Below are positions 1-64,000 of a stretch of DNA of 64,000 nt, one piece after another; position 1 is the first letter of the stretch; every line of letters begins with the position of its first letter. The notes under the pieces are model-generated. The model made no database searches. It was not told where the DNA came from and saw nothing but the letters and a program-made list of their open reading frames with translations. The translations under genes and the position numbers were made by a program. Location of the stretch: positions 930,001 to 994,000 of the forward strand of contig NZ_CP128362.1 in assembly GCF_034274695.1 (NCBI RefSeq). The letters run 5' to 3'. This stretch comes from Chitinophaga sp. LS1 (GTDB taxonomy: Bacteria; Bacteroidota; Bacteroidia; Chitinophagales; Chitinophagaceae).

Positions 1-30
1 TCCATGCGATACCTCCAAAAGGAGGTGGTG

Positions 31-60
31 GCTCCGGAAATCAATTCCCTTTTCCGGAGC
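31..60 (-). terminator. Hairpin downstream of the first small exported-protein gene
   Basis: A perfect 10-bp inverted repeat (31-40 with 51-60, 10-nt loop) lies 25 nt past the stop of the minus-strand gene at 85. A second small inverted repeat (acctcc/ggaggt, 11-26) follows. There is no clear T-tract after the stem, so termination is an inference from position. Confidence 0.4.
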
Positions 61-84
61 GCTCCCCCCCAAAATAATCCCTCC

Positions 85-423
85 CTACTGATCTTCATCC
101 GCATAAATGGGTAAATTCCATGAAATCCCATTTGTTACCGTATAAGTAAATCCTCCCCCTCCAATGGTCGTAGTTGTCAGTGTAACATCCAGAAATAACG
201 GAATAGTTGGATGTACGCTTAACTGCGTCGGATCTGTTTGGAAAGTTCTGTAAGGTGCTAAAGTTGCATACCTTAATTGCAACGTAGCACCATTTGAATA
301 AAAAATCCCTGTCGTTGTCAAATACAGGTTATTGAGGTTGTAACTAGCCACCTTATAGGCCAGTAAAAAATTGACTACTAAAAAAAAAGCAGTCACACCG
401 AGAAAGATTCTTGCTTTTTTCAT
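85..423 (-). CDS. Small exported protein, member 1 of a three-member family
   Basis: About 112 aa. An in-frame start exists at 453, but the methionine at 423 places MKKARIF directly before a hydrophobic stretch ending near LLAYK, as in the two related genes at 8689 and 17758. The N-terminal segment (about residues 1-25) looks like a signal peptide or membrane anchor. It is followed by a segment with YLTTTGIF, resembling the DYFTT..FN block of the relatives. The C-terminal half is longer than in the other two and is rich in T, G and P. It lies 86 nt downstream of susD1 on the same strand and is probably co-transcribed with susC1-susD1. No function is recognised; an envelope or secreted peptide role is inferred from the leader and the SusCD context. 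Confidence 0.7.
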   Translation of the reverse strand: MKKARIFLGVTAFFLVVNFLLAYKVASYNLNNLYLTTTGIFYSNGATLQLRYATLAPYRTFQTDPTQLSVHPTIPLFLDVTLTTTTIGGGGFTYTVTNGISWNLPIYADEDQ

Positions 424-509
424 ATCCCAAAGTTTTATAAGTAAAGGTAGCATTACCCTTACGGATAAACTTAGGAATACTCCTTGCTAATTAGGATAAA
501 GAACATTGA

Positions 510-1838
510 TTAATAGCCTGCATTCTGCTTCAGATAAGGGTTTGCTCTCAACTCACTTTCCATCAACGGATACAATTGTTGATAAGCTTGCCAGTTACTG
601 GTTTTCGTTTTCATCACCTCATCCATGTTTCCACTTCGTTTTAAATCAAACCATCTGTGTCCCCATTCACTGAATAATTCAACCCTACGTTCTTGTATAA
701 TGGCACTTAATATTTGCTCTTGCGTATTAGCCTTCAATCCCTTAATTCCAGCTCGCTTTCTAATTATATTTAGATCTGCCAGCGCACCATTCAGATCCTT
801 CAAATGTGCTTTTGATTCTGCCCGGATCAGGTATAACTCACCAACTCTTATCATCATCAGATATTCTAACGGGTTATCCACAGGTAAGTCACTCTTATAC
901 TTAAAAGGATAACCATTTAATACCCAGTTCTGCTGCCGCTTATCTCCGACTTCAAATGCATGCAACAAAGATTTACTACAGGCTGCCAAGGTATCTACAA
1001 GAAATAAATATCCTTCGTCAGTATAATTATTCTTCACTGGTTGTAACTGCCAAATAGCTTCCCTGCTATTCTTCAGAAATACATTTACCAACGGTACAGT
1101 ATCAAACAGATCCTTTTTTTTCAGTATGGTATCGGCTGCTTTTACGGCCTTTTCATATTCTCCCGTATATAAATAAACCCGCGCCAACAAAGCCTTCGCA
1201 GACCAAATACCAGGCCTCACCCGATCGGAAGAAACTGTTTCTACATCACCTGCCAGAAAATCTCCGCTCAATACCTCCACGGCATTATTCAGATCATTTA
1301 CAATCTGTGCATAAACAGTCAACGCGGCAGTCCTCGGCTGTACCGCATTATACTTGTAATCCGTATTCAATAATAAGGGCACATCTCCATATAAATTAAC
1401 CAGGTAGAAATAACTAAATGCCCGCACAAATAAAGCCTCTCCTTTTAATTGTTTTCGCACCGTCTCTTTCAAAGACTGACTTTTTTCTAGTCCTTCTAAT
1501 GCCAGATTTGCCTGGTAGATATAATTATAGAAATCCGTCCAACAATCCACATCTCCTGCCACCAGTGCATTTTGATATACTGCTTGCAGGTTCATATCAC
1601 TTGCCTGTAAGATGAATTCATCCGCCGAAAGTCCACACAGGAATGACAATCCTTTATTCCCTGTTACCGGACCACCACTACTCATTGTAGAATAAATACC
1701 ATTTAAAGCGGCAATAGCGGTGGTATTGCTCTCATATACTGTTACTGAAGTAACTTTATCAGTAGGTTGTCCTGCATCTAAGATCTTATTACAGGCACTA
1801 CCAATAATTACAATCATTACGATGAATAAATACCTCAT
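510..1838 (-). CDS. SusD/RagB-family outer-membrane lipoprotein (SusD1)
   Basis: 442 aa from the start at 1838. The reading frame is open further upstream, but that part overlaps susC1; the chosen start gives a good lipoprotein signal (MRYLFIVMIVIIG followed by SAC) with lipidated Cys16. SusD features include the NGIYSTM segment after the N-terminus, the motif ALFVRAFSYFYLVNLYG followed by a PLLL segment, and the C-terminal IIQERRVELFSEWGHRWFDLKRSG signature. SusD proteins cap SusC transporters and bind the substrate at the cell surface. The gene starts 13 nt after the susC1 stop, so the two are one operon with the small exported-protein gene at 85-423. Its ligand cannot be read from the sequence; it is shorter than many SusD proteins. 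Confidence 0.93.
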   Translation of the reverse strand: MRYLFIVMIVIIGSACNKILDAGQPTDKVTSVTVYESNTTAIAALNGIYSTMSSGGPVTGNKGLSFLCGLSADEFILQASDMNLQAVYQNALVAGDVDCWTDFYNYIYQANLALEGLEKSQSLKETVRKQLKGEALFVRAFSYFYLVNLYGDVPLLLNTDYKYNAVQPRTAALTVYAQIVNDLNNAVEVLSGDFLAGDVETVSSDRVRPGIWSAKALLARVYLYTGEYEKAVKAADTILKKKDLFDTVPLVNVFLKNSREAIWQLQPVKNNYTDEGYLFLVDTLAACSKSLLHAFEVGDKRQQNWVLNGYPFKYKSDLPVDNPLEYLMMIRVGELYLIRAESKAHLKDLNGALADLNIIRKRAGIKGLKANTQEQILSAIIQERRVELFSEWGHRWFDLKRSGNMDEVMKTKTSNWQAYQQLYPLMESELRANPYLKQNAGY

Positions 1839-1851
1839 GTGTGTGTGTCTT

Positions 1852-4800
1852 TTAAATTTGTATCTGGATACCCACACTAAATGATCTAAGTAGTGGCAAC
1901 TTTGACCGGTTCTGTGTTTCAGGGTCCAATCCTTTATAGGGTGTAAGCGTAAATAGATTCTGGCTTTGCACATAAACGCTACCATCTTCAAGATGCAGCT
2001 TACGTAAGGGTAATCTCCGGGACAATGTCAATGATTGACACCGTAAATACGAGCAATCCACATACGCCATATCACTCTCCAACATTTTCAGATAGCTCGT
2101 TCTCAATGTTCCGCCAACAGTCAGGCGCTGATGCACTGCATTATCACCTGTGTTACGCCAATACCCTTCAATTGCATTTTTATCCTGGTTACGTTGCATA
2201 CCGGGTACATATACACGATCATATAAATCACTCAATCCAACCTGCTTTACATACATAAACACCATATCCAATCTCCATCTCTTATACATAAAAGTATGCT
2301 GTATACTCCCGTAATAAGTCGGCGAAGTGTTCACCAAATAAGGCCTGGGCAAGTTTTCAGTTGCGGCCAACTTATTACCATTACCATCAGAAAAAAGATA
2401 AGCACCTGTTTGTTTATCCACACCTTCGGATTTGTATACGAAAATGGATCCCAGGGGCTTGCCTACCTGTAAATAGTTGCTATTAGCATCTGATCCAGGG
2501 TAGCATAAGAGCATATTTCGTGGGATAGTCATATTGACTACCGATGACCAACTAAAATTGGCCGTCGTAATATTCTGTGTACGCATTTCCAACTCCCATC
2601 CATAATTCCTGATAACTGCCGGTATGTTGCCAACAATCGTATTGATGCCCACCATCGTCGGCAGCGGATATGAAGCCAACTGATTCGTAGAGTGATAAAG
2701 GTAGTAACATGCGGACACCATCCACTTATCATTCCAGAAGCCGAGGTCTAATGCCAACTCCAGTTTCCTGGTTTTCTCCCTGGCCAGATCTGGATTAGCC
2801 AGACTGGAAGGAGACAACGCATACCCATTCTGGTAGTTGTTCACAGGCGTATATTCATCCATGTATTGATAGTCGCCCACCTGGTCATTTCCTGTTGAAC
2901 CATAGCTCACCCTTGCTTTACCAAAACTCAGCACTTTCAAATTGGAATCAATTAAATGTTCTTTCGAAAAGATCCAGCCCGCACCTATGCCTCCAAAAGT
3001 TGCGTATCGGCTTCTGCTACCAAACCGGCTACTCCCATCTCTTCTTACACTTAGATTCACTAAGTACCTTCCTTTATAATTAAACCCGATCCTACCATAA
3101 GCAGCCAGGTACCTATACACGCTTTTATAATTAGTCCCGGAAATAGAATCTGCATAAGCCAGGTTATCATAATGCCCATCATCCATAAATCCACTGGCGA
3201 CCATTGTTACCCTGCTTTCCGTAGCACCCTGGTAAGTACCTCCTGCTAACATATCCACTTTTAAATCACTGATTGAATCAGCGTAAGCGATTTGCGGTTC
3301 CATAATCGTAGATCCAGCCTGATAATAATACATAGTCATACTTCCGGTTGTACCATTCCTCACCGCAGGTGCTACCATAGTGATAGGCATGATCGTCTTA
3401 CTATTTCCCTTCAACAACTGATCACCCAACAATAATTTCAGTTCCAATCCTTTGCTGATCAGATATTGCGCTGCAAAGTTCCCAAACCGGTTATGCACAT
3501 TCGCTGTGAACTCAGGTCCTACTAGCCCGATGTAAGGATTCACCCAGGAGTAATTCAGCTCTCCGTTAATATATGCTGGTGGCGTATTGGGTGGCAAATA
3601 AATATTATTGGTAAAGTCGGATGATGGCAGATAATAATGGATATTAAAATAGCTCCAACTTCCATTTAGATGCAAACGTTGCGTAGGTGCTCCTCTTGAG
3701 GCACTCAAGTGCAAACCCCATCCCTCCTGGTAAAAATTGCCAGGATACACAGTACCATTTTTCTGATAATTCGTACCCACATAATACTGAGTGGTATCAT
3801 TCCCACCCGTAAAGGCGGACTGCATATTGTAAAATTTGGCCGTTCCACCAATTAAGTCCTTTTGCCAATCAGTGTACCGGGTGGTATCCCATTTTAACAG
3901 GTCAGGCGCATTTTGCACCGTAGGCAAAATTTTATCATTAACAAAAGCTTGCCTACGCACATCCAGGTACTCTTTTGTATTCAACAGATCCAGGTGCCTG
4001 GGCACATTCGCCGTCCCTGCTTTAACATTTAATGATAATCTCCCTGGTCCTTTCTGTGCTCTTTTTGTGGTAATAACAATTACACCATTTGCACCTCTTG
4101 ATCCATAAATGGCAGTAGCGTCAGCATCTTTTAGTACATCAATACTCTCTATGTCAGCAGGATTGATATAAGCCAATGCAGAGGATACGGCACCCCAAAT
4201 AGATGACCCAAGGCCATCCGTAATCTGGGATTTCACAGGTACCCCATCCACAATGATCAATGGCATAGTACCATTGGTCAAACTTAACTGTCCACGAATT
4301 TTAATATCTATGGCAGTAGCAAACATGCCTCCACTCATACTGATCTGCAATCCAGGCACCTGGCCTTGTAGTTGGTTCAATATATTACCTGTGTACTGAA
4401 ATTGCGGTTTTATTCCCGGCGCTCTGATCGCAGGCACGGTGTTCCCTGTATTCAACAGGATAGTTGTCATTTTGTACCCGGATACCACTACTTCATCCAG
4501 GTTCCTATTAAACATAATTTCCTTGATCCCTTTGTCCAGGTTCTTCCGGTATTGTAAGAGCTGCTCATCAGGTTTCCCCTCTCTGATGGCAATTCCATTG
4601 TCGACAATTTTCCAGACAAATCCCCTCTTTATTAGTAGATCAGCTAATACCTCTTCCAGTGGCACCCTCCAATAACTAATATTTACTTTCTCATTTTGGT
4701 TCAGTTTATCATTACTATAACCAAATACTAACCCTGTTTGCTTTTGAATTTCGCTAAATACATATTCCAATGTTACATTTTGTGCTTTTAAGGTTACTTT

Positions 4801-4905
4801 ATACCCGGAATACTGGCCATACACCTGCAGCGGGACACAAGTAAAGATGAAAGCACAAAAAGTATAAATAACAACAAGACAATTTACAGGTGTAGGAAGC
4901 CGCAT
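1852..4905 (-). CDS. SusC/RagA-family TonB-linked outer-membrane transporter (SusC1), lacking the carboxypeptidase-regulatory-like domain
   Basis: 1017 aa. A signal peptide (about 1-30) is followed by an STN domain (about 35-110: LKAQNVTLEYVFSEIQKQTG), which usually contacts a FecR anti-sigma factor. A TonB-plug begins near residue 135 (LDEVVVSGY), with the SusC signature DVLKDADATAIYGSRGANG, then a C-terminal beta-barrel. Most Bacteroidota SusC proteins carry a carboxypeptidase-regulatory-like domain of about 80 residues before the plug; here only about 25 residues separate STN and plug, unlike SusC2 in this window. The protein imports a SusD-delivered ligand across the outer membrane using TonB energy. 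It is divergent from the ECF1-FecR1 genes, which probably control it through the promoter at about 5019. Confidence 0.95.
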   Translation of the reverse strand: MRLPTPVNCLVVIYTFCAFIFTCVPLQVYGQYSGYKVTLKAQNVTLEYVFSEIQKQTGLVFGYSNDKLNQNEKVNISYWRVPLEEVLADLLIKRGFVWKIVDNGIAIREGKPDEQLLQYRKNLDKGIKEIMFNRNLDEVVVSGYKMTTILLNTGNTVPAIRAPGIKPQFQYTGNILNQLQGQVPGLQISMSGGMFATAIDIKIRGQLSLTNGTMPLIIVDGVPVKSQITDGLGSSIWGAVSSALAYINPADIESIDVLKDADATAIYGSRGANGVIVITTKRAQKGPGRLSLNVKAGTANVPRHLDLLNTKEYLDVRRQAFVNDKILPTVQNAPDLLKWDTTRYTDWQKDLIGGTAKFYNMQSAFTGGNDTTQYYVGTNYQKNGTVYPGNFYQEGWGLHLSASRGAPTQRLHLNGSWSYFNIHYYLPSSDFTNNIYLPPNTPPAYINGELNYSWVNPYIGLVGPEFTANVHNRFGNFAAQYLISKGLELKLLLGDQLLKGNSKTIMPITMVAPAVRNGTTGSMTMYYYQAGSTIMEPQIAYADSISDLKVDMLAGGTYQGATESRVTMVASGFMDDGHYDNLAYADSISGTNYKSVYRYLAAYGRIGFNYKGRYLVNLSVRRDGSSRFGSRSRYATFGGIGAGWIFSKEHLIDSNLKVLSFGKARVSYGSTGNDQVGDYQYMDEYTPVNNYQNGYALSPSSLANPDLAREKTRKLELALDLGFWNDKWMVSACYYLYHSTNQLASYPLPTMVGINTIVGNIPAVIRNYGWELEMRTQNITTANFSWSSVVNMTIPRNMLLCYPGSDANSNYLQVGKPLGSIFVYKSEGVDKQTGAYLFSDGNGNKLAATENLPRPYLVNTSPTYYGSIQHTFMYKRWRLDMVFMYVKQVGLSDLYDRVYVPGMQRNQDKNAIEGYWRNTGDNAVHQRLTVGGTLRTSYLKMLESDMAYVDCSYLRCQSLTLSRRLPLRKLHLEDGSVYVQSQNLFTLTPYKGLDPETQNRSKLPLLRSFSVGIQIQI

Positions 4906-5002
4906 AACCTGATTTTACATATTTTCAAAAAACTCCAAAGTGTCTTTCAATAGATCCTCTCATGTTCACAATAATCACCGGGTGATCTAATTGCATATAT
5001 AA

Positions 5003-5026
5003 GTAGCTTTTGAAAGCGAAAAGTAC
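5003..5026 (-). promoter_or_regulatory. Putative ECF-sigma promoter of susC1
   Basis: Reading the minus strand, GTACTTTT (TACTTTT at 5025-5019) is followed by CTAC beginning 19 nt after the T of TAC. The same spacing and downstream CTAC box occur upstream of fecR1 (5693). It lies about 100 nt upstream of the susC1 start. The sigma dependence is inferred from recurrence at five regulatory positions in this window. Confidence 0.5.
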
Positions 5027-5059
5027 CCATACACGTAGAAGAATAAATTTCCACAACCA

Positions 5060-5104
5060 TTAACAATGAGTTAACGAACAACGAAATTCCTATTCGTAGC
5101 TTAG
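5060..5104 (+). promoter_or_regulatory. TTAAC-repeat promoter of ECF1
   Basis: Two TTAAC sites 11 bp apart (5060-5064, 5071-5075) are followed after exactly 21 bp by TAGCTTAG (5097-5104), a variant of the Bacteroidota -7 element TAnnTTTG. The ECF1 start codon is 28 nt downstream. Three further copies with identical spacing occur at 20855, 57201 and 57931. Confidence 0.65.
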
Positions 5105-5131
5105 ATACTCAAAAAGAAACAATAGTGTTAT

Positions 5132-5680
5132 ATGAGCAATTGCCATAATCACATTGGGGATGACTTACTTAAACTCATTAAAAAAGGAGATGAGTTAGCG
5201 TTCGCAGCATTCTGCGATCTGTATCGCACATTCCTTTTTGTAAATGCCAACAAACGTTTGCAGAATGAAGATGAATCGAAAGATGTAGTACAGGATATTT
5301 GCATCTGGATTTGGGAGCACCGTGCATCCATCGATGTTTCAAAAGGAGTACAGGCCTGGCTGAGGGGAGCTGTACGTAATAAGACGTCGGAATTGATCCG
5401 ACAGAAAATAGCACGCCGCAATAGAGAACAGCACTTTGCCGACCAACAGACACAGATCGTTCAGATGTCTCGCCACATAGAGATGAAAGAGCTGGGAGCG
5501 CAAATTAACTCCGCCATCAGTGCCATCTCACCAGCCACACGCCAGGCATTTATTTTATCTTATCTCGAAGATAAAAGTCTGAAAGAAATTGCAGAAGAAA
5601 TGGGTATTAATGTTCAGTCTGTTAAGAACCATATTCATCGTGCCCTGAAACAGCTCAGGAAAAAATTACCCAAAAAATAG
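5132..5680 (+). CDS. ECF RNA polymerase sigma factor, FecI-like (ECF1)
   Basis: 182 aa, the normal size for an ECF sigma factor. Region 2 is seen around residues 25-65, including DVVQDICIWIWEHR (51-64). Region 4 lies at about 140-175 with the helix-turn-helix SLKEIAEEMGINVQSVKNHI. The protein directs RNA polymerase to its own promoters and is expected to be held by the FecR anti-sigma factor encoded 74 nt downstream until SusC1 signals substrate through its STN domain. It is divergent from susC1 and has its own housekeeping-like promoter with a TTAAC direct repeat. Confidence 0.95.
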   Translation: MSNCHNHIGDDLLKLIKKGDELAFAAFCDLYRTFLFVNANKRLQNEDESKDVVQDICIWIWEHRASIDVSKGVQAWLRGAVRNKTSELIRQKIARRNREQHFADQQTQIVQMSRHIEMKELGAQINSAISAISPATRQAFILSYLEDKSLKEIAEEMGINVQSVKNHIHRALKQLRKKLPKK

Positions 5681-5692
5681 TCGAAAGGATAA

Positions 5693-5718
5693 GTACCTTT
5701 TCATTTTTGATCCTACAT
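5693..5718 (+). promoter_or_regulatory. Putative ECF-sigma promoter before fecR1
   Basis: GTACCTTTT (5693-5701) with CTAC 19 nt after the T of TAC, 54 nt upstream of the fecR1 start. It matches the element upstream of susC1 in both sequence and spacing, which suggests that ECF1 drives both. Inference only. Confidence 0.45.
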
Positions 5719-5754
5719 AGTAAAGTATAAAAGCTTTACTCAAAATTCCAGATC

Positions 5755-6915
5755 ATGCCGGTAGACTCCGACTATATAGAACAGCTTGTGCTGGAAGAAA
5801 TTACCGGGGTTATTTCTCCGGAAGATCATGTGAAGCTTTTAGAGCTGATAGCGCAAGAACCAAAGGCAAAAGCGATATGGGATGAGCTGCATGCTCAGTT
5901 ACCAGAGAACTATATGGCGGAACTCCGTCAGAAACTAGCCGTGGAACTTCCTGCAGATGGCATCCTGGACAAGATCCGGGAAAAGCGAAAGGTGAAACGG
6001 TTCACCATAGTTCGCCAGGCTGCGGCTTACCTGGCGGCCGCAGGGGTAATATTATTATTGGTCAAACTATTATGGTGGCCAGCGCCTAAAGTGTCCCAAC
6101 CTATTGTAGAAAATACCATCTCTACCAGGGGAGCCACCCTGGAGGTCCCGGGCAAGGGGAACTTTACATTGAATAAGCGATTTGACACCCTGTCTTTAGG
6201 AGTTGTCACAGTATATAAAAATGACGATACGATCTGGTGGACAAATGGGGGGAAAGTAACAGATGCACATGCTACAATTCCGGATGGAATAAGTTTATAT
6301 ATGCGGTTTCCGGATGGAAGTAAGATCTGGATGAATGCGAGGTCTACGATCAACTTCCCCATGGCATTCAATGGTGATAACAGGGAACTCTCCATAAAGG
6401 GAGAAGCCTACCTGGATGTAGCGCCTGATCCATTGCGGCCATTTGTAGTAAATGTACCAAATGCAAAAGTAGCTGTATTAGGCACGGCATTCGGAATTAA
6501 TACCCTGGATGGGAAAAAGGTGTCTGTTGCGCTGACAAGGGGAAAAGTCCAGATGAGGACCTTTAAGGATTCTCTGCTACTCACTCCGGGTCTGGCAGTC
6601 TGCTTCAAACAGGGGCAAAAATTAAAGGCAGTACCATTTGATACAGCGGCGTTGCTCAAAAGACAGAAGGGGATATATACGTTTAATAATGCGACAATTG
6701 GGGAAATCGTGAATGTCCTCAACCGGGTAAGGCCAGTTCCACTGATAATACAAGATAATGTAGATACGATGAGATTTTCAGGAGCGATAAATATGAAAGC
6801 CCCCTTAGCAAGAATATTTGAAGATGTCAGGTGGGAAAATCAGGAATTAGACTTCGACGTTTCATTGAATCAGGAGGATTCGGTCATACATCTGCTTAGA
6901 AGAAGAGGCAGGTAG
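5755..6915 (+). CDS. FecR-family anti-sigma factor / signal transducer (FecR1)
   Basis: 386 aa. The cytoplasmic N-terminus (1-85) should bind ECF1. One transmembrane helix spans about 88-107, and the periplasmic part contains the FecR domain (IWMNARSTINF, ELSIKGEAYLDV, then VAVLGTAFGINT). A C-terminal DUF4974-like domain follows (about 300-380, with YTFNNATIGEIVNVLN). The family passes a signal from the STN domain of a TonB-dependent receptor to the sigma factor, usually with regulated proteolysis. The gene lies between ECF1 and an AraC-like gene and is homologous to FecR3 at 21653. Confidence 0.93.
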   Translation: MPVDSDYIEQLVLEEITGVISPEDHVKLLELIAQEPKAKAIWDELHAQLPENYMAELRQKLAVELPADGILDKIREKRKVKRFTIVRQAAAYLAAAGVILLLVKLLWWPAPKVSQPIVENTISTRGATLEVPGKGNFTLNKRFDTLSLGVVTVYKNDDTIWWTNGGKVTDAHATIPDGISLYMRFPDGSKIWMNARSTINFPMAFNGDNRELSIKGEAYLDVAPDPLRPFVVNVPNAKVAVLGTAFGINTLDGKKVSVALTRGKVQMRTFKDSLLLTPGLAVCFKQGQKLKAVPFDTAALLKRQKGIYTFNNATIGEIVNVLNRVRPVPLIIQDNVDTMRFSGAINMKAPLARIFEDVRWENQELDFDVSLNQEDSVIHLLRRRGR

Positions 6916-6941
6916 GTTATTCATCTCATTAAACCATTAGC

Positions 6942-7937
6942 ATGCACTCAACACTTAATAAAGCCAATAAACTATTACTCATAGAGAAAAAGAATAAAGC
7001 GATGCTGCCCGATGGGAATCTACCTGAGGAATACCGTAAGCTACGGATCCCATCAACAGGTTATTATTTCCGTCAGGATCAGGATTGTGATATCCTTTCT
7101 CAACATATAGATGTCGGACCTTTCAGCCTTTGGATGCACGATATCTTCGCTAAGGAAGATATCGTGCTGTTACCCTATTCACCTTATCATATCTGGGCAT
7201 TGCACTTTATGTATGAAGACAGCCTGGCAGCTGAAAAAGAGAATGGAAGTGAGTTTAACCTGGAAGAAAAGGAGTGTAATTTATTCAATCTTCAGCCTGG
7301 GCTACATAAGGTACCTATGGAGGCAGATAAGAAGGTATTATCTTTTCATGTTAATATCAATCCTGATTCTATACAGGGGTTAGTTACGAAGTATCCTTCG
7401 TTAAAAAACCTGCTTAGTCAGCCTTCTCCAGATGTAAGTAGTCTGATCAACGAATCGTCACATCATATCAATCCGGTTGCCGATCTGCTTATCCAGCGAA
7501 TTCTTAGCTGTCAACATACGGGTAGCCGGGCTTATTATTTCATCCGTCGTTGTTGTGCAGACCTTTTTTTGAATTTTGCCAAACAGGATGCAGATGCACA
7601 ACAACCGTTCTTATTTTCGAGTGTACTACACATGGATACTTATATTCAGTTATTTGAATATTTGGTAGAACACCCTCATCGTATACATTCCATTCCCGAA
7701 TTAGCGTATATGTATTTTCAAACACCAGAGCAGCTAAATCAGGGGTTTGAACAACATTTCTCGATCAGCATAGAGGGATTTATGCATATGATGAGAATGA
7801 TGATAACATATACCTTGCTTCACAAACAACAGCTTTCATTGACAGATATTGCTGAAACAGGTAAGTTTAATAGTGTGAAAGAAATGGTGGATCAGCTGGA
7901 AGAATATTACGATTGTACCCTCAAACAAATGCAATAG
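6942..7937 (+). CDS. AraC-like regulator of a local paralogous family (member 1)
   Basis: 331 aa. The N-terminal 220 residues are shared with the genes at 22812, 23913 and 58237: landmarks are DCDILSQH, PFSLWMHDIFAK, IWALHFMYEDSL, the EECN-like EKECNLF and RCCADLFLNFA. The C-terminus (about 235-330) has the outline of two AraC helix-turn-helix units (PELAYMYFQTPEQLNQGFEQ and LSLTDIAETGKFN...), but several consensus AraC positions are missing, so DNA binding is inferred. It starts 26 nt after fecR1, giving a sigma / anti-sigma / AraC-like operon. A strong terminator follows. I do not know a named family for it. Confidence 0.75.
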   Translation: MHSTLNKANKLLLIEKKNKAMLPDGNLPEEYRKLRIPSTGYYFRQDQDCDILSQHIDVGPFSLWMHDIFAKEDIVLLPYSPYHIWALHFMYEDSLAAEKENGSEFNLEEKECNLFNLQPGLHKVPMEADKKVLSFHVNINPDSIQGLVTKYPSLKNLLSQPSPDVSSLINESSHHINPVADLLIQRILSCQHTGSRAYYFIRRCCADLFLNFAKQDADAQQPFLFSSVLHMDTYIQLFEYLVEHPHRIHSIPELAYMYFQTPEQLNQGFEQHFSISIEGFMHMMRMMITYTLLHKQQLSLTDIAETGKFNSVKEMVDQLEEYYDCTLKQMQ

Positions 7938-7974
7938 TACATTAATTAATGTCGTTTTAACCCTATGGAAACCG

Positions 7975-8006
7975 CCGTGTCCTGGTGTCTCAGGACACGG
8001 TTTTTT
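7975..8006 (+). terminator. Rho-independent terminator of the ECF1-FecR1-AraC-like operon
   Basis: A perfect 10-bp stem (7975-7984 with 7991-8000), 6-nt loop, then six T residues. Confidence 0.92.
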
Positions 8007-8178
8007 ATTTCCCATAAAACACCTGGATCTCCTAAGTATTTGCCAATAATCTCAACTTACCTTTAGACTAACGAAAGCTATATTTTTCTTTTTTCATTCT
8101 GACATCCATTATTTAGTGTCCCACCAAACGACCAAACCTGGTCAACATTTGCTTTTTTCATAATCAATATCCATGCGG

Positions 8179-8289
8179 CAGCAGAAGTAAATCCGGAGAG
8201 GAGAAAATAATAAACAGGTACCGGATACCTGGATTGTCATTTGAAGTGTAGCGATAATATGGCCCGGATTTACTTTCTGCTGTTTTTTT
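8179..8289 (+). ncRNA. Structured palindromic element: possible small RNA or MITE-like repeat
   Basis: An 18-bp inverted repeat with a single bulge (8179-8196 with 8264-8282) encloses about 67 nt that contain a smaller perfect hairpin (8215-8231). The right arm runs directly into seven T residues, as expected if a transcript ended there. It sits in a 750-bp gap with no open frame. It could be a structured RNA ending in its own terminator, or a small non-autonomous mobile element with terminal inverted repeats; no target-site duplication is visible. Confidence 0.45.
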
Positions 8290-8688
8290 AAGCATTCCGT
8301 TGTCTCCTAAAAAATGATCGACCCTTAGTAAGTTTTAAAGCTTATCCATCCGTAACTTTATCATCGTAACCCAAATGAGGCCAACGTTATCATTTAAACC
8401 TTATTAGAAATAAGACATTCTATGCACACTATTATTATACATATCCACCGATGTTAAATTGATTCTGAAAATCTCACATGCTTACCTCACAGATTAGCTA
8501 ATAGCAAAGCTATATTCAAAACATATTATTTACAGGAATAGCCTAATGTATGCGTTATCGTAGACAAGGATCCATCTATACGCGCATATTGGGCCGTTAA
8601 AGGGGAGTGCCGAAAACCCTTATAAGAGAGTAGGCAGAATTATTAAAAGACAAAGTTTAGCTTTTTGAATCAAAAAGCAAATTTTACT

Positions 8689-8940
8689 ATGAAGAAAGCA
8701 AAATTAATCTTAGCAGCAGTTGCTGTTCTCGCTATCACAGGTGGTTCTTTCGCGTTCAAAGCGTCTGCTAGCCGCGGTTCTGTTGACTACTTTACAACTA
8801 GCGTTTTCAACGACCCTGCTCCTGCAGCTAATGTAATTCATAATGGATTACCGAATGCTAATCCTACAGGAAGAGTGTATTGGACAATTGTCGCAGGCGC
8901 TCAGGCAACTGCCTATAGCTCAATATCAGCTGGTGCTTGA
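8689..8940 (+). CDS. Small exported protein, member 2 of a three-member family
   Basis: 83 aa from the ATG at 8689; a TTG eight codons upstream is in frame but would put charged residues before the leader. MKKAKLILAAVAVLA and the following TGGSFAFKAS form a clear signal peptide. The mature part shares with the gene at 17758 the blocks RG..DYFTT..FN, APA.NV and a near-identical RVYWTIVAGAQA. It is followed by a strong terminator shared with the convergent S9 peptidase. No function is recognised. The conserved block next to the C-terminus is the most constrained part and may be the functional core. Confidence 0.8.
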   Translation: MKKAKLILAAVAVLAITGGSFAFKASASRGSVDYFTTSVFNDPAPAANVIHNGLPNANPTGRVYWTIVAGAQATAYSSISAGA

Positions 8941-8992
8941 GAAAACACACTCAAAAATATATTGTGAAATAAAATTCGTAATATAACAGAGC

Positions 8993-9037
8993 AAAACTAT
9001 AGTATCTCATAAATAGTGAGATACTATAGTTTTTTTA
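8993..9037. terminator. Bidirectional terminator between the small exported protein and the S9 peptidase
   Basis: A 17-bp near-perfect stem (8993-9009 with 9017-9033), flanked by A residues on the left and seven or more T residues on the right, lies between convergent stops at 8940 and 9047. Confidence 0.9.
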
Positions 9038-9046
9038 TCTTATGTT

Positions 9047-11622
9047 TTAATCCGCCGGTGCCATCCAGCTCGGCAAATCTTTCCCTTTCAGATAGTGATC
9101 AAAAAATTGAATTTGCCTCACTGTATAGTCATAAGCATTATGCTTATCTCTTAATACATGATCCTCTCCCTTATATATTAACATCCATACCTTTTTACGA
9201 AACTGCCGAAGTGCATTAAAAAGCTCCAATGCCTGCCCAAATGGCACTGCTGTATCATCTGTAGTATGCATCATCAATAAAGGTGTGGTAATTTTATCAA
9301 GATAAAACAAAGGCGAATTATTTATATATCGCTGGGGATCTTGCCAAAGTTTTACATTTAATCTAATTTGCCCTTTACTAGTCATCCAATGCACACTTTT
9401 CCCTTGAGATGTAAGTCCACCAGAAAAAGAAATTAAATCAGTTATTCCGGATGCTGAGCATGCTGCGGCAAATATATTAGTTTTGGTTAAAATAAAATTT
9501 GTCTCATATCCACCAAAACTATGCCCTTGAATTCCCATTTTTGTTGAGTCAACATAAGGTTTTGTAGCCATATACTCGGCAGCAGAGACTACTGAATTAT
9601 AAGCGCTCATACCTGTCTCTCCGAACTTATAATGAATATCTGGCACAAATACAAGATATCCCTGACTAACTATGTATGGAATATTTATCGGACCGATAAA
9701 AGTACGCGGAATAAGATAAGAGTTTAAATTGTTTGCGTATTCTTCATAATAATAGTAGATAATAGGATATTTTATGTTAGGGTTGAAGTTTTCTGGTCTG
9801 TATAGCACTCCCTGGCAAGAATCCCCATTAAACGTTTTCCATATATGCAATTCGCTTGTAACCCAGTTATATTTTTTTTCTGGGTAAACATCACTAACAG
9901 GAGAAAATGATTTAAAATCTTTAGTAACGAAATAATTAGGCGATTCTTCCGCGTTCATTCTCCTTATTAGCCAAACATTAGAATTGGTTGCTTTTATTGG
10001 CTGATTATCATATCCATTATCTATCAAAACATGAGGATTATAGTATACATAATCACTCATCACTATTTTTTGAGGATCTTTCTGGATACCCCATTTTATC
10101 CTATAAAAACCATTCTGCTTGTTTGAGAAATTGAAGCCAACCAATATCAACTCTTCTCCTTTCCTAAACTTGAACGTCGAAAGGTCTGCAACTGGGTAGA
10201 ATACAATATTATTTTTAGCTCCATAACCATTTGTAATATTGACTGGAATATGCTTACCAGAAGGATCTGCCTGCCATATATCTCTTTCGGCATATAGTAT
10301 AACCGAACTATCATCATCAAGCCAATAACTTTGATAGTCCCATGCACTCGTAAATTCGATTTTATAATAAGGATTTTTAATTTTCCCCATTTCTGATGTA
10401 ACTGCACGGGTAATATTAACTTTATTACCAGTTATTAAATTCCATGTAAAATAATCCTTATTAAGGGAATCTTGATAAAATATGAAATGACCTCCTCTTG
10501 AGAACATAGGATATTCAATAGGCAAATTTGATCTTGTTCCGTCTTGCAATGACACAAACAAATTTTTATACTGACTTTGGGGATTCCAATCCTCGTCTTC
10601 AATATCTCCATTCCCCGAAAATTGTCGAATTAACCCCAAATCATTACCAATATCAATAATCGTTTCATTTTTCTTATTAATTGAAATAATTGTCTTTCTA
10701 ATTAAATCAATTGCATAAAAATATTGAGGGATTTCTTTTGCAGTTCTTTCATATTGAGATTTCAATTTTGCATCAGTATAACTCCAAATAGTTACATTAG
10801 CATCCTTTTTTATTTTTTTTATATCATCATGACCTTCTTTAGGTTGAGCGACTATAAATAATTTATTTCCGTTCTCTGAAAATCTGTGAATCCGAATAAT
10901 TTCGTTAGATGAATCAATTTTAATTTCATTGGTATTGAAAATTAAAATAGCCTTCTCTTGGCCTGAATTATAGACCCATATCCCCTTTTCTCCCAAAGCT
11001 GATATACCAATAAATGCAATTTTCTCATTCGCATAATCGAACAACAAATTTTTCACTTCCTCTCCTTCCCAAATAACATTATTTAACCCCGTCTTTAAAT
11101 GGTAATACGAAATAATACGCTTATTATTCTGTCCTATCTTAATCAAAATCAAGGCATCATTTTTTTTATTATATTCATATCTTATTATGCTGTCCAATAC
11201 AGCTGTAATTCTATCGAAGGCACCAACCACCGATAGCTTTTTTGGATCAGTCTTGGAATTATACAATAAATAGTCTGATATTAGCCTAAAGGAAGACACC
11301 CCTTCTATATAAGATATATTATCGGTTCCAAGAGTTAATATAGCTAAACTATCATTTGATAAAATAAAATATCCCCTTTTACCATCAGGAGAAAATGAAA
11401 TTGAAGTAGTAGCTGTATTGAAAGTTTTCTTCCATTTATTTGAAATTGACTGAACAATGACCTGACTCTTAATACCATTTACGTTACTGGAGTGAGCAAT
11501 ATTATAGGATACATACTTTCCATCACTATTTATATTACCACGTTCCACCTTTGGCCAAAACATTTTGTAACTGACATAAAAAAAAGAAAACAAAAAACTG
11601 AGCAACTCTTTAAAGCATTCAT
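9047..11622 (-). CDS. Secreted S9-family (prolyl-oligopeptidase-type) peptidase with a frameshift in the signal-peptide region
   Basis: The main frame (9047-11605) encodes 852 aa: a beta-propeller-like N-terminal half opening WPKVERGNINSDGKYVSYNI, then an alpha/beta-hydrolase domain. The catalytic triad is visible: Ser near 696 in GHSFGGYE, Asp near 784 in TTDDTAVP and His near 816 in GEDHVL. This family cleaves short peptides in the periplasm. The main frame lacks a proper start: a plausible signal peptide (MNALKSCSVFCFLFF...KCFGQ) starts at the ATG at 11622 in the next frame. The two frames meet at a run of eight A residues (11578-11585; T on the coding strand), so a one-base slip there would restore the protein. 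It could be a true mutation, phase variation or a sequencing error. The gene is AT-rich like its neighbours. Confidence 0.85.
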
Positions 11623-11767
11623 TTTAAACAAATAGCACACATACACTAAATGAATAATAATCCATGAAATATAACTTTTTAAAAAAAGGGTCAACTTTTC
11701 AATAGTTGAAAAAATGTGTCTCATTTGAATTGATTTTAATTATAGATTTGGGTATTACAAACATTTC

Positions 11768-11797
11768 ATAACGTGCAGAATTTGGTCTGCACGTTAT
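11768..11797 (-). terminator. Hairpin after susD2
   Basis: A perfect 12-bp inverted repeat (11768-11779 with 11786-11797, 6-nt loop) lies 69 nt past the susD2 stop. There is no strong T-tract, so it may be a processing or weak termination site. Confidence 0.5.
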
Positions 11798-11865
11798 ATT
11801 CATTAACATAGAAGTAAACAAAAATACTTGCCAGAAATTTTATTGAATTTGGAGATAAAGAATTT

Positions 11866-13302
11866 TTAGTACCCTTCATTTTGTACTAAATTGGGACCAT
11901 ACTGCAATTCGAGAGTAGATATTGGATAATATTGATCATTACTACTCCAAACCCCTCCTTTATTAACCGCGATGTCACTCATTACATTATTAACAGCACC
12001 AGTTCGCTTCAAATCCATCCAACGATGTCCCATCTCCGTAAACAACTCAACCTGTCTTTCGTGCATTATGCTATCCAGTAATATTTGTTGACTATTTGTA
12101 CCTTCATAGTTTGGAAGGCCAGCTCTATTTCTGATGATATTTAAATCACTTATCGATGCAGAAAAATTATTTAACTGCGCATTTGCTTCAGACCTAATCA
12201 AATACTGCTCAGCTAATCTAAGCATCATTTGATATTCTGTCACAGAATTATTCAATGTTGCATTCTTATACTTAAATGGATAGCGATAAAGTATACCCCC
12301 GACTGTAATAGTATCAATCCAATTCGTAAAACGTAAATCATTATTTTCAATACTATTCAATAATTGATAACTCAAATAAACCGGATTGTTATCACTCGGC
12401 CCGGTCCTTGGGATAACAAACAATTTGCCATCTTCAGTGTTCCATCCAAGGTTTACCGGTTGAATTTGCCAAATTGCCTCTTTGCTATTTTTCAAAAAAA
12501 CATCCGTTAAATCTGTTAAACTAAATAGGGAAGTATTATTTATGACTTCAGTTGACAATACAACAGCATTACCATAATCCTTCCTATATAAGAAAACCCT
12601 CGCTAGTAATGCCTTTGCTGCCCATTTATTAGGAACAGTACGTTCTGTACTAACGCTAATAGCATCTTTACCAACGAAATTGGAATTAAGAAGACCAGAT
12701 GCATCCTGTAAATCAGCCACTATTTGTTGATAAACTTTGCTAGTATCTGATCTAGACAGTAACATATTTATTTTATAATCACTTGTAATTGCAAGTGGCA
12801 CTGGTCCATATAAGTTAACAAGATAGAAATAATTAAATGCTCGCAGAAATTTTGCTTCTCCCAATAATTCATCCTTAACAGCTTTACTTAGTCCCTTAGA
12901 TGCAGATATGCCTTCTATAGCAGAATTTAATTGAAATATATAAGGATAGCAAGTAGTCCAGACATTAGGACCACTTGAATTTAATAATTCATTGTGATAA
13001 AAGGCAATGTAATTCTGATTAGTAACGCCACTATATAAGGTGAACTCATCAGCAGATAAACCTGGATAAAAGGACATAAAACTATTAATAGATCCCCCAT
13101 TTGGAATCGTTTTAGAGCTCATACTAGCATATATACCATTTAAAACAGCAATAGCATTTGCATTGGTCTGATAAGCATCATCTCCTGACGTGTAGCTTAC
13201 AGGAGTATCTACCTCAACAAATTTATTGCAATTTGTAAATGAGATCGTTAGGAGAAGGCCGATTATATTTAAGTAAATCGCCAAACGGTATATTGAGTTC
13301 AT
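11866..13302 (-). CDS. SusD/RagB-family outer-membrane lipoprotein (SusD2)
   Basis: 478 aa from the ATG at 13302. An in-frame start at 13347 exists, but the later start gives a normal lipoprotein leader with the lipobox SFTNC (Cys25). SusD landmarks are NGIYASMSS, GEAKFLRAFNYFYLVNLYG and the C-terminal ERQVELFTEMGHRWMDLKRTG. It is the substrate-binding partner of SusC2, 63 nt downstream of that gene. The sequence is AT-rich compared with SusD1, with which it shares the overall family pattern. Confidence 0.94.
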   Translation of the reverse strand: MNSIYRLAIYLNIIGLLLTISFTNCNKFVEVDTPVSYTSGDDAYQTNANAIAVLNGIYASMSSKTIPNGGSINSFMSFYPGLSADEFTLYSGVTNQNYIAFYHNELLNSSGPNVWTTCYPYIFQLNSAIEGISASKGLSKAVKDELLGEAKFLRAFNYFYLVNLYGPVPLAITSDYKINMLLSRSDTSKVYQQIVADLQDASGLLNSNFVGKDAISVSTERTVPNKWAAKALLARVFLYRKDYGNAVVLSTEVINNTSLFSLTDLTDVFLKNSKEAIWQIQPVNLGWNTEDGKLFVIPRTGPSDNNPVYLSYQLLNSIENNDLRFTNWIDTITVGGILYRYPFKYKNATLNNSVTEYQMMLRLAEQYLIRSEANAQLNNFSASISDLNIIRNRAGLPNYEGTNSQQILLDSIMHERQVELFTEMGHRWMDLKRTGAVNNVMSDIAVNKGGVWSSNDQYYPISTLELQYGPNLVQNEGY

Positions 13303-13365
13303 ATATTTAAAATTACCTATTGTAATAGAAAAACTGTTTGAATCCATTTATATCAGAAAGAAGTT

Positions 13366-16300
13366 TCAAAGGCCCAATTGTACACCAAATACGAATGTCT
13401 TTAATGGCGGTAATGTTATACTACTTAATGATTCTGGATCCAGTCCTTTGTAATTAGTAAATGTTAAAAGATTCTGTCCTTGTGCATAGAGTCTTAAATT
13501 TGAAATTTTTGCACGCTTTAACCAATTCTCCGGCAAATCCCAACTCAGAGATAAATTCTTCAATCTGCAATAAGAGGCATCAGAATAAGAAGCATCACTC
13601 GCAACTGAGTATATATAATTTATAGCTAATAAATTATTAGAGTTAAATCTTTGATGAGCAGCATTATCATTCACTTTTTGCCAGCGATCTAACAAATATT
13701 TTGGTTGGTTTTGATTGAAAGAACCTGGGTATGGCGCGCCTGCAAAATAATTAGCACCATTTCTCGACATATACTGAAATAAAGCACTTAATGAAATTCC
13801 CATATAACTGAATGTAGTGTTTAAACCAGCATACAATTTTGGAGACAAATTAACGGCAGTTTGTTGGTCTGTTACAAACTTAGGCGTTGAAGTGATTGCT
13901 CCTTTCGCATCCGTGAACTGATATAATCCAGTTTCAGGATTAACACCTAGTGAATGGAATACTTTTGTAATAGTAAGTGGTTGACCAACTATCAGCGAAT
14001 TTGCATATGAGGATGATGAGAGGTTTTTAAACGCAATTAGTTTATTACGAGGAATAGTTAGATTAAAATTAACGTTCCAATCAAACTTAGATCGCTTAAT
14101 GACCGTACTTGTCACTGTGAACTCCCATCCACTATTTTGAACGGTAGCTGGATAATTGGTTGTAATATTTGAAACTCCCGCAATACTAGGAAGCTTATAA
14201 GGCAATAATTGATTAGAGGATCGATTTATATAATAATTGGCATTCAACAAGATTTTATCTTTTATAAATCCGAGATCTAGTCCAAAATTTACTTTTTTAG
14301 TTTCCTCCCATTGAAGGTATGGATTATTTATGCCATTTGACACCAACGATGAAATCCCCCTATATGGAACGCCAACAACCAAAGGACTATATAAATTTAA
14401 GGTCGCATAGTCTCCTATTTGGTCATTGCCAGTTGTCCCATAACTAAATCTCAATTTACCATAACTTAAAGCGGGCAAATTATTCTTCATAAAATCTTCA
14501 CTGGAAAAGATCCACCCTAATCCTATTGCTCCAAAATTGTGAAACCTGTTCGCAGATCCAAATCTGCTGCTACCATCTCTTCTCGCTGATAAATTAACAA
14601 TATACTTATTATTATATGCATAGGTTACTCTTCCAAAGAGACCGGCATACTTATAGACCGACATTATGGATCCTGTACTTATAAGTGTTGTAGCTGAATT
14701 TATATCGCCAATAGCCTGATCTGAATTGAATCCTGAGCCAAACACTTCGTTCCCCTTGGAATTATTCTGTTGAAGGGAACTACCTAATAAAAAATTAAAC
14801 TTATTAAATCCAAATGAACGGTCATAAGTAAGCTGAGGTTCTATTATCCAAGTGTTTATAGCATAATTACCGTACACCCCAAATCTATCTAAATATTGTT
14901 GTATTTCTGGAATATAAGTAGATAAAGGTACTTGCATAATTTCGTTGGAGTGCATATTAGTATATCCCAAACTAGTCTTTAAATTTAACCCAGGCATAAT
15001 AGTATAACCTAACAAAAGATTACTAACCAGGTTTTCAGTATTTATATTAATTTTTTGATTTAACTGAATTAAAGGATTGTTGAATGTTGAAGCGCCTGAA
15101 GCATTAGGCATAAAATTAATTGTTCCATCAGCATTATATAAGGGAGGAGCATCTGGTGCGAGAGTAACTGCATAATTAGTAAAATCTACATTAGGAAGCT
15201 TATTATTATCAACCAGATAGCTTCCTGAGAATTGCATCTGAAATTTATTATCATTAGAATTACTAGTAATATTAAAATGTACCGATCCTTTTTGATCATT
15301 AAAGTTTGTTGGCAACACGGTAGTCTCCCTATGAAAAGTCCCTCCAATAAGATATTGAATATTGTTATTACCACCTGATATAGATCCATTAACATTCATA
15401 TATTTAGCAGTTTTACCGATCAGCTCCTTTTGCCAGTTTACATTCCTTGTTGAATCCCAAAAGCCATTAACATCATAATCAGTAGCCCCAACAGCAATTT
15501 TATCATTTAATTTCGCTTCATGTCTCATGGCCAGGTATTCAGTAGTGCTCATTAGATCCAAATGGCGGGCAACTTTACCTCCTCCCTGTTGATAATCAAT
15601 TGTTACTTTAGTTTTCCCCTGTTTCCCCCTCTTAGTAGTAATCAAGATTGCTCCATTTGCAGCGCGAGAACCATAGATAGCTGTTGCATCAGCATCTTTT
15701 AAGACGGTAATACTTTCAATATCTGCGGGGTTAATAAAACTCAGAGTGCTTCCTTTTGATTGAGTATTATAACCCCCTACACCTAAAACTGTAGCAGTTA
15801 TAGAGAGATTTTGCGAAGGGTAGGGTACACCATCGATTACATAGAATGGATCATTGCCCTTTAAAATACTATTCTGTCCTTGAACAAGTGTCGTCACTGC
15901 AGAGCCACTAAAGCCATTTTTTTGATCTATCATAATACCAGGAACTCTCCCTGAAATGGCCATCAGTGGGTTGGTAACAGGACTACGGGCGATTTCCTCA
16001 CCTTTGATAGTCGAAACATTTCCAGTTAATGTTCGCCCAGTTGTAGAACCATATGCTATCACTACTGCCTCATCCAATGCACCGATTGCAATTCTCAACT
16101 TAACAATCAACTGTGCATCATCATTTACTACTAACTCTTTTGTCTCAAAGCCAATAGAAGTAACTAGGAGAACATCACCTGACTCTACATCTGACAAGCG
16201 AAAGTAGCCATCTGCGTCAGATTTAGTACCTTTTTTAGTGCCTTTTACAATTATAGTGGCACTAGGAATTGGACTTCCATTTGTATCTAAAATTCTTCCA

Positions 16301-16707
16301 GCTACCTCCATTTTGGAGTTCAAAAGCTTAGACTCCCCTAATACATTATCATCCGATTTGCCTTTAAATTGCTGCTTCAATAAGATCGTACCATCTCTAT
16401 ATTGCCATATAACTCCTTTTGAACCTAATATACTGGAAAGCACATCATCCAATTGCACCTGCTGAAATGCAGCTTTTATCTTTTCATTTAAATTTAAAGC
16501 GCCCGCCGCATACATAAATCGTAAGCCCGTTTGCTTCTCTATTTGCTTTAATACATTATCCATAGAAATATCATTACCAACAATAGTTACTTTTTGCTTG
16601 CCTTCTTGTTGGTGGGCCTGGGCACTTTGAAACATACAAGCATTAATAATAAATACGTACAGTAAGATTCTGGCCACTATTGTACCGCAAGGTGTAGGAA
16701 TGCACAT
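13366..16707 (-). CDS. SusC/RagA-family TonB-linked outer-membrane transporter (SusC2)
   Basis: 1113 aa from the ATG at 16707. The frame stays open to 16818, but the start MCIPTPCG matches the MRLPTPV start of SusC1 and precedes the hydrophobic leader ending QSAQA. Domains in order: STN (IVGNDISMDNVLKQIEKQTG), a carboxypeptidase-regulatory-like domain (VAGRILDTNGSPIPSATI...), TonB plug (LDEAVVIAYG, then TVLKDADATAIYGSRAANGA) and beta-barrel. The STN domain predicts sigma/anti-sigma control, yet no FecR gene accompanies ECF2, which is divergent from this gene. With SusD2 and the nearby S9 peptidase, a peptide-like ligand is possible but unproven. Confidence 0.95.
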   Translation of the reverse strand: MCIPTPCGTIVARILLYVFIINACMFQSAQAHQQEGKQKVTIVGNDISMDNVLKQIEKQTGLRFMYAAGALNLNEKIKAAFQQVQLDDVLSSILGSKGVIWQYRDGTILLKQQFKGKSDDNVLGESKLLNSKMEVAGRILDTNGSPIPSATIIVKGTKKGTKSDADGYFRLSDVESGDVLLVTSIGFETKELVVNDDAQLIVKLRIAIGALDEAVVIAYGSTTGRTLTGNVSTIKGEEIARSPVTNPLMAISGRVPGIMIDQKNGFSGSAVTTLVQGQNSILKGNDPFYVIDGVPYPSQNLSITATVLGVGGYNTQSKGSTLSFINPADIESITVLKDADATAIYGSRAANGAILITTKRGKQGKTKVTIDYQQGGGKVARHLDLMSTTEYLAMRHEAKLNDKIAVGATDYDVNGFWDSTRNVNWQKELIGKTAKYMNVNGSISGGNNNIQYLIGGTFHRETTVLPTNFNDQKGSVHFNITSNSNDNKFQMQFSGSYLVDNNKLPNVDFTNYAVTLAPDAPPLYNADGTINFMPNASGASTFNNPLIQLNQKININTENLVSNLLLGYTIMPGLNLKTSLGYTNMHSNEIMQVPLSTYIPEIQQYLDRFGVYGNYAINTWIIEPQLTYDRSFGFNKFNFLLGSSLQQNNSKGNEVFGSGFNSDQAIGDINSATTLISTGSIMSVYKYAGLFGRVTYAYNNKYIVNLSARRDGSSRFGSANRFHNFGAIGLGWIFSSEDFMKNNLPALSYGKLRFSYGTTGNDQIGDYATLNLYSPLVVGVPYRGISSLVSNGINNPYLQWEETKKVNFGLDLGFIKDKILLNANYYINRSSNQLLPYKLPSIAGVSNITTNYPATVQNSGWEFTVTSTVIKRSKFDWNVNFNLTIPRNKLIAFKNLSSSSYANSLIVGQPLTITKVFHSLGVNPETGLYQFTDAKGAITSTPKFVTDQQTAVNLSPKLYAGLNTTFSYMGISLSALFQYMSRNGANYFAGAPYPGSFNQNQPKYLLDRWQKVNDNAAHQRFNSNNLLAINYIYSVASDASYSDASYCRLKNLSLSWDLPENWLKRAKISNLRLYAQGQNLLTFTNYKGLDPESLSSITLPPLKTFVFGVQLGL

Positions 16708-16881
16708 AATAGAAAATGGTTGGTTTTTGGTGATAAATACAGGCATAATACAGAATAGACGTAAGCTTCCCTTAGCCTTGGAATCATTCACAAGCATTTT
16801 TAAGCAATTCTCAGACAATCACTTCCCCTCTTTAGCAATAACGCTAATATTATATTATAGTTGAATTAAGTGATAACTTAT

Positions 16882-16905
16882 ATCGTGTAACATTTTAAAA
16901 GGTAC
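16882..16905 (-). promoter_or_regulatory. Putative ECF-sigma promoter of susC2
   Basis: On the minus strand GTACCTTTT (TACCTTTT at 16904-16897) is followed by ACGAT exactly 18 nt after the T of TAC. The same arrangement with ACGATAT occurs upstream of ECF2 on the opposite strand (16934). It lies about 175 nt upstream of the susC2 start. Confidence 0.5.
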
Positions 16906-16933
16906 TCAAAGGACTTAACGAAAATTTCATATA

Positions 16934-16959
16934 GTACTTTTTAACGCAGCATACGATAT
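16934..16959 (+). promoter_or_regulatory. Putative autoregulatory ECF promoter of ECF2
   Basis: GTACTTTTT (16934-16942) with ACGATAT beginning 18 nt after the T of TAC (16953), only 9-15 nt before the ECF2 start. It pairs with the susC2 element 30 bp away on the other strand, suggesting that ECF2 drives both directions. Confidence 0.5.
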
Positions 16960-16968
16960 GATGGTATC

Positions 16969-17511
16969 ATGTTACATTTAAACGATGCCGAACTGTTAGA
17001 GATGGTCCAGAAAGGTCAGGAAGGGGCCTTTACCATCCTATACAACCGCTACCAACCAACCATGCTGGCTATAGCCAGAAAAAAACTCGTAAGTCGTCAG
17101 GAAGCAGAGGATGCTGTCCAGGAAATCTTTACTTCTTTTTGGCAACGTCGGAATCAAATATCTGGTAAGATTCCTGTCAAGCATTATTTCCTTCGGGCTG
17201 TGCATTTTCAATATGCATATAGATGCAGGGCGAATGCAGTTGCCAGAAAATACGAAAAATTCCTGGAATCATCGTCTGTTTATGAAGGCTATTTGGAATT
17301 TCTCGAAAATAAAGAGCTTGGTCAACAAATCCGGATTGCCATTCAAAAAATATCGGCACCAGCCTGTAGAAAGATTTTTGAATTAGCATATATAGAGGAT
17401 AGAAGTTGTAATGAAATTGCCAATTCTTTAAATATTCAGGCACAAGTCGTAAGAAACCAAACGAGCCGGGCTTTAAAAGTAATAAGAGATCAACTTAGGC
17501 AAGTAGTCTAA
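16969..17511 (+). CDS. ECF RNA polymerase sigma factor (ECF2), without an adjacent anti-sigma gene
   Basis: 180 aa. Region 2 includes EAEDAVQEIFTSFWQRRNQI, and region 4 includes SCNEIANSLNIQAQVVRNQT. It is divergent from susC2, like ECF1 from susC1. Unlike ECF1 and ECF3, it is not followed by fecR: the next genes are a small exported protein and an outer-membrane barrel. Its region 4 recognition helix (QAQVVRNQTSRALK) differs from the VQSVKNHIHRALK shared by ECF1 and ECF3. Control may come from a distant FecR or from transcription alone. Confidence 0.93.
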   Translation: MLHLNDAELLEMVQKGQEGAFTILYNRYQPTMLAIARKKLVSRQEAEDAVQEIFTSFWQRRNQISGKIPVKHYFLRAVHFQYAYRCRANAVARKYEKFLESSSVYEGYLEFLENKELGQQIRIAIQKISAPACRKIFELAYIEDRSCNEIANSLNIQAQVVRNQTSRALKVIRDQLRQVV

Positions 17512-17757
17512 GCCCCCTACCAACCTTCACGTTTATAAATTTCACGTCTGTATTTTATTTAAATAACAATATGTGACAATCTATATTGTCACTCCAGATT
17601 TCTATTACGCCATCTCAAAGGTTTATTCCTTGATTAGTAAAGTAAATATTCCTTGCGCAACTAATTTTGTAAAACCATCAAAAAATAAAGCTCATACTCA
17701 ATTGAAACTTAATACCACCACCCAAAAATTTCCATTCTAACATCTAAAAAAAACTCC

Positions 17758-18006
17758 ATGAGAAAAGTCAGATTCATCTTGATTGCAATTGCTGCAAGTG
17801 GCATATTAGGAGGCACCTTAGCATTTAAAGCATCCAAACGCGGTGCAATTGACTATTTTACAACCGATCAATTTAATGCAGTAGCTCCTGCATCCAATGT
17901 CGTATTTGCAGCAGGGGTTCGCAGCGGTACTGGTACTCGGGTATATTGGACAATCGTAGCAGGAGCCCAAGCTCCCAACTTCAACATAGTTGTCGCAAAC
18001 AATTAA
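17758..18006 (+). CDS. Small exported protein, member 3 of a three-member family
   Basis: 82 aa. The signal peptide MRKVRFILIAIAASGI continues into LGGTLAFKASKRG. The mature region shares RG.IDYFTT.QFN, APASNV and RVYWTIVAGAQA with the gene at 8689, with variable spacing of a few residues between the blocks. A 246-bp untranslated region separates it from ECF2, and a hairpin follows the stop. There are no cysteines in the mature part. The role is unknown; its placement between ECF2 and a barrel gene suggests a secreted or surface component of the ECF2 regulon. Confidence 0.8.
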   Translation: MRKVRFILIAIAASGILGGTLAFKASKRGAIDYFTTDQFNAVAPASNVVFAAGVRSGTGTRVYWTIVAGAQAPNFNIVVANN

Positions 18007-18024
18007 GTATACCTCAATTTTTAT

Positions 18025-18062
18025 AAATCAAAACAGAGGCAAAGATGCTTCTGTTTTGATTT
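18025..18062 (+). terminator. Terminator-like hairpin after the third small exported protein
   Basis: A 16-bp stem with one G-T pair (18025-18040 with 18047-18062, 6-nt loop) whose right arm is T-rich. Confidence 0.65.
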
Positions 18063-18258
18063 TATTAACAACTCCCTGCAACCATTTCACAGTAGAATTT
18101 TTTCTTCCTAAATTTCTATAAATATCTTATTTTCACTCGGTCAAAATATTAATTACCATAGGATACTTATGCCATTGTTATAACAGCCCAGGACACAATA
18201 TTATGACACCCTAACAGCCAGCGAAAATAGTATCCATTGTAAACTGATACTCCTTCTC

Positions 18259-20841
18259 ATGATAAGGATTAAATTATTTGTTGCCCTCTTTTTTCTTGTG
18301 GCTCTTGCTCAAGGACAAAATAAGTATTCCATTGACGCAATAGTAAAGGACTCAACCGGACAGGTACTAATTGGAGCAAATGTTTGGATAATAAAAGGTC
18401 CAGATTCTTTTCACACTATCACGGATCAAAATGGGCATTTTACATTTCCTCAAATATCAACCCCTATCTTTAATATTAGAATAACGCTCTTAGGGTATGA
18501 AACCTATAATAATAAATATAACTATCCACTTATTAATAATCATATACAGCTTCCTGACATCCTGCTCAATATTAAAACAAACATTCTTAAGGAGGTGACT
18601 GTAAGAAGTCAAATATCTCCCATTACATTAAAAGAAGATACAATAGAATATAATATAAGCAAATTTCATTTAAGGGATAATGCGCTGTTAGATGAATTAC
18701 TTAGAAGATTACCAGGAATTGAAATAGATCAAAATGGGAGTTTAAAATTCATGGGACAACCTATAAGTAAGATTAAAATTAATGGGAAGGATTTTATGAT
18801 AAATAATATTAAGGATTTAATAAGAGTTATCCCATTAGAAACCTTAGATAGAGTGCAAATATTAGATGATTATGGAAAGCTAGCTGAGATAACTGGTAGA
18901 ACACAGGGTATAGCAGCTGGTAAAGTTATTAATTTAGAGACAAAAAACACGTTAAACACAACCCAAAACCTAAAGGCACAACTAGGTGTTGGAACAAGCA
19001 ATAGAATTCAATCCAATTTTAACGCATCTTCTATAGGTAACAAAAAACAAATTATTCTATATGGTACAACGGACAACACAATTCCTGGACAGGGAGAGAT
19101 CGTTAGTAGTAGAGGTGCATTTTTATTTAGAAATCAGATCAATGATCTATTTTATACAAATGGAGGAATATTTGCTGACCATGAAAGCAATAAATTACAA
19201 TCATATAATACAACACAAAACCTAACATCGGAGGGAATATTATCCATAAATAGTAACAGTACAACAACTAGTACATATAATAACTACAGCCTGGCGGAAA
19301 CAATAGAATACAAGGATAAGAAACGAAATAAGATTAGCCTGCAGCTATCAGGCGAAAGAAAAAAACAAACAGATCAAAATAATACTATTTCTTCCCAAAC
19401 CGGCTTACAACACATTGAACAATCTTATTCTAATATCACACATGCCACTATTCCCAATTTAAGGACTAGCCTATATGGCATTCATCAATTTAATAACCCA
19501 GGAGAACTATTAGCATTCAGTGCTACTTACAATTACTCAGGAAACACTAGTTATCAGAATATCATTAACGCCTCTACTTATTATAATTCAGATGATACAG
19601 CCATTAAAGATTCACTACAATATCAATTATTAAATAAGCAGAATAATGCATACAACATTACCTTCCAATCTTCCTATATAAAACCACTCAGCACTACTGC
19701 GTCATTCGAAATTCTTTATAATTTAAAATCAAACAATAATTCTTTTGAACAGGAAACACAATGGGCCGATAAAGAAGGGAAAATGAAAATAATAGACTCA
19801 CTTAGCAACCAGTTCGATTATAGGATCACAGAGCATAAATCAGGCATCAATTTCAATAATAAAAAGGGTAAAATAGAATACACAATTGGAGTATATTATC
19901 ATTTTGCTAAGTACAACTCAAACCAAAGCCAATGGCTAGTCCCCAATTTAAATATCAAATACCAATTAAATAAAACTTCAAGGCTTTCCTTACATTATGA
20001 AGGCCATCCCAATTATCCCGACAACCAGCAACTAAGACCTATTACAGACAGAACTAATCCATTGTTTCCAATAATAGGTAACCCAGATCTCAAAGCAGGA
20101 TTATATAATATCTTCTTGCTAGAGTATAGCTTAGTAAAGAAATCCATTTTATTCATTAATATTAGATACACTCCTATTACTAATCAAACTGTCACTAACT
20201 CCATCCTTATAAAGGATACCCTTAATACAGTTACTCAAGAAACACACTACCTTAATACAAATGGCCTCTACCTCTTATCTGGTAACTACTCATGGTCTCA
20301 TCCTTTCGATGAAGGTAAATATCAACTATTCTTCGAAGGTAACGCCAACCTTAACAACAACATTTATTACTTACAAAATCTCCGGAATTCCTCTCAGAAC
20401 CTCATGCTCACTCAATCCATACGCCTGGGTATATATCAAAAGTGGATAGAATTGAATACAAGTACAGGGTATACTCACAATCAAACAACTTATTCACTTT
20501 CCCAAACACCTACTAGCCAAATTGGCACCTGGAATCTTGCGTTTAATTCCAAATTTTTCGCCGGCCCATCCTGGTCATTCTGGCTCGACCTCAACAAACA
20601 ATTCAACTCCGGCTACGCCAACGGCGTCTCCGCCAATCCCACCGACCTCGCCGCCACTATTGAAAAAACCTTCCTCAAAAAAGCCCTCTCCTGCCGCCTC
20701 CAGGGATTCAATTTGTTAAATCAAAACATAGGCATCGCACAAACCATCTCCGGCAACACCACCACCCAAACCCGCACCAACCAACTCGGCCGTTACATCC
20801 TCCTCTCCCTCATCCTCGACCTCAAAAAAACCAAAAAATAA
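18259..20841 (+). CDS. Outer-membrane beta-barrel protein with N-terminal carboxypeptidase-regulatory-like domain
   Basis: 860 aa. The signal peptide ends near ALAQGQ (about residue 20). A regulatory-like domain (about 24-110: AIVKDSTGQVLIGANVWI) is followed by a plug-like segment (LRDNALLDELLRRLPGIEID, INGKDF...VIPLETLDRVQILDDY) and a long barrel rich in N, S, T and Y. This matches the TonB-receptor-like barrel family common in Bacteroidota; the transport substrate is unknown. The body is AT-rich, but from about 20520 to the stop the composition becomes abruptly C-rich (for example the stretch near 20590-20660), suggesting that the 3' end came from another gene copy by recombination. It follows ECF2 and a small exported protein on the same strand. 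Confidence 0.88.
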   Translation: MIRIKLFVALFFLVALAQGQNKYSIDAIVKDSTGQVLIGANVWIIKGPDSFHTITDQNGHFTFPQISTPIFNIRITLLGYETYNNKYNYPLINNHIQLPDILLNIKTNILKEVTVRSQISPITLKEDTIEYNISKFHLRDNALLDELLRRLPGIEIDQNGSLKFMGQPISKIKINGKDFMINNIKDLIRVIPLETLDRVQILDDYGKLAEITGRTQGIAAGKVINLETKNTLNTTQNLKAQLGVGTSNRIQSNFNASSIGNKKQIILYGTTDNTIPGQGEIVSSRGAFLFRNQINDLFYTNGGIFADHESNKLQSYNTTQNLTSEGILSINSNSTTTSTYNNYSLAETIEYKDKKRNKISLQLSGERKKQTDQNNTISSQTGLQHIEQSYSNITHATIPNLRTSLYGIHQFNNPGELLAFSATYNYSGNTSYQNIINASTYYNSDDTAIKDSLQYQLLNKQNNAYNITFQSSYIKPLSTTASFEILYNLKSNNNSFEQETQWADKEGKMKIIDSLSNQFDYRITEHKSGINFNNKKGKIEYTIGVYYHFAKYNSNQSQWLVPNLNIKYQLNKTSRLSLHYEGHPNYPDNQQLRPITDRTNPLFPIIGNPDLKAGLYNIFLLEYSLVKKSILFINIRYTPITNQTVTNSILIKDTLNTVTQETHYLNTNGLYLLSGNYSWSHPFDEGKYQLFFEGNANLNNNIYYLQNLRNSSQNLMLTQSIRLGIYQKWIELNTSTGYTHNQTTYSLSQTPTSQIGTWNLAFNSKFFAGPSWSFWLDLNKQFNSGYANGVSANPTDLAATIEKTFLKKALSCRLQGFNLLNQNIGIAQTISGNTTTQTRTNQLGRYILLSLILDLKKTKK

Positions 20842-20854
20842 AACTTTCATGCCA

Positions 20855-20899
20855 TTAACAATAAGTTAACTTAACTCTAACCCCTATTTATTAGCTTAG
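20855..20899 (+). promoter_or_regulatory. TTAAC-repeat promoter of ECF3
   Basis: TTAAC at 20855-20859 and 20866-20870 (11-bp period), then 21 bp, then TAGCTTAG (20892-20899). Geometry is identical to the promoter of ECF1; the flanking bases also agree for 18 of 19 positions across the repeat. The ECF3 start is 143 nt downstream. Confidence 0.65.
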
Positions 20900-21042
20900 T
20901 ATGTGTAATTATGGGGGATACCACTACCAGGTAATCATTAAAAGACATATATTGTGTCACTCATTCGTTATCGTATATAGTGTCATGTGAGTACACAACA
21001 ACCTGACAACATTACTAACCAAGGCTGAATTTAACTTTCGTT

Positions 21043-21594
21043 ATGCAAAATCTAACTAGCTATAACGACGAGCAACTATTTCTGTTACTGCAGGGAGGGA
21101 ACGAAGAAGCGTTTAACACACTTTTCGAACGCTACCGCAAACGTCTGTTTCTGGAAGCTTTCACTCGTTTACAAAACGAGGAAGAGGCCAACGACATCGT
21201 ACAGGAAGTTTTCATGTGGCTCTGGAAAAAAAGATCGACACTCGACATCGGGAATTGTCTTAAACCTTACCTGGTAAGGGTAGTACGTAATAAAGTGGTA
21301 GATCATATCCGTAAAACTACCACCGCGAGAAACCACCAGCAGCAATACCACTGGATCGCAGATACGCACACGACTAAAATACCCATGGAAAATAAAGAGC
21401 TCGGTCAGCAGTTGTCTGATGCGATTAATAGCATCACACCTGCCAGCCGCCTGGCTTTCGAACAACTATACCTCCAGGACAAAAGCCTGCGGGAAATAGC
21501 TGTAGACATGGATATAAATGTACAGTCGGTAAAAAACCATATTCACCGCGCCTTAAAAATGCTTCGCAAGAATCTGAAGCACAGCTTATCTTAG
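21043..21594 (+). CDS. ECF RNA polymerase sigma factor, FecI-like (ECF3)
   Basis: 183 aa. Region 2 contains EANDIVQEVFMWLWKKRSTL; region 4 contains SLREIAVDMDINVQSVKNHI. It is closely similar to ECF1, including the recognition helix. It starts a probable operon ECF3-FecR3-AraC-like 2 (and perhaps AraC-like 3), but no SusC/SusD pair is adjacent, so its receptor may be encoded elsewhere. Confidence 0.94.
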   Translation: MQNLTSYNDEQLFLLLQGGNEEAFNTLFERYRKRLFLEAFTRLQNEEEANDIVQEVFMWLWKKRSTLDIGNCLKPYLVRVVRNKVVDHIRKTTTARNHQQQYHWIADTHTTKIPMENKELGQQLSDAINSITPASRLAFEQLYLQDKSLREIAVDMDINVQSVKNHIHRALKMLRKNLKHSLS

Positions 21595-21617
21595 GCAAAA
21601 ATTTACTACCCAAATAA

Positions 21618-21642
21618 GTACTTTTTCAAAATTTATACGATC
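21618..21642 (+). promoter_or_regulatory. Putative ECF-sigma promoter before fecR3
   Basis: GTACTTTTT (21618-21626) with ACGAT 18 nt after the T of TAC (21637-21641), 11 nt before the fecR3 start. The spacing matches the two cluster-2 elements. Confidence 0.45.
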
Positions 21643-21652
21643 TAAGGGAAAT

Positions 21653-22762
21653 ATGTCTGTAAATCCGGAATATATTGAACAATTAGTGTTGGATGAGATA
21701 GCAGGGGTCATTACACCGGAAGACAGCGCTACCCTCAGTAATCTCCTCGCGCAGGAACCGGAAGCGCTTGTCATTCGTAATGATCTTTATGCTCAATACG
21801 GAGAACACCCCGTCCTCGAAAACCTTGCTGATACACTCCCCGTTGAAAAAGTTTGGGCGGGCATCAGGAAGCAAAAACGAGGAAAGACATTATTGCGTAC
21901 CAGTATCGGAATCGCCGCTGCTCTACTAGTTATTGTCAGCGCCTATACTATATTATTACCGGGTATTCGTCAGCCCGCTATCGTCCATGTTACCTCCCCA
22001 AAGAATGTTGCGCTGCAGTTGCCAGGTGGGCAAGTGGTCAACCTAGGCAACGCGCAGCAACAGGTACAGCTCGGAAACCTTACACTGCATAACCAGGAAA
22101 AGACCTTGTCATACACAGGTAGCACAAATCAACAAGCTACCCTCATCGTACCGGCTGGCAAAGACTATTCGATTGTACTTGCCGATGGTACCCTCATACA
22201 GCTCAACGCGGCCTCCAAATTAGTATTCCCCTTTGCCTTTACGGGCAATACCCGGGAGGTGACCATTACCGGTGAAGCCTACGTGAAAGTAGCCAAAGAT
22301 GCAACCCGTCCTTTCATTGTACACCTGCCCAATAGTACCGTACAAGTGCTAGGTACCGAATTTAACATCAACACCTACGATAGTGGCCAGGTAAAAATTT
22401 CCCTTGTCAATGGCGCTGTCCGGCTTAAAACACAGCAGGATTCCCTGCTCCTTCACCCCGGATATGCAGTCAATTATACCCAGGGCGATAAACTCCAGGA
22501 ATCCCCTTTTGATGAAGAAGATGTGCTTTCCTGGCGCAATGGCCTCTTTATATTTAAAAACGCCTCCCTGGTTTCGCTGTCCAGAGTCATCACCCGCTGG
22601 TATGGCATTCCTGTTATAACCGATAACGCTGCTGTAACTACCCGCCACTTCAGTGGCGCCATGAATCGTAATAAGCCCATAGCTACTTTCCTGGAAGGCT
22701 TGAAGTTCACAGGCCAGTTTGATTATTATTTCGACAAAGACAGCGTATTGCATATGAAGTAG
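21653..22762 (+). CDS. FecR-family anti-sigma factor / signal transducer (FecR3)
   Basis: 369 aa. Cytoplasmic N-terminus of about 80 residues similar to FecR1 (YIEQLVLDEIAGVITPED), a transmembrane helix at about 82-103, then a periplasmic FecR domain (LIQLNAASKLVFPF, EVTITGEAYVKV, VQVLGTEFNINT) and a DUF4974-like C-terminus (FIFKNASLVSLSRVI). It is expected to bind ECF3 and report on a TonB-dependent receptor. It follows ECF3 by 58 nt and precedes AraC-like 2 by 49 nt. Confidence 0.93.
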   Translation: MSVNPEYIEQLVLDEIAGVITPEDSATLSNLLAQEPEALVIRNDLYAQYGEHPVLENLADTLPVEKVWAGIRKQKRGKTLLRTSIGIAAALLVIVSAYTILLPGIRQPAIVHVTSPKNVALQLPGGQVVNLGNAQQQVQLGNLTLHNQEKTLSYTGSTNQQATLIVPAGKDYSIVLADGTLIQLNAASKLVFPFAFTGNTREVTITGEAYVKVAKDATRPFIVHLPNSTVQVLGTEFNINTYDSGQVKISLVNGAVRLKTQQDSLLLHPGYAVNYTQGDKLQESPFDEEDVLSWRNGLFIFKNASLVSLSRVITRWYGIPVITDNAAVTTRHFSGAMNRNKPIATFLEGLKFTGQFDYYFDKDSVLHMK

Positions 22763-22811
22763 TAGATATAACCAGAGGCTGGTATAGAAAGAAACCCCTT
22801 TAAAGTTTATC

Positions 22812-23801
22812 ATGCATTCCACATTGTATAACGTGAACAAAAGCTTACCGCTCGAAAGAACCACATATAGGTATACACCTGCTGATAAAATTCCTGCTGA
22901 ATACCACCAGCTCATACTACCAGGAGCTGGTGCATTTTTCCGGCAGGACCAGGAATGTGATATTCTCTCCCAGCACCTTACACTCGGCCCATATTCTGTA
23001 TGGCTCCATGATATCTTTTCGAAACAGCTTATTCAACTACGGTCATATACACCCACTCCTATCTTCAACATCCAGTTCATGTTCGAAGATAGTCTGCCCC
23101 TACCTAAAGCTGGCTATACCTTGGATGAACGGGAATGTAACGGCTTTTACCTCTTCCCTGGCCAACCACAAAGGGCGCCAATGATTGCAGATAAGAAGAT
23201 ATTTTCATTTCAGATTAATATCCAACCCATGCAAATGGCGGCGCTCATCAATAAATATCCCCAATTCCAGGAATTGATGCATGGTATTCATCCCAGAGTT
23301 TCCTCCCGGATCAATCCCCGCCCCTATCATATCAACGCAGTCTGCGATATGCTGATCCGCAAATTCATGACTTGCCGTTATCATGACAGTGTTGCTCAAT
23401 ACTATTTACAACGCTGTGTATCAGATATATTAATCAATTTTACGGCCCAACATACTGATTCTCAACAGCCCTTCCTTTTTGCCAGCATGTTGCACACAGA
23501 TACCTGTCATAACATATTCAATTACCTGGCTGACCATCCCCACAAGACACACTCCCTCCCTTCACTGGCTTATATGTATAGTATAGATCAGGCGGAAATG
23601 GAACAAAGCTTCCGCCAACACTTTGCCATTTCCATTAATGAATACATGCACATGATAAAAATGATGATGATCTGGCACACATTACAAACGCCCACTTTTC
23701 CATTGACAGATATTTCGCGGGTAACGGGTTATAAATCCACAGATGAATTAATAAATGATGTTGTAACCTACTATGGGGTAAATCCAACCGATCTTAGCTA
23801 A
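22812..23801 (+). CDS. AraC-like regulator of the local paralogous family (member 2)
   Basis: 329 aa. It shares the family landmarks: FFRQDQECDILSQH, GPYSVWLHDIFSK, FMFEDSLPL, DERECNGF and RCVSDILINF. The C-terminal part (about 235-325) has a degenerate AraC-type double helix-turn-helix, with LPSLAYMYSIDQAEMEQSF and FPLTDISRVTGYKSTDELI. It directly follows FecR3 as AraC-like 1 follows FecR1, so the three-gene arrangement is conserved between clusters 1 and 3. DNA binding and ligand are inferred. Confidence 0.75.
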   Translation: MHSTLYNVNKSLPLERTTYRYTPADKIPAEYHQLILPGAGAFFRQDQECDILSQHLTLGPYSVWLHDIFSKQLIQLRSYTPTPIFNIQFMFEDSLPLPKAGYTLDERECNGFYLFPGQPQRAPMIADKKIFSFQINIQPMQMAALINKYPQFQELMHGIHPRVSSRINPRPYHINAVCDMLIRKFMTCRYHDSVAQYYLQRCVSDILINFTAQHTDSQQPFLFASMLHTDTCHNIFNYLADHPHKTHSLPSLAYMYSIDQAEMEQSFRQHFAISINEYMHMIKMMMIWHTLQTPTFPLTDISRVTGYKSTDELINDVVTYYGVNPTDLS

Positions 23802-23912
23802 AGGATGTTACATTCTTAGGGGAAGTGCAATGAAAAATAAGTAATGCACGGAGTTTAATAAATAGAATACCCAAAGATAATCATTGCCATTTTTACCCAA
23901 AACGCTACTGCT

Positions 23913-24911
23913 ATGCTCTCACGTCCAGCAGGAACTGAAAAACTCTTCTATGTAGAAAGAGGAAAAGCTGCCTATGATGAGGTTACAGCTCTCCCGGAAG
24001 AATACCTTCAATTGATTTTACCTTTTGCAGGCGTATACTATGAAAGTGACGAATCCTGCGACATCCTTAGTCAACACAAACAATTAGGACCCTTTTCATT
24101 CTGGATCCAGGAGGTCTACGCTCACCAGGACATGATGCTTTGCCCTTATACACCTTACCCCATCTGGGCATTACACTTTATGTATGATACCAGTTTGAAG
24201 GTAGAACTGTACAAGGATTCATCATTTACTTTGCAAGAAAGAGAATGTAACCTTTTCAGCCTGGAATCTGACCTACACAAGGTACCACTGAAGGCGGGAC
24301 AGAAATTGCTTTCCTGTCATATCAATATCCTACCTGAAGCTTTTAAGGAACTAGCCTGGTTTCATCCTAAATTGGCTCGCCTGGCAGCTTTACAATCCAA
24401 AGGTGTAAGTGGAGCCCTGAACCAGTACCCATATCACATCAATCCCGTTTGTCATCTAATCTTAGAAAATATGCTCTCATGCAGGCATATCAATATACCT
24501 GCTGATGTGTTCTTAACACGTTGTTGCCTGGATTTATTCTACAACTTTGCCCAGCAGGATCTGCAACTTCCACTAGAAGTAGCCGATGTATTGCACACTG
24601 ATCAGCTCAATCAGCTTTTCAAATTCATGACCGAAAAGTCATACAAAGATTTTTCCATACCAGCACTGGCCAGGATGTTTGATCTATCGGTAAAAGATCT
24701 CAGGGAAAGCTTCCTGAAACAGTATTCTATACCAGTCAATCACTTCCTGAGAATGGTAAAAATGATGATGGTATTTGAATTGCTAACAGAAAAAGCTACA
24801 TCCCTATCTGCTATTGCAGATGCGGTAGGTTATGTCTGCTGGCAAGACTTGGATCTGTCTTTTAGATACTATTATGGATGTGGGCTAGAGGAACTGAGAC
24901 GCGCCATGTGA
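23913..24911 (+). CDS. AraC-like regulator of the local paralogous family (member 3)
   Basis: 332 aa. Same architecture as its upstream neighbour: YYESDESCDILSQH, GPFSFWIQEVYAH, IWALHFMYDTSL, ERECNLFSL and RCCLDLFYNFAQQD. The C-terminal segment IPALARMFDLSVKDLRESF and LSAIADAVGYVCWQDLDLSF is the least degenerate AraC-type helix-turn-helix of the four. It begins 111 nt after member 2; co-transcription is possible. Its 3' end overlaps the convergent MauE/DoxX-like gene by 40 bp. Confidence 0.75.
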   Translation: MLSRPAGTEKLFYVERGKAAYDEVTALPEEYLQLILPFAGVYYESDESCDILSQHKQLGPFSFWIQEVYAHQDMMLCPYTPYPIWALHFMYDTSLKVELYKDSSFTLQERECNLFSLESDLHKVPLKAGQKLLSCHINILPEAFKELAWFHPKLARLAALQSKGVSGALNQYPYHINPVCHLILENMLSCRHINIPADVFLTRCCLDLFYNFAQQDLQLPLEVADVLHTDQLNQLFKFMTEKSYKDFSIPALARMFDLSVKDLRESFLKQYSIPVNHFLRMVKMMMVFELLTEKATSLSAIADAVGYVCWQDLDLSFRYYYGCGLEELRRAM

Positions 24912-25321
24912 TGGCTACGGCGATATATCCATATACCAGCAATAGCCAATAGAATATAAACGCAATTGAGTATAAGATGATCCCTCCATGATAATAATTC
25001 TATTACGCCACCGCAGCTACATGGTAAATGTGCGCTGAGTTTCATCAATAGAATGATATAAATAGTAAAGGACAACATCAATCCCAAAGCAATATAAAGA
25101 CCTCTCAACCGTAATGCCGGTACCATCAGCATAACAGAATCAATGATCTCCGCCAGGGGTACAACCCATGCTATAATTTTAGCCACAGGAGCTAATACGG
25201 GAGACATCCCTATTTGGGCGCTGAATAACGAAAAGTCTAGGAACTTACTGATGGCTGTATATACAAAGAGGATAACAAACAACATGCAGATAACCTCCAA
25301 AAAGAAAGCGTTCTTTTTCAT
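24872..25321 (-). CDS. MauE/DoxX-like integral membrane protein
   Basis: 149 aa from the ATG at 25321 (MKKNAFFLEVICM); an open frame to 25459 would add an unlikely N-terminus. Four hydrophobic helices are visible. The motif LPCSCGGVIELLSWRDHL before the last helix is typical of Bacteroidota MauE/DoxX-family proteins, which are thought to be quinone- or thiol-redox membrane proteins. No thioredoxin-like partner gene is adjacent. Its last 40 bp overlap the 3' end of AraC-like member 3 on the other strand. Confidence 0.8.
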   Translation of the reverse strand: MKKNAFFLEVICMLFVILFVYTAISKFLDFSLFSAQIGMSPVLAPVAKIIAWVVPLAEIIDSVMLMVPALRLRGLYIALGLMLSFTIYIILLMKLSAHLPCSCGGVIELLSWRDHLILNCVYILLAIAGIWIYRRSHHMARLSSSSPHP

Positions 25322-25459
25322 GATGAGCATACTTGCAATTTTAAAGATAGCGCCCACAAAGACAATGGTTTTTAGGATATGACAATAATACTTAGGAGGA
25401 AAAATACAAACTACTAGCGCTGATAGATAAGACTCCATCAAATATTCTACATACCCCAA

Positions 25460-26287
25460 ATATTAAGTCTTTTATAAATGACTTATTAGGGAAAGCCAAT
25501 TATTATATTTCCTTGGTAGTATGGGATACTGAATTTAAATCTATTCCATATATGTTATACTCACACGTTAAGTAAAATAAAAAAATCTAAAAAAAGTTTA
25601 CACCTCAATCATACTTTTCGCTTTTTAGTATTGTCTTATCTATACCCTCTAAAATGAACCAGGTTGATATTCATGTCAGCCATGCTCTTTGCTTTCCCTT
25701 TTTAACCTCGAAGGCACCTGGCATTATATAAAAACCAGGAGTCGTGTATGCGGAAAAGCTGCATACAACTATATACCTCATTATTAACCAGTTGTCTTTC
25801 CATACGAAGACAACGAACCAGAAAGTTGTTTGAATTCATTACCCATGTCACCCATTCAGCCACCGCAAAGGAATTTCCTTTGGAACGGTGGCTGATCGGT
25901 GATTTTTCCTCCTTCTCCAAATCAAAAATCCAACAAAAGTAGATTAGGAATAAAACCGATCCACGCATTAATTCTTGTGCAAAAGCACATGGCGTTTTTT
26001 TATTGCAGCGACCGCTTTGAGGGTAAGAACCCACCATAGACAATCCAACACTACAAATCCAATATTGGATATCCAAAGGCTTATAGCTGTAACAGCCAGC
26101 ACCCCCAACTAACAAATATTCAGATGTTTCAATTTGATTAAGATAGGCAGGATTAATTAATAGGCTCAAAAAATACAAACTAGTTGGTATGCTAAAAAAG
26201 CGCTCAAATACCTAATTTTACATATGAACACATGTGCTTCTTGTTAATTTTCACCCCCCCAGTATTATCAGTAAAACATAAGTTTCA
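25460..26287. other. Gene-poor interval with hairpins
   Basis: I see no convincing gene. A minus-strand frame at 25702-26178 lacks any recognisable family pattern. There is a bulged palindrome at 25859-25892 (gccaccg/cggtggc with an inner caaagga/tcctttg stem) and a terminator-like hairpin with a T7 run at about 25963-26001. It may be a decayed gene or mobile-element remnant. Confidence 0.5.
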
Positions 26288-26959
26288 ATGACACCCCCAA
26301 TCGAGAATGACCACACAAGTGAGCAGGCAAATAATGCACAACTTAATTCGTGGCAAACAAAATTACTCCCATGGGTATTATCGCTAGTGACGATTATGAT
26401 CCTTGTCTTCTTTGCGCTAGCCACTATTCAATTTAATTACTTTCGAAACCAGATCTCATCTAATCGCACTTCGGAAATAGACAAGTTCCTGTTGAGTCCG
26501 AAGGAAGCGGCAGCAAATGGTCCTATTGACATTGAATACACCAAATTGTACTGCCTGGCGAAAATGGAAGAAACCGTACTGAATAAAAGATATAGTCAAT
26601 TAGGTTTCCTTTTGTTATCCCGTACATATATTAAATACCTGGGCTTTTTCACAGGAATGATATTATCCATTACAGGCGCTGTATTTGTAATATCGAAATT
26701 CAAGGAAGAGAAAGTTGAAATCGGCTCGGATATCAGCGAGAAAATAAAGTTCACGTTAGCCACCTCCTCACCTGGTATCATCTTCGGCATTCTGGGCACC
26801 ATTTTAATGTCAATTACAATCTTTTATAATTCCCCAATTGGCGCAGAAGAGCAGCCTTTTTATTTAAATCAGTTTACATTATCGGCACTGCAACAAAACA
26901 CGGTAGATTCCACCGCACAACCAAATCAAACACCAGCATTTCAACCTTTAAATCAGTAA
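26288..26959 (+). CDS. Unknown membrane protein
   Basis: 223 aa with three predicted transmembrane helices: about 28-50 (LLPWVLSLVTIMILVFFALA), 115-135 (GFFTGMILSITGAVFVIS) and 158-180 (GIIFGILGTILMSITIFY). The loop between the first two (about 50-110) is polar and the C-terminal tail is Q/T/P-rich. Its stop is 2 nt before the start of the secreted peptidase gene, so the pair is an operon and probably works together. No family is recognised. Confidence 0.8.
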   Translation: MTPPIENDHTSEQANNAQLNSWQTKLLPWVLSLVTIMILVFFALATIQFNYFRNQISSNRTSEIDKFLLSPKEAAANGPIDIEYTKLYCLAKMEETVLNKRYSQLGFLLLSRTYIKYLGFFTGMILSITGAVFVISKFKEEKVEIGSDISEKIKFTLATSSPGIIFGILGTILMSITIFYNSPIGAEEQPFYLNQFTLSALQQNTVDSTAQPNQTPAFQPLNQ

Positions 26960-26961
26960 CC

Positions 26962-28662
26962 ATGCGATTCTATCTCCTTGTAGTATTGATGTGTATTTCC
27001 ATATTCACATCCGGCCAGCAGCTGGTCCCCAAAAACAGTTATGACCAGGTATCTTCCTTAATCGCACAAAAACAATATGATAAAGCGGAAACACAAATTA
27101 ACAACCTACTGAAAACGTATCCGGGAAATAAATCATTGTCATTATACCTGCTCTACATTTATTGCCACAAAGGCCAATATGATAAAGCTAAGATCCAGTA
27201 TAATGCCCTGCAAAAAATACGGCTGGACAATGGAGAAACAAATTGGCTGAAAACGCAAATAACAGATCCATACGGTCCATACTTATTCCCCTCCTCAAGT
27301 CAACCTGCAAATCATACCAGGAACCTCGCTACAGCAGCATCTACACTACCAACCGCTTCCCACGTGGGCAAACTCGGTATCGTTTATAACTGCTTTGACA
27401 CCTTGAGCTCCGTAGATCTCTCCCAAATGAAATCGATCCAGGAACTGGAGAAGAGAAGATATACGACCGACCAAATGGACAAAGCGATCGCTACAGTAAA
27501 AGCGATAGTTGGTCCCCAAAATAAGATTAGCAGCCAGGGACGATTTATACTTGTAAATACCCAAAACAAGCTCTCTGATTCTAATATTCGTTCAGTAGCA
27601 AATGAATTGGATAAAACATGGCAGTTCTACACCCGGTATTTTGACATCGCACCATCCAATGATATCATTACCGTCTATTTAGTCCCTAATGCGGCCGAAC
27701 TTAAAAGAATGGCAGGGATCGTACATGGAATACGTGCCCCCAATGTAGACCTGGGGTATTCATGTATGTATGATAATAGTATACTTAGCATTTGCAATAC
27801 TGGCACAGGCACCCTGCACCATGAACTATTTCACATAGTAGCCAGGAAGAGAATGACCGATATACCCACCTGGTTAGATGAAGGTATCGCCTGTTTATAC
27901 GCTGTATATCAATGGAAAAATGACACCTTGTATGGAGCTTATAATAATTGGCGCACCCAGGTCATTCAGGATGCGACTTACAATAGTACGCTGGATATGC
28001 CCAATCGTGATAATACAATCGCGGTGCCCTCGTTAAAAACACTTCTTAACTATTCATGGGATCAATTCAACGGCATAATAGATGATAATTTATGCAAGGT
28101 GGCGATCAACTATTCTCTGGCTAATCATCTATTGCTGTACCTACAGCAGAAAAATCTGCTCCAAAAAGTATTCAATGCATATAAAGACAGTACAAATATC
28201 CCTGACACAACCGCAATACTGATCGCTGACAAAGATAACATCACACCTTTTGAAAAAGCCACGGGCGAACCGATCACCATTACCACAGAGAAATTCAGAA
28301 ACTGGCTCATAGAAAGATATCATCTGAATGAAGGTTTGTCATTTGATGAGAATGTCAATCCCGATTTTAATGACGCATTACAAACCTGTCAAGCAGTTAT
28401 TGACATGATTATGTTAGAAAGACCGGGAGGTATAACAAGCAAGCAATTAAGATCATGGAGAGAACAAAAAGAGGCCCTATCTGATGAATATATTACTATA
28501 TCAGATGCAGACCTCGAAAAAATCGTGCGTACAAAAGATAAAAATCCTGAATTATTTAATAGTGTTACAGCAAACCGCGAAAAGCTGGAAGCATTAGATG
28601 TGTTATATAGTAAAACACGTCAGTTAGAACGTACATTACGAAGCAGCTTCTTTTTAAAATAA
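26962..28662 (+). CDS. Secreted zinc-metallopeptidase-like protein with N-terminal TPR-like repeats
   Basis: 566 aa. A signal peptide (MRFYLLVVLMCISIFTSGQQ) is followed by a TPR-like segment (about 30-95: QYDKAETQINNLLKTYPGNK...GQYDKAKIQYNALQK). A gluzincin-type active site follows: His287, Glu288 and His291 in HELFH, and Glu307 in WLDEGIA, as in peptidase-MA-like proteins. The C-terminal 150 residues are unassigned. Catalytic residues appear intact. It is translationally close to the membrane protein upstream and is followed 15 nt later by a frameshifted small secreted gene. Substrate unknown. Confidence 0.83.
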   Translation: MRFYLLVVLMCISIFTSGQQLVPKNSYDQVSSLIAQKQYDKAETQINNLLKTYPGNKSLSLYLLYIYCHKGQYDKAKIQYNALQKIRLDNGETNWLKTQITDPYGPYLFPSSSQPANHTRNLATAASTLPTASHVGKLGIVYNCFDTLSSVDLSQMKSIQELEKRRYTTDQMDKAIATVKAIVGPQNKISSQGRFILVNTQNKLSDSNIRSVANELDKTWQFYTRYFDIAPSNDIITVYLVPNAAELKRMAGIVHGIRAPNVDLGYSCMYDNSILSICNTGTGTLHHELFHIVARKRMTDIPTWLDEGIACLYAVYQWKNDTLYGAYNNWRTQVIQDATYNSTLDMPNRDNTIAVPSLKTLLNYSWDQFNGIIDDNLCKVAINYSLANHLLLYLQQKNLLQKVFNAYKDSTNIPDTTAILIADKDNITPFEKATGEPITITTEKFRNWLIERYHLNEGLSFDENVNPDFNDALQTCQAVIDMIMLERPGGITSKQLRSWREQKEALSDEYITISDADLEKIVRTKDKNPELFNSVTANREKLEALDVLYSKTRQLERTLRSSFFLK

Positions 28663-28676
28663 ATCCCTGATGCTAT

Positions 28677-28912
28677 ATGAGAGTTATACTCCTAATGGTA
28701 GTATTACTAATACCTTATGGTTTGAAAAGCCAGGAGCTAATTGTTCCTGGGACACTATCACTCAGCGGCTTTTTGTCTGACAGCAAAATATTATGCCTGA
28801 GGATAGCGGCCCACTTCAAAAAATCCAGTTCATCAGACCGTGTAAAGGGGATATATTGAAATATAATAGTGAGGCCTACCAGCCAGGCGGCATGTATGCT
28901 TACTATGCTTAA
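28677..28912 (+). pseudogene. Small secreted protein gene broken by a frameshift
   Basis: The frame from 28677 gives a clear signal peptide (MRVILLMVVLLIPYGLKSQ) and about 35 coherent residues ending near SGFLSD, then turns into low-quality sequence and stops at 28859. From about 28781 another frame continues coherently (QQNIMPEDSGPLQKIQF...GGMYAYYA) to a stop at 28912. One missing base near 28780 would join them into a secreted protein of about 78 aa. It follows the peptidase gene by 15 nt and may be the third member of that operon. Frameshift or sequencing error cannot be separated here. Confidence 0.55.
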
Positions 28913-28966
28913 TTTCTTTTGGGTGATCAATTTTGGGGGGGTATTGTAAATATCCTGATATTTTCC

Positions 28967-29815
28967 TTATACAACAACCCTCCTCACAAATTTATCCCAT
29001 CGTTCATTCAGTGCCTCCCTATCGGGTCTTTGACCATCATTCCTGGTTCTTACTACAACTCCGTCTAATGCCTCATACTCACTACCTATTAAGTGGTCGC
29101 TAATATGTACTTCCAGTGTATCAGGGTCGATCGCGATCAACCCCGCATCAAACAAATCATGTACATCAGCACGCATTAATAGCCCATTGCTAGAATGATT
29201 ATTTCCTCTCAAATAATGAGGTTCAATATGGCAGGCTTTTAATACTTGCATCACCCCACAACCGGTAATACAACATTGTCCATCGTAAACATCTAATTGC
29301 TTTTTCTTTAGCCTGTTCTGACCATTTCTGGACCGCTTATATATAATGGCTGCTTTTCGTTCCTTATCGTCTGGGGCTTCTGGGCCAGATAATACTGTAT
29401 TAATGATGACGCTGACTTCTTCCTCCAGCATCTCCAACTCTATGTCCCACCAGACTTTCACGGGGCTTTCATCTGTATTATTATAAGCATATCCCGACCC
29501 TTCATACACAAAAGGGTCTCGATCTTTCGTCCTGGTAAAAATAAGCACAGGGAAATCTCCGCTTAACATTTCATCGATGATCGGTTGTCCTTTCCGAGAG
29601 TTAGTTTTCCCATACCAGACTAATCGATCTCCTTCCCAATGATTATCATAATCATGCCCAGTTCTACCGGCGTCGCCTATATTCGCAAAGACAAAAAAGC
29701 GGTCTTTGTACTCTATATAACCTGTTTGCCAATTGCCGATTTTTCTATCTTCTTCAGAAACACCTAGAATGTCAAATAATTCTTTCTTGTGGTAAGCTTT
29801 CTTGGGTATTAGCAT
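28967..29815 (-). CDS. HNH endonuclease with an N-terminal DUF3427-like domain
   Basis: 282 aa. The N-terminal part (about 10-120: IGNWQTGYIEYKDRFFVFAN...LVWYGKTNSRKGQP...LIFTRTKDRDPFVYEGSG) resembles the DUF3427-type sensor domain found next to nucleases and helicases. The C-terminal part (about 175-230) is an HNH domain: C-x4-C (CCITGC), the ACHIEPH His block and NGLLMRADVHDLFD, as in HNH_2-type restriction enzymes. A modified-DNA or stand-alone restriction role is plausible but inferred; no methyltransferase is adjacent. It has its own consensus promoter with a repeated 14-bp site (29841-29883). Confidence 0.83.
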   Translation of the reverse strand: MLIPKKAYHKKELFDILGVSEEDRKIGNWQTGYIEYKDRFFVFANIGDAGRTGHDYDNHWEGDRLVWYGKTNSRKGQPIIDEMLSGDFPVLIFTRTKDRDPFVYEGSGYAYNNTDESPVKVWWDIELEMLEEEVSVIINTVLSGPEAPDDKERKAAIIYKRSRNGQNRLKKKQLDVYDGQCCITGCGVMQVLKACHIEPHYLRGNNHSSNGLLMRADVHDLFDAGLIAIDPDTLEVHISDHLIGSEYEALDGVVVRTRNDGQRPDREALNERWDKFVRRVVV

Positions 29816-29840
29816 AATTTCGCAGTATAAAATTGACTAC

Positions 29841-29883
29841 CAAATATACAAATTCGAACACCCTATTCTCAAATCCGAACACC
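29841..29883 (-). promoter_or_regulatory. Promoter and candidate operator of the HNH gene
   Basis: On the minus strand TTG (29872-29870), 21 bp, then TATATTTG (29848-29841) match the Bacteroidota TTG/TAnnTTTG consensus. A 14-bp direct repeat (GGTGTTCGRATTTG; 29870-29883 and 29849-29862, 21-bp period) overlaps the -33 region and lies just upstream of the -7, a typical place for a regulator to bind. Confidence 0.65.
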
Positions 29884-29976
29884 ATCTAAATATTTATAAT
29901 ATCTAATACTTAATATTATAAATACTTAAAAAGTGGCCATCTTTTTGTGCCCTGCCTACTATCCAAAATCCAACCC

Positions 29977-32331
29977 ATGTACAGAAACTATCTCAAAATC
30001 GCTTTTCGCAATATTATCCGGCATAAGTCCTATACCACTATCAATGTATTGGGCCTTGCAGTCGGTATGGCTTCCAGCATTTTGATATTGCTATGGGTAC
30101 AGCATGAAAAGAGCTATGACCGGTTTCATAAAAACGCTGATCAGACCTATAGGGTCATCGTCAACGCCAGCGACTTTATAGCAGCGGTAAACCCTGCCGG
30201 GATGCCTGCAGGGTTAAAAGAGGCGATCCCCCAGATTAAGAATACAGTAAGGTTGAGCCATTTAGAACAACACCTCTTCCAGGTGAATGAATTGAAATTC
30301 GAAGAGAAGAGGGTATTCTATGCGGATCCGAGTTTTTTGGAGATATTCAACTTTGCCTTAGTAAAGGGAGATGCCAAAACGGCACTTGATAGAGTAGATG
30401 GGGTGCTCATCACCCAGAATATGGCTAAAAAGTACTTCGGTACGGAGAATGCGATTGGGAAAACGCTCAAAATAGATAATGGAAGCTCAATAACAGTAAC
30501 TGGGGTATTGGCTAACATCCCTTCTAAATCCCACCTGCAATTTGATTTCATTTTGCCAATGTCTGCAATAGCGAATATCAGTTCAGACCTAATCAACAAC
30601 ACCTGGACCAGCTTTAATTTCTATACCTATATACAATTGGATAAAAGCTTTATCCCTACACCAGCAGCCTTATCCAAACTAAACGCAGACATTACCCGGG
30701 TATTTAAACAACATGTACCCACCATGAAAGCCGAATACATGGCACAACCCATAACCAGCATTCACCTATCACCCGCTGCGCAGATAGATTTACCTGGTCA
30801 TGGGAATGTACAATATGTAAATATCTTCTTTATAGTAGCAATATTCATATTGATAGTCGCCTGTATTAACTTCATGAACCTCGCTACAGCCCGTTCTGCC
30901 AGAAGAGCAAAAGAAGTGGGATTACGCAAGGTAATAGGTGCGGTAAGAGGGCAACTGATCAGACAGTTTTTGGCTGAGTCATTATTAATATCCTTTTTCT
31001 CTTTGATACTGGCTTTAATAATTGTCTGCTTATTCCTCCCTGTATTCAATTTACTGGCGGATAAAGATCTAACCCTCCATTTAAAGGATGTAGGTATCCT
31101 ATCAGGTATTGCACTCTTCACTGGCCTGCTGTCTGGCATATACCCCGCACTTATTCTTTCAGGATTCCAACCTATCAAAGTGTTGAAAGGGAATAACAAC
31201 CTCCCAGGCGGAAATTTAATCTTCCGCAATGGGCTGGTGATCGTACAATTTGTGGTATCTATTGTACTTCTAATAGGAACAGTAGTCGTGTATAAACAAC
31301 TCCAATACATCAGAAACAGTAACCTGGGGTTTGACAAATCTAACCTGGTCTATATACCCATCAATGGTGAATTGTCAGACAAAACAAAGGCATTACAAAC
31401 TGCATTAGAACAAAATCCACATACAGCTAATTATACGATCATATCAGAATTGCCTATCAATATCATCAGTGGGAATATGAATGTAATGTGGGAAGGGAGA
31501 GATCCTAATTTGCAGGTAGTCATCCCCAGCATGGGCGTAAGTGAAAACTTTACAAAGGTCTTTCAAATAAACGTGTTGAGAGGGAGAAGCTTCTCTACCG
31601 CATTTAATGACTCAAGTAATTTTGTGATCAATGAAACGGCTGTGAAACTAATGGGAATGACAGTCGATAACGCCCTAGGCAAACCACTATCATTAAATGG
31701 TACCAGTGGCAAAATCATAGGAGTGATAAAAGATTTCAATTTCAAACCTATACAACAGGTCATTGAACCACTCATCTTAGGGCTTAATAAATATGGCGGG
31801 TATGCAGTAGTCAAAAGCCAGCCAGGTAGTACAGAAGCGACCATCAAAGCCTTAGAAAAAATAAACACAGACCTGAACCCTTCTTATCCTTTCACGTATA
31901 GCTTCCTGGACCAGGACCTGGCTAATCAATACAAAGGAGAGCAGCAGATGAGCAAGATCTTCAATCTATTCTCTATCCTGGCAATCTTCATTTCCAGTTT
32001 GGGATTATATGGTCTCTCTGCCTTCCTGGCACAACAAAAGACGAAAGAAATTGGTGTAAGAAAGGTATTAGGAGCTTCTATCCTAAACATCATTTACCTG
32101 CTGACTACGGGTTTCACCAGATTAGTACTAATAGCTGTCGTTATCGCTATACCTATTTCTATATTAGGAATCAATCGCTGGCTGGAGACGTTTGCCTACC
32201 ATGTACATATTGGCTGGGGGGTATTTGTAATAGCGCCATTAACAGCGTTAGCCATCGCATGGATGACTGTGGGGTTTGAGATCTTAAAAGCAGCGATGGT
32301 GAATCCGGTGATAAGTTTGAAGAGGGATTGA
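29977..32331 (+). CDS. ABC-transporter permease of the MacB/FtsX type
   Basis: 784 aa from the ATG at 29977 (MYRNYLKIAFRNIIRHKSYT). The pattern is that of the large Bacteroidota permeases with two FtsX halves: an N-terminal helix with a MacB-type periplasmic domain (about 20-240), three helices at about 280-400 (ARSARRAKEVGLRKVIGA), a second periplasmic domain, then three C-terminal helices preceded by QQKTKEIGVRKVLGASI. Such proteins export peptides, lipids or drugs or perform mechanotransmission, with a separate ATPase. No ATPase gene is adjacent. Confidence 0.92.
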   Translation: MYRNYLKIAFRNIIRHKSYTTINVLGLAVGMASSILILLWVQHEKSYDRFHKNADQTYRVIVNASDFIAAVNPAGMPAGLKEAIPQIKNTVRLSHLEQHLFQVNELKFEEKRVFYADPSFLEIFNFALVKGDAKTALDRVDGVLITQNMAKKYFGTENAIGKTLKIDNGSSITVTGVLANIPSKSHLQFDFILPMSAIANISSDLINNTWTSFNFYTYIQLDKSFIPTPAALSKLNADITRVFKQHVPTMKAEYMAQPITSIHLSPAAQIDLPGHGNVQYVNIFFIVAIFILIVACINFMNLATARSARRAKEVGLRKVIGAVRGQLIRQFLAESLLISFFSLILALIIVCLFLPVFNLLADKDLTLHLKDVGILSGIALFTGLLSGIYPALILSGFQPIKVLKGNNNLPGGNLIFRNGLVIVQFVVSIVLLIGTVVVYKQLQYIRNSNLGFDKSNLVYIPINGELSDKTKALQTALEQNPHTANYTIISELPINIISGNMNVMWEGRDPNLQVVIPSMGVSENFTKVFQINVLRGRSFSTAFNDSSNFVINETAVKLMGMTVDNALGKPLSLNGTSGKIIGVIKDFNFKPIQQVIEPLILGLNKYGGYAVVKSQPGSTEATIKALEKINTDLNPSYPFTYSFLDQDLANQYKGEQQMSKIFNLFSILAIFISSLGLYGLSAFLAQQKTKEIGVRKVLGASILNIIYLLTTGFTRLVLIAVVIAIPISILGINRWLETFAYHVHIGWGVFVIAPLTALAIAWMTVGFEILKAAMVNPVISLKRD

Positions 32332-32337
32332 TGATGA

Positions 32338-32490
32338 TCATTTGGCTGTTACAATAGCATGGATTAAATCGCTGAATGTCCTTGCTTTCAGGCGAAGTTG
32401 AGCCGGGCGTTGCGCACCTTTGGCGCTAATATTGGCGGAGTTACTGCGGTTGGCAAAGGTTGAATTGGGTTGTTGACGCTGTTTGGGCAT
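32338..32490 (-). CDS. Possible 50-residue peptide gene downstream of the flavoprotein
   Basis: The frame encodes MPKQRQQPNSTFANRSNSAN followed by ISAKGAQRPAQLRLK and a hydrophobic end (FSDLIHAIVTAK). It lies 33 nt downstream of the flavoprotein stop on the same strand. TATCTTTT about 20 nt upstream of the start resembles a -7 element. It is rich in N, S, Q and R and has no cysteine, so it does not resemble the QhpC subunit of quinohemoprotein amine dehydrogenases. It may be a small basic protein, part of the operon, or a chance frame. Confidence 0.4.
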   Translation of the reverse strand: MPKQRQQPNSTFANRSNSANISAKGAQRPAQLRLKARTFSDLIHAIVTAK

Positions 32491-32523
32491 GCTGGAGGTT
32501 TAACAATAAAAAGATACGAAATT

Positions 32524-34047
32524 TTATTGATCAGCCTTCATCATCACCCTGTTATATACTAACCATCGGATAAGGTCCATTCCTAATAATTGGATGCCTT
32601 CTTTAGCGGTTCGCCTGTCTAAGAGATGAACCATCTCTACTACCGGCTTTTCATTCACATATACAAAAGGTGCTTCATGACCGGGTATCCTGATGCCTTG
32701 TTCATACTGAATGAGCTCTTTTCCTAATACAGGGATTTGTTCTACTATAGCAGCAGGGTTTGTTATCAACAGATCATCTGCACTTAATTTCAATACCTGG
32801 TCCTGTTCAATAAAAAGCGCTTTGCTTCGTTTCTCCCAAAACGGACTGTCATAAATATTTTGTGACTGATAAAATTGCTGCGTCCATTTCACATGCTTAC
32901 TCACCTCATCTGCCACCATGTTTTCATAAAACGCTATCCCCGCTGCTGCATCTCCTTTTAATAGTGTATTTACGACTACCGCTCCCTGCACGGCAGTTTT
33001 TAATGCTTTTTGCACCCCCTGTGCAGATAAAGGGTCCATGGTAAACACCGCATCTCCTATTTTAATAAAATTCTTCCCTACAGGCGATTCATCTACATAA
33101 GCAGTAGCGGTACACATCTTTACTTCACCAAAGTAGCCTGAATTTATCAATTGAGAATCCCTTATCAATTGAACATCACTCATCAATTTAGAATCCTTCA
33201 TTAATTGGATATCCCTCGTCAATTGGATATCCCTCGTCAATTGAAAATCTCTCATTAATTGAACATCCTTCATCAATTGAGAATATCTAATCAATTGAAC
33301 ATCCTTCGTCAATTGAGACCTCCGCATCAATTGAGAATCCTTCAACAAAAACTTCCGCATCAATTGAGAACGTCCCATCTTATCCACAAAAAACGCTAGC
33401 ACTGAATTATATCTCTGCACCTCACCCGGATCCGCAAATACAAACCCCATTCCCCCTCCACCCCAATACCAACAACTCTCCCCCGCTTCAATAAAAGTCT
33501 CAATAGATGAAGAACACCTCGCATACGCCGCCACCGTAACCGGCAATATAGCTCGACGGCGCCCCTTTAAGAGAGGTCGCCGTCCTGTAGCCACTGCCAG
33601 AAATCTTGCTGAAAATGATTGTTCCTGTTCTATAAAAACATCCCACCCGCCATGTATATTCTCTATCGGATACGCATTACCAAAAATCACACGCGCACCT
33701 GATGCATTCAATAATAACTGATCAAACCATCCTCTATCCACATGCCAACCACCTTCTTTTTCCACCACCTCATTACTCTCCCATAATAATAAAGAACGGG
33801 GAGACAAACGCTTTTCCACACCCATACCTGAACCCATACCCACACCCACACCTACACCTACACCAACATCCACTCCCAATACCTTCAACCAATGCTCCAC
33901 ACCTGGTGATAACGAAATCCCTACATGTGGCCTTGGAAACTGCATCTTCTCTATTATCACCACACTATACCCAAACTCAATCAGCCGCTTTGCCATCGCA
34001 CTCCCAGCTGGTCCTCCACCGAAAATACAAATGTCATACTTTGTCAT
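32524..34047 (-). CDS. FAD-dependent oxidoreductase (LodB/QhpG-like) with an internal hexapeptide-repeat tract
   Basis: 507 aa. The Rossmann motif GGGPAGSA lies at residues 10-17. The second FAD motif is GDAVFTMDPLSAQGVQKAL (about 330-350), as in flavin monooxygenases and tryptophan-halogenase-like proteins. LodB and QhpG of this group make the protein-derived cysteine tryptophylquinone (CTQ) cofactor of LodA and of quinohemoprotein amine dehydrogenases; that role is inferred here from the adjacent LodA-like and radical-SAM genes. Two oddities: a GV-repeat segment at about 59-76, and a tract of about 77 residues (224-300) made of xQL[MTI]xD-type hexapeptides, both in frame. The gene overlaps the radical-SAM gene by 14 bp. 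The repeats could abolish or modulate activity. Confidence 0.83.
   Translation of the reverse strand: MTKYDICIFGGGPAGSAMAKRLIEFGYSVVIIEKMQFPRPHVGISLSPGVEHWLKVLGVDVGVGVGVGVGMGSGMGVEKRLSPRSLLLWESNEVVEKEGGWHVDRGWFDQLLLNASGARVIFGNAYPIENIHGGWDVFIEQEQSFSARFLAVATGRRPLLKGRRRAILPVTVAAYARCSSSIETFIEAGESCWYWGGGGMGFVFADPGEVQRYNSVLAFFVDKMGRSQLMRKFLLKDSQLMRRSQLTKDVQLIRYSQLMKDVQLMRDFQLTRDIQLTRDIQLMKDSKLMSDVQLIRDSQLINSGYFGEVKMCTATAYVDESPVGKNFIKIGDAVFTMDPLSAQGVQKALKTAVQGAVVVNTLLKGDAAAGIAFYENMVADEVSKHVKWTQQFYQSQNIYDSPFWEKRSKALFIEQDQVLKLSADDLLITNPAAIVEQIPVLGKELIQYEQGIRIPGHEAPFVYVNEKPVVEMVHLLDRRTAKEGIQLLGMDLIRWLVYNRVMMKADQ
33147..33377. repeat. 18-bp tandem repeat inside the flavoprotein gene
   Basis: Twelve near-identical tcaattg-anchored units run end to end, eleven of 18 bp and one of 33 bp (the latter is one unit plus a diverged 15-bp unit). 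Each encodes a hexapeptide such as SQLMKD, VQLIRD or IQLTRD. The total is 231 bp, keeping the reading frame. Confidence 0.93.
33818..33873. repeat. 6-bp repeat encoding a Gly-Val/Gly-Met tract
   Basis: Degenerate CCYACA-type units give a GVGVGVGVGMGSGMGV segment within the FAD-binding half of the flavoprotein. It is a second in-frame microsatellite in the same gene. Confidence 0.8.
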
Positions 34048-35392
34048 AACCAGGCATCAATCTGTTTATCCTTTCATAAGACTGCAATGTATAATGCAGC
34101 CATCCCCTGATATAATCACAAGCACCTCTGCCTCTTTCCAATACCTCATGATGACAACCACCTCCACATAAATACCTCGCCCAACAACCACTACATGGCT
34201 GTTGATGATGTACATGTCGCTCTGTCAACCATGCCTGTTGTAAAGCAGCATCCACACCTTTATCCACACTACCCATCTCCGCCCGGGAGTCATTCACGAA
34301 CCTATGACAAGCCGCCAATTCCCCATTTGCAGATACTCCCAAATACCCCGCACCAGCTCCACATGGATAAGGTCGATGTGTAGACTTCGCAATTTCTTTA
34401 TAAGCATTCACCATATTCAAAAACGGATATCGACGTCCATTCAACACCGCCTCTTCAAACTGTAACCCACAAGCTATCATCTCCGCTAATAAATGCTCGA
34501 GATCATAAGCACTCATTTCATTCGCCCCATTATCCGCCCGCAATAATGGCGAAAATCCTACACTATGAAATCCCATATTAATAAACGTGTCCAACGCCTT
34601 ATGAATGTGAATATTCATCGGCGTAACAGTCACCCTTGCAGATACCTGCATTCGTTTTTGTAATGATAACAAAGGCGAGATATTCGCCATTACCTGGTCA
34701 TAAGTACCCTTTCCATTTTTAAAAGTTCGTATCCGATCATGTTCCTCCTTCAACCCATCTAAACTAATCGTCACCGCAAAACCATACTCTTCAAAAAAAG
34801 AAGCATCTTCCTCCCTAATCAAAGTACCATTAGAAGTAATCGAGAATCCAATATCCACTCCGCGTGCCAAAGCCTGCTTCGCAGCATACGCAGTAGCCAT
34901 TCGTATCCCAGCCCTATTCATCAGTGGCTCACCACCTAAAAAAGATAACTGCACCTTATCACCAGCAGTCTTATCCTTCAACAACAAATCGACCGCCTTA
35001 AAAGCCATCTCTGCATTCATACTACTCGCCGCGCCAGTTCCAAATTCACCCTGCCCCGCATAGCAATAACTACACCCCATATTACAACTCTGCGATATGG
35101 CCAATGACAATGCATGCAAAGGAGGATCGGGAATTGTATCATCTATCAAAACAGGTCCATCTATCTCCATACCTAAAAGCCCTAAAGCAATAGATGCATC
35201 ATCTTTAGAAGATAATAATGAAGATATAAAAGCCGTCTGCTCAGGGTTGCCCCTGAACAAACGGCTGCCATTTGGTAAAAAGATTAAAGGCTCACCACTA
35301 CCTGGTATCATATGGACATGCGCAGATCCAGGAGCTGCATCTTTTGCAATCTTGGCCGCCAGCTTAGTGGCGAGCTTATTATATGTACCCAT
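34034..35392 (-). CDS. Radical SAM/SPASM protein, QhpD-like peptide maturase
   Basis: 452 aa from the ATG at 35392 (MGTYNKLATK); an upstream start at 35458 is in frame, but those 22 residues come from a duplicated junction repeat. The radical SAM motif is CNMGCSYC (Cys103, 107, 110). The C-terminal SPASM region has YPCGAG, AACHRF, PCSGCWARYLCGGGCHH and ACDYIRGWLHYTLQSYER, closely resembling the maturase of quinohemoprotein amine dehydrogenase (QhpD), which makes thioether cross-links in a peptide chain. The likely substrate is the LodA-like protein encoded upstream, since no QhpC-like peptide is present. It overlaps the flavoprotein gene by 14 bp. Confidence 0.88.
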   Translation of the reverse strand: MGTYNKLATKLAAKIAKDAAPGSAHVHMIPGSGEPLIFLPNGSRLFRGNPEQTAFISSLLSSKDDASIALGLLGMEIDGPVLIDDTIPDPPLHALSLAISQSCNMGCSYCYAGQGEFGTGAASSMNAEMAFKAVDLLLKDKTAGDKVQLSFLGGEPLMNRAGIRMATAYAAKQALARGVDIGFSITSNGTLIREEDASFFEEYGFAVTISLDGLKEEHDRIRTFKNGKGTYDQVMANISPLLSLQKRMQVSARVTVTPMNIHIHKALDTFINMGFHSVGFSPLLRADNGANEMSAYDLEHLLAEMIACGLQFEEAVLNGRRYPFLNMVNAYKEIAKSTHRPYPCGAGAGYLGVSANGELAACHRFVNDSRAEMGSVDKGVDAALQQAWLTERHVHHQQPCSGCWARYLCGGGCHHEVLERGRGACDYIRGWLHYTLQSYERINRLMPGYDKV

Positions 35393-35612
35393 TATGCCTG
35401 TTTTTGTAGGATCTGTGTTCTTTGTATTCTCTCCGCTAAAGCTTATTCCTAAGCTCACCAGATATAACCATTATGCCTGTTTTTGTAGAACCTGTTTTCT
35501 TGTATTCTCCGCTAATGCTTATTATCAAGCTCACCAGATATACCCATTATGCCTGTTTTAGTAGGATCAATTTCCTTTATACTCTCCACAATCTCCCCAT
35601 CACGCCTGTTTT
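35390..35612. repeat. Tandem duplication of the LodA-like/radical-SAM gene junction
   Basis: The core cattatgcctgttttt (or catcacgcctgtttt) recurs at 35390, 35469, 35545 and 35598, with unit length about 76-79 bp and a shorter first unit. On the coding strand every copy contains a start-like RTRATGG; the first overlaps the LodA-like stop as TGATG. The copies give abortive short peptides (MGISGELDNKH and MVISGELRNKL), and only the last opens into the radical SAM protein. A 36-codon frame (35512-35622) crosses two copies. Confidence 0.85.
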
Positions 35613-37870
35613 TTACCCCCATCAGAATCCAACGCATCATTCCCCTTCACCAAAAAATTCAACTCCCCTTCCCAATCCAAAAACAAATCATCATAAGTCA
35701 GCAAACGACTATCTGCCCGATTATCCGGAATATAATTCCCACTCCGCTTCTTCGCCATCCAGTTATCCCCCCGACTAATCCCATCCGGACCCGGCACCAC
35801 ATTCACATAATCAGGTCGTGACGCTGCCCAGTAATAACAAGCACACTCTCTATAATCATTCTGCCATGGCGCACATAACCCCTGTGTTAACTCACCAGCA
35901 TTAATAATATCATTATTAATTGCCGTACTATTCTCCTCAAAGAAATTATTCACCGTCATCACCACGCGCACCAGATTAGCATTACCAGTATTCAGATCAG
36001 CCGCACTCACCACCACCTCTGTATTCGACTCATCTTTCGTAAAGTAGCACTCCACTTCCTTCCCCTGATGCTGTAATACATATGCCAACCCGTTAGACCA
36101 CTCCATAAAAGACACTCCATTCGGATTAAAGGTATTGATCAAAGGCAAATTTCCGCTCCGTGGAAAAGTAGGTCCTTGTGTAGGCACCATAGTCGGTTTA
36201 CCTGCCACGCCTACTAACCGATGATACAAGAGATGTGAAAATTCCTCCTCCGTTTCCACAATGAAGTTGTTATTCTCAATCAAAGTGATCCCTTTAAACG
36301 CACGTCTCCACAAGTTTCTAAAGTCCATCTCCAATCCAGGAAAACAATTTGAAATCGCACTCCTTGCCATCACAGAATAAGGATTCCCATTCCCTTTATA
36401 ATGTAACTGACCATATACATCCGCCACAGGAATACTAGTCGTCGTACTGGTATTCAACTTCGTCGCACCTGCCTGAAACATAGCAGACGCCGCACTCTGA
36501 ATAATCGTATGAATCTGTCTGTAAGTAAAACACAACGCCCTGCCATCCGCACCACGCATCATGGCTGGCATTTTACGTCTTTCCTCATTGGATAAGTTAC
36601 CAATGGTATCCGGTCTGCGCAATGCACTGTCAAACCACGTACTCGTAGAAGGTGTACCAATACCATTAAATACCCGTTCATGAATCGCCCTCACCGCCAG
36701 GTTATCCACAATAGAAGGGGCCATGATCGGTTCATACATCCTGCCAAAGTCATTTGAATCCTGTGCAGGCATCATACTCGCAGGTCGTGGTCTGCCATAA
36801 TAATTATTCCCATTCATGATAGCGGTATTCATGAGGCGTACCGTTTCCAACGCTCTTCTTACGATCTCCTGCGCTTCTTCTATAGGCACTTCTTTATCCA
36901 CATCCGGACCTAATAAGATTTGCTCTATCTCATCTGTCACCACACGTACCGGCAATGTATCCGGTGCATACGCTGGTGGTCCTGCACATACATGCGCACT
37001 TGCTGTCAACAAAGTTCCATCTGATTTTTTCAACTCAATGGTGATTCTGCCATCACACTCATCATCCACATATCCCCAACTCACCCTGTTATTACCCTGA
37101 TCATATCCCGCAAAAATACCCGCAGGATTAGTCAAAATCGGTCTTTCCTGATTACCTTCCACATAATTGAACCAGTCTCCATCCTTACTATACAATAAGA
37201 AGTCATCTCCATATTTTAAATACAATGGATCTGGCTCCGGCGCACTCCCGTCATCAGGAATCCTCGTGGTAGAACAACCATAGATCCTTCCAGGCCCAGG
37301 TGTGAACCTAAATCGAATTTGAGGAAAATCAGTCGTAGGCTGAATAAACTGCACATGGCCCAGTGGTAATTTTCTACCCGAAACAAAGTTGGCGCACTCT
37401 CCATCCACGGGTATCAATTGATGCGACTGTATATAAGTGATCTCCGCATTGATCTTATCCTTCTCACTCTGTGTACGACGATACAATTTTATATTCGCCA
37501 GATGTACATGCCATGAAATACTATCCAGATTATAACCCGCTTTTGTCAACAGGTCTATCGTCAGAGGAACCAACTGATCCGGATTGTCCGTCGTAATCGC
37601 AAACACTTCCAGGAAAGGTGCTACAGGCCGCACTGTACCATTTTTCACATCTATGTTAGTCGCATCTTTGAAGATGACTTTCTCAGGTGTGAATTTTGTC
37701 ATGATCCCTGTGGCAGGATCTACTTTATAAGATTCCTCTACTGTAATTTTTCTAAAATCAAGTGGATTTGTCGGGTCTACATCCAGCCTAAAAGCATCCA
37801 TAGGCAATGAAGAGGAACCCAATCGCCCAATAGCGATAGGAGGCAAAATCCTTAAACCAGAAATTTGCAT
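35600..37870 (-). CDS. LodA/GoxA-like CTQ quinoprotein oxidase
   Basis: 756 aa. The start MQISGLRILPPIAIGRLGSS matches the LodA-family N-terminus with its IGR(L/I)G motif. The two residues that form cysteine tryptophylquinone appear conserved: Cys509 in NCFPGLEMD (family pattern C-P-G-[IL]-E) and Trp681 in CYYWAASRPDYV, after APWQNDYREC (family pattern PWQ-x-D-F/Y-x2-C). The 172-residue spacing is closer to GoxA than to LodA, as I recall those proteins. Known members are lysine, glycine or other amino-acid oxidases releasing ammonia and hydrogen peroxide. There is no signal peptide. The substrate is not readable. Neighbouring radical-SAM and flavoprotein genes are probable maturases. Confidence 0.87.
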   Translation of the reverse strand: MQISGLRILPPIAIGRLGSSSLPMDAFRLDVDPTNPLDFRKITVEESYKVDPATGIMTKFTPEKVIFKDATNIDVKNGTVRPVAPFLEVFAITTDNPDQLVPLTIDLLTKAGYNLDSISWHVHLANIKLYRRTQSEKDKINAEITYIQSHQLIPVDGECANFVSGRKLPLGHVQFIQPTTDFPQIRFRFTPGPGRIYGCSTTRIPDDGSAPEPDPLYLKYGDDFLLYSKDGDWFNYVEGNQERPILTNPAGIFAGYDQGNNRVSWGYVDDECDGRITIELKKSDGTLLTASAHVCAGPPAYAPDTLPVRVVTDEIEQILLGPDVDKEVPIEEAQEIVRRALETVRLMNTAIMNGNNYYGRPRPASMMPAQDSNDFGRMYEPIMAPSIVDNLAVRAIHERVFNGIGTPSTSTWFDSALRRPDTIGNLSNEERRKMPAMMRGADGRALCFTYRQIHTIIQSAASAMFQAGATKLNTSTTTSIPVADVYGQLHYKGNGNPYSVMARSAISNCFPGLEMDFRNLWRRAFKGITLIENNNFIVETEEEFSHLLYHRLVGVAGKPTMVPTQGPTFPRSGNLPLINTFNPNGVSFMEWSNGLAYVLQHQGKEVECYFTKDESNTEVVVSAADLNTGNANLVRVVMTVNNFFEENSTAINNDIINAGELTQGLCAPWQNDYRECACYYWAASRPDYVNVVPGPDGISRGDNWMAKKRSGNYIPDNRADSRLLTYDDLFLDWEGELNFLVKGNDALDSDGGKKQA

Positions 37871-37879
37871 ACAATATGT

Positions 37880-38117
37880 TTATGTGGGTGAATTAAATGG
37901 TTACAAGAATGATGACATTCGGAAATGCGATCAATCTTCCGGTAAAAAATAAACAGTTACGTTAGTGATGATATCGGTTACTTCTATCCATCTTCCAGTA
38001 AAAACTTAAACAGTTACGCTAGTGATGATATCAGCTACTTCTATCCATCCTATCATAAAAAATAAACAGTTACGCAGATCAATTCCTTCCTAAAAAAACT
38101 AAACAGCGCCACCATCC
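37880..38117. repeat. 57-bp degenerate tandem repeat between the ferritin-like and LodA-like genes
   Basis: The core aaacagttacg recurs at 37951, 38008 and 38064, with degenerate copies at 37895 and 38101; flanking gatgatatc and tctatccatc segments repeat as well. It fills the whole 247-bp gap between the two genes; no gene lies in it. Confidence 0.82.
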
Positions 38118-39626
38118 CTACTTCATACACACCTTATCCCCCGCCAATATCGCATCCGCCACTTCCATCAACTTCTTATCCGCCGCCTGCAATGAATACA
38201 AATAAGTACTATACTGCTGATTCCCAAACGCCAGCAACGCTGATATAATCCCCGAAGAAGCATCCAGCAAATCCTTATGCACCCGCCACTTATTCTTCTC
38301 CCCAAATGGCAGATCCAGCGTATAAGGCGACAAAAACGGTGGTCCCGCCTTCTTATCCGTTCCCCCACCTGCAGGCAAATTCATCAACACATTCGCCAAC
38401 GTTCGCAAATTATACATCTCCCCAAACGTCGCATGTATAATCATCCCTCTCGGTGAATTGACCATATCATTATACCCATCTCCCAACAAAAAACTATGCG
38501 TTAAAAAATTCAACAACATCCGATAACGCACATCGAATAAATTCGCCCAGAACTTCGTCTGAAAATCCGTAATCATACTCACCCCATCACTCGGTATAGC
38601 ACTCTGCTCAGGAGATACATAAGGGTTCGTGAGAATATTCTTAGAAGGATTAAACGTTTCAGGCAATTTCCGCCATGCCTTATAAATATTCAAAAACCGC
38701 TGGAAATGCGATTCATCTGCATCATCCGCATCCGGGTTCTCCCCCTGCTCTGCAATCGCTTTCACAGCAGCAACGGTATCTGTACGACAAGTTAATGGCA
38801 CCACCAACACATTCGGTGTATTCGCCGGACTCGCATGCGTTGAATTCCCCCTCGCACCATGATCATACCCACGTTGCCATTCATCCGGCTTCGCCTGAAA
38901 AGGATAGGTCTCCACACCAAAGACATCATCAGGTATCATCTCTTCATTTTCCAACAATTCAATGATGCTTTCAAACAACACACTAATCGGATCACCTATA
39001 TTCGCCGAAGGCAGCAACGCTTTAATCTCCTGCTTGATCGCCTTTGTCTCTGCATCATCGCTATCCTGTACATTCAGCCACCCTGCAGGTGACTCTGCAT
39101 ATACATACTTCGCCAGCGATGCTTTGGACAATGGCTCTAACGTAAAATCAAACGGATACAAAGATGAATCATAAGGAAAATCCTGCCTGGCAAAATTCAA
39201 TGGCGCACCGATCACCCGCAATACATTTTGAATAGATACAAAATGCCCCATCTCTTCCTTCGCAATACCCATGATGACTTCCTGCCAACTCTTCACCAGG
39301 TCTTTCTGTGCATCAGGCACATGGTCGCCACCCAGGCTGTAGGCGGCATAAAGGTATTGCACCATAAGACTGTGCTCTAACTCCGCATCCACATGGAGCA
39401 TATAAGTTAACCAGTCCTTAGGATTGAATTCCGGCGGAATCAGCGGGCCTGCGGTAATACCTTCCGCACTAAATGTAGAGGCATCTCCTGTAATAAATCC
39501 GGAGACAGCTTCTGCCGTACCTTCCGTACTAATAAACGCTGCTGCTCTCAGGGCGGTGACACCCCTTCTTTCAGGACGTGCCTGATCCAGCAGAAATGAC
39601 AAATGTCGCTGCATGCTACTTCTCAT
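38118..39626 (-). CDS. Ferritin-like-domain protein related to VioB-type iminophenylpyruvate dimer synthases
   Basis: 502 aa. The ferritin-like helical domain (about 70-230) carries carboxylate/His metal-ligand-like motifs in HVDAELEHSLMVQYLYAAYSL and IAKEEMGHFVSIQNVLRVIGAP, followed by the FDFTLEPLSKASLAKYVYAESP block typical of the VioB-type domain. The C-terminal half is helical and unassigned. VioB acts on the imine product of an amino-acid oxidase. By analogy this protein may act on the product of the LodA-like oxidase encoded next to it; that is inference. It is the first gene of the minus-strand cluster. ATG at 39626; MQRHLSFLLDQARPE near residue 5 is an alternative start. Confidence 0.8.
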   Translation of the reverse strand: MRSSMQRHLSFLLDQARPERRGVTALRAAAFISTEGTAEAVSGFITGDASTFSAEGITAGPLIPPEFNPKDWLTYMLHVDAELEHSLMVQYLYAAYSLGGDHVPDAQKDLVKSWQEVIMGIAKEEMGHFVSIQNVLRVIGAPLNFARQDFPYDSSLYPFDFTLEPLSKASLAKYVYAESPAGWLNVQDSDDAETKAIKQEIKALLPSANIGDPISVLFESIIELLENEEMIPDDVFGVETYPFQAKPDEWQRGYDHGARGNSTHASPANTPNVLVVPLTCRTDTVAAVKAIAEQGENPDADDADESHFQRFLNIYKAWRKLPETFNPSKNILTNPYVSPEQSAIPSDGVSMITDFQTKFWANLFDVRYRMLLNFLTHSFLLGDGYNDMVNSPRGMIIHATFGEMYNLRTLANVLMNLPAGGGTDKKAGPPFLSPYTLDLPFGEKNKWRVHKDLLDASSGIISALLAFGNQQYSTYLYSLQAADKKLMEVADAILAGDKVCMK

Positions 39627-39855
39627 AGAATGAAATAGTTAGGGTCGTGAAGGTGATTGAGTTGTGGTTATAAATATGTTATAAAATGCTGCCTTAATCG
39701 ATCATAATTCACATGAGGGCTTCTATAATCAGCATATTTAACGTCTCGAAAAAGAATATGTTCACCGCACAGAAAAAATTATAATTTTCTAATTCATTTT
39801 GATAAATTTATCTCCACAGGTCTAAATTCATTCACACATTCCACATCATGCTCTT

Positions 39856-42429
39856 ATGAATAAGCATATCAGTCTTATTTTCTTAGCCCAGGCGCTCTAT
39901 CTTTCCCTTTCCGCGCAGGTACAGGTTAAACAACTGCTCACGGAGGGGTTAAAAGATCCGCAAACTATTGACAATGCACATCCCCGCTTCAGCTGGAAAC
40001 TCAGCACAGAGCAAAAGAATACCCTTCAATCGGCCTATGAAATCACCGTAATGGATGGAAAGAAGACCACATGGACAAGTGGTAAGATCACCTCCGACGA
40101 GTCTTTGCATGCCCCCTATGAAGGTGACGCCCTCACTCCTGGCAAACTATATAGCTGGAAAGTAAAGGTGTGGGATAACCATGGTCATAACAGCGCTTCT
40201 ACCGAACCCGCTTACTTCCGCATGGGAATTACGAATTGGAAAGCAAAATGGATAGAACCCGGTTATACCGAACAAGCTACTAACCGCCCATGTCCAATTT
40301 TCAAAACCAGTTATCGTACTGGCAAGAAAGTAGCTTCGGCCATCGCTTACATCACCAGTCATGGTTTGTACGAAGCCCGCATCAATGATAAAAAAGTAGG
40401 CGACGGCTTCCTCACCCCCGGTTTCACCAGCTATAACAAACGCCTGCAATACCAGGCATACGACGTTACCAACCTCCTGCAATCAGGCGATAACAATATT
40501 GAAATCACCGTAGGTTCCGGTTGGTACAGAGGCACCATCGGCTGGGGAGATAATAAATATGGTAAGACACTGGGTGTGTTATACCAAATGGAAGTCACCT
40601 ATACCGACGGCACTAAAGAAACCATCATCTCTGACGAACACTGGAAATCAGGCACCGGCAAGATCACCTACTCCGAGATCTATAATGGCGAATGGCAGGA
40701 CAACCGCAAAGAAACCACATGGACAGGTGTGAAAGTGATCGACGTTCCCCTGAACAACCTGGTAGCAAGCGTGGCGCCTCCTGTTACCAAACACCAGGTC
40801 TTCAGCAATATCAAGATGCTCAAAACACCTGCCGGTGAAAACGTGATCGACTTTGGCCAGAACCTCTCCGGCTTTGTTCACTTCAAAGCTAGCGGACAAC
40901 CCGGCGACAGCATCATCCTCGAACATGGCGAGATCCTGGACAAGAAAGGCAACTTCTACAATGCCAACCTGCGCACTGCTGCTGCTAAAGACATCTTCGT
41001 ACTCAGCGGCAAAGGGGAAGAATACTTCGAACCACATTTTACCTTCCATGGTTTCCGATACGTAAGAGTCAGGACCAAAGCTAAAATGACCGGCATAGAA
41101 GCAGTGGCCATTTATTCAAACACACCCGCTACCGGCGATTTCGAGTGCTCCAACGCTATGATCAACCAACTCCAGCATAATATTCAATGGAGCCAGGTGG
41201 ACAACTTCGTAGACATCCCGACCGATTGCCCACAGCGTGATGAACGTCTTGGCTGGACAGGCGATGCACAGGCCTTTGTGCAAACTGCTACCTTCAATCA
41301 CAACGTCAATACCTTCTTTACTAAATGGCTCCGTGACCTGGCAGCTGATCAGTTACAAAATGGTTCCGTGCCTTACGTAATTCCAAACGTACTAGGCAAT
41401 GACGCCACGGGTTCTGCCGGCTGGGGAGATGCCGCCACCGTAGTGCCCTGGACGATGTACCAGGTATACAGCGACAAGCGCCTCTTAGAACAACAATATC
41501 CTTCTATGAAGGGATGGGTTGATTTCATCCAACTGCAATCTCCCAATAACATGTGGGCAAGTGGCTCGCACTTTGGCGACTGGTTATCTTATAAATCAGA
41601 GAACCGTTATGCCGATACCTATACTTATATCACCACCCAATGTTACTACGCGTTATCCACCCAACTTGTGATTAACGCTGCCAAAGTGCTCGGCAAACAG
41701 GATGATGTGGCAAAATATTCCGCCTTACTGAAAAAAATCAAAGACGCCTTTTGTGCGGAGTATGTGACCCCCAATGGTCGTATCATGTCTAATACCCAGA
41801 CCTCTTATGTACTGGCGCTGGCATTTGACATGCTACCAGAAAACATCAGGGCGATGGCGGCCAAGAACCTTGTGGATGACATTGCCAGCTATAATAATCA
41901 CCTGACCACCGGTTTCCTGGGTACCTATTTATTGTCAAATACGTTGACCAGGTTTGGCTATACCGATGTTGCCTATAAGCTCTTATTGCAAGAGACCTAT
42001 CCGTCCTGGTTATACCCTGTAAAAATGGGGGCGACCACGATATGGGAGCGTTGGGATGGCATGAAGACAGACAGTACCTTCCAGACAACAGACATGAACT
42101 CCTTTAACCACTACGCCTATGGCGCCATCGGAGATTGGATGTATAAAAACATCACAGGGATCAATATGGACTCATCCACTACCGGCTTTAAAAAGATCAG
42201 AATTATGCCGAGACCGGGTGGCAACCTGACTTATGCAAAGGCCAGTTATGAGAGTGGATATGGCAAAATTGGCGTAGACTGGAAAATTCAGGACACAAAA
42301 TTTATCATGGATGTAGAGATACCTGTTAACACCACTGCCGAAATCTATGTACCTGGAAAAGAAGGGAAAGAGGAAGTCGGAAGCGGTAAATATCACTATG
42401 AATCCACTATAAATACCACAAAAAAGTAG
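39856..42429 (+). CDS. Secreted alpha-L-rhamnosidase, glycoside hydrolase family 78
   Basis: 857 aa with a signal peptide (ISLIFLAQALYLSLSAQ). The domain order is that of GH78: an N-terminal Ig-like domain (PRFSWKLSTEQ), the jelly-roll domain with KWIEPGY and YRGTIGWGDNKYG, a second beta domain (NVIDFGQNLSGFVHF), then the (alpha/alpha)6 catalytic domain and a C-terminal beta domain. Catalytic candidates are Glu463 in CPQRDERLGWTGDAQ and Glu731 in TTIWERWDG. It removes terminal alpha-L-rhamnose from plant glycans or glycosides, probably in the periplasm. It stands alone, divergent from the quinoprotein cluster. Confidence 0.95.
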   Translation: MNKHISLIFLAQALYLSLSAQVQVKQLLTEGLKDPQTIDNAHPRFSWKLSTEQKNTLQSAYEITVMDGKKTTWTSGKITSDESLHAPYEGDALTPGKLYSWKVKVWDNHGHNSASTEPAYFRMGITNWKAKWIEPGYTEQATNRPCPIFKTSYRTGKKVASAIAYITSHGLYEARINDKKVGDGFLTPGFTSYNKRLQYQAYDVTNLLQSGDNNIEITVGSGWYRGTIGWGDNKYGKTLGVLYQMEVTYTDGTKETIISDEHWKSGTGKITYSEIYNGEWQDNRKETTWTGVKVIDVPLNNLVASVAPPVTKHQVFSNIKMLKTPAGENVIDFGQNLSGFVHFKASGQPGDSIILEHGEILDKKGNFYNANLRTAAAKDIFVLSGKGEEYFEPHFTFHGFRYVRVRTKAKMTGIEAVAIYSNTPATGDFECSNAMINQLQHNIQWSQVDNFVDIPTDCPQRDERLGWTGDAQAFVQTATFNHNVNTFFTKWLRDLAADQLQNGSVPYVIPNVLGNDATGSAGWGDAATVVPWTMYQVYSDKRLLEQQYPSMKGWVDFIQLQSPNNMWASGSHFGDWLSYKSENRYADTYTYITTQCYYALSTQLVINAAKVLGKQDDVAKYSALLKKIKDAFCAEYVTPNGRIMSNTQTSYVLALAFDMLPENIRAMAAKNLVDDIASYNNHLTTGFLGTYLLSNTLTRFGYTDVAYKLLLQETYPSWLYPVKMGATTIWERWDGMKTDSTFQTTDMNSFNHYAYGAIGDWMYKNITGINMDSSTTGFKKIRIMPRPGGNLTYAKASYESGYGKIGVDWKIQDTKFIMDVEIPVNTTAEIYVPGKEGKEEVGSGKYHYESTINTTKK

Positions 42430-42459
42430 ACATTATCTCCGGATAATCATCGATTAATA

Positions 42460-42491
42460 TTGGCAAGACAACGGTCAAAATCCTATATTTA
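42460..42491 (+). promoter_or_regulatory. Candidate promoter of the acyl-CoA dehydrogenase gene
   Basis: TTG (42460-42462), 21 bp, TATATTTA (42484-42491), a near match to the TTG/TAnnTTTG consensus 32 nt before the start codon. Confidence 0.5.
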
Positions 42492-42523
42492 GGCCCCGAT
42501 TGCTTTTTTTAAAGGATGATAAT

Positions 42524-44017
42524 ATGGAAAATTCAAGGAGTCTAGCAGAGTTTATCGCTGATTTTGAGCGGGCGCTTAGACGAATATTTTATGAACAAAA
42601 CGATATTAATCAGTTAAGTCTTCAGCGTGGCTTACCCGATAATATATGGAAGGATATTATGGACATGGCGCCTCTTTCTGTAGCCATACCAACGGCATAC
42701 GGAGGTAGAGGAGCGGTTGTAAAAGAATGTCTTTCATTATTGTCAGCCGCGGCTTATGAGTCTTTGCCACTATCGCTGACCTTTGGGATTAATATCGCTT
42801 TGTTCCTGGAGCCGCTGGCCAAATACGGCAATGACAAAATAAAAAAGGAAGTATTTGACAACTTCCTGCACCACCAGAGTATGGGGGGCCTCATGATCAC
42901 GGAGCCCGATTTTGGGAGTGATGCCTTGAATATGATGACGGCTTACAAGGAGCTGAGTGACACTTTCGCCATCAAAGGTTCCAAGCACTGGCAAGGTCTG
43001 ACCGGCCAGGCAAACTACTGGCTGATTGCTGCCAGAAAGGAACAGGAAGATGGCAGTTTGTCAAGAGACGTTGATTTCTTCATGGCAGACAACTGTAAGG
43101 AAGAGCAAAAAATCATTGTGGAGTCATATTACAATAATCTTGGTTTGTACATGATTCCCTATGGACTGAATAAAATCGACATACAGGTGCCCAAGGAACA
43201 GATATTGATTCCAGAAAGCACCGGTATTAAGATGATGCTGGACATCCTGCATAGAAGCAGGATGCAGTTCCCGGGTATGGGTATGGGCTTTATTAAACGA
43301 ATGTTGGACGAAGCACTGGATCATACCAAGAACAGGATGGTAGGTGCGGGCAACCTCTACGCCATGGACTCCATTAAGTTCCAGTTGTCACGTATACAAA
43401 CAGCCTTTACCATCTGCTCTGCGATGTGTTACAAGAGTAGCAAGATCAGCGGTATTGAAAATAACCTGGCTACCGAAGGACTGGAAGCGAACAGTATGAA
43501 GGCCCTCGTGACCGACCTGATGCACGAGTCCGCCCAGCTGTGTTTGCAGTTGTCCGGCGCCAACGGCTATAAGATCAGCCATATTGCGGGTAGAGGTATA
43601 GTAGACAGCCGGCCTTTCCAGATCTTTGAAGGCTCCAACGAGATGTTGTACACACAGATCGCGGATGTAGTGATGAAGAAGATGAAGCGCCATCATACCA
43701 GCAGTCTGTACGACTTCCTGTCTACCTTCCCGTTGACACAGCGATCATCAGAATACTTTAAAGAACAGCTTGCCTGCGATATATCCACGACTTTGACCCA
43801 ACGTAAAATGGTGGATCTGGGTAAAATCATCAGCAGACTCATTTGTACAGATTATACACTGGAAATGGAAGATGCAGGGTTCAGAAAAGACCTGGTAGAG
43901 AACTGTATTGGCAACGTGCGGATAGAAATAGCGCACCTGGTATCCAATCTTGGCATTCCGAACCTGTCGGTTCCGGTAGACGACTATCGGGCAGACAGCG
44001 ACTGGTTCTCCCTATAA
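42524..44017 (+). CDS. Acyl-CoA dehydrogenase family protein
   Basis: 497 aa from the ATG at 42524. All three acyl-CoA dehydrogenase domains are seen: N-terminal helical (VAIPTAYGGRGAVVKECLSLL), middle beta (LMITEPDFGSDALNM, KGSKHWQGLTGQANYWLIAA) and C-terminal helical (QLSGANGYKISHIAGRGIVDSR followed by QIFEGSNEMLYTQIADVV, with the usual Glu-Gly region). It oxidises an acyl-CoA at the alpha-beta position with FAD. The sequence departs from the standard short-chain enzymes, so the substrate is not predictable. No thiolase or electron-transfer flavoprotein genes are adjacent. Confidence 0.92.
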   Translation: MENSRSLAEFIADFERALRRIFYEQNDINQLSLQRGLPDNIWKDIMDMAPLSVAIPTAYGGRGAVVKECLSLLSAAAYESLPLSLTFGINIALFLEPLAKYGNDKIKKEVFDNFLHHQSMGGLMITEPDFGSDALNMMTAYKELSDTFAIKGSKHWQGLTGQANYWLIAARKEQEDGSLSRDVDFFMADNCKEEQKIIVESYYNNLGLYMIPYGLNKIDIQVPKEQILIPESTGIKMMLDILHRSRMQFPGMGMGFIKRMLDEALDHTKNRMVGAGNLYAMDSIKFQLSRIQTAFTICSAMCYKSSKISGIENNLATEGLEANSMKALVTDLMHESAQLCLQLSGANGYKISHIAGRGIVDSRPFQIFEGSNEMLYTQIADVVMKKMKRHHTSSLYDFLSTFPLTQRSSEYFKEQLACDISTTLTQRKMVDLGKIISRLICTDYTLEMEDAGFRKDLVENCIGNVRIEIAHLVSNLGIPNLSVPVDDYRADSDWFSL

Positions 44018-44035
44018 GAACGATATTTAGTTAAT

Positions 44036-44066
44036 ATAAGCGCTGGCAACAGCGCTTATGTTTTTT
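44036..44066 (+). terminator. Rho-independent terminator of the acyl-CoA dehydrogenase gene
   Basis: A perfect 10-bp stem (44036-44045 with 44050-44059), GCAA loop, then G and six T residues. Confidence 0.93.
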
Positions 44067-44294
44067 ATAGCCAAAAATAAAACGTACCTTTGCTATAATT
44101 TAGCATCTGTCTGGCACTATTATATAATACTAAATTATCCAACACTAACAGCGATCCAGACTAATACTACACCTTGCTATTACTTATCTATTGAGATGAT
44201 AGTTAGCCTCGTATGGGGATGCCATTTTCTATTAAATTTATTACTAACATCGATCAATTCCTTTTGATCTATTCTATCACCAATTTTTTTTACT

Positions 44295-44507
44295 ATGGCA
44301 ATAAGCTGGAATAAAAAGACAAAAGAGAATAAAAAGAAGGTTGCAAAGCAGCAGAAAGAGGACAGGAAACAGGAGAGGAAAGCGAATTCTGCAAAAGGAC
44401 AAGGCCTGGAAAGTATGATGGCTTACCTGGATGAGGATGGCAATCTGACAACGGTTCCGCCAGAGGAACGTGAGAAAGTTAAAAAAGAAGACAAAGAACA
44501 AGAATAA
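44295..44507 (+). CDS. Small highly charged protein, conserved Bacteroidota type
   Basis: 70 aa. A Lys/Glu-rich N-terminal half (NKKTKENKKKVAKQQKEDRK) likely forms a charged helix; then LESMMAYLDEDGNLTTVPPEE. Similar short proteins with a MAYVDE-DGN-PP ending occur in Bacteroidota, often beside cold-shock genes; the function is unknown and an RNA or ribosome role is only a guess. There is no cold-shock gene here. A good terminator follows the stop. Confidence 0.75.
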   Translation: MAISWNKKTKENKKKVAKQQKEDRKQERKANSAKGQGLESMMAYLDEDGNLTTVPPEEREKVKKEDKEQE

Positions 44508-44533
44508 TTAAAGGGGAGAGCCCCCCCTTTAAT
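44507..44533. terminator. Terminator-like hairpin after the small charged protein
   Basis: A 10-bp perfect inverted repeat, attaaagggg (44507-44516) with cccctttaat (44524-44533), starting within the stop codon region. Confidence 0.75.
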
Positions 44534-45149
44534 TAATGTTCTAGTGGAGTTATGTTTTTAGTGGTGGGTTCACGTGTATGTTTTTAGCATTGCTTTTACC
44601 GCACTCTTTCTATGCTTAGATACAGGAATCTCCTTCTCTGTATAGTTCAATCCCAGAATACTGCTTTACATGCAACTTATTTACTCAATGCAATCGGGTA
44701 AATCCATACCTGCTTAATAGCTTATCATTTAAATACAATGAGAAGTGCTATCCGATTTGTCAAATAACCGGCCATTTATGATCAAGTATCTATAGCAGGT
44801 TCTTTAATCCTTCATTTTCCATCTCACTTTAAATGATATTATGGAGTATCGATCTCCCTGATTAATAACAATGTTAGTTTCATCTTTTGCGGGGGAAAAC
44901 TAACAGTGCATCACAAGAGGAATAATCAAGGAATGTGAAAATGGGGGCGATGGTTATGAATCTGGAAGCTAACAAAGCTATCATTTGTGCACTACTAAGG
45001 TCAGACTTCTCACTCTTACATCATTATTAATCATGCAATTCTTAATCATAATAAAAAAGTAAAAATTCCCTTTTTTATTGAATTTCCTGATGTAACTTAA
45101 TATTGTAATGGCCCTGTAATAGGGTTCATTAGCCAATACACCACGATTT
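44534..45149. other. Gene-free interval before the zeta-toxin-like gene
   Basis: About 600 bp without an open frame that I can support on either strand. No repeat or RNA pattern stands out. The last 100 bp are AT-rich and probably hold the promoter of the gene at 45150. Confidence 0.7.
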
Positions 45150-46082
45150 ATGAGTGCAAATTATTCTCGACTCCTTCGGGATGACGACTTAGTACAACAT
45201 TTTATTGAAAAAGTTCTTCAATTCAGAACTACTCCAAAAATCATCAGGAAAATTGTGACAAGTGAGAAAATGTTGATGGATTTTAAGGAGGAAGAAAACA
45301 CGTTAATTAGTACAAAGCATAGAGACAGAGATTATGTAAGTGAACTAGATAGATGGAACTTAAGAGAACGTATCATTTCCGAATTGTATACACTACAAAG
45401 ATTGGAGAATGAGGATGAAACAACACTGGGGGCAGGAGGTGCCTTACCTCGCATACCTGTAAGATCAGAAAGAAGAGCCTTCATACTAATAGGGCCTCCG
45501 GCATCAGGAAAATCTTCTATAGCAAATGCTATATCTGAAGATGAAGGTGCTATCATCTTAGATTCTGATTTCGCCAAAAGGAAATTGCCTGAATTTGAAT
45601 ATGACTGCGGGGCAACCCTTGTTCAGGAAGAATCCAATAAAATTGTTTTTGGCTTTGGAGAAAACAATCCACAAAAAATTCAATCATTATATAACCGGGC
45701 TATTGAAAATGGGAACAATTTGGTAATTCCTAAAGTTGGACCAGATCCAAAATCTATAATTAAACTCGCCGAAACGCTGACTAAAATTGACTATCAGGTC
45801 AACTTAACATTAGTTTCTCTAAAACGGAGAGAAGCCACCATCAGGGCATTACATCGTTTTAATACTACCAAAAGGTATGTTCCACTGGGGTATATATTTG
45901 ATCAGGTTGGAAACGACCCGCTGCTGACATATTACTTAGTGAAAGAGAAAGGACAGGAATTTTTCAGCAGCTTTGGAGCTATTAGTACAGATGTTAATCT
46001 AAACGAAGCCCCTGAATGCATTGATCTAAAAGGAGATAATCCGGCTAAAAAATATAAACTTAATCAAGATCGATTTTTTTAA
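45150..46082 (+). CDS. Zeta-toxin-like P-loop kinase
   Basis: 310 aa. The Walker A motif GPPASGKSS lies at 115-123, followed by AIILDSDFAKRKLPEF (DSD-x3-K pattern of zeta toxins) and an Arg-rich lid region (KRREATIRALHRF...). Zeta toxins phosphorylate UDP-N-acetylglucosamine-type sugars or related nucleotides and poison cells. A 110-residue N-terminal helical region is extra to the classic toxin and may contain its own inhibitory element. A small basic protein gene starts 15 nt downstream; the order toxin then partner is reversed from the epsilon-zeta arrangement. Confidence 0.83.
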   Translation: MSANYSRLLRDDDLVQHFIEKVLQFRTTPKIIRKIVTSEKMLMDFKEEENTLISTKHRDRDYVSELDRWNLRERIISELYTLQRLENEDETTLGAGGALPRIPVRSERRAFILIGPPASGKSSIANAISEDEGAIILDSDFAKRKLPEFEYDCGATLVQEESNKIVFGFGENNPQKIQSLYNRAIENGNNLVIPKVGPDPKSIIKLAETLTKIDYQVNLTLVSLKRREATIRALHRFNTTKRYVPLGYIFDQVGNDPLLTYYLVKEKGQEFFSSFGAISTDVNLNEAPECIDLKGDNPAKKYKLNQDRFF

Positions 46083-46097
46083 CCAAACTGGCTTCAT

Positions 46098-46292
46098 ATG
46101 CAAAAGAAAATTATGACCGGGAAAATTTCTAAAAAGAAAAACAGAAGAGTTCCTAGAGGTTTTAAAAAAACAGACGCGCTGGTAAACAAAATGGACAGAT
46201 ACTACAGAGCTCTCTCTTACATTTATAAAGTGGAATCCGAAGCAATTGATATAATGATTGCATCTACAAATGCTTTTATTGCAAAGCAATAA
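46098..46292 (+). CDS. Small basic protein, possible partner of the zeta-toxin-like kinase
   Basis: 64 aa: a strongly basic N-terminus (KISKKKNRRVPRGFKKTD) and a helical C-terminus (MDRYYRALSYIYKVESEAID). It starts 15 nt after the toxin-like gene and shares its terminator, so it is co-transcribed. It does not look like the epsilon antitoxin. An antitoxin or accessory role is inferred from position only. Confidence 0.6.
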   Translation: MQKKIMTGKISKKKNRRVPRGFKKTDALVNKMDRYYRALSYIYKVESEAIDIMIASTNAFIAKQ

Positions 46293-46314
46293 ATTTGAAT
46301 AGCGATGTATCTAT

Positions 46315-46351
46315 AATAAAATCCTGCATTGTTAAAATGCAGGATTTTATT
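46315..46351. terminator. Bidirectional terminator after the zeta-toxin operon
   Basis: A perfect 16-bp stem (46315-46330 with 46336-46351) with 5-nt loop, A-rich on the left arm and T-rich on the right. It also lies downstream of the convergent Fic gene. Confidence 0.92.
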
Positions 46352-46427
46352 ATTAAAACGAACAAACATCTACATAAAAAAATCTGGTCATCAGGATATC
46401 GATCTCCTTAAAAAAATTCTTCAAAAT

Positions 46428-47537
46428 TTAAATATTCAGTGCATAATGCGTACTCCTCCCACCACCTCCAATATAAATAACCGCCCCCATCACCAACAGA
46501 TCCTGCAAATCTCTCGTAGCTGTAGCCTTTGATGTTTTCGTTATAGACATATACTTCTTCGCATTCATCCCTCCTTCAAAACCTTCAGGCCCCGCATCCA
46601 GCATTTTCAATATCGCCTTCGTCTGCCGCTCATTCATCTTATCTCTTAAAAGATCCACGAACTTTGTTTTCTTCAATGTAAACACAACCAGTTGCGTCGC
46701 TTCTATTTGCGCCTTCAAAATAGTAGTTACGAAGTAATGCACCCACTCCGTAATCTCATTACTTCTCTGGGCAGATTTGAGGTGTTGATAATAAGCTTTT
46801 CTATCCGCTTCGATAGTCTGGGATAGACTTAACAATACAGGCCTTCCTACAGTCTGTGACAAAGCCTTCTCAGCAATCGCTCTTCCTATTCTGCCATTAC
46901 CATCCTCAAAAGGATGAATAGATTCAAAATACAGATGTGCAATTGCAGAACGAATCGCTGGGTTCCTAATGGCCTTATTACCCCCTGGAGCAGTATCATT
47001 GAACCACTGAATAAACTGACTCATTTCTACAGCCACACTAGCCGAAGGCGGTGCCTCATAATGAACGGTCTCTTTTCCAAATGAGCCGGATATCACCTGC
47101 ATGGGAGACGTTCCTTTTCTCCATGCACCAATATTAATATGACTATTTCCCTGCATCAGCAGGTGATGCCATTCGAACAGCATTTTCTTTGTCAGCTTTT
47201 GATGATAGGTGTCGCGCACGGTCACCATCAATTCACCAGCGCCAGCAGCACTAAGGTCTTTAAAAGTATGATGTGGAGTAGGCAGGCCTAGCTTATTTCG
47301 AATAGAAGAAATCACATCCTGCCGGGTCAGAAATTCGCCCTCGATTGCAGAAGTTTTCATCGCTTCTACTACCATGATTTGAATAATGACTTCCTGCTGG
47401 AGATCCTGTGGAATAGCGTCCAACATGCCAGTTACATAACCAGTTTTCCCCGCAAATTCATACAGCACGGCTTCTATCTCCGGCGTACTACTATAGCGGA
47501 ATTCACGCCAATCAGGTTGTTGCCAATTGTATTTCAT
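46428..47537 (-). CDS. Fic-domain AMP-transferase-like protein with C-terminal helix-turn-helix
   Basis: 369 aa from the ATG at 47537 (MKYNWQQPDW). An N-terminal DUF4172-like region carries the inhibitory helix motif TSAIEG (62-67; pattern [ST]-x-x-x-E-[GN]), marking a self-inhibited class II Fic protein. The active-site motif HPFEDGNGRIGR is complete (208-219). The C-terminal 70 residues form a winged-helix (YMSITKTSKATATRDLQDL), so the protein can bind DNA; a perfect palindrome sits directly at its start codon. It transfers AMP to a target protein; target unknown. Confidence 0.92.
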   Translation of the reverse strand: MKYNWQQPDWREFRYSSTPEIEAVLYEFAGKTGYVTGMLDAIPQDLQQEVIIQIMVVEAMKTSAIEGEFLTRQDVISSIRNKLGLPTPHHTFKDLSAAGAGELMVTVRDTYHQKLTKKMLFEWHHLLMQGNSHINIGAWRKGTSPMQVISGSFGKETVHYEAPPSASVAVEMSQFIQWFNDTAPGGNKAIRNPAIRSAIAHLYFESIHPFEDGNGRIGRAIAEKALSQTVGRPVLLSLSQTIEADRKAYYQHLKSAQRSNEITEWVHYFVTTILKAQIEATQLVVFTLKKTKFVDLLRDKMNERQTKAILKMLDAGPEGFEGGMNAKKYMSITKTSKATATRDLQDLLVMGAVIYIGGGGRSTHYALNI

Positions 47538-47592
47538 GAGCCGAATAATTAACTTATTCGGCTCAAATATAGCCATTTTCTGAGCCGATTAA
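47538..47592 (-). promoter_or_regulatory. Promoter and palindromic operator of the Fic gene
   Basis: An 11-bp inverted repeat (gagccgaataa 47538-47548 / ttattcggctc 47554-47564, TTAAC spacer) abuts the start codon. A third half-site (gagccgattaa) follows at 47582. Between them the minus strand has TATATTTG (47571-47564), a perfect -7 element that overlaps the palindrome by one base. Binding by the Fic protein's own winged helix would block the promoter. Confidence 0.7.
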
Positions 47593-47689
47593 CCCTTTTA
47601 CCAAAAATCCCCCAAACCATTCAATCCACCCCCTCCATCCTCCCTACCACCGAAATCTTTTCCCCCTCCTTCCCCATTCTCCCACCTTT

Positions 47690-48079
47690 ACATTCCTAAC
47701 CTACAAAAACGACTATACCCGCTGGCTACCATCTGCCATGCTCAACTATGCCATCAACGACAACCACAACCTCTCCTTCGCACTGAAAAGCGATTTCAAC
47801 AGACCCTCCTTTTGGCAAATGAATCCATTCATGACCTACTCCAGCAATAAATCAGGTGTAAATGGCAATCCATTTATCAAACCCACCCAAAGCATTCACG
47901 CAGAACTCACCTACGTCTACCACCAGAATTATATCTTCATGACTAGTTATGGCAAAGAGAAAAGCCTCTTCCAACAAGTCGTGACTTTAATACCACCTGA
48001 CACATTCATCTATTACTGGAACAACTACGGTTTCTCCAAATCCCTTGCACTCACCTCCATGATCAAGATTAATGAATAG
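47690..48079 (+). pseudogene. Remnant of an outer-membrane beta-barrel (TonB-receptor-like) gene
   Basis: From about 47690 the frame reads TYKNDYTRWLPSAMLNYAIN, then FNRPSFWQMNPFMTYSS and GNPFIKPTQSIHAELTYVYH, the characteristic mid-to-late barrel segment of the family represented at 18259. The signal peptide, regulatory domain and plug are missing, and the C-terminus is cut short at 48079. The internal ATG at 47738 is not a credible start. Probably a deletion remnant. Confidence 0.7.
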
Positions 48080-48139
48080 TGTTAAACATTTCGAAGAAAT
48101 CGTCAAGTCTTAGAACGTCGGTGCCATGATCTTTGCAGC

Positions 48140-48925
48140 ATGAAAAAAACAATCTTCATCACCGGTACCTCAACCGGCTTTGGCCGTGAGGTGACTAAAT
48201 TATTTCAGCAACACGGCTGGAATGTAATCGCGACGATGCGCAATCCTGACAAAGAAGCGGAGTTGCAGCAGTTGGAAAATGTACTTGTTACCAGGTTGGA
48301 TGTACAGGACCAGACTTCTATTACACAGGCGGTGAACGAAGGGTTGAACCGTTTTGGCAAAATAGATGTGCTCATCAATAATGCAGGATATAGTGTGATG
48401 GGCGCTTTCGAATCTTCTACCCACGAGCAGTTACTACAAATGTACAAGGTGAATGTATTCGGTCTCATGGACGTGACACGGGCTATCCTGCCTTATATGA
48501 GAGAGCAGGGACATGGTACGATCATTAACCTCTCCTCTATCGCAGGTGTATTGGGTTTCCCTTTTGGGAGTCCGTATGTGAGTAGTAAATTTGCAGTAGA
48601 AGGATTTTCAGAATCTTTACATCATGAGCTCAAGCCTTTAAATATTGGTGTGAAACTCATCGAACCGGGCTCTGTCGATACGAATTTCCGTAACAACGTA
48701 CAGTTGATCAAAAATGAAATTGCGGCTTACAATGAACATTTTGCAACTTTCATGGGCAATTTATCAGCTTTGACAGCGCCTATGAAACCAACCACAGCAG
48801 CAGATGTAGCGCGATTGATCTACGAAGCGGCGACAGACAATACAGACCGGCTGAGATATATGATTGGAGAAGATGCTGAATTTTATATTAGGAAAAAAAA
48901 TAACCAGGAAATACCATGGCAATAA
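48140..48925 (+). CDS. Short-chain dehydrogenase/reductase
   Basis: 261 aa. Classical SDR signatures: cofactor loop TGTSTGFG (8-15), NNAG (80-83), the catalytic Ser at about 132-133 (NLSSIAG), and YVSSK (Tyr146, Lys150). It reduces or oxidises a small carbonyl or alcohol with NAD(P). Its last 20 codons (GEDAEFYIRKKNNQEIPWQ) form the first copy of the tandem repeat that separates it from the AraC gene at 49335. The stop originally overlapped the AraC start (ccATGGCAATAATAG). Confidence 0.93.
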   Translation: MKKTIFITGTSTGFGREVTKLFQQHGWNVIATMRNPDKEAELQQLENVLVTRLDVQDQTSITQAVNEGLNRFGKIDVLINNAGYSVMGAFESSTHEQLLQMYKVNVFGLMDVTRAILPYMREQGHGTIINLSSIAGVLGFPFGSPYVSSKFAVEGFSESLHHELKPLNIGVKLIEPGSVDTNFRNNVQLIKNEIAAYNEHFATFMGNLSALTAPMKPTTAADVARLIYEAATDNTDRLRYMIGEDAEFYIRKKNNQEIPWQ

Positions 48926-49346
48926 TAGATGGACTGGAGAAGATGCTGAATTTTATATCAGGGAAAAAAATAACCAGGAAATACCATGGCAATCATAGAT
49001 GTATTGGAGATGATGCTGAATTTTATAGCAATATAAAAACAACAACCAGCAAATAACATGGCAATCACAGATGTATTGGAGATGATGCTGAATTTTATAG
49101 CAATATAAAAACAACAACCAGCAAATAACATGGCAATCACAGATGTATTGGAGATGATGCTGAATTTTATAGCAATATAAAAACAACAACCAGCAAATAA
49201 CATGGCAATCACAGATGTATTGGAGATGATGCTGAATTTTATAGCAATATAAAAACAACAACCAGCAAATAACATGGCAATCACAGATGTATTGAAGAAG
49301 ATGCTGAATTTTATAGCAATATAAAAACAACAACATGGCAATCATA
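48866..49346. repeat. Seven-copy 70-72-bp tandem repeat of the SDR/AraC gene junction
   Basis: The core gatgctgaatttta starts at 48872, 48942, 49012, 49084, 49156, 49228 and 49300. Every unit contains a start-like catggcaatca; in most copies this opens a 16-codon frame (MAITDVLEMMLNFIAI). The first copy is the SDR C-terminus and the last leads into the AraC gene at 49335. Copies 4-6 are almost identical, so the expansion looks recent. Long minus-strand frames across it are artefacts of the repeat. Confidence 0.95.
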
Positions 49347-50219
49347 GATATAAAATCTATTGCTGACCTGCACGAGATTGCAGGTCTTGGGAAGCCGACG
49401 CACCCGCTTGTGGCTGCCATTGAAATGACTGGTGTAAGACAACCTACCCCATCCAACTCCTCCTACAGGTTGGGTTGCTATAGTATTCTATGTAAACAAT
49501 ACATTGGCCAGTTAAAATATGGTCAGTCCTATTACGACTTCGGTGAAGGTTCATTGATGTTCACCGCTCCTGGCCAGGTAATGACCCCCAGCCCTGGCGA
49601 TTATGTCGAGCAAGGCTGGGGATTATTTTTTCATCCTGACCTGATTAATAATAGTCCGTTGGGACGTAAGATCATTGATTGCTCCTTCTTTCATTATGCA
49701 ACCAATGAGGCGCTGTTCGTGACAGAAGAGGAGAAACAGATTCTCACGACCTGTTTTGACAACATCCGGAAAGAATATTCACAACGTATCGATAAGCATA
49801 CCAATAGTTTGATTCAGTCGAATATCGCCTTGCTGTTAGACTACTGCACCCGGTTTTATGACAGGCAGTTCTATACGCATGAAAAGGTCAATACCGATAT
49901 GGTACAGCAATTTGAAAAACTGCTGAAAGATTATTTTGCACAGGAGCATACAGCGCTGCCAGGGGTTGCTTACTTTGCAAAGCAGCTAAACCTTTCGCCG
50001 AATTACTTATCTGATTTATTGCAACGGTTTACAGGTAAGACGACACAGGAGCATATTCATTTGCAGGTGGTAGATATGGCGAAATCGCTATTGTGGAGTA
50101 CGGAGAAGAATATTAGTGAAATAGCGTATTCACTGGGTTTTGAACATGCTTCGCATTTTACGCGGTTGTTTAAGCAGAAAACGGGTTATGCGCCGAGTGA
50201 GTTTAGAAGATTGAATTAA
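49335..50219 (+). CDS. AraC-family transcriptional regulator
   Basis: 294 aa. An N-terminal cupin-like sensor (about 40-130: SYYDFGEGSLMFTAPGQVM) and a C-terminal AraC DNA-binding domain (about 190-294) with both helix-turn-helix units: VAYFAKQLNLSPNYLSDLLQ and ISEIAYSLGFEHASHFTRLF, ending KTGYAPSEFRRLN. It is downstream of the SDR gene and its stop overlaps that of the convergent aldo/keto reductase by 4 bp. It likely controls the SDR or reductase gene. The start MAIID is the only one in frame with the repeat copies. Confidence 0.93.
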   Translation: MAIIDIKSIADLHEIAGLGKPTHPLVAAIEMTGVRQPTPSNSSYRLGCYSILCKQYIGQLKYGQSYYDFGEGSLMFTAPGQVMTPSPGDYVEQGWGLFFHPDLINNSPLGRKIIDCSFFHYATNEALFVTEEEKQILTTCFDNIRKEYSQRIDKHTNSLIQSNIALLLDYCTRFYDRQFYTHEKVNTDMVQQFEKLLKDYFAQEHTALPGVAYFAKQLNLSPNYLSDLLQRFTGKTTQEHIHLQVVDMAKSLLWSTEKNISEIAYSLGFEHASHFTRLFKQKTGYAPSEFRRLN

Positions 50220-51205
50220 CCATTCAACGCTTTCATCAAAAACTCAGGATACCTCGTCCCCGCCGCAATTCCCGCCGGCATAATCGCTTCTATACTTTGC
50301 AAATCCTCCTGCGTAAGCTGCACTTGCTCTGCTGCAATATTTTCTTCCAGTTTATGTATCCGCTTCGTCCCCGGAATAGCAATAATATGCTCCCCCTGCG
50401 CCAACACCCATGCCAGTGCTAACTGTGTAGGTGTACACCCTTTCTGCGCAGCCAATATTTTGATTTGCTCCACCAGCTCAAGATTCTTATAGAAATTCTC
50501 CCCTTGAAAACGTGGCATATTTGGCCGGTTATCTTTCAGATCTTCAGGTGATTTTATATCACCAGTCAAAAATCCTCTGCTCAAAGGCGAATAAGCGACA
50601 ATACCAATTCCCAATTCACGGGTAACAGGTAGCACTTCTGCTTCAATCTCTCTACTCCAAAGAGAATATTCAATTTGTAACGCTGTAATAGGCGCTACCG
50701 TCGCCGCTTTTCTGATGGTAGATGCAGATGCTTCAGAAAGACCAATGTACCGGATAACGCCTTTATCCACCATATCCGCCAGTGCACCCACCGTATCTTC
50801 AATAGGTACATTTGGATCTACACGCCCCGGTGTATATAGGTCGATGTAATCTGTTTTTAATCTTTGTAAACTGTAGAGAATAGCATTCTTTAAATAATCT
50901 GGATGCGCATTGACAGGGCCAAAACCAAATCCTTTATTCGCTGCAGGGGCGAACATTTGCCCTGTCTTTACTGAGAGAAACGCTTTGTCGCGCTTGCCTT
51001 TGATCGCTTTGCCGATCAATTCTTCATTGTGACCGGTGCGGTAATAATCAGCGGTGTCTAAAAAGTTATGTCCCAGCTCAAGTGCTCTTTCAATCACTTT
51101 AATTGATTCCTGGTCATCTGCTACGCCGTAGGCGCCTGATAAACTCATACATCCAAGACCGATGGATGATACGAGTGGTCCGTTTGTTCCAAATTTTCTA
51201 TTCAT
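50216..51205 (-). CDS. Aldo/keto reductase
   Basis: 329 aa. Typical opening FGTNGPLVSSIGLGCMSLSG, catalytic Asp and Tyr in FLDTADYY, Lys in LSVKTG, cofactor segments IEYSLWSREIE and AIPGTKRIHKLEEN. The usual catalytic His (LHRVDP in many relatives) is replaced in LYTPGRVDPNVP, as in a known subset of this group. An NADPH-dependent carbonyl reductase; substrate unknown. Convergent with the AraC gene at 49335 and downstream of the AraC gene at 51359 on the same strand. Confidence 0.93.
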   Translation of the reverse strand: MNRKFGTNGPLVSSIGLGCMSLSGAYGVADDQESIKVIERALELGHNFLDTADYYRTGHNEELIGKAIKGKRDKAFLSVKTGQMFAPAANKGFGFGPVNAHPDYLKNAILYSLQRLKTDYIDLYTPGRVDPNVPIEDTVGALADMVDKGVIRYIGLSEASASTIRKAATVAPITALQIEYSLWSREIEAEVLPVTRELGIGIVAYSPLSRGFLTGDIKSPEDLKDNRPNMPRFQGENFYKNLELVEQIKILAAQKGCTPTQLALAWVLAQGEHIIAIPGTKRIHKLEENIAAEQVQLTQEDLQSIEAIMPAGIAAGTRYPEFLMKALNG

Positions 51206-51358
51206 GGTTCAAATTTCAGAAGAACCACTTAAGCGGGCCCGGACAAAACGTATTAGTTCCCTGACAAATCCTGAATAAAGAAGAAGGATAGGAACTACCG
51301 GAACAATCCCCTCAAAAATCCTGCATAAAAGTGATAACGGTCTTCACCCAGCAGCCCA

Positions 51359-52201
51359 TCACAAATCCTGAATGAACATTGCGATCGTCTGACCAGTGAC
51401 CTTCTTAAATAAGCGGGAGAAGTATTCGGGATCATTAAACCCCAGGTCATAAGCCAATTCCTTAATAGAACAGTTTCTTGCATAAAACAACCTACGCTTT
51501 GCTTCCAGTATGAGCCGGTTGGTAATGAACTCTTTCGGACTCAAACCTGAATATTGCTTAACAATGCTATACAAACTGTTTGTATTCAAAGCGAGTTCTT
51601 CTGCAATCTCAATAATACTGGGATGATCCGTGAGATTGTTCTCTATTAATAATTTAAAATTGATATACTTAGCAAGCTTGTCATCCGCAGGCTGTTTATC
51701 CACAGCGAAATAAGCGGAATTGATTTCTGTTAATAAACTATTGAGATGCGCCAGTATCAGGTCGGGATCGGTATCCATAGTACTGAGCAATCCGAGTAGC
51801 ATTTCAAAGATGGATTTCAGTCTGGCAGCTGCGGGAGGGGTGAAGTGGATTTTCTGGTTGTTGAGAGGATTGATGAGGAAAGGGTATTGCCTTGGTAAGA
51901 GCGACAGACTACTTTCCTCAAAGCCCAGTTTGAAAAAGTTAATCCCTTTTTTTGAATCAGGTACATGGTGGATTTGGTGCGGCAACACAAAGAGGAGCTC
52001 GTTTGCCTGTATATCGAAATGCTGTAAGTCTACGCCATGGCGGGTAGTGCCTTCCAGCACAAAAAGGAACAGGTAATGTGTTTTGCGATGAGCAGGCGAG
52101 TGGGGCCCCAGGATTTCCGGAGGAAGGCTCCCGAAAGTAGGGGAGATGATACGGATAGGGAGTTTGTTGTTTTGTGTATGTTGATGAAGGATGGAATTCA
52201 T
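51359..52201 (-). CDS. AraC-family transcriptional regulator
   Basis: 280 aa. N-terminal cupin-type sensor (about 15-110: HYLFLFVLEGTTRHGVDLQ, LPHQIHHVPDSKKG) and a C-terminal AraC domain: IIEIAEELALNTNSLYSIVK and SIKELAYDLGFNDPEYFSRL, ending VTGQTIAMFIQDL. It is probably co-transcribed with, or controls, the aldo/keto reductase 150 bp downstream. Its start codon overlaps the stop of the small frame at 52198 (ATGA). Degenerate copies of its last codons (aaatcctg-at) recur at about 51262 and 51314. Confidence 0.92.
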   Translation of the reverse strand: MNSILHQHTQNNKLPIRIISPTFGSLPPEILGPHSPAHRKTHYLFLFVLEGTTRHGVDLQHFDIQANELLFVLPHQIHHVPDSKKGINFFKLGFEESSLSLLPRQYPFLINPLNNQKIHFTPPAAARLKSIFEMLLGLLSTMDTDPDLILAHLNSLLTEINSAYFAVDKQPADDKLAKYINFKLLIENNLTDHPSIIEIAEELALNTNSLYSIVKQYSGLSPKEFITNRLILEAKRRLFYARNCSIKELAYDLGFNDPEYFSRLFKKVTGQTIAMFIQDL

Positions 52202-52413
52202 TGTATAAAAGTAGGGAATAACTCAACCTCAAAAAATGTCTTGCCTTCCACATCCATCAAGACCAAAGCCGCCATCATATACGTCGCATCAGTCGTCACG
52301 ATCAGGGCATCTTTGAATGCTTCATAACTATTCCACGAGCCTGGAATACAAAGGATCGTCTTTGCTAAACGGGGAGCCGGAGCTGATTCTTCTTTTTTAT
52401 TAAAGAGCCACAT
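52198..52413 (-). CDS. Short DUF4261-like protein, possibly truncated
   Basis: 71 aa from the ATG at 52413 (MWLFNKKEES). LAKTILCIPGSWNSYEAF, then a TTDATYMMAALVLMDVEGK segment, resembles the beginning of DUF4261-type proteins, which are much longer, so this may be a gene remnant. The stop overlaps the start of the AraC gene by 4 nt (ATGA), suggesting translational coupling. No function assigned. Confidence 0.5.
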   Translation of the reverse strand: MWLFNKKEESAPAPRLAKTILCIPGSWNSYEAFKDALIVTTDATYMMAALVLMDVEGKTFFEVELFPTFIQ

Positions 52414-52666
52414 GTAACTAAGATCGTAATTTTTCCCGAAATTATATGATGCCGCTTTACAAACAATACACACCCTACTTTTGCACATAATCCGTAAAGC
52501 CATTATCCGCTACCGGCCCAATAAAATCAATGTCTGCAAAAGATTGTAACAGATCACCTCAACGGATCATCGATTCGAAGATAGTATGTTGTGTACACAT
52601 AAATTATCACCAACAATTAATATGCCCCGGAATAGTTCTATATTTATCTCAATAAAATTTTAACCC

Positions 52667-53371
52667 ATGAAGATCCCTGAAGCATTCAACGACATCATCA
52701 AAGACCACCTCAATGTCAATGCCGCCTGGCTACCGATTACAAACACCTTTCAACTAGGTGACTACGGCATCTTCTCCAACGGTGTATTTATGCAACTAGG
52801 CAATATCAAAGAATTTGGTATTACGTATGAAACCGCCGAAGGCCCGGATAGCAGTATCAACTTCACCTCTTCCGAAACCAGTGTAATCAACTTTTCAGGA
52901 GACGCACAGGTAGATGTGATCCCGCCCACAGCCATCGATGCAAAAGTGACCATGAAATTCGGCCGGAAAGGGTCCTTCTTTGTAAAATCTCCTGTGATAC
53001 AGGTAAAAGTAATGCAGAACATTCACCAGATAGGCACACGGCTCAAAGCCACTGAAGGCTGGAAGAGAAAATGGAAAGTCGTACACCAGCTATACAACGC
53101 ACAAGATGCAGCCATCTTCTCTACCATTGCAGCAGATACCGACCTCACTTTTAGTGGCGATGTAAAAGCACTGAAAGCCTTGAATTTAGGCGCAGCAAAT
53201 ATCAATGTAAATACTTCAAAAGAAATGGGATTAGAAATGCATGGAAAGGCGGGGATCATTGCCCTTGGGTTATTTAAATTAAGATGGCTGGGTGATGGTG
53301 TTAAATCAATGGACTTTACCCAACAAGATATAGAATTACTACATGGCGAGATAGAAGATGATAGCCTGTGA
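52667..53371 (+). CDS. Hypothetical protein
   Basis: 234 aa, no signal peptide and no cysteine. The N-terminus (FQLGDYGIFSNGVFMQLGNI) and middle (STIAADTDLTFSGDVKALKAL) are beta-rich with a final amphipathic stretch. I do not recognise a family. The next gene on the other strand is a GMC oxidoreductase sharing a terminator. Codon use looks like that of its neighbours. Confidence 0.75.
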   Translation: MKIPEAFNDIIKDHLNVNAAWLPITNTFQLGDYGIFSNGVFMQLGNIKEFGITYETAEGPDSSINFTSSETSVINFSGDAQVDVIPPTAIDAKVTMKFGRKGSFFVKSPVIQVKVMQNIHQIGTRLKATEGWKRKWKVVHQLYNAQDAAIFSTIAADTDLTFSGDVKALKALNLGAANINVNTSKEMGLEMHGKAGIIALGLFKLRWLGDGVKSMDFTQQDIELLHGEIEDDSL

Positions 53372-53386
53372 GCATTGCTCACAGGC
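53364..53386. terminator. Shared terminator between the hypothetical protein and the GMC oxidoreductase
   Basis: An inverted repeat gcctgtgag / ctcacaggc (53364-53372 with 53378-53386) overlaps the stop codon of the plus-strand gene, 10 nt before the stop of the convergent one. Confidence 0.7.
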
Positions 53387-53395
53387 CTTGTATCA

Positions 53396-55105
53396 TTATA
53401 TCGTTCCTTTCTTCATTTCCTTCACCGCATAATCCACCGCTCTTGCCGTGAGCGCCATATAGGTCAAACTCGGATTCTGCGTACTGGTCGATGTCATACA
53501 CGCTCCATCTGTTACAAACACATTCTTCACCAGGTGCATCTGGTTCCACTTATTCAGTAAAGACGTCTTTGGATCATGCCCCATTCTCACACCGCCCATT
53601 TCATGAATATCCAATCCCGGCGCCTGTTTGGAATCACGTGTTTTCAAATCAGTAAAACCTGCTTTTGTATACATATCCGTCATCTGCTCAAAGAAATCCT
53701 TCACCATTTTCTCATCATTATCATCATACCCGATATCAGTATGTAACAATGGAATACCCCATTCATCTTTTTGATCCTTATCCAGGTATAAACGGCTCTG
53801 CTCTTTCGGAATCGTCTCTCCCATCATATGAGAACCCACACTCCACGGACCTAATTCCTTTTTGAACAAATTATCTTTCAGCGCTGTACCAAATCCATCT
53901 GGTTTTGAAAACGAAGGACGCATGGCATGGAAGCCGGCAGCATAACCTCTCAGGAAGTCAGTCTCCTGTTTCACAAGATTCCTGAACCTCGGTATATATG
54001 CACTGGTAGGCCGTTTGCCATCAGTCGTATATTCCAGCAAGCCTTCATACTTACCAGTGATCACGGCGCGGTAATTGTGAAAAGCAAAATACTTTCCTAA
54101 CAAACCACTGTCATTACCAATACCATTCGGAAAACGATCAGAAGTAGAATTGAGCAGGATAATATTTGTATTCACCGCAGCGGCATTTACAAATATCACC
54201 GGTGCAAAGTATTCAGTAGCAGCATGCGTCTTTGCATCAATCACACGTACACCAGTGGCCTTGCCTTTCTGTGCATCGTAGATGATAGAATGTACGACAG
54301 TATCAGGTTTCAAAGTAAGATTCCCGGTCTTCTCCGCCCATGGAATAGTAGAAGCATTGCTACTAAAATATCCACCAAACGGACAGCCTCGCTGACACAG
54401 GTCACGCTTCTGACACTGCATTCTACCTTGCTGTTTATGGATTTCCTGTGGCTCAGTCACGTGCGCACAACGTCCATAAATCACATGTCTGTCTGTATAG
54501 TTTTTACCTACAAAGTCCTTGAAGTACTGCTCTACTTTCGTCAAATCCATGGGAGGGAGGAACTCCCCATCCGGCAAACCGGGTAAGTTATCTTTGTTCC
54601 CGGAAATGCCGGCGAACTTTTCCACATAACTATACCAGGGTGCAATATCTTCATACCTGATAGGCCAGTCAACCGCAAAACCATCTCGTGCAGGACCTTC
54701 AAAATCGTAGTTACTCCATCGCTGTGTCTGCCTTGCCCACAGGAGTGATTTACCACCCACCTGGTAACCGCGGATCCAGTCAAATGGCTTATCCTGTACA
54801 TATGGATGTTCCTTATCTTTTACAAAGAAGTGAAGGGCATCTTCCTTGAATGCATAACATTTGCTCACCACCGGATTATCTTCTTTTTGCTGTGCGGTGA
54901 GTTGCCCACGATGCGCAAATTCCCATGGCATCATGCTGGTGGTAGGGTAATCTTTCAGGTGTTTAACGTCTCTACCTCTTTCGAGTACTAAAGTCTTCAA
55001 TCCTTTTTCCGTGAACTCTTTGGCTGCCCAGCCGCCGCTGATACCCGATCCGATCACAATCGCATCAAAGTTGTGGCTGGTATCGCCAGTATTTATATTT
55101 GGCAT
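53396..55105 (-). CDS. GMC-family oxidoreductase (FAD-dependent dehydrogenase large subunit)
   Basis: 569 aa. FAD-binding motif VIGSGISGGWAAKEF (about 18-32), second segment VGGKSLLWARQTQRW, a cysteine-rich insertion (RMQCQKRDLCQRGCPFGG) as in gluconate/fructose-type dehydrogenases, and the C-terminal active-site region HEMGGVRMGHDPKTS...TDGACMTSTSTQNPSLTYMALTARA. It oxidises a sugar or polyol, passing electrons to a membrane carrier. The small-subunit gene lies 5 nt upstream and completes the complex; no cytochrome subunit is seen. Confidence 0.94.
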   Translation of the reverse strand: MPNINTGDTSHNFDAIVIGSGISGGWAAKEFTEKGLKTLVLERGRDVKHLKDYPTTSMMPWEFAHRGQLTAQQKEDNPVVSKCYAFKEDALHFFVKDKEHPYVQDKPFDWIRGYQVGGKSLLWARQTQRWSNYDFEGPARDGFAVDWPIRYEDIAPWYSYVEKFAGISGNKDNLPGLPDGEFLPPMDLTKVEQYFKDFVGKNYTDRHVIYGRCAHVTEPQEIHKQQGRMQCQKRDLCQRGCPFGGYFSSNASTIPWAEKTGNLTLKPDTVVHSIIYDAQKGKATGVRVIDAKTHAATEYFAPVIFVNAAAVNTNIILLNSTSDRFPNGIGNDSGLLGKYFAFHNYRAVITGKYEGLLEYTTDGKRPTSAYIPRFRNLVKQETDFLRGYAAGFHAMRPSFSKPDGFGTALKDNLFKKELGPWSVGSHMMGETIPKEQSRLYLDKDQKDEWGIPLLHTDIGYDDNDEKMVKDFFEQMTDMYTKAGFTDLKTRDSKQAPGLDIHEMGGVRMGHDPKTSLLNKWNQMHLVKNVFVTDGACMTSTSTQNPSLTYMALTARAVDYAVKEMKKGTI

Positions 55106-55110
55106 ACAAT

Positions 55111-55611
55111 TTATCCTTTATTGACCAATACACTTCCGTGGAATCGCCCTGGCACAAGCTCGTAGGGGAATACCTTTGTGAGATAATATTCAGAGCCGGT
55201 ATAACCCTGGATTAATAAGCCTTTGTAAGTGTGATAGAAAGCGGAAGCCTCTCCTGACTCAGCAGTGGTCTCTTCCATCTTTTTCAGGTAAGCGACATCT
55301 CCCTTTTTCCAGTCTTTCTGGAAGGCTTTCATACCGGTAAGGAATTTTTCCCTGTCTGTTTTTGTGAAACAATCATCGACCAGCGTGAGCGCATACTGAT
55401 CAGCCTTTACCTGGATAGCTCCGGGCTTATCTCCGCCAGGGATCAGGGTGTCAGCAAGTGCTGCAAGAGAACCTGTTTCCTCAGCGCTAAGTACAAAATT
55501 ATTGAGTTTTTTTCCCGGTGGCTTTTTCTCATTGAAACATGAGGGTAAAACAGCAAGACCGGCAGATACGAACAGGACCTGTTTTAAAACGGTTCGTCTG
55601 GATACAAGCAT
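55111..55611 (-). CDS. Gluconate 2-dehydrogenase subunit 3-like protein
   Basis: 166 aa. The N-terminus SRRTVLKQVLFVSAGLAVLPSC looks like a Tat-type or lipoprotein signal with Cys25. The rest (ALADTLIPGGDKPGAIQVKADQYALTLVDDC) matches the subunit-3 family that escorts GMC dehydrogenases through the Tat system. It precedes the GMC gene by 5 nt, so the two are an operon and presumably one periplasmic complex. Confidence 0.9.
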   Translation of the reverse strand: MLVSRRTVLKQVLFVSAGLAVLPSCFNEKKPPGKKLNNFVLSAEETGSLAALADTLIPGGDKPGAIQVKADQYALTLVDDCFTKTDREKFLTGMKAFQKDWKKGDVAYLKKMEETTAESGEASAFYHTYKGLLIQGYTGSEYYLTKVFPYELVPGRFHGSVLVNKG

Positions 55612-55697
55612 TGGCGCGTTAGTTTTTCATTACGACAATAAGGTAGTGGGAATATCCTGTATTTCCAAACATTTGGGATGAGTGGGGTATATAATAA

Positions 55698-57110
55698 TCA
55701 CTTTCCATACACCTTCATATCCCACAGCATTCCACCGAACGTAGCCCCTACAATCAGGTTAAATAACTGGTACCGCAGCACCACCGGCGAAGCCAGCACA
55801 CTAAATCCAACATTGACCAACCAGTAATAAGTAACAATTGTCAACGCATACCTGAAATGTTCATTCGCAATAGCACGGCCTTCCTGGTATAAATACCGGA
55901 TCCAGCCGATGAGAAAAACAAGCATGGTGATCACCATCAGATAAGGATAAAAATTAAACAACCGTAGTTCTTCACCCGCACGCTTAAACACATGCGTATC
56001 CTTATATTGAAACCACTCCTTGGCCACCGGCAGAATAGTATCCACATCATCATTATACACACTCAGATTCTCTGCAGGTGGAAAAACATACTGCAATAAA
56101 TTCGGGCAGATATAATACTGGATATAAGGCACAGGATACCGTGCAATCAGGTACTTACCATAATCATTCAGCAACGGTGCGATCTCCGCCATTTTGCGCA
56201 GATGTCCTGCATTGTCAGAGATGTGTAGTGCACCGGGTTCTGGCTGTAGTGGCGAACCCGGATCCCAGATAAAATAAGCCATAATAGGGCGATTGGGTCT
56301 ATCAGCCATAGGCACAGAATCCAGCCATTGATCCACGCGTGCCTGAATGTTGGTGAACTGTTTAGGCACCGTATCTTTGGATCTTACCGGCATATGTACA
56401 TATGCATACACCGCATTATTCGCCATTTGCCAACCACTAAAAACAGAGAATTGTCGCCTGCCCATATGAGTCTCCGTCTGTCTCGTGGTATACAAAATAA
56501 AGGCGCCTACAAGGAAAACCGCCATTCCGACCGCCCACACTTTGACCCACTTTGAATACTGACAAAACACAATCACCGTCATACTGATCACGGGATAAAT
56601 CAACGCATGATAACGTACCGTAAATGCCAGTAACAGCACAACGAGATGCACGCACAATAAAAAGAAGGTAGGTTTATAAGTCAACCGGAATAACTGCGCC
56701 ATCCACACCAGACTGATCCCAATAAAATACACATCGCTGGCCACATAATTACTTAAGTAAAGAATAGCGGGGTTTAAAAAGATAACGGCGAACATGGTCC
56801 ATTGCAGCCATTTGCTACAGGGTCGCAGTTCCAGTAAGGTATAAAAATAGTACAGACCACAGATGTGATAGATGAAGAACTGAATAAAAACCAGCAAAGT
56901 ATCACTATGGGAAAAGAACCCGGCAAAACGGATCAGCTTAGCATACCCTACCGGCCATAAATTAGCATCAATATTGGTAACCGCACTCCGCAGGTAATTG
57001 TAGGAGTCCTGCATAAAGTTAGGATACGGATACAGGTATTTGATCAAAATAAATTGCAGGACCATTGTAACTCCTGCTAAGAAACAGTAATGGTATCGCA
57101 TTCTCATCAT
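55698..57110 (-). CDS. Polytopic membrane protein, GT-C-type glycosyltransferase-like
   Basis: 470 aa. The first helix is followed by a loop YPYPNFMQDSYNYLRSA, with an Asp at the position of the catalytic Asp of GT-C enzymes (such as ArnT/PMT types). About nine to ten transmembrane helices follow, and a large periplasmic insertion lies at about 220-360. It probably transfers a sugar from a lipid-linked donor on the periplasmic side, but this is inferred from topology. Start either MMRMRYHY or MRMRYHY. Confidence 0.75.
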   Translation of the reverse strand: MMRMRYHYCFLAGVTMVLQFILIKYLYPYPNFMQDSYNYLRSAVTNIDANLWPVGYAKLIRFAGFFSHSDTLLVFIQFFIYHICGLYYFYTLLELRPCSKWLQWTMFAVIFLNPAILYLSNYVASDVYFIGISLVWMAQLFRLTYKPTFFLLCVHLVVLLLAFTVRYHALIYPVISMTVIVFCQYSKWVKVWAVGMAVFLVGAFILYTTRQTETHMGRRQFSVFSGWQMANNAVYAYVHMPVRSKDTVPKQFTNIQARVDQWLDSVPMADRPNRPIMAYFIWDPGSPLQPEPGALHISDNAGHLRKMAEIAPLLNDYGKYLIARYPVPYIQYYICPNLLQYVFPPAENLSVYNDDVDTILPVAKEWFQYKDTHVFKRAGEELRLFNFYPYLMVITMLVFLIGWIRYLYQEGRAIANEHFRYALTIVTYYWLVNVGFSVLASPVVLRYQLFNLIVGATFGGMLWDMKVYGK

Positions 57111-57200
57111 ACGGCAGGAATTTAATCATTTGATTCAATATAAAGTTAGGAGATCCCGCAAAAGCGCGTTGCACAATCATTAAAAAAATAAAACGCACCT

Positions 57201-57245
57201 TTAACCAATTCTTAACGAAACCCAAATTTTACTTTATTAGTTTAG
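57201..57245 (+). promoter_or_regulatory. TTAAC-repeat promoter of the gene at 57292
   Basis: TTAAC at 57201-57205 and 57212-57216, then 21 bp, then TAGTTTAG (57238-57245). The segment attagtttagtgta with flank is duplicated immediately downstream (57237 and 57260, 23-bp period), so a second -7 element exists. Confidence 0.65.
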
Positions 57246-57291
57246 TGTAGAAATCAAAATTAGTTTAGTGTAAGAAATTAAACTTGCCAGC

Positions 57292-57840
57292 ATGCACAAA
57301 GACCTTATTCGGATATTTGAAGCCCAGGCCCCCAACGAATTATCTCATTTCTTTTACGACAATGCCATCGCCATAGACCAGCTGATTCAGCAGTACGATG
57401 CGTGGAACCTGGAAAACACCCGTCAACAGATACACCGTATTCGTGAAATCAAAAAAGGTATTCGCCAGCGCACAGCCGATCATGGCTGGACCGATATTGA
57501 CGGATTGGATATTTGTTATCAGTTTACCAGGCCGGACGTACCTTCAATCAACATAGAAGCAGGGTTCATAGTTACGCGTACACAACCTGCGGGAGAGTTT
57601 GTCATCAATGTAACCACAACCGGTATAAAGGCGTGGAATCATTACGAAGACAAGCTGCTGCAGGAGTATACTACTTTTGAGCCTGTGATCGCCATGCAGA
57701 AGACGGTATTGCGGGTAGCGACTATTGGGGGAGATCAACACGATAAGATGGTGGATACACTTCAACAGGTATACGATTTTTTACATACATTGTGTGTTCA
57801 GGCACAGGTACACAAGGTGACAGTGCCCGGCTTATCTTAA
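57292..57840 (+). CDS. Hypothetical protein of the TTAAC-promoter group
   Basis: 182 aa, no signal peptide. An N-terminal helical part (FFYDNAIAIDQLIQQYDAW...TRQQIHRIREIKKGIRQR), a beta segment (VPSINIEAGFIVTRTQPAGEFVINVTTTG), then a helix. I do not recognise a family. It is preceded by the same promoter type as ECF1, ECF3 and the AraC-like gene at 58237, implying shared control. Confidence 0.75.
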   Translation: MHKDLIRIFEAQAPNELSHFFYDNAIAIDQLIQQYDAWNLENTRQQIHRIREIKKGIRQRTADHGWTDIDGLDICYQFTRPDVPSINIEAGFIVTRTQPAGEFVINVTTTGIKAWNHYEDKLLQEYTTFEPVIAMQKTVLRVATIGGDQHDKMVDTLQQVYDFLHTLCVQAQVHKVTVPGLS

Positions 57841-58236
57841 TCATAATCAACTAATTAACATCTCCTTTTACATCGGAACCCCTTACTCACCAAGCAGTCT
57901 TAAGTTATCATTTTTATCTTTTTTGTTTCATTAACAAGTCATTAACCACTTACCCCAATCATTTTGTTAGTTTAGCAAAATGCTGGTCAATGCATGTAAG
58001 AAAGGTAGTCATTAGAAGGCATAGATAACTAACTATTCCGGTATTGGAACATACTATTTGCTGTAATGGAGCGTCTTAAACCCCCAACAGTTTGAATACC
58101 TGGCATTGTTCAAACCCGGCTGACACACTACCTGGCAATTTGATCATCATATTCATGTTTCATATTTCATGTTTCATGTGAAAGTGTTAACTACCATTTA
58201 AGGTGTAAACAAAATCGCCGTTAAAAAAACACGATT
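57841..58236. other. Gene-free interval with a TTAAC promoter
   Basis: No open frame. It holds the promoter at 57931-57975, an imperfect hairpin at about 58090-58120 (gtttgaa / ttcaaac) and a run of catgttt/catattt heptamers at about 58154-58180, all likely part of a leader of about 250 nt of the gene at 58237. Confidence 0.65.
57931..57975 (+). promoter_or_regulatory. TTAAC-repeat promoter of the AraC-like gene at 58237
   Basis: TTAAC at 57931-57935 and 57942-57946, 21 bp, TAGTTTAG (57968-57975). The leader to the start codon is about 260 nt. Confidence 0.62.
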
Positions 58237-59241
58237 ATGTACCCAGTATTGCACGACGAAAATAAGCTGCTTTTAATTGACCGGTTCATCACAGAATATG
58301 TTCATGCTGGTCATGTGCCGACGGAGTATCTACAATTGGTAATTCCGAGCGGGGGGCTGTATTTTGAGTCGGATAATGACTTTGATATGTTGTCTCAGCA
58401 TATGCAGCTGGGTTATTTTTCAGTGTGGTTACATGATATATTTGCGAAGAAAGATATTGTTCTTTGTCCATATTCTCCCTATCATTTGTGGGCGTTGCAT
58501 TTTATGTATGAGGATACATTGCGGGCGGAAACGATCACTATTCCTGAGTTTATGTTGGAAGAGCGGCAGTGTAATTTATTCAATCTTTACTCAGAGATGC
58601 ACCGGGTGCCCATGAAAGCGGGGCAGAAGGTATTATCGTTTCATATCAATATCATGCCGGCGAATATCCCGAAGCTGGTGCAGCAGTATCCGGGGTTGTA
58701 TAATCTGGCGAATAAGCGGTTGGAGAAGATCAGTGGCGTGATTAATGACAGGCCTTACCGGATAAATGCCGTGTGTAACTATCTTGTTCAGCATATATTA
58801 TCTTGTAAGTATGTAGAGGAGATGGCGCAATATTATATGCATAGGTGTTGTGTGGATTTGTTTTTAAACTTCGCCTTGCAGGATGCCACGCCACCGCCAT
58901 CGTTACAGTTGTTTACGCCGATACAGACGGTGATGTTGCACCAGGTGTTTAATTATGTGACCACGAACCCGCATATGAGGCATAGTGTAGCGGAACTGGC
59001 GAATATGTTTAATATGCCGGGGGCGCAGTTGGCACAGGGGTTCAGACATAATTTTTGTATAGGGATCACGCCGTTTATTAATATGGTGAGGATGATGCAT
59101 ATATATGATAGTATCATGCAGAAGTCGCTTACCTTGGGGATGATAGCGGCGTCGACGGGGTATAGGAATGCGATAGATATGTTGAAAGAGGTGGATGCGT
59201 ACTATGAGTGCAATGTGATGCTGATGCGAAGGGAGCAATAG
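58237..59241 (+). CDS. AraC-like regulator of the paralogous family (member 4)
   Basis: 334 aa. It shares the landmarks of members 1-3: YFESDNDFDMLSQH (Cys replaced by Phe-Asp here), GYFSVWLHDIFAKKDI, LWALHFMYEDTL, EERQCNLFNL, RCCVDLFLNFALQD. C-terminal degenerate AraC-type repeats: VAELANMFNMPGAQLAQGF and LGMIAASTGYRNAIDML. It is an orphan without sigma or anti-sigma genes, but its promoter is of the same TTAAC type as ECF1 and ECF3. Confidence 0.75.
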   Translation: MYPVLHDENKLLLIDRFITEYVHAGHVPTEYLQLVIPSGGLYFESDNDFDMLSQHMQLGYFSVWLHDIFAKKDIVLCPYSPYHLWALHFMYEDTLRAETITIPEFMLEERQCNLFNLYSEMHRVPMKAGQKVLSFHINIMPANIPKLVQQYPGLYNLANKRLEKISGVINDRPYRINAVCNYLVQHILSCKYVEEMAQYYMHRCCVDLFLNFALQDATPPPSLQLFTPIQTVMLHQVFNYVTTNPHMRHSVAELANMFNMPGAQLAQGFRHNFCIGITPFINMVRMMHIYDSIMQKSLTLGMIAASTGYRNAIDMLKEVDAYYECNVMLMRREQ

Positions 59242-59347
59242 GAGATGCTTGATGGTATTGGGTTTTATCAGATTGATCGTATGATGATTTTTTGGTTTGC
59301 TTATTAAATACAGGTAATTTTACAGCGTTAACAAGCCAACCAAAATT

Positions 59348-60340
59348 ATGTTAGACCAACAAATTGCATTATATAATACTCCAGACGGAAAAACTGTCAT
59401 TGATGTTAAATTAGAGAATGATACAATCTGGCTCACACAAGCACAAATTGTTGAATTATTTGATTCAAGTAAAGCCAACATCAGCGAACACATTAAATAT
59501 ATTTACCAATCTGGTGAATTAGACACAGATTCAACTGTTCGGAAATTCCGAACAGTTCGAAAAGAGGGTAAAAGAGACGTTGCCCGTGACCTTGAACATT
59601 ATAACCTGGACGTAATTATTTCAATTGGCTACAGGGTCAATTCTAAAATAGGTACACAATTCCGGATCTGGGCAAATAAAATTCTGAAGGAATATCTGAT
59701 CAAGGGGTATTCTATCAATGAAAAACGCCTTCGGGAACAAGCAGAACAATATTCTGCTCTGAAACAAACTGTTCATCTGCTGGGCAATGTAATTAATGCT
59801 TCCCAGCTCTCAGGAGATGAAGCCAATGGCTTACTTAGAGTGATCACCGACTACACTTACGCACTCGATATTCTTGATCAATACGATCACCGTACCCTTG
59901 CAATAGAGGGTGTTCATAAAGCCTCATCTTTCATCGCCACCTACGACTCTGCCATGAACGCCATCAAAGGCCTGCGTGACAAATTCGGCGGCAGCTGCCT
60001 CTTTGGCAATGAAAAAGACGACTCCTTTAAAGGCTCCATCGCCAATATTTACCAATCTTTCGGAGGAAACGACCTCTACCCCAGTATAGAAGAAAAAGCC
60101 GCGCATTTGCTTTATTTCGTCGTAAAAAACCATTCATTTTCCGATGGAAATAAACGCATTGCAGCCTTTCTCTTTGTATGGTTCTTAGAAAAAAACGGCA
60201 TCCTTTACCGGACTGACGGTTCTAAAAGAATTGCAGACAATGCCCTGGTTGCACTCACACTAATGATAGCAGAAAGCAAACCGGATGAAAAAGATATCAT
60301 GGCCCAGGTCGTCGTAAATCTGATCAATGATTATAATTAA
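59348..60340 (+). CDS. RhuM-Fic/DOC family protein
   Basis: 330 aa. The N-terminal RhuM-like DNA-binding part contains IWLTQAQIVELFDSSKANIS and STVRKFRTVRKEGKRDVAR. The C-terminal Fic/DOC domain has the active-site motif HSFSDGNKR (262-270), which differs from classic Fic by ending DGNKR, as in Doc-type kinases. Such fused proteins are thought to act as toxin-like modules on genomic islands. No antitoxin gene is visible. It ends with a hairpin at 60345. Confidence 0.92.
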   Translation: MLDQQIALYNTPDGKTVIDVKLENDTIWLTQAQIVELFDSSKANISEHIKYIYQSGELDTDSTVRKFRTVRKEGKRDVARDLEHYNLDVIISIGYRVNSKIGTQFRIWANKILKEYLIKGYSINEKRLREQAEQYSALKQTVHLLGNVINASQLSGDEANGLLRVITDYTYALDILDQYDHRTLAIEGVHKASSFIATYDSAMNAIKGLRDKFGGSCLFGNEKDDSFKGSIANIYQSFGGNDLYPSIEEKAAHLLYFVVKNHSFSDGNKRIAAFLFVWFLEKNGILYRTDGSKRIADNALVALTLMIAESKPDEKDIMAQVVVNLINDYN

Positions 60341-60344
60341 ATTA

Positions 60345-60364
60345 GCCGGGCAAGAATGCCCGGC
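60345..60364 (+). terminator. Hairpin after the RhuM-Fic gene
   Basis: A perfect 8-bp GC-rich stem (60345-60352 with 60357-60364) and AGAA loop, 4 nt after the stop; no T-tract. Confidence 0.6.
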
Positions 60365-60686
60365 CATATGGATATAGACTAAAAAATTCAATCAATGTGC
60401 AATGCTAGACTTTTGTTCTCAGAATTCGGTTAATGCGGAGTTAATGATCTCATATTTTTTCCCTTTTACTCATATTATTTATTATTCGTAAATAATTGTT
60501 GTTCATACGAATCCTTACCAGCACGCCATCTCCCTACTGCTACTTAGGAAAAAATGAACGAAATGAACAGGCCGTATGATCGATATTTTCATATATTGCA
60601 TTTACTATCAGGATCACCTATACCTGATACCCTCCAAATAACTATGAATAAAATTTACTATTGTTAACCATTAGCGCTAGCACATT
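60365..60686. other. Leader region of the gene at 60687
   Basis: About 320 bp without an open frame. It contains TTAAT at 60430-60434 and 60441-60445 (11-bp period, similar to the TTAAC promoters) but no good -7 element at the expected distance. Confidence 0.45.
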
Positions 60687-61892
60687 ATGAAAACTCCCTT
60701 GAACCCGCTGAATCAGCTGGTAGAAAGCCTGCAATTCCTTAAACAGCCCGAGGACAATATTACACCGTATGAACTGATCGCTACCATACACCAGGGTACC
60801 ATCAATGCCATCAGTCATCTGAAAGCAGCACTCGAAACATGCCGGTTAAACGGGCTGCATGAACAGGCCATGCAACGTTACATCCTCATTTGTCAGCAAA
60901 GGCTGTGTACCGTGATTGCTGAATTGCCGACATCCTGGTTGAATACAGAACTATCATCATCACATACCATACAGGAAAACACGGCCCTGTTACGTGCGGA
61001 TATTTGTTTTCAGCTGGATGAATTCCTGGTTTACCTGAGGGATACGTTTCCTCAATATTTCAACCGGTTGCTACCCTTACCGAATATTCACAGGGAAATC
61101 ATCAGACAACAATTGCTACCCGGGATACCGCTGATTAAAAGGTGGTTTGAGATAACGGATGATAGCTGCCATGACCTGCAGAATTTGATTATGCAGTTGT
61201 TTGATCAATTGGATCCGGCATTGCCTTATCAATTGAATGATGCGAAACTGCATTTTTTAGTACAGCTACACCAGCATTTACTACGACTACTGGAACAGGA
61301 GAATTATAATTTACAGCATCACCAGTTGCAGTATGTGTTATTTTGCCTGAACTGTAACACCACTGATTTTTATCACTATTGTACGACCTGGTTGACCAGG
61401 CAAATGCATCTGGCGAATTCATTCGAAGAGCAGATGAAGCTGTTGAAAGAGACGTATAGTGATATGCAGCAGTTGCAGCTACGCTCAGGGCAGGCTTATT
61501 GTCCGGATGCGCCGGCTATCAGGGATCTATTGCAGGAATGGCTGTTTGTAGAGATCAATTTTCTGGAACGGAAAATGCAGGAGGAGCCGGGGGGATTGAT
61601 AATACCAGAGAAGATCCGGACGAATATGTCCGTGTCGATGATGGCGCTGATAGTAAGGTTGCTAAGAGCGATGGGGCAGCTGTCGCATAAGCATGCAGAG
61701 GAAGTGTTTCGGTTATTGCCGAAGTACTTTTCAGCGAGGAGGAATGAGCCGTTTACGGAGAGTATTTTTAGGGCGAAGTATAAGGAGGTGACGAATAGTA
61801 CATTGAATAGGATAGCAGGGATAGGGCAGGAGTTGTTGAAGATGATAAAACCGGAAGAACGGCCAAGGAGAACGAGACGATCGTCTTTATAA
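60687..61892 (+). CDS. Hypothetical helical protein, possibly RteC-like at its C-terminus
   Basis: 401 aa, mostly alpha-helical with many Gln and Leu. The last 100 residues (IRTNMSVSMMALIVRLLRAMG, VFRLLPKYFSARRNEPFTES, FRAKYKEVTNSTLNRIAGIGQ) recall the C-terminal domain of RteC-type regulators of Bacteroidota mobile elements, but similarity is too weak to be certain. No signal peptide. Ends with an RRTRRSSL basic tail and a strong terminator. Confidence 0.7.
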   Translation: MKTPLNPLNQLVESLQFLKQPEDNITPYELIATIHQGTINAISHLKAALETCRLNGLHEQAMQRYILICQQRLCTVIAELPTSWLNTELSSSHTIQENTALLRADICFQLDEFLVYLRDTFPQYFNRLLPLPNIHREIIRQQLLPGIPLIKRWFEITDDSCHDLQNLIMQLFDQLDPALPYQLNDAKLHFLVQLHQHLLRLLEQENYNLQHHQLQYVLFCLNCNTTDFYHYCTTWLTRQMHLANSFEEQMKLLKETYSDMQQLQLRSGQAYCPDAPAIRDLLQEWLFVEINFLERKMQEEPGGLIIPEKIRTNMSVSMMALIVRLLRAMGQLSHKHAEEVFRLLPKYFSARRNEPFTESIFRAKYKEVTNSTLNRIAGIGQELLKMIKPEERPRRTRRSSL

Positions 61893-61901
61893 TATAAAAA
61901 A

Positions 61902-61922
61902 GCCCCCTCTGTTCGAGGGGGC
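61902..61922. terminator. Strong bidirectional terminator
   Basis: A perfect 8-bp GC-rich stem (61902-61909 with 61915-61922, 5-nt loop), preceded by A6 and followed within a few nt by a T-rich run. Confidence 0.9.
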
Positions 61923-61939
61923 CGAAATATTATTTTTCA

Positions 61940-62292
61940 TTAATGCTGAATCTGATTTTGGATCTCTGGTTCCTGATCTTCTGACCCCTGATTCCTGAAT
62001 TTTAATTCCAGTTTAGATTCCTGATTCCAAATTCCTGGTCTTCTGAATACTGATTCTGATTTCCGATTCCTGAATCTTTTTCCAGTTTAGATTCCTGATT
62101 CCAAATTCCTGATCTTCTGAATACTGATTCTGATTTCCGATTCCTGAATCTTATTCCAGTTTAGATTCCTGATTCCAAATTCCTGATCTTCTGAATCCTG
62201 ATTCTGATTTCCAATTTCTGAATCTTATTCCAGTTTAGATTCCTGATTCCTGATTTCTGATTCCAAATTCCAGTTTAGATTCCTGAATCTTA
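61940..62292. repeat. 74-bp tandem repeat array between convergent genes
   Basis: The core cagtttagattcctg recurs at 62009, 62083, 62157 and 62231 (exactly 74 bp), and again at 62271. Within each unit there are shorter gattcctgattc-type repeats. It fills the space between the gene at 60687 and the helicase, with no open frame. Confidence 0.93.
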
Positions 62293-62309
62293 ATGTGAAT
62301 TCCAATTTC

Positions 62310-63560
62310 TCACTTCTTCTTCTTTTTCTTCTTCACCTTCTCCATCTCCGCATGATGCTGGTCAATCAACAACTGCCAGTTATCATTCGGTATATCCTCA
62401 GAAAACTTAATCGTCTCCCTATAATCATTCTTATCAATCTTCATCACCGTAATTTCCTTCCCTAAATACTTTTGAATCTCCTCCAGCACTGGCTTCTCCT
62501 CATCACTACAAAAAGACACTGCCTGTCCTTTCTGCACCCCACGACCCGTACGCCCAACTCTATGCACGTAATTCTCCGGCACATCCGGCAAGTCATAATT
62601 CACCACATAATCCACATTCGGAATATCAATCCCCCGCGCATTCACATCAGTAGTAATCAACAACTTCACCTTCCCCGTCTTAAAATCCTCCATCGCCTCT
62701 AACCTGTTCTCCTGCTCCTTACCACCATGCATCACCAACGCCGGCACCTCTACCCTTGCCATCGCCGCCTGCACACGTTCTGCACGCACCTTTGTTCTCA
62801 CAAACACCAGGATCTTCCCTTCCGGAAACTCCTTCACCAACCGCTCCAGGAAGAACCGCTTATCATCCATCCCCACAAACGCGACCGCATGCTGTACATT
62901 CTTTGACACCGGATCTTCAGGGGAAATCTGGATCCTGATCGGATTCGTCACCACAGAATAAGCCAGGTCCTTGATATCCTTATCAATAGTCGCAGAGAAG
63001 AACAAAGTCTGGTGCCTGCGGGACATATGTTTCAATACATCTCTGATATCCCTGATAAAACCCATATCCAGCATATGATCCGCTTCATCCAGGATCAGGG
63101 TCTCGGTAAAATTCAGGTCAATAAATCCCCTGCTGATGAGGTCAAACATCCTACCAGGGGTGGCAATGAGTACATCTACCCCCTGGGCCAGCTTTTTCAG
63201 CTGAGGACCTTCGTCTACTCCACCGAAAAGGCCTAATATATTCAGTTTGGTATACTTTGCGATTACAGTAAATACCTCGGCGATCTGGATCGCCAGTTCA
63301 CGGGTAGGCACCATCACGACACATCTTACCTCTCCTTTCGTCTTTCTGGGTAGCCTATCGAGCTTTTGTTGCAGCAGATGCAGCACCGGGATGGCAAAAG
63401 CCGCGGTTTTTCCGGTACCGGTCTGGGCTATCGCCATTACATCGTCCCCCTTCAATATAGATGGGATCGCCTTAAATTGGATATCAGTCGGGCGTTTAAA
63501 TCCCAATTCCTCCAGGCTTCTTTTAATCTCCGGGGAAATACGATATTGTTCAAATTTCAT
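62310..63560 (-). CDS. DEAD-box RNA helicase, RhlE-like
   Basis: 416 aa from the ATG at 63560 (MKFEQYRISPEIKRSLEELG); the upstream in-frame stretch has no family pattern. Motifs are complete: Q motif FKRPTDIQFKAIP, motif I AQTGTGKT, Ia PTRELAIQ, II DEAD, III SAT, IV ILVFVRTK, V ITTDVNARGIDIP, VI HRVGRTGR. It unwinds RNA in ribosome assembly or mRNA turnover. The C-terminus is a short poly-Lys tail (KVKKKKKKK). Confidence 0.95.
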   Translation of the reverse strand: MKFEQYRISPEIKRSLEELGFKRPTDIQFKAIPSILKGDDVMAIAQTGTGKTAAFAIPVLHLLQQKLDRLPRKTKGEVRCVVMVPTRELAIQIAEVFTVIAKYTKLNILGLFGGVDEGPQLKKLAQGVDVLIATPGRMFDLISRGFIDLNFTETLILDEADHMLDMGFIRDIRDVLKHMSRRHQTLFFSATIDKDIKDLAYSVVTNPIRIQISPEDPVSKNVQHAVAFVGMDDKRFFLERLVKEFPEGKILVFVRTKVRAERVQAAMARVEVPALVMHGGKEQENRLEAMEDFKTGKVKLLITTDVNARGIDIPNVDYVVNYDLPDVPENYVHRVGRTGRGVQKGQAVSFCSDEEKPVLEEIQKYLGKEITVMKIDKNDYRETIKFSEDIPNDNWQLLIDQHHAEMEKVKKKKKKK

Positions 63561-63762
63561 AGTGCAAAGATATGGGTGTAGGGGGAATGTACCGAATGTG
63601 GGGGGTAAAAGTGGTTTTCGGGGGTTGGATCTGAGAAGATTTTTCATCAATTTGAATGCGAAAAAATCAGGTTGAGAAAGGGATAATTTTTGTTTTTTTA
63701 TTTAGAACAATCGCAGTAAATTCAATACCAGTAAAGGTTTTAAAATAAAAACAAATTAAATT

Positions 63763-64000
63763 ATGAATGTCAATTTGCAACAGGAAAAGCAGACAATTTT
63801 GGATGCTTTGGATCGCACCCGAAGTGGTGTGTGGGCTACGGCGCCAGAAATTGCCGGGTATTCAGGCGTCAATCTCGAAAATGTATTAAGGATTGTGTAC
63901 AATTCCCGTGAATTTATGAAATGCACTGTTAGAAGTGATGATGGATTGCCCATGTTTACATCCCGGAAGGTGTATAAGGCAAGATCTCCATTCTGGCACA
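63763..64000 (+). CDS. Small unknown protein cut by the window end
   Basis: At least 79 codons: MNVNLQQEKQTILDALDRTR, then SGVWATAPEIAGYSGVNLEN and FMKCTVRSDDGLPMFTSRKVY. The EIAGYSGVNLENVLRIV part looks like a winged-helix-type or partner-binding helix pair. It continues past 64000, so the full length and function are unknown. It is divergent from the helicase. Confidence 0.6.
   Translation, partial: MNVNLQQEKQTILDALDRTRSGVWATAPEIAGYSGVNLENVLRIVYNSREFMKCTVRSDDGLPMFTSRKVYKARSPFWH

Follow-up and report, generated by a model that had tools for sequence, protein, structure and literature searches.

A candidate LodA/GoxA-fold quinoprotein encoded beside QhpD-like and QhpG-like maturases and a ferritin-like protein in Chitinophaga

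Introduction

LodA (L-lysine 6-oxidase) and GoxA (glycine oxidase) are CTQ enzymes that depend on a partner flavoprotein, LodB or GoxB, while the system of quinohemoprotein amine dehydrogenase (QHNDH; QhpC, QhpD, QhpG) combines a flavoprotein with a radical SAM maturase. According to an earlier description, the two systems follow divergent strategies and arrive convergently at a tryptophylquinone (PMC7876137). In QHNDH, QhpD grips QhpC via a leader peptide and makes Cys-Asp/Glu thioethers (PMC7876137), and PapB, a maturase related to QhpD, makes Cys-Asp thioethers (PMC11002830). Loci of the fungal LodA group V carry LodA-like, LodB-like and PF12902 ferritin-like genes close together (PMC4417212), but the term 'radical SAM' does not occur in that paper, whereas the cluster described here includes a radical SAM gene. 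In the open-access literature we found no description of a LodA-like protein paired with such a maturase of the radical SAM type.

Here we analyse such a pairing in a stretch of 64,000 nucleotides from Chitinophaga sp. LS1 (the window). The cluster links two cofactor-making systems that have hitherto been thought separate.

Results

Open reading frame calls place four genes on the minus strand between positions 39626 and 32524, encoding a ferritin-like protein, a LodA/GoxA-fold protein, a radical SAM/SPASM protein and a flavoprotein, in that order (Table 1). The last two genes overlap by 14 nt, and the interval beyond the end of the flavoprotein gene at 32524 (32338-32523) contains no ORF of at least 60 aa. 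Profile matches and the predicted fold bear out the suggestion of an earlier note on this DNA that both maturase types stand beside a LodA-type protein, and locus comparison confirms that the gene order is conserved, as it recurs in six phyla, far beyond the genus.

Table 1. Positions of the four genes and of the predicted functional residues within the window
Feature	Position	Strand	Basis or detail
PF12902 ferritin-like protein, first gene of the cluster	38118..39626	-	502 aa
LodA/GoxA-fold CTQ protein	35600..37870	-	756 aa
QhpD-like radical SAM/SPASM protein	34034..35458	-	474 aa, GTG start as listed
QhpG-like flavoprotein	32524..34047	-	507 aa
Equivalent of the separate N-subunit in split relatives (about residues 1-470)	36461..37870	-	comparison with split relatives
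Equivalent of the separate cofactor (CTQ) subunit in split relatives (about residues 480-756)	35600..36433	-	comparison with split relatives
Cys509 (NCFPGLEMD), predicted thioether donor	36344..36346	-	conserved extra Cys
Glu514 and Asp516, candidate acceptors (one or the other) for Cys509	36323..36331	-	motif comparison
Cys666, predicted thioether donor, tracks radical SAM gene	35873..35875	-	motif/gene comparison
Asp672, predicted acceptor for Cys666; equivalent to GoxA Asp678 and QhpC Asp33	35855..35857	-	alignment
Cys676, CTQ cysteine, in PWQNDYREC	35843..35845	-	alignment with GoxA/LodA-type sequences and QhpC
Cys678, predicted thioether donor	35837..35839	-	motif comparison
Trp681, CTQ tryptophan	35828..35830	-	alignment
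Asp687, predicted acceptor for Cys678; equivalent to QhpC Asp49	35810..35812	-	alignment

The 756-aa protein is only distantly similar in sequence to known LodA-type proteins, with sub-threshold scores of 17.3 bits for LodA_C (PF18417; cut-off 25), 20.8 bits for NCBIfam GoxA (cut-off 750) and 19.1 bits for LodA (cut-off 600). Its predicted model nevertheless follows the LodA/GoxA fold along nearly the full length, and supports assignment to that fold; confidence in the model is low precisely in the stretches 509-513 and 665-691. Certain genomes encode the oxidase as two subunits, of which the cofactor subunit has about 285 aa.

The radical SAM protein matches PF04055 (67.8 bits, cut-off 29.5) and carries the CxxxCxxC motif as CNMGCSYC. 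Its best NCBIfam profile is QhpD (TIGR03906) at 298 bits, under the cut-off of 453; five other family members score 255-350 bits, also under the cut-off, and QhpD is the top profile for all six members scanned. Second comes the PapB/freyrasin ranthipeptide maturase at 263 bits (cut-off 340), a group that makes Cys-Asp thioethers (PMC11002830) but acts on small peptides. An unrelated peptide-maturase clade had been named earlier as a refuting outcome, and on this point the result is mixed: the profiles favour QhpD, but the tree, with its very long outgroup branches, does not separate QhpD from other thioether maturases as the sister of the family's radical SAM clade. We therefore rejected the label of QhpD proper, given the score below the equivalog cut-off and the lack of a resolved placement relative to QhpD, PapB-like and other maturases.

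For the flavoprotein, which had been called LodB/QhpG-like, NCBIfam scores agree and place it closer to QhpG than to LodB. QhpG (NF049967) is the best model at 196 bits (cut-off 240), the window protein carrying repeat inserts, while GoxB and LodB give 84 and 80 bits (cut-offs 400); QhpG also outscores LodB and GoxB in five other FAD proteins scanned. With the QhpG model three orthologues reach 252-310 bits, above the cut-off, and two short forms 56-61 bits, below it.

Alignment with GoxA/LodA-type sequences and with QhpC identifies Cys676 and Trp681 as the CTQ residues. The pair put forward earlier was Cys509 and Trp681; both residues are where they were said to be and the tryptophan is upheld, but the alignment excludes Cys509 as the CTQ cysteine. 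Instead, Cys509 is one of three extra cysteines, with Cys666 and Cys678, each of which has a conserved Asp or Glu close by, an arrangement that matches the three thioethers of QhpC. These QhpC-like Cys/Asp/Glu motifs in the CTQ domain support the idea that additional thioether cross-links are the likeliest task of the radical SAM protein. The assignment is uncertain for Cys509 with Asp516 or Glu514, because these acceptors also occur without the cysteine: Asp516 is kept at two of five sites that lack Cys509, and an equivalent of Glu514 is present in other LodA-type proteins without it.

Cys666 is associated with the radical SAM gene. None of 24 LodA-type sites without this cysteine has a close homologue of the radical SAM gene (a set that leaves out L141, which has no readable motif, and counts in L130). 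The canonical locus L121 has a distant radical SAM gene about 4 kb off (28% over 195 aa, E about 1e-15), which we regard as unrelated. A different reading of the radical SAM enzyme is that it helps to form the CTQ bond between Cys676 and Trp681, or some other bond such as Cys-Trp or Cys-Tyr in CACYYW, rather than Cys-Asp/Glu thioethers. The spacing of the CTQ residues lends this some appeal, as they lie five residues apart; in QhpC the distance is similar, at six, but in most LodA-type proteins compared it is 13-37. Yet the same spacing occurs with no radical SAM gene at all five such LodA-type sites (L156/L171, L158/L172, L159, for which the flanks covered 1.5 kb only, L160/L173 and L170/L174), and the related enzymes QhpD and PapB yield Cys-Asp/Glu thioethers (PMC7876137, PMC11002830), so that we judge this reading improbable. 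Asp687 is present without Cys678 at five radical-SAM-less sites.

The radical SAM enzyme might alternatively act on the ferritin-like protein or on an unlinked peptide, leaving the LodA-like protein in need of the flavoprotein only. The ferritin-like gene does belong to the same operon, peptides are the usual targets of QhpD-group enzymes, and in the window's own species the intergenic gaps measure 247 and 141 nt, which also counts against the explanation that we prefer. In most recurring loci, however, the genes overlap or almost touch and therefore leave no space for a QhpC-like peptide gene; 28 of 33 loci have no room for any peptide gene. Further, all three extra cysteines are missing at L174, a LodA-type site where a ferritin-like gene occurs in the absence of a radical SAM gene. 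L175 and L176 retain the radical SAM gene, although neither ferritin-like query found a match within 12-16 kb (a divergent gene could escape such a search). The association with Cys666 is, moreover, a property of the LodA-like protein itself, and an action elsewhere seems improbable.

A purpose-built QhpC profile found no QhpC-like ORF in the window at E <2, in line with the earlier view that no such peptide accompanies the cluster; its four positive-control loci, at E <1e-57, are themselves among the source loci of the profile. PF08992 was absent from all five other host genomes searched, and no control genome gave a match in the same search. Profile-profile comparison (hhalign) of QhpC with the CTQ domain gave a weak result (P 0.06), and with canonical LodA-type proteins E 0.0016. 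When 1000 shuffled canonical LodA-type proteins (longer sequences) were scored as a control, the QhpC profile gave 8.1 bits for one of them, more than the median of the family (6.05). Profile-profile proof of homology to QhpC was set aside as not significant.

The ferritin-like protein matches PF12902 at 98.2 bits (cut-off 22.3). It had been described as VioB-like, and it does share a ferritin-like region with VioB, the iminophenyl-pyruvate dimer synthase; the similarity stops there, at 65.6 bits against an NCBIfam cut-off of 1250, in a protein about half as long as the VioB model (1003 positions). A set of Glu and His residues is conserved as in di-iron ferritin-like proteins, and these are candidate metal ligands in a predicted ferritin-type fold. 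Elsewhere the ferritin domain is fused to either part of the oxidase, namely the CTQ domain at L090, L091 and L093 and the LodA N-part at L026, implying a joint function with the oxidase. Such fusions tie the domain to the enzyme, yet say nothing about its reaction. Control LodA-type oxidases gave no ferritin-like match at any of 15 loci, and the oxidase reaction as such therefore does not need the ferritin-like protein. Whatever its chemistry, the protein probably serves the enzyme as a subunit or partner.

Two accounts of that chemistry can be weighed, both concerning the last step alone. In the VioA/VioB pair, an oxidase product is taken on by VioB, and the imine or keto acid released by the present oxidase might similarly be coupled or oxidised by the ferritin-like protein into a small molecule, in line with the pathway suggested in the earlier note. 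This would be compatible with the preferred explanation, and the region common with VioB and the fusions fit it; given the partial VioB similarity, and neighbours that a Pfam scan identifies as a MacB/FtsX permease and a rhamnosidase rather than biosynthetic genes, we regard it as doubtful. Slightly better placed, though still tentative, is a role in handling peroxide, iron or electrons, by which the protein would protect or re-oxidise the enzyme and make no new small molecule. The di-iron kind of residue set and the ferritin-type fold speak for such a role; a fold alone is no proof of function, and the control oxidases manage without a ferritin-like match. One other LodA-type site that lacks a radical SAM gene, L174, does have such a match.

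Discussion

Taken as a whole, the cluster likely encodes a LodA-fold, CTQ-dependent enzyme oxidising amines or amino acids, whose cofactor domain is matured in the style of QHNDH, together with a putative ferritin-like partner. The genes and their conserved order are observed, as are the motifs, the fold of the predicted model and the link between Cys666 and the radical SAM gene; the chemistry of the steps, the substrate and the ferritin role we infer. The two maturases probably build and cross-link the quinone cofactor that is built into the oxidase. First, the QhpD-like enzyme would join Cys sulfurs to nearby Asp or Glu carbons in the cofactor domain, always between Cys666 and Asp672 and usually between Cys678 and Asp687 and between Cys509 and Asp516 or Glu514. 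The QhpG-like flavoprotein would then hydroxylate Trp681, giving CTQ joined to Cys676. Finally, the ferritin-like protein may bind the finished enzyme and deal with product, peroxide or electrons. Several results weigh against this scheme: the radical SAM score under the QhpD cut-off and the tree without a clear sister group, the weak profile-profile match to QhpC and its shuffled-sequence control, the gaps between genes in the window's own species, the acceptors that occur without their cysteines, the low model confidence around the cysteine motifs, and the lack of a match to the leader peptide by which QhpD holds QhpC.

The proposed enzyme resembles LodA and GoxA in overall fold along nearly the full length, in the PGxE and PWQxDxxxC motifs, in the CTQ cysteine and tryptophan and in having a flavoprotein gene nearby. 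It differs in its three extra conserved cysteines, short Cys-Trp spacing and sub-cut-off sequence similarity, and the cluster differs in its radical SAM and ferritin-like genes, its flavoprotein closer to QhpG and the frequent split into two subunits. With QHNDH it shares the radical SAM and flavoprotein maturases, together with four cysteines, a tryptophan and partner Asp/Glu residues, all in the same order. In contrast to QHNDH, no PF08992-type peptide was found in the window, the target here being a LodA-fold protein; neither a heme nor a propeller subunit appeared among the Pfam-scanned neighbouring ORFs, and we identified no counterpart of the QhpC leader peptide in the LodA-fold cluster.

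It is conceivable, if still speculative, that QhpC and the cofactor domain of LodA go back to one origin and that this family is the link between their systems that has survived. In such a picture Qhp-type maturation would tie the active-site Asp to Cys666 by a thioether, and the enzyme would form a complex with the ferritin-like subunit, which would perform a further reaction on the product. If the proposed maturation is true, radical SAM cross-linking would extend beyond small peptides to a large enzyme domain. The cluster also offers a natural hybrid with matched controls, since the same fold occurs both in proteins that have Cys666 and a radical SAM gene nearby and in proteins that lack the two, which lets the role of radical SAM thioethers in a quinone enzyme be tested. 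Public plasmid records name the gene set as hypothetical protein, radical SAM protein, ferritin-like protein and tryptophan 7-halogenase, and the present analysis provides a lead to its function.

Identity of the CTQ residues

Trp681 of the 756-aa LodA-fold protein, which the earlier note had paired with Cys509 as the CTQ residues, is upheld by alignment, which places the CTQ cysteine at Cys676. In a joint alignment with five Bacteroidota LodA-type proteins, the counterparts of PWQNDYREC in the window protein are PWQSDAGSC and PWQTDTASC; those of YYWAASRPD are WWAANLP and FWPARVP. Within the same motif GoxA has an Asp at 678 (position counted on the alignment), a residue mutated in GoxA PDB entries. 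The available text of PMC7876137 equates GoxA Asp678 with Asp33 of QhpC, the small quinohemoprotein amine dehydrogenase peptide (PF08992), and gives the QhpC CTQ pair as Cys37 and Trp43. The CTQ cysteine should therefore lie four residues after the Asp, which gives Asp672, Cys676 and Trp681 as the predicted residues of the window protein; all three codons were verified in the window sequence. Cys509 was ruled out as CTQ cysteine on both the alignment and this Asp equivalence.

Extra cysteines and comparison with QhpC

The QhpC sequences retrieved carry the motifs GC-x8-EVD, LCQPMEADLYGC and CWWPAQVPD, with Cys, Asp or Glu at positions 7, 16, 27, 33, 41 and 49 (numbered from Cys37). In QhpC, Cys7-Glu16 and Cys27-Asp33 are cross-link pairs. 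A Cys41-Asp49 bond is described in the available text of PMC7876137. Three spacings agree between QhpC and the window protein: Cys27-Asp33 and Cys666-Asp672 (six), Asp33-Cys37 and Asp672-Cys676 (four), and Trp43-Asp49 and Trp681-Asp687 (six). In contrast, the CTQ pair is spaced by six in QhpC and five in the window protein, Cys41-Asp49 by eight as against nine, and Cys7-Glu16 by nine as against five.

Across the family, that is, the LodA-fold proteins of this gene set, Cys666, Cys676, Cys678 and Asp687 each occur in 56/56 distinct CTQ segments (70 rows before identical ones were removed), selected by a pattern that demanded Asp672 and Trp681 and, for the 25 loci L045-L069, also Cys676 and Cys678. 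Glu514 is present in all 55 readable segments, Cys509 in 53 and Asp516 in 54. A QhpC profile gave 44 family segments a median of 6.05 bits, with a maximum of 5.3 among 4444 shuffled or reversed copies; 29 of these copies reached the lowest real family score, 2.4 bits. Five canonical LodA-type proteins scored -1.5 to 5.7 bits, and 1000 shuffles of these proteins, which are longer than the family segments, reached 8.1 bits at most (99th percentile 1.4). Profile-profile comparison of QhpC with the family CTQ domain was not significant alone (P 0.06).

The earlier note saw no QhpC-like peptide at the locus, and the QhpC profile agrees, finding no match better than E 2 in the window; its positive controls were the loci from which it was built. 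PF08992 had no match in five of five other host genomes, in a search where no control genome matched.

Cys666 and the radical SAM gene

Cys666 occurs in 70 distinct ORF segments; for 65 of them the DNA examined at the locus also contains a radical SAM homologue scoring 100 bits or more. The other five (L152, L162, L164, L168 and L169) are 3-kb cuts: L152 and L164 are the site of L178, where the radical SAM gene is present (51%), L169 is that of L153, with a match at E 6e-49, and L168 is that of L162, the gene lying partly off the cut (E 5e-20). No radical SAM match of at least 100 bits was found at any of 24 LodA-type sites without Cys666 (same-site repeats counted once, L130 included, and L141 left out with an unreadable motif); one of them, L121, has a distant match of 73 bits. 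At least 11.5 kb of sequence covers 19 of the 24, and 1.5-kb flanks only cover L139, L140, L142, L143 and L159.

Natural variants at the CTQ-domain sites are informative on the extra cysteines. At L175, which has a compact 426-aa frame, Cys666 and the radical SAM gene are both retained, but Cys678 and Asp687 are missing as a pair, and so are Cys509 and Asp516. Among the five sites without Cys509 (L094, L107, L149, L163/L176 and L157/L175), Asp516 is missing in three and kept in two, and Glu514 is kept in all five. L174 has the ferritin-like gene and neither the radical SAM gene nor the three extra cysteines. Speaking against a straightforward interpretation, five sites lacking the radical SAM gene have Asp687 but no Cys678.

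L171-L174 and L159 are LodA-type, with short Cys-Trp spacing, a WWPAQRPD-like ending, no extra cysteines and no radical SAM gene; this type is possibly ancestral.

Distribution and gene order

A genome scan with the LodA-fold protein as sole query found 19 loci. Within the stretch examined around each, a radical SAM homologue is present at 19/19 (upstream and clipped by the edge at L020), and ferritin-like and flavoprotein homologues at 17/19 each. The hosts span Bacteroidota, Alpha-/Gammaproteobacteria, Myxococcota, Acidobacteriota, Actinomycetota and Planctomycetota, six phyla in all, and the gene order is shared well beyond the window's genus. A plasmid search (20 records) extended the same order to a betaproteobacterium and also found Cyanobacteriota, in which the genes are arranged differently. 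In the window's genus, counting its own genome, 28 of 79 genomes matched and the radical SAM gene adjoins the oxidase gene at all 25 loci listed; the order ferritin-like, LodA, radical SAM, flavoprotein holds in 15/15 stretches of about 16 kb. The closest named record to the oxidase locus is [Flexibacter] sp. ATCC 35208 (99% identity). At L082 (genome G438) the oxidase, radical SAM and flavoprotein genes are matched in separate pieces or frames, through assembly error or decay.

The distribution of the gene set is patchy, since in a spread sample of the window's phylum only its own genome matched (1/395). Matches came from 13 of 193 Myxococcota genomes (8 strong) and, with mixed strength, from 17 of 195 in the genus of the Bradyrhizobium locus.

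Gene splits and fusions

At 12 of the 19 scan loci the oxidase is two ORFs, an N-part and a CTQ part, overlapping by exactly 4 nt at seven of the 12. The CTQ-part ORF has 257-312 aa at ten; the frames of L015 and L023, read mechanically, are longer. One ORF at L026 joins the ferritin-like protein to the LodA N-part, and plasmids from Nostoc, Streptomyces and Rhizobium (L090, L091 and L093) encode a fusion of the CTQ domain with a ferritin-like domain, beside a LodA N-part and a radical SAM gene; a short QhpG-like protein follows in L091 and L093. Because N-part, CTQ domain and ferritin domain are each fused to another of the three at some locus, the gene architecture supports a putative single complex of all three. 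Inter-gene gaps are all negative or below 50 nt at 28 of 33 loci measured, the exceptions being L009, L020, L027, L082 and L089; in the window, 247 nt precede the oxidase gene and 141 nt follow it.

Tyrosinase genes lie downstream of the cluster at L094 and L096, with a multicopper oxidase gene also at L094, as for LodA group ID in the available text of PMC4417212.

Relation to published work

The same text classifies 168 LodA-like proteins collected at a cut-off of E 1e-10 and places PF12902 genes near fungal lodA genes; a term search of it gave 0 occurrences of 'radical SAM'. Since the present family resembles GoxA only at E 0.014-0.053, it would probably have missed that cut-off. PMC11002830 and PMC10352776, in the portions available, treat QhpD-related maturases acting mainly on peptides, and a term search of PMC3948610 gave no match. 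No description of the LodA-like, radical SAM, flavoprotein and ferritin-like combination was found in the open-access literature searched.

Repeats and other features

The copy number of the 18-bp flavoprotein repeat probably varies, because L089 and the near-identical L009 have shorter flavoprotein ORFs (497 aa in L009).

Repeats and further features of the window and its genome (G000)
Feature	Position	Setting	Remarks
18-bp tandem repeat, 11.3 copies	window 33146-33348	inside flavoprotein gene	encodes repetitive protein stretch
6-bp repeat	window 33816-33878	same flavoprotein gene	Gly-Val/Gly-Met run
Zeta-toxin-family protein	window 45150-46082	adjoins Fic/DUF4172 protein	
Fic/DUF4172 protein	window 46428-47576	adjoins Zeta-toxin-family protein	opposite strand to it
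5272-aa open frame	G000:C1:6406455-6419237	own genome	dozens of Big_9 repeats
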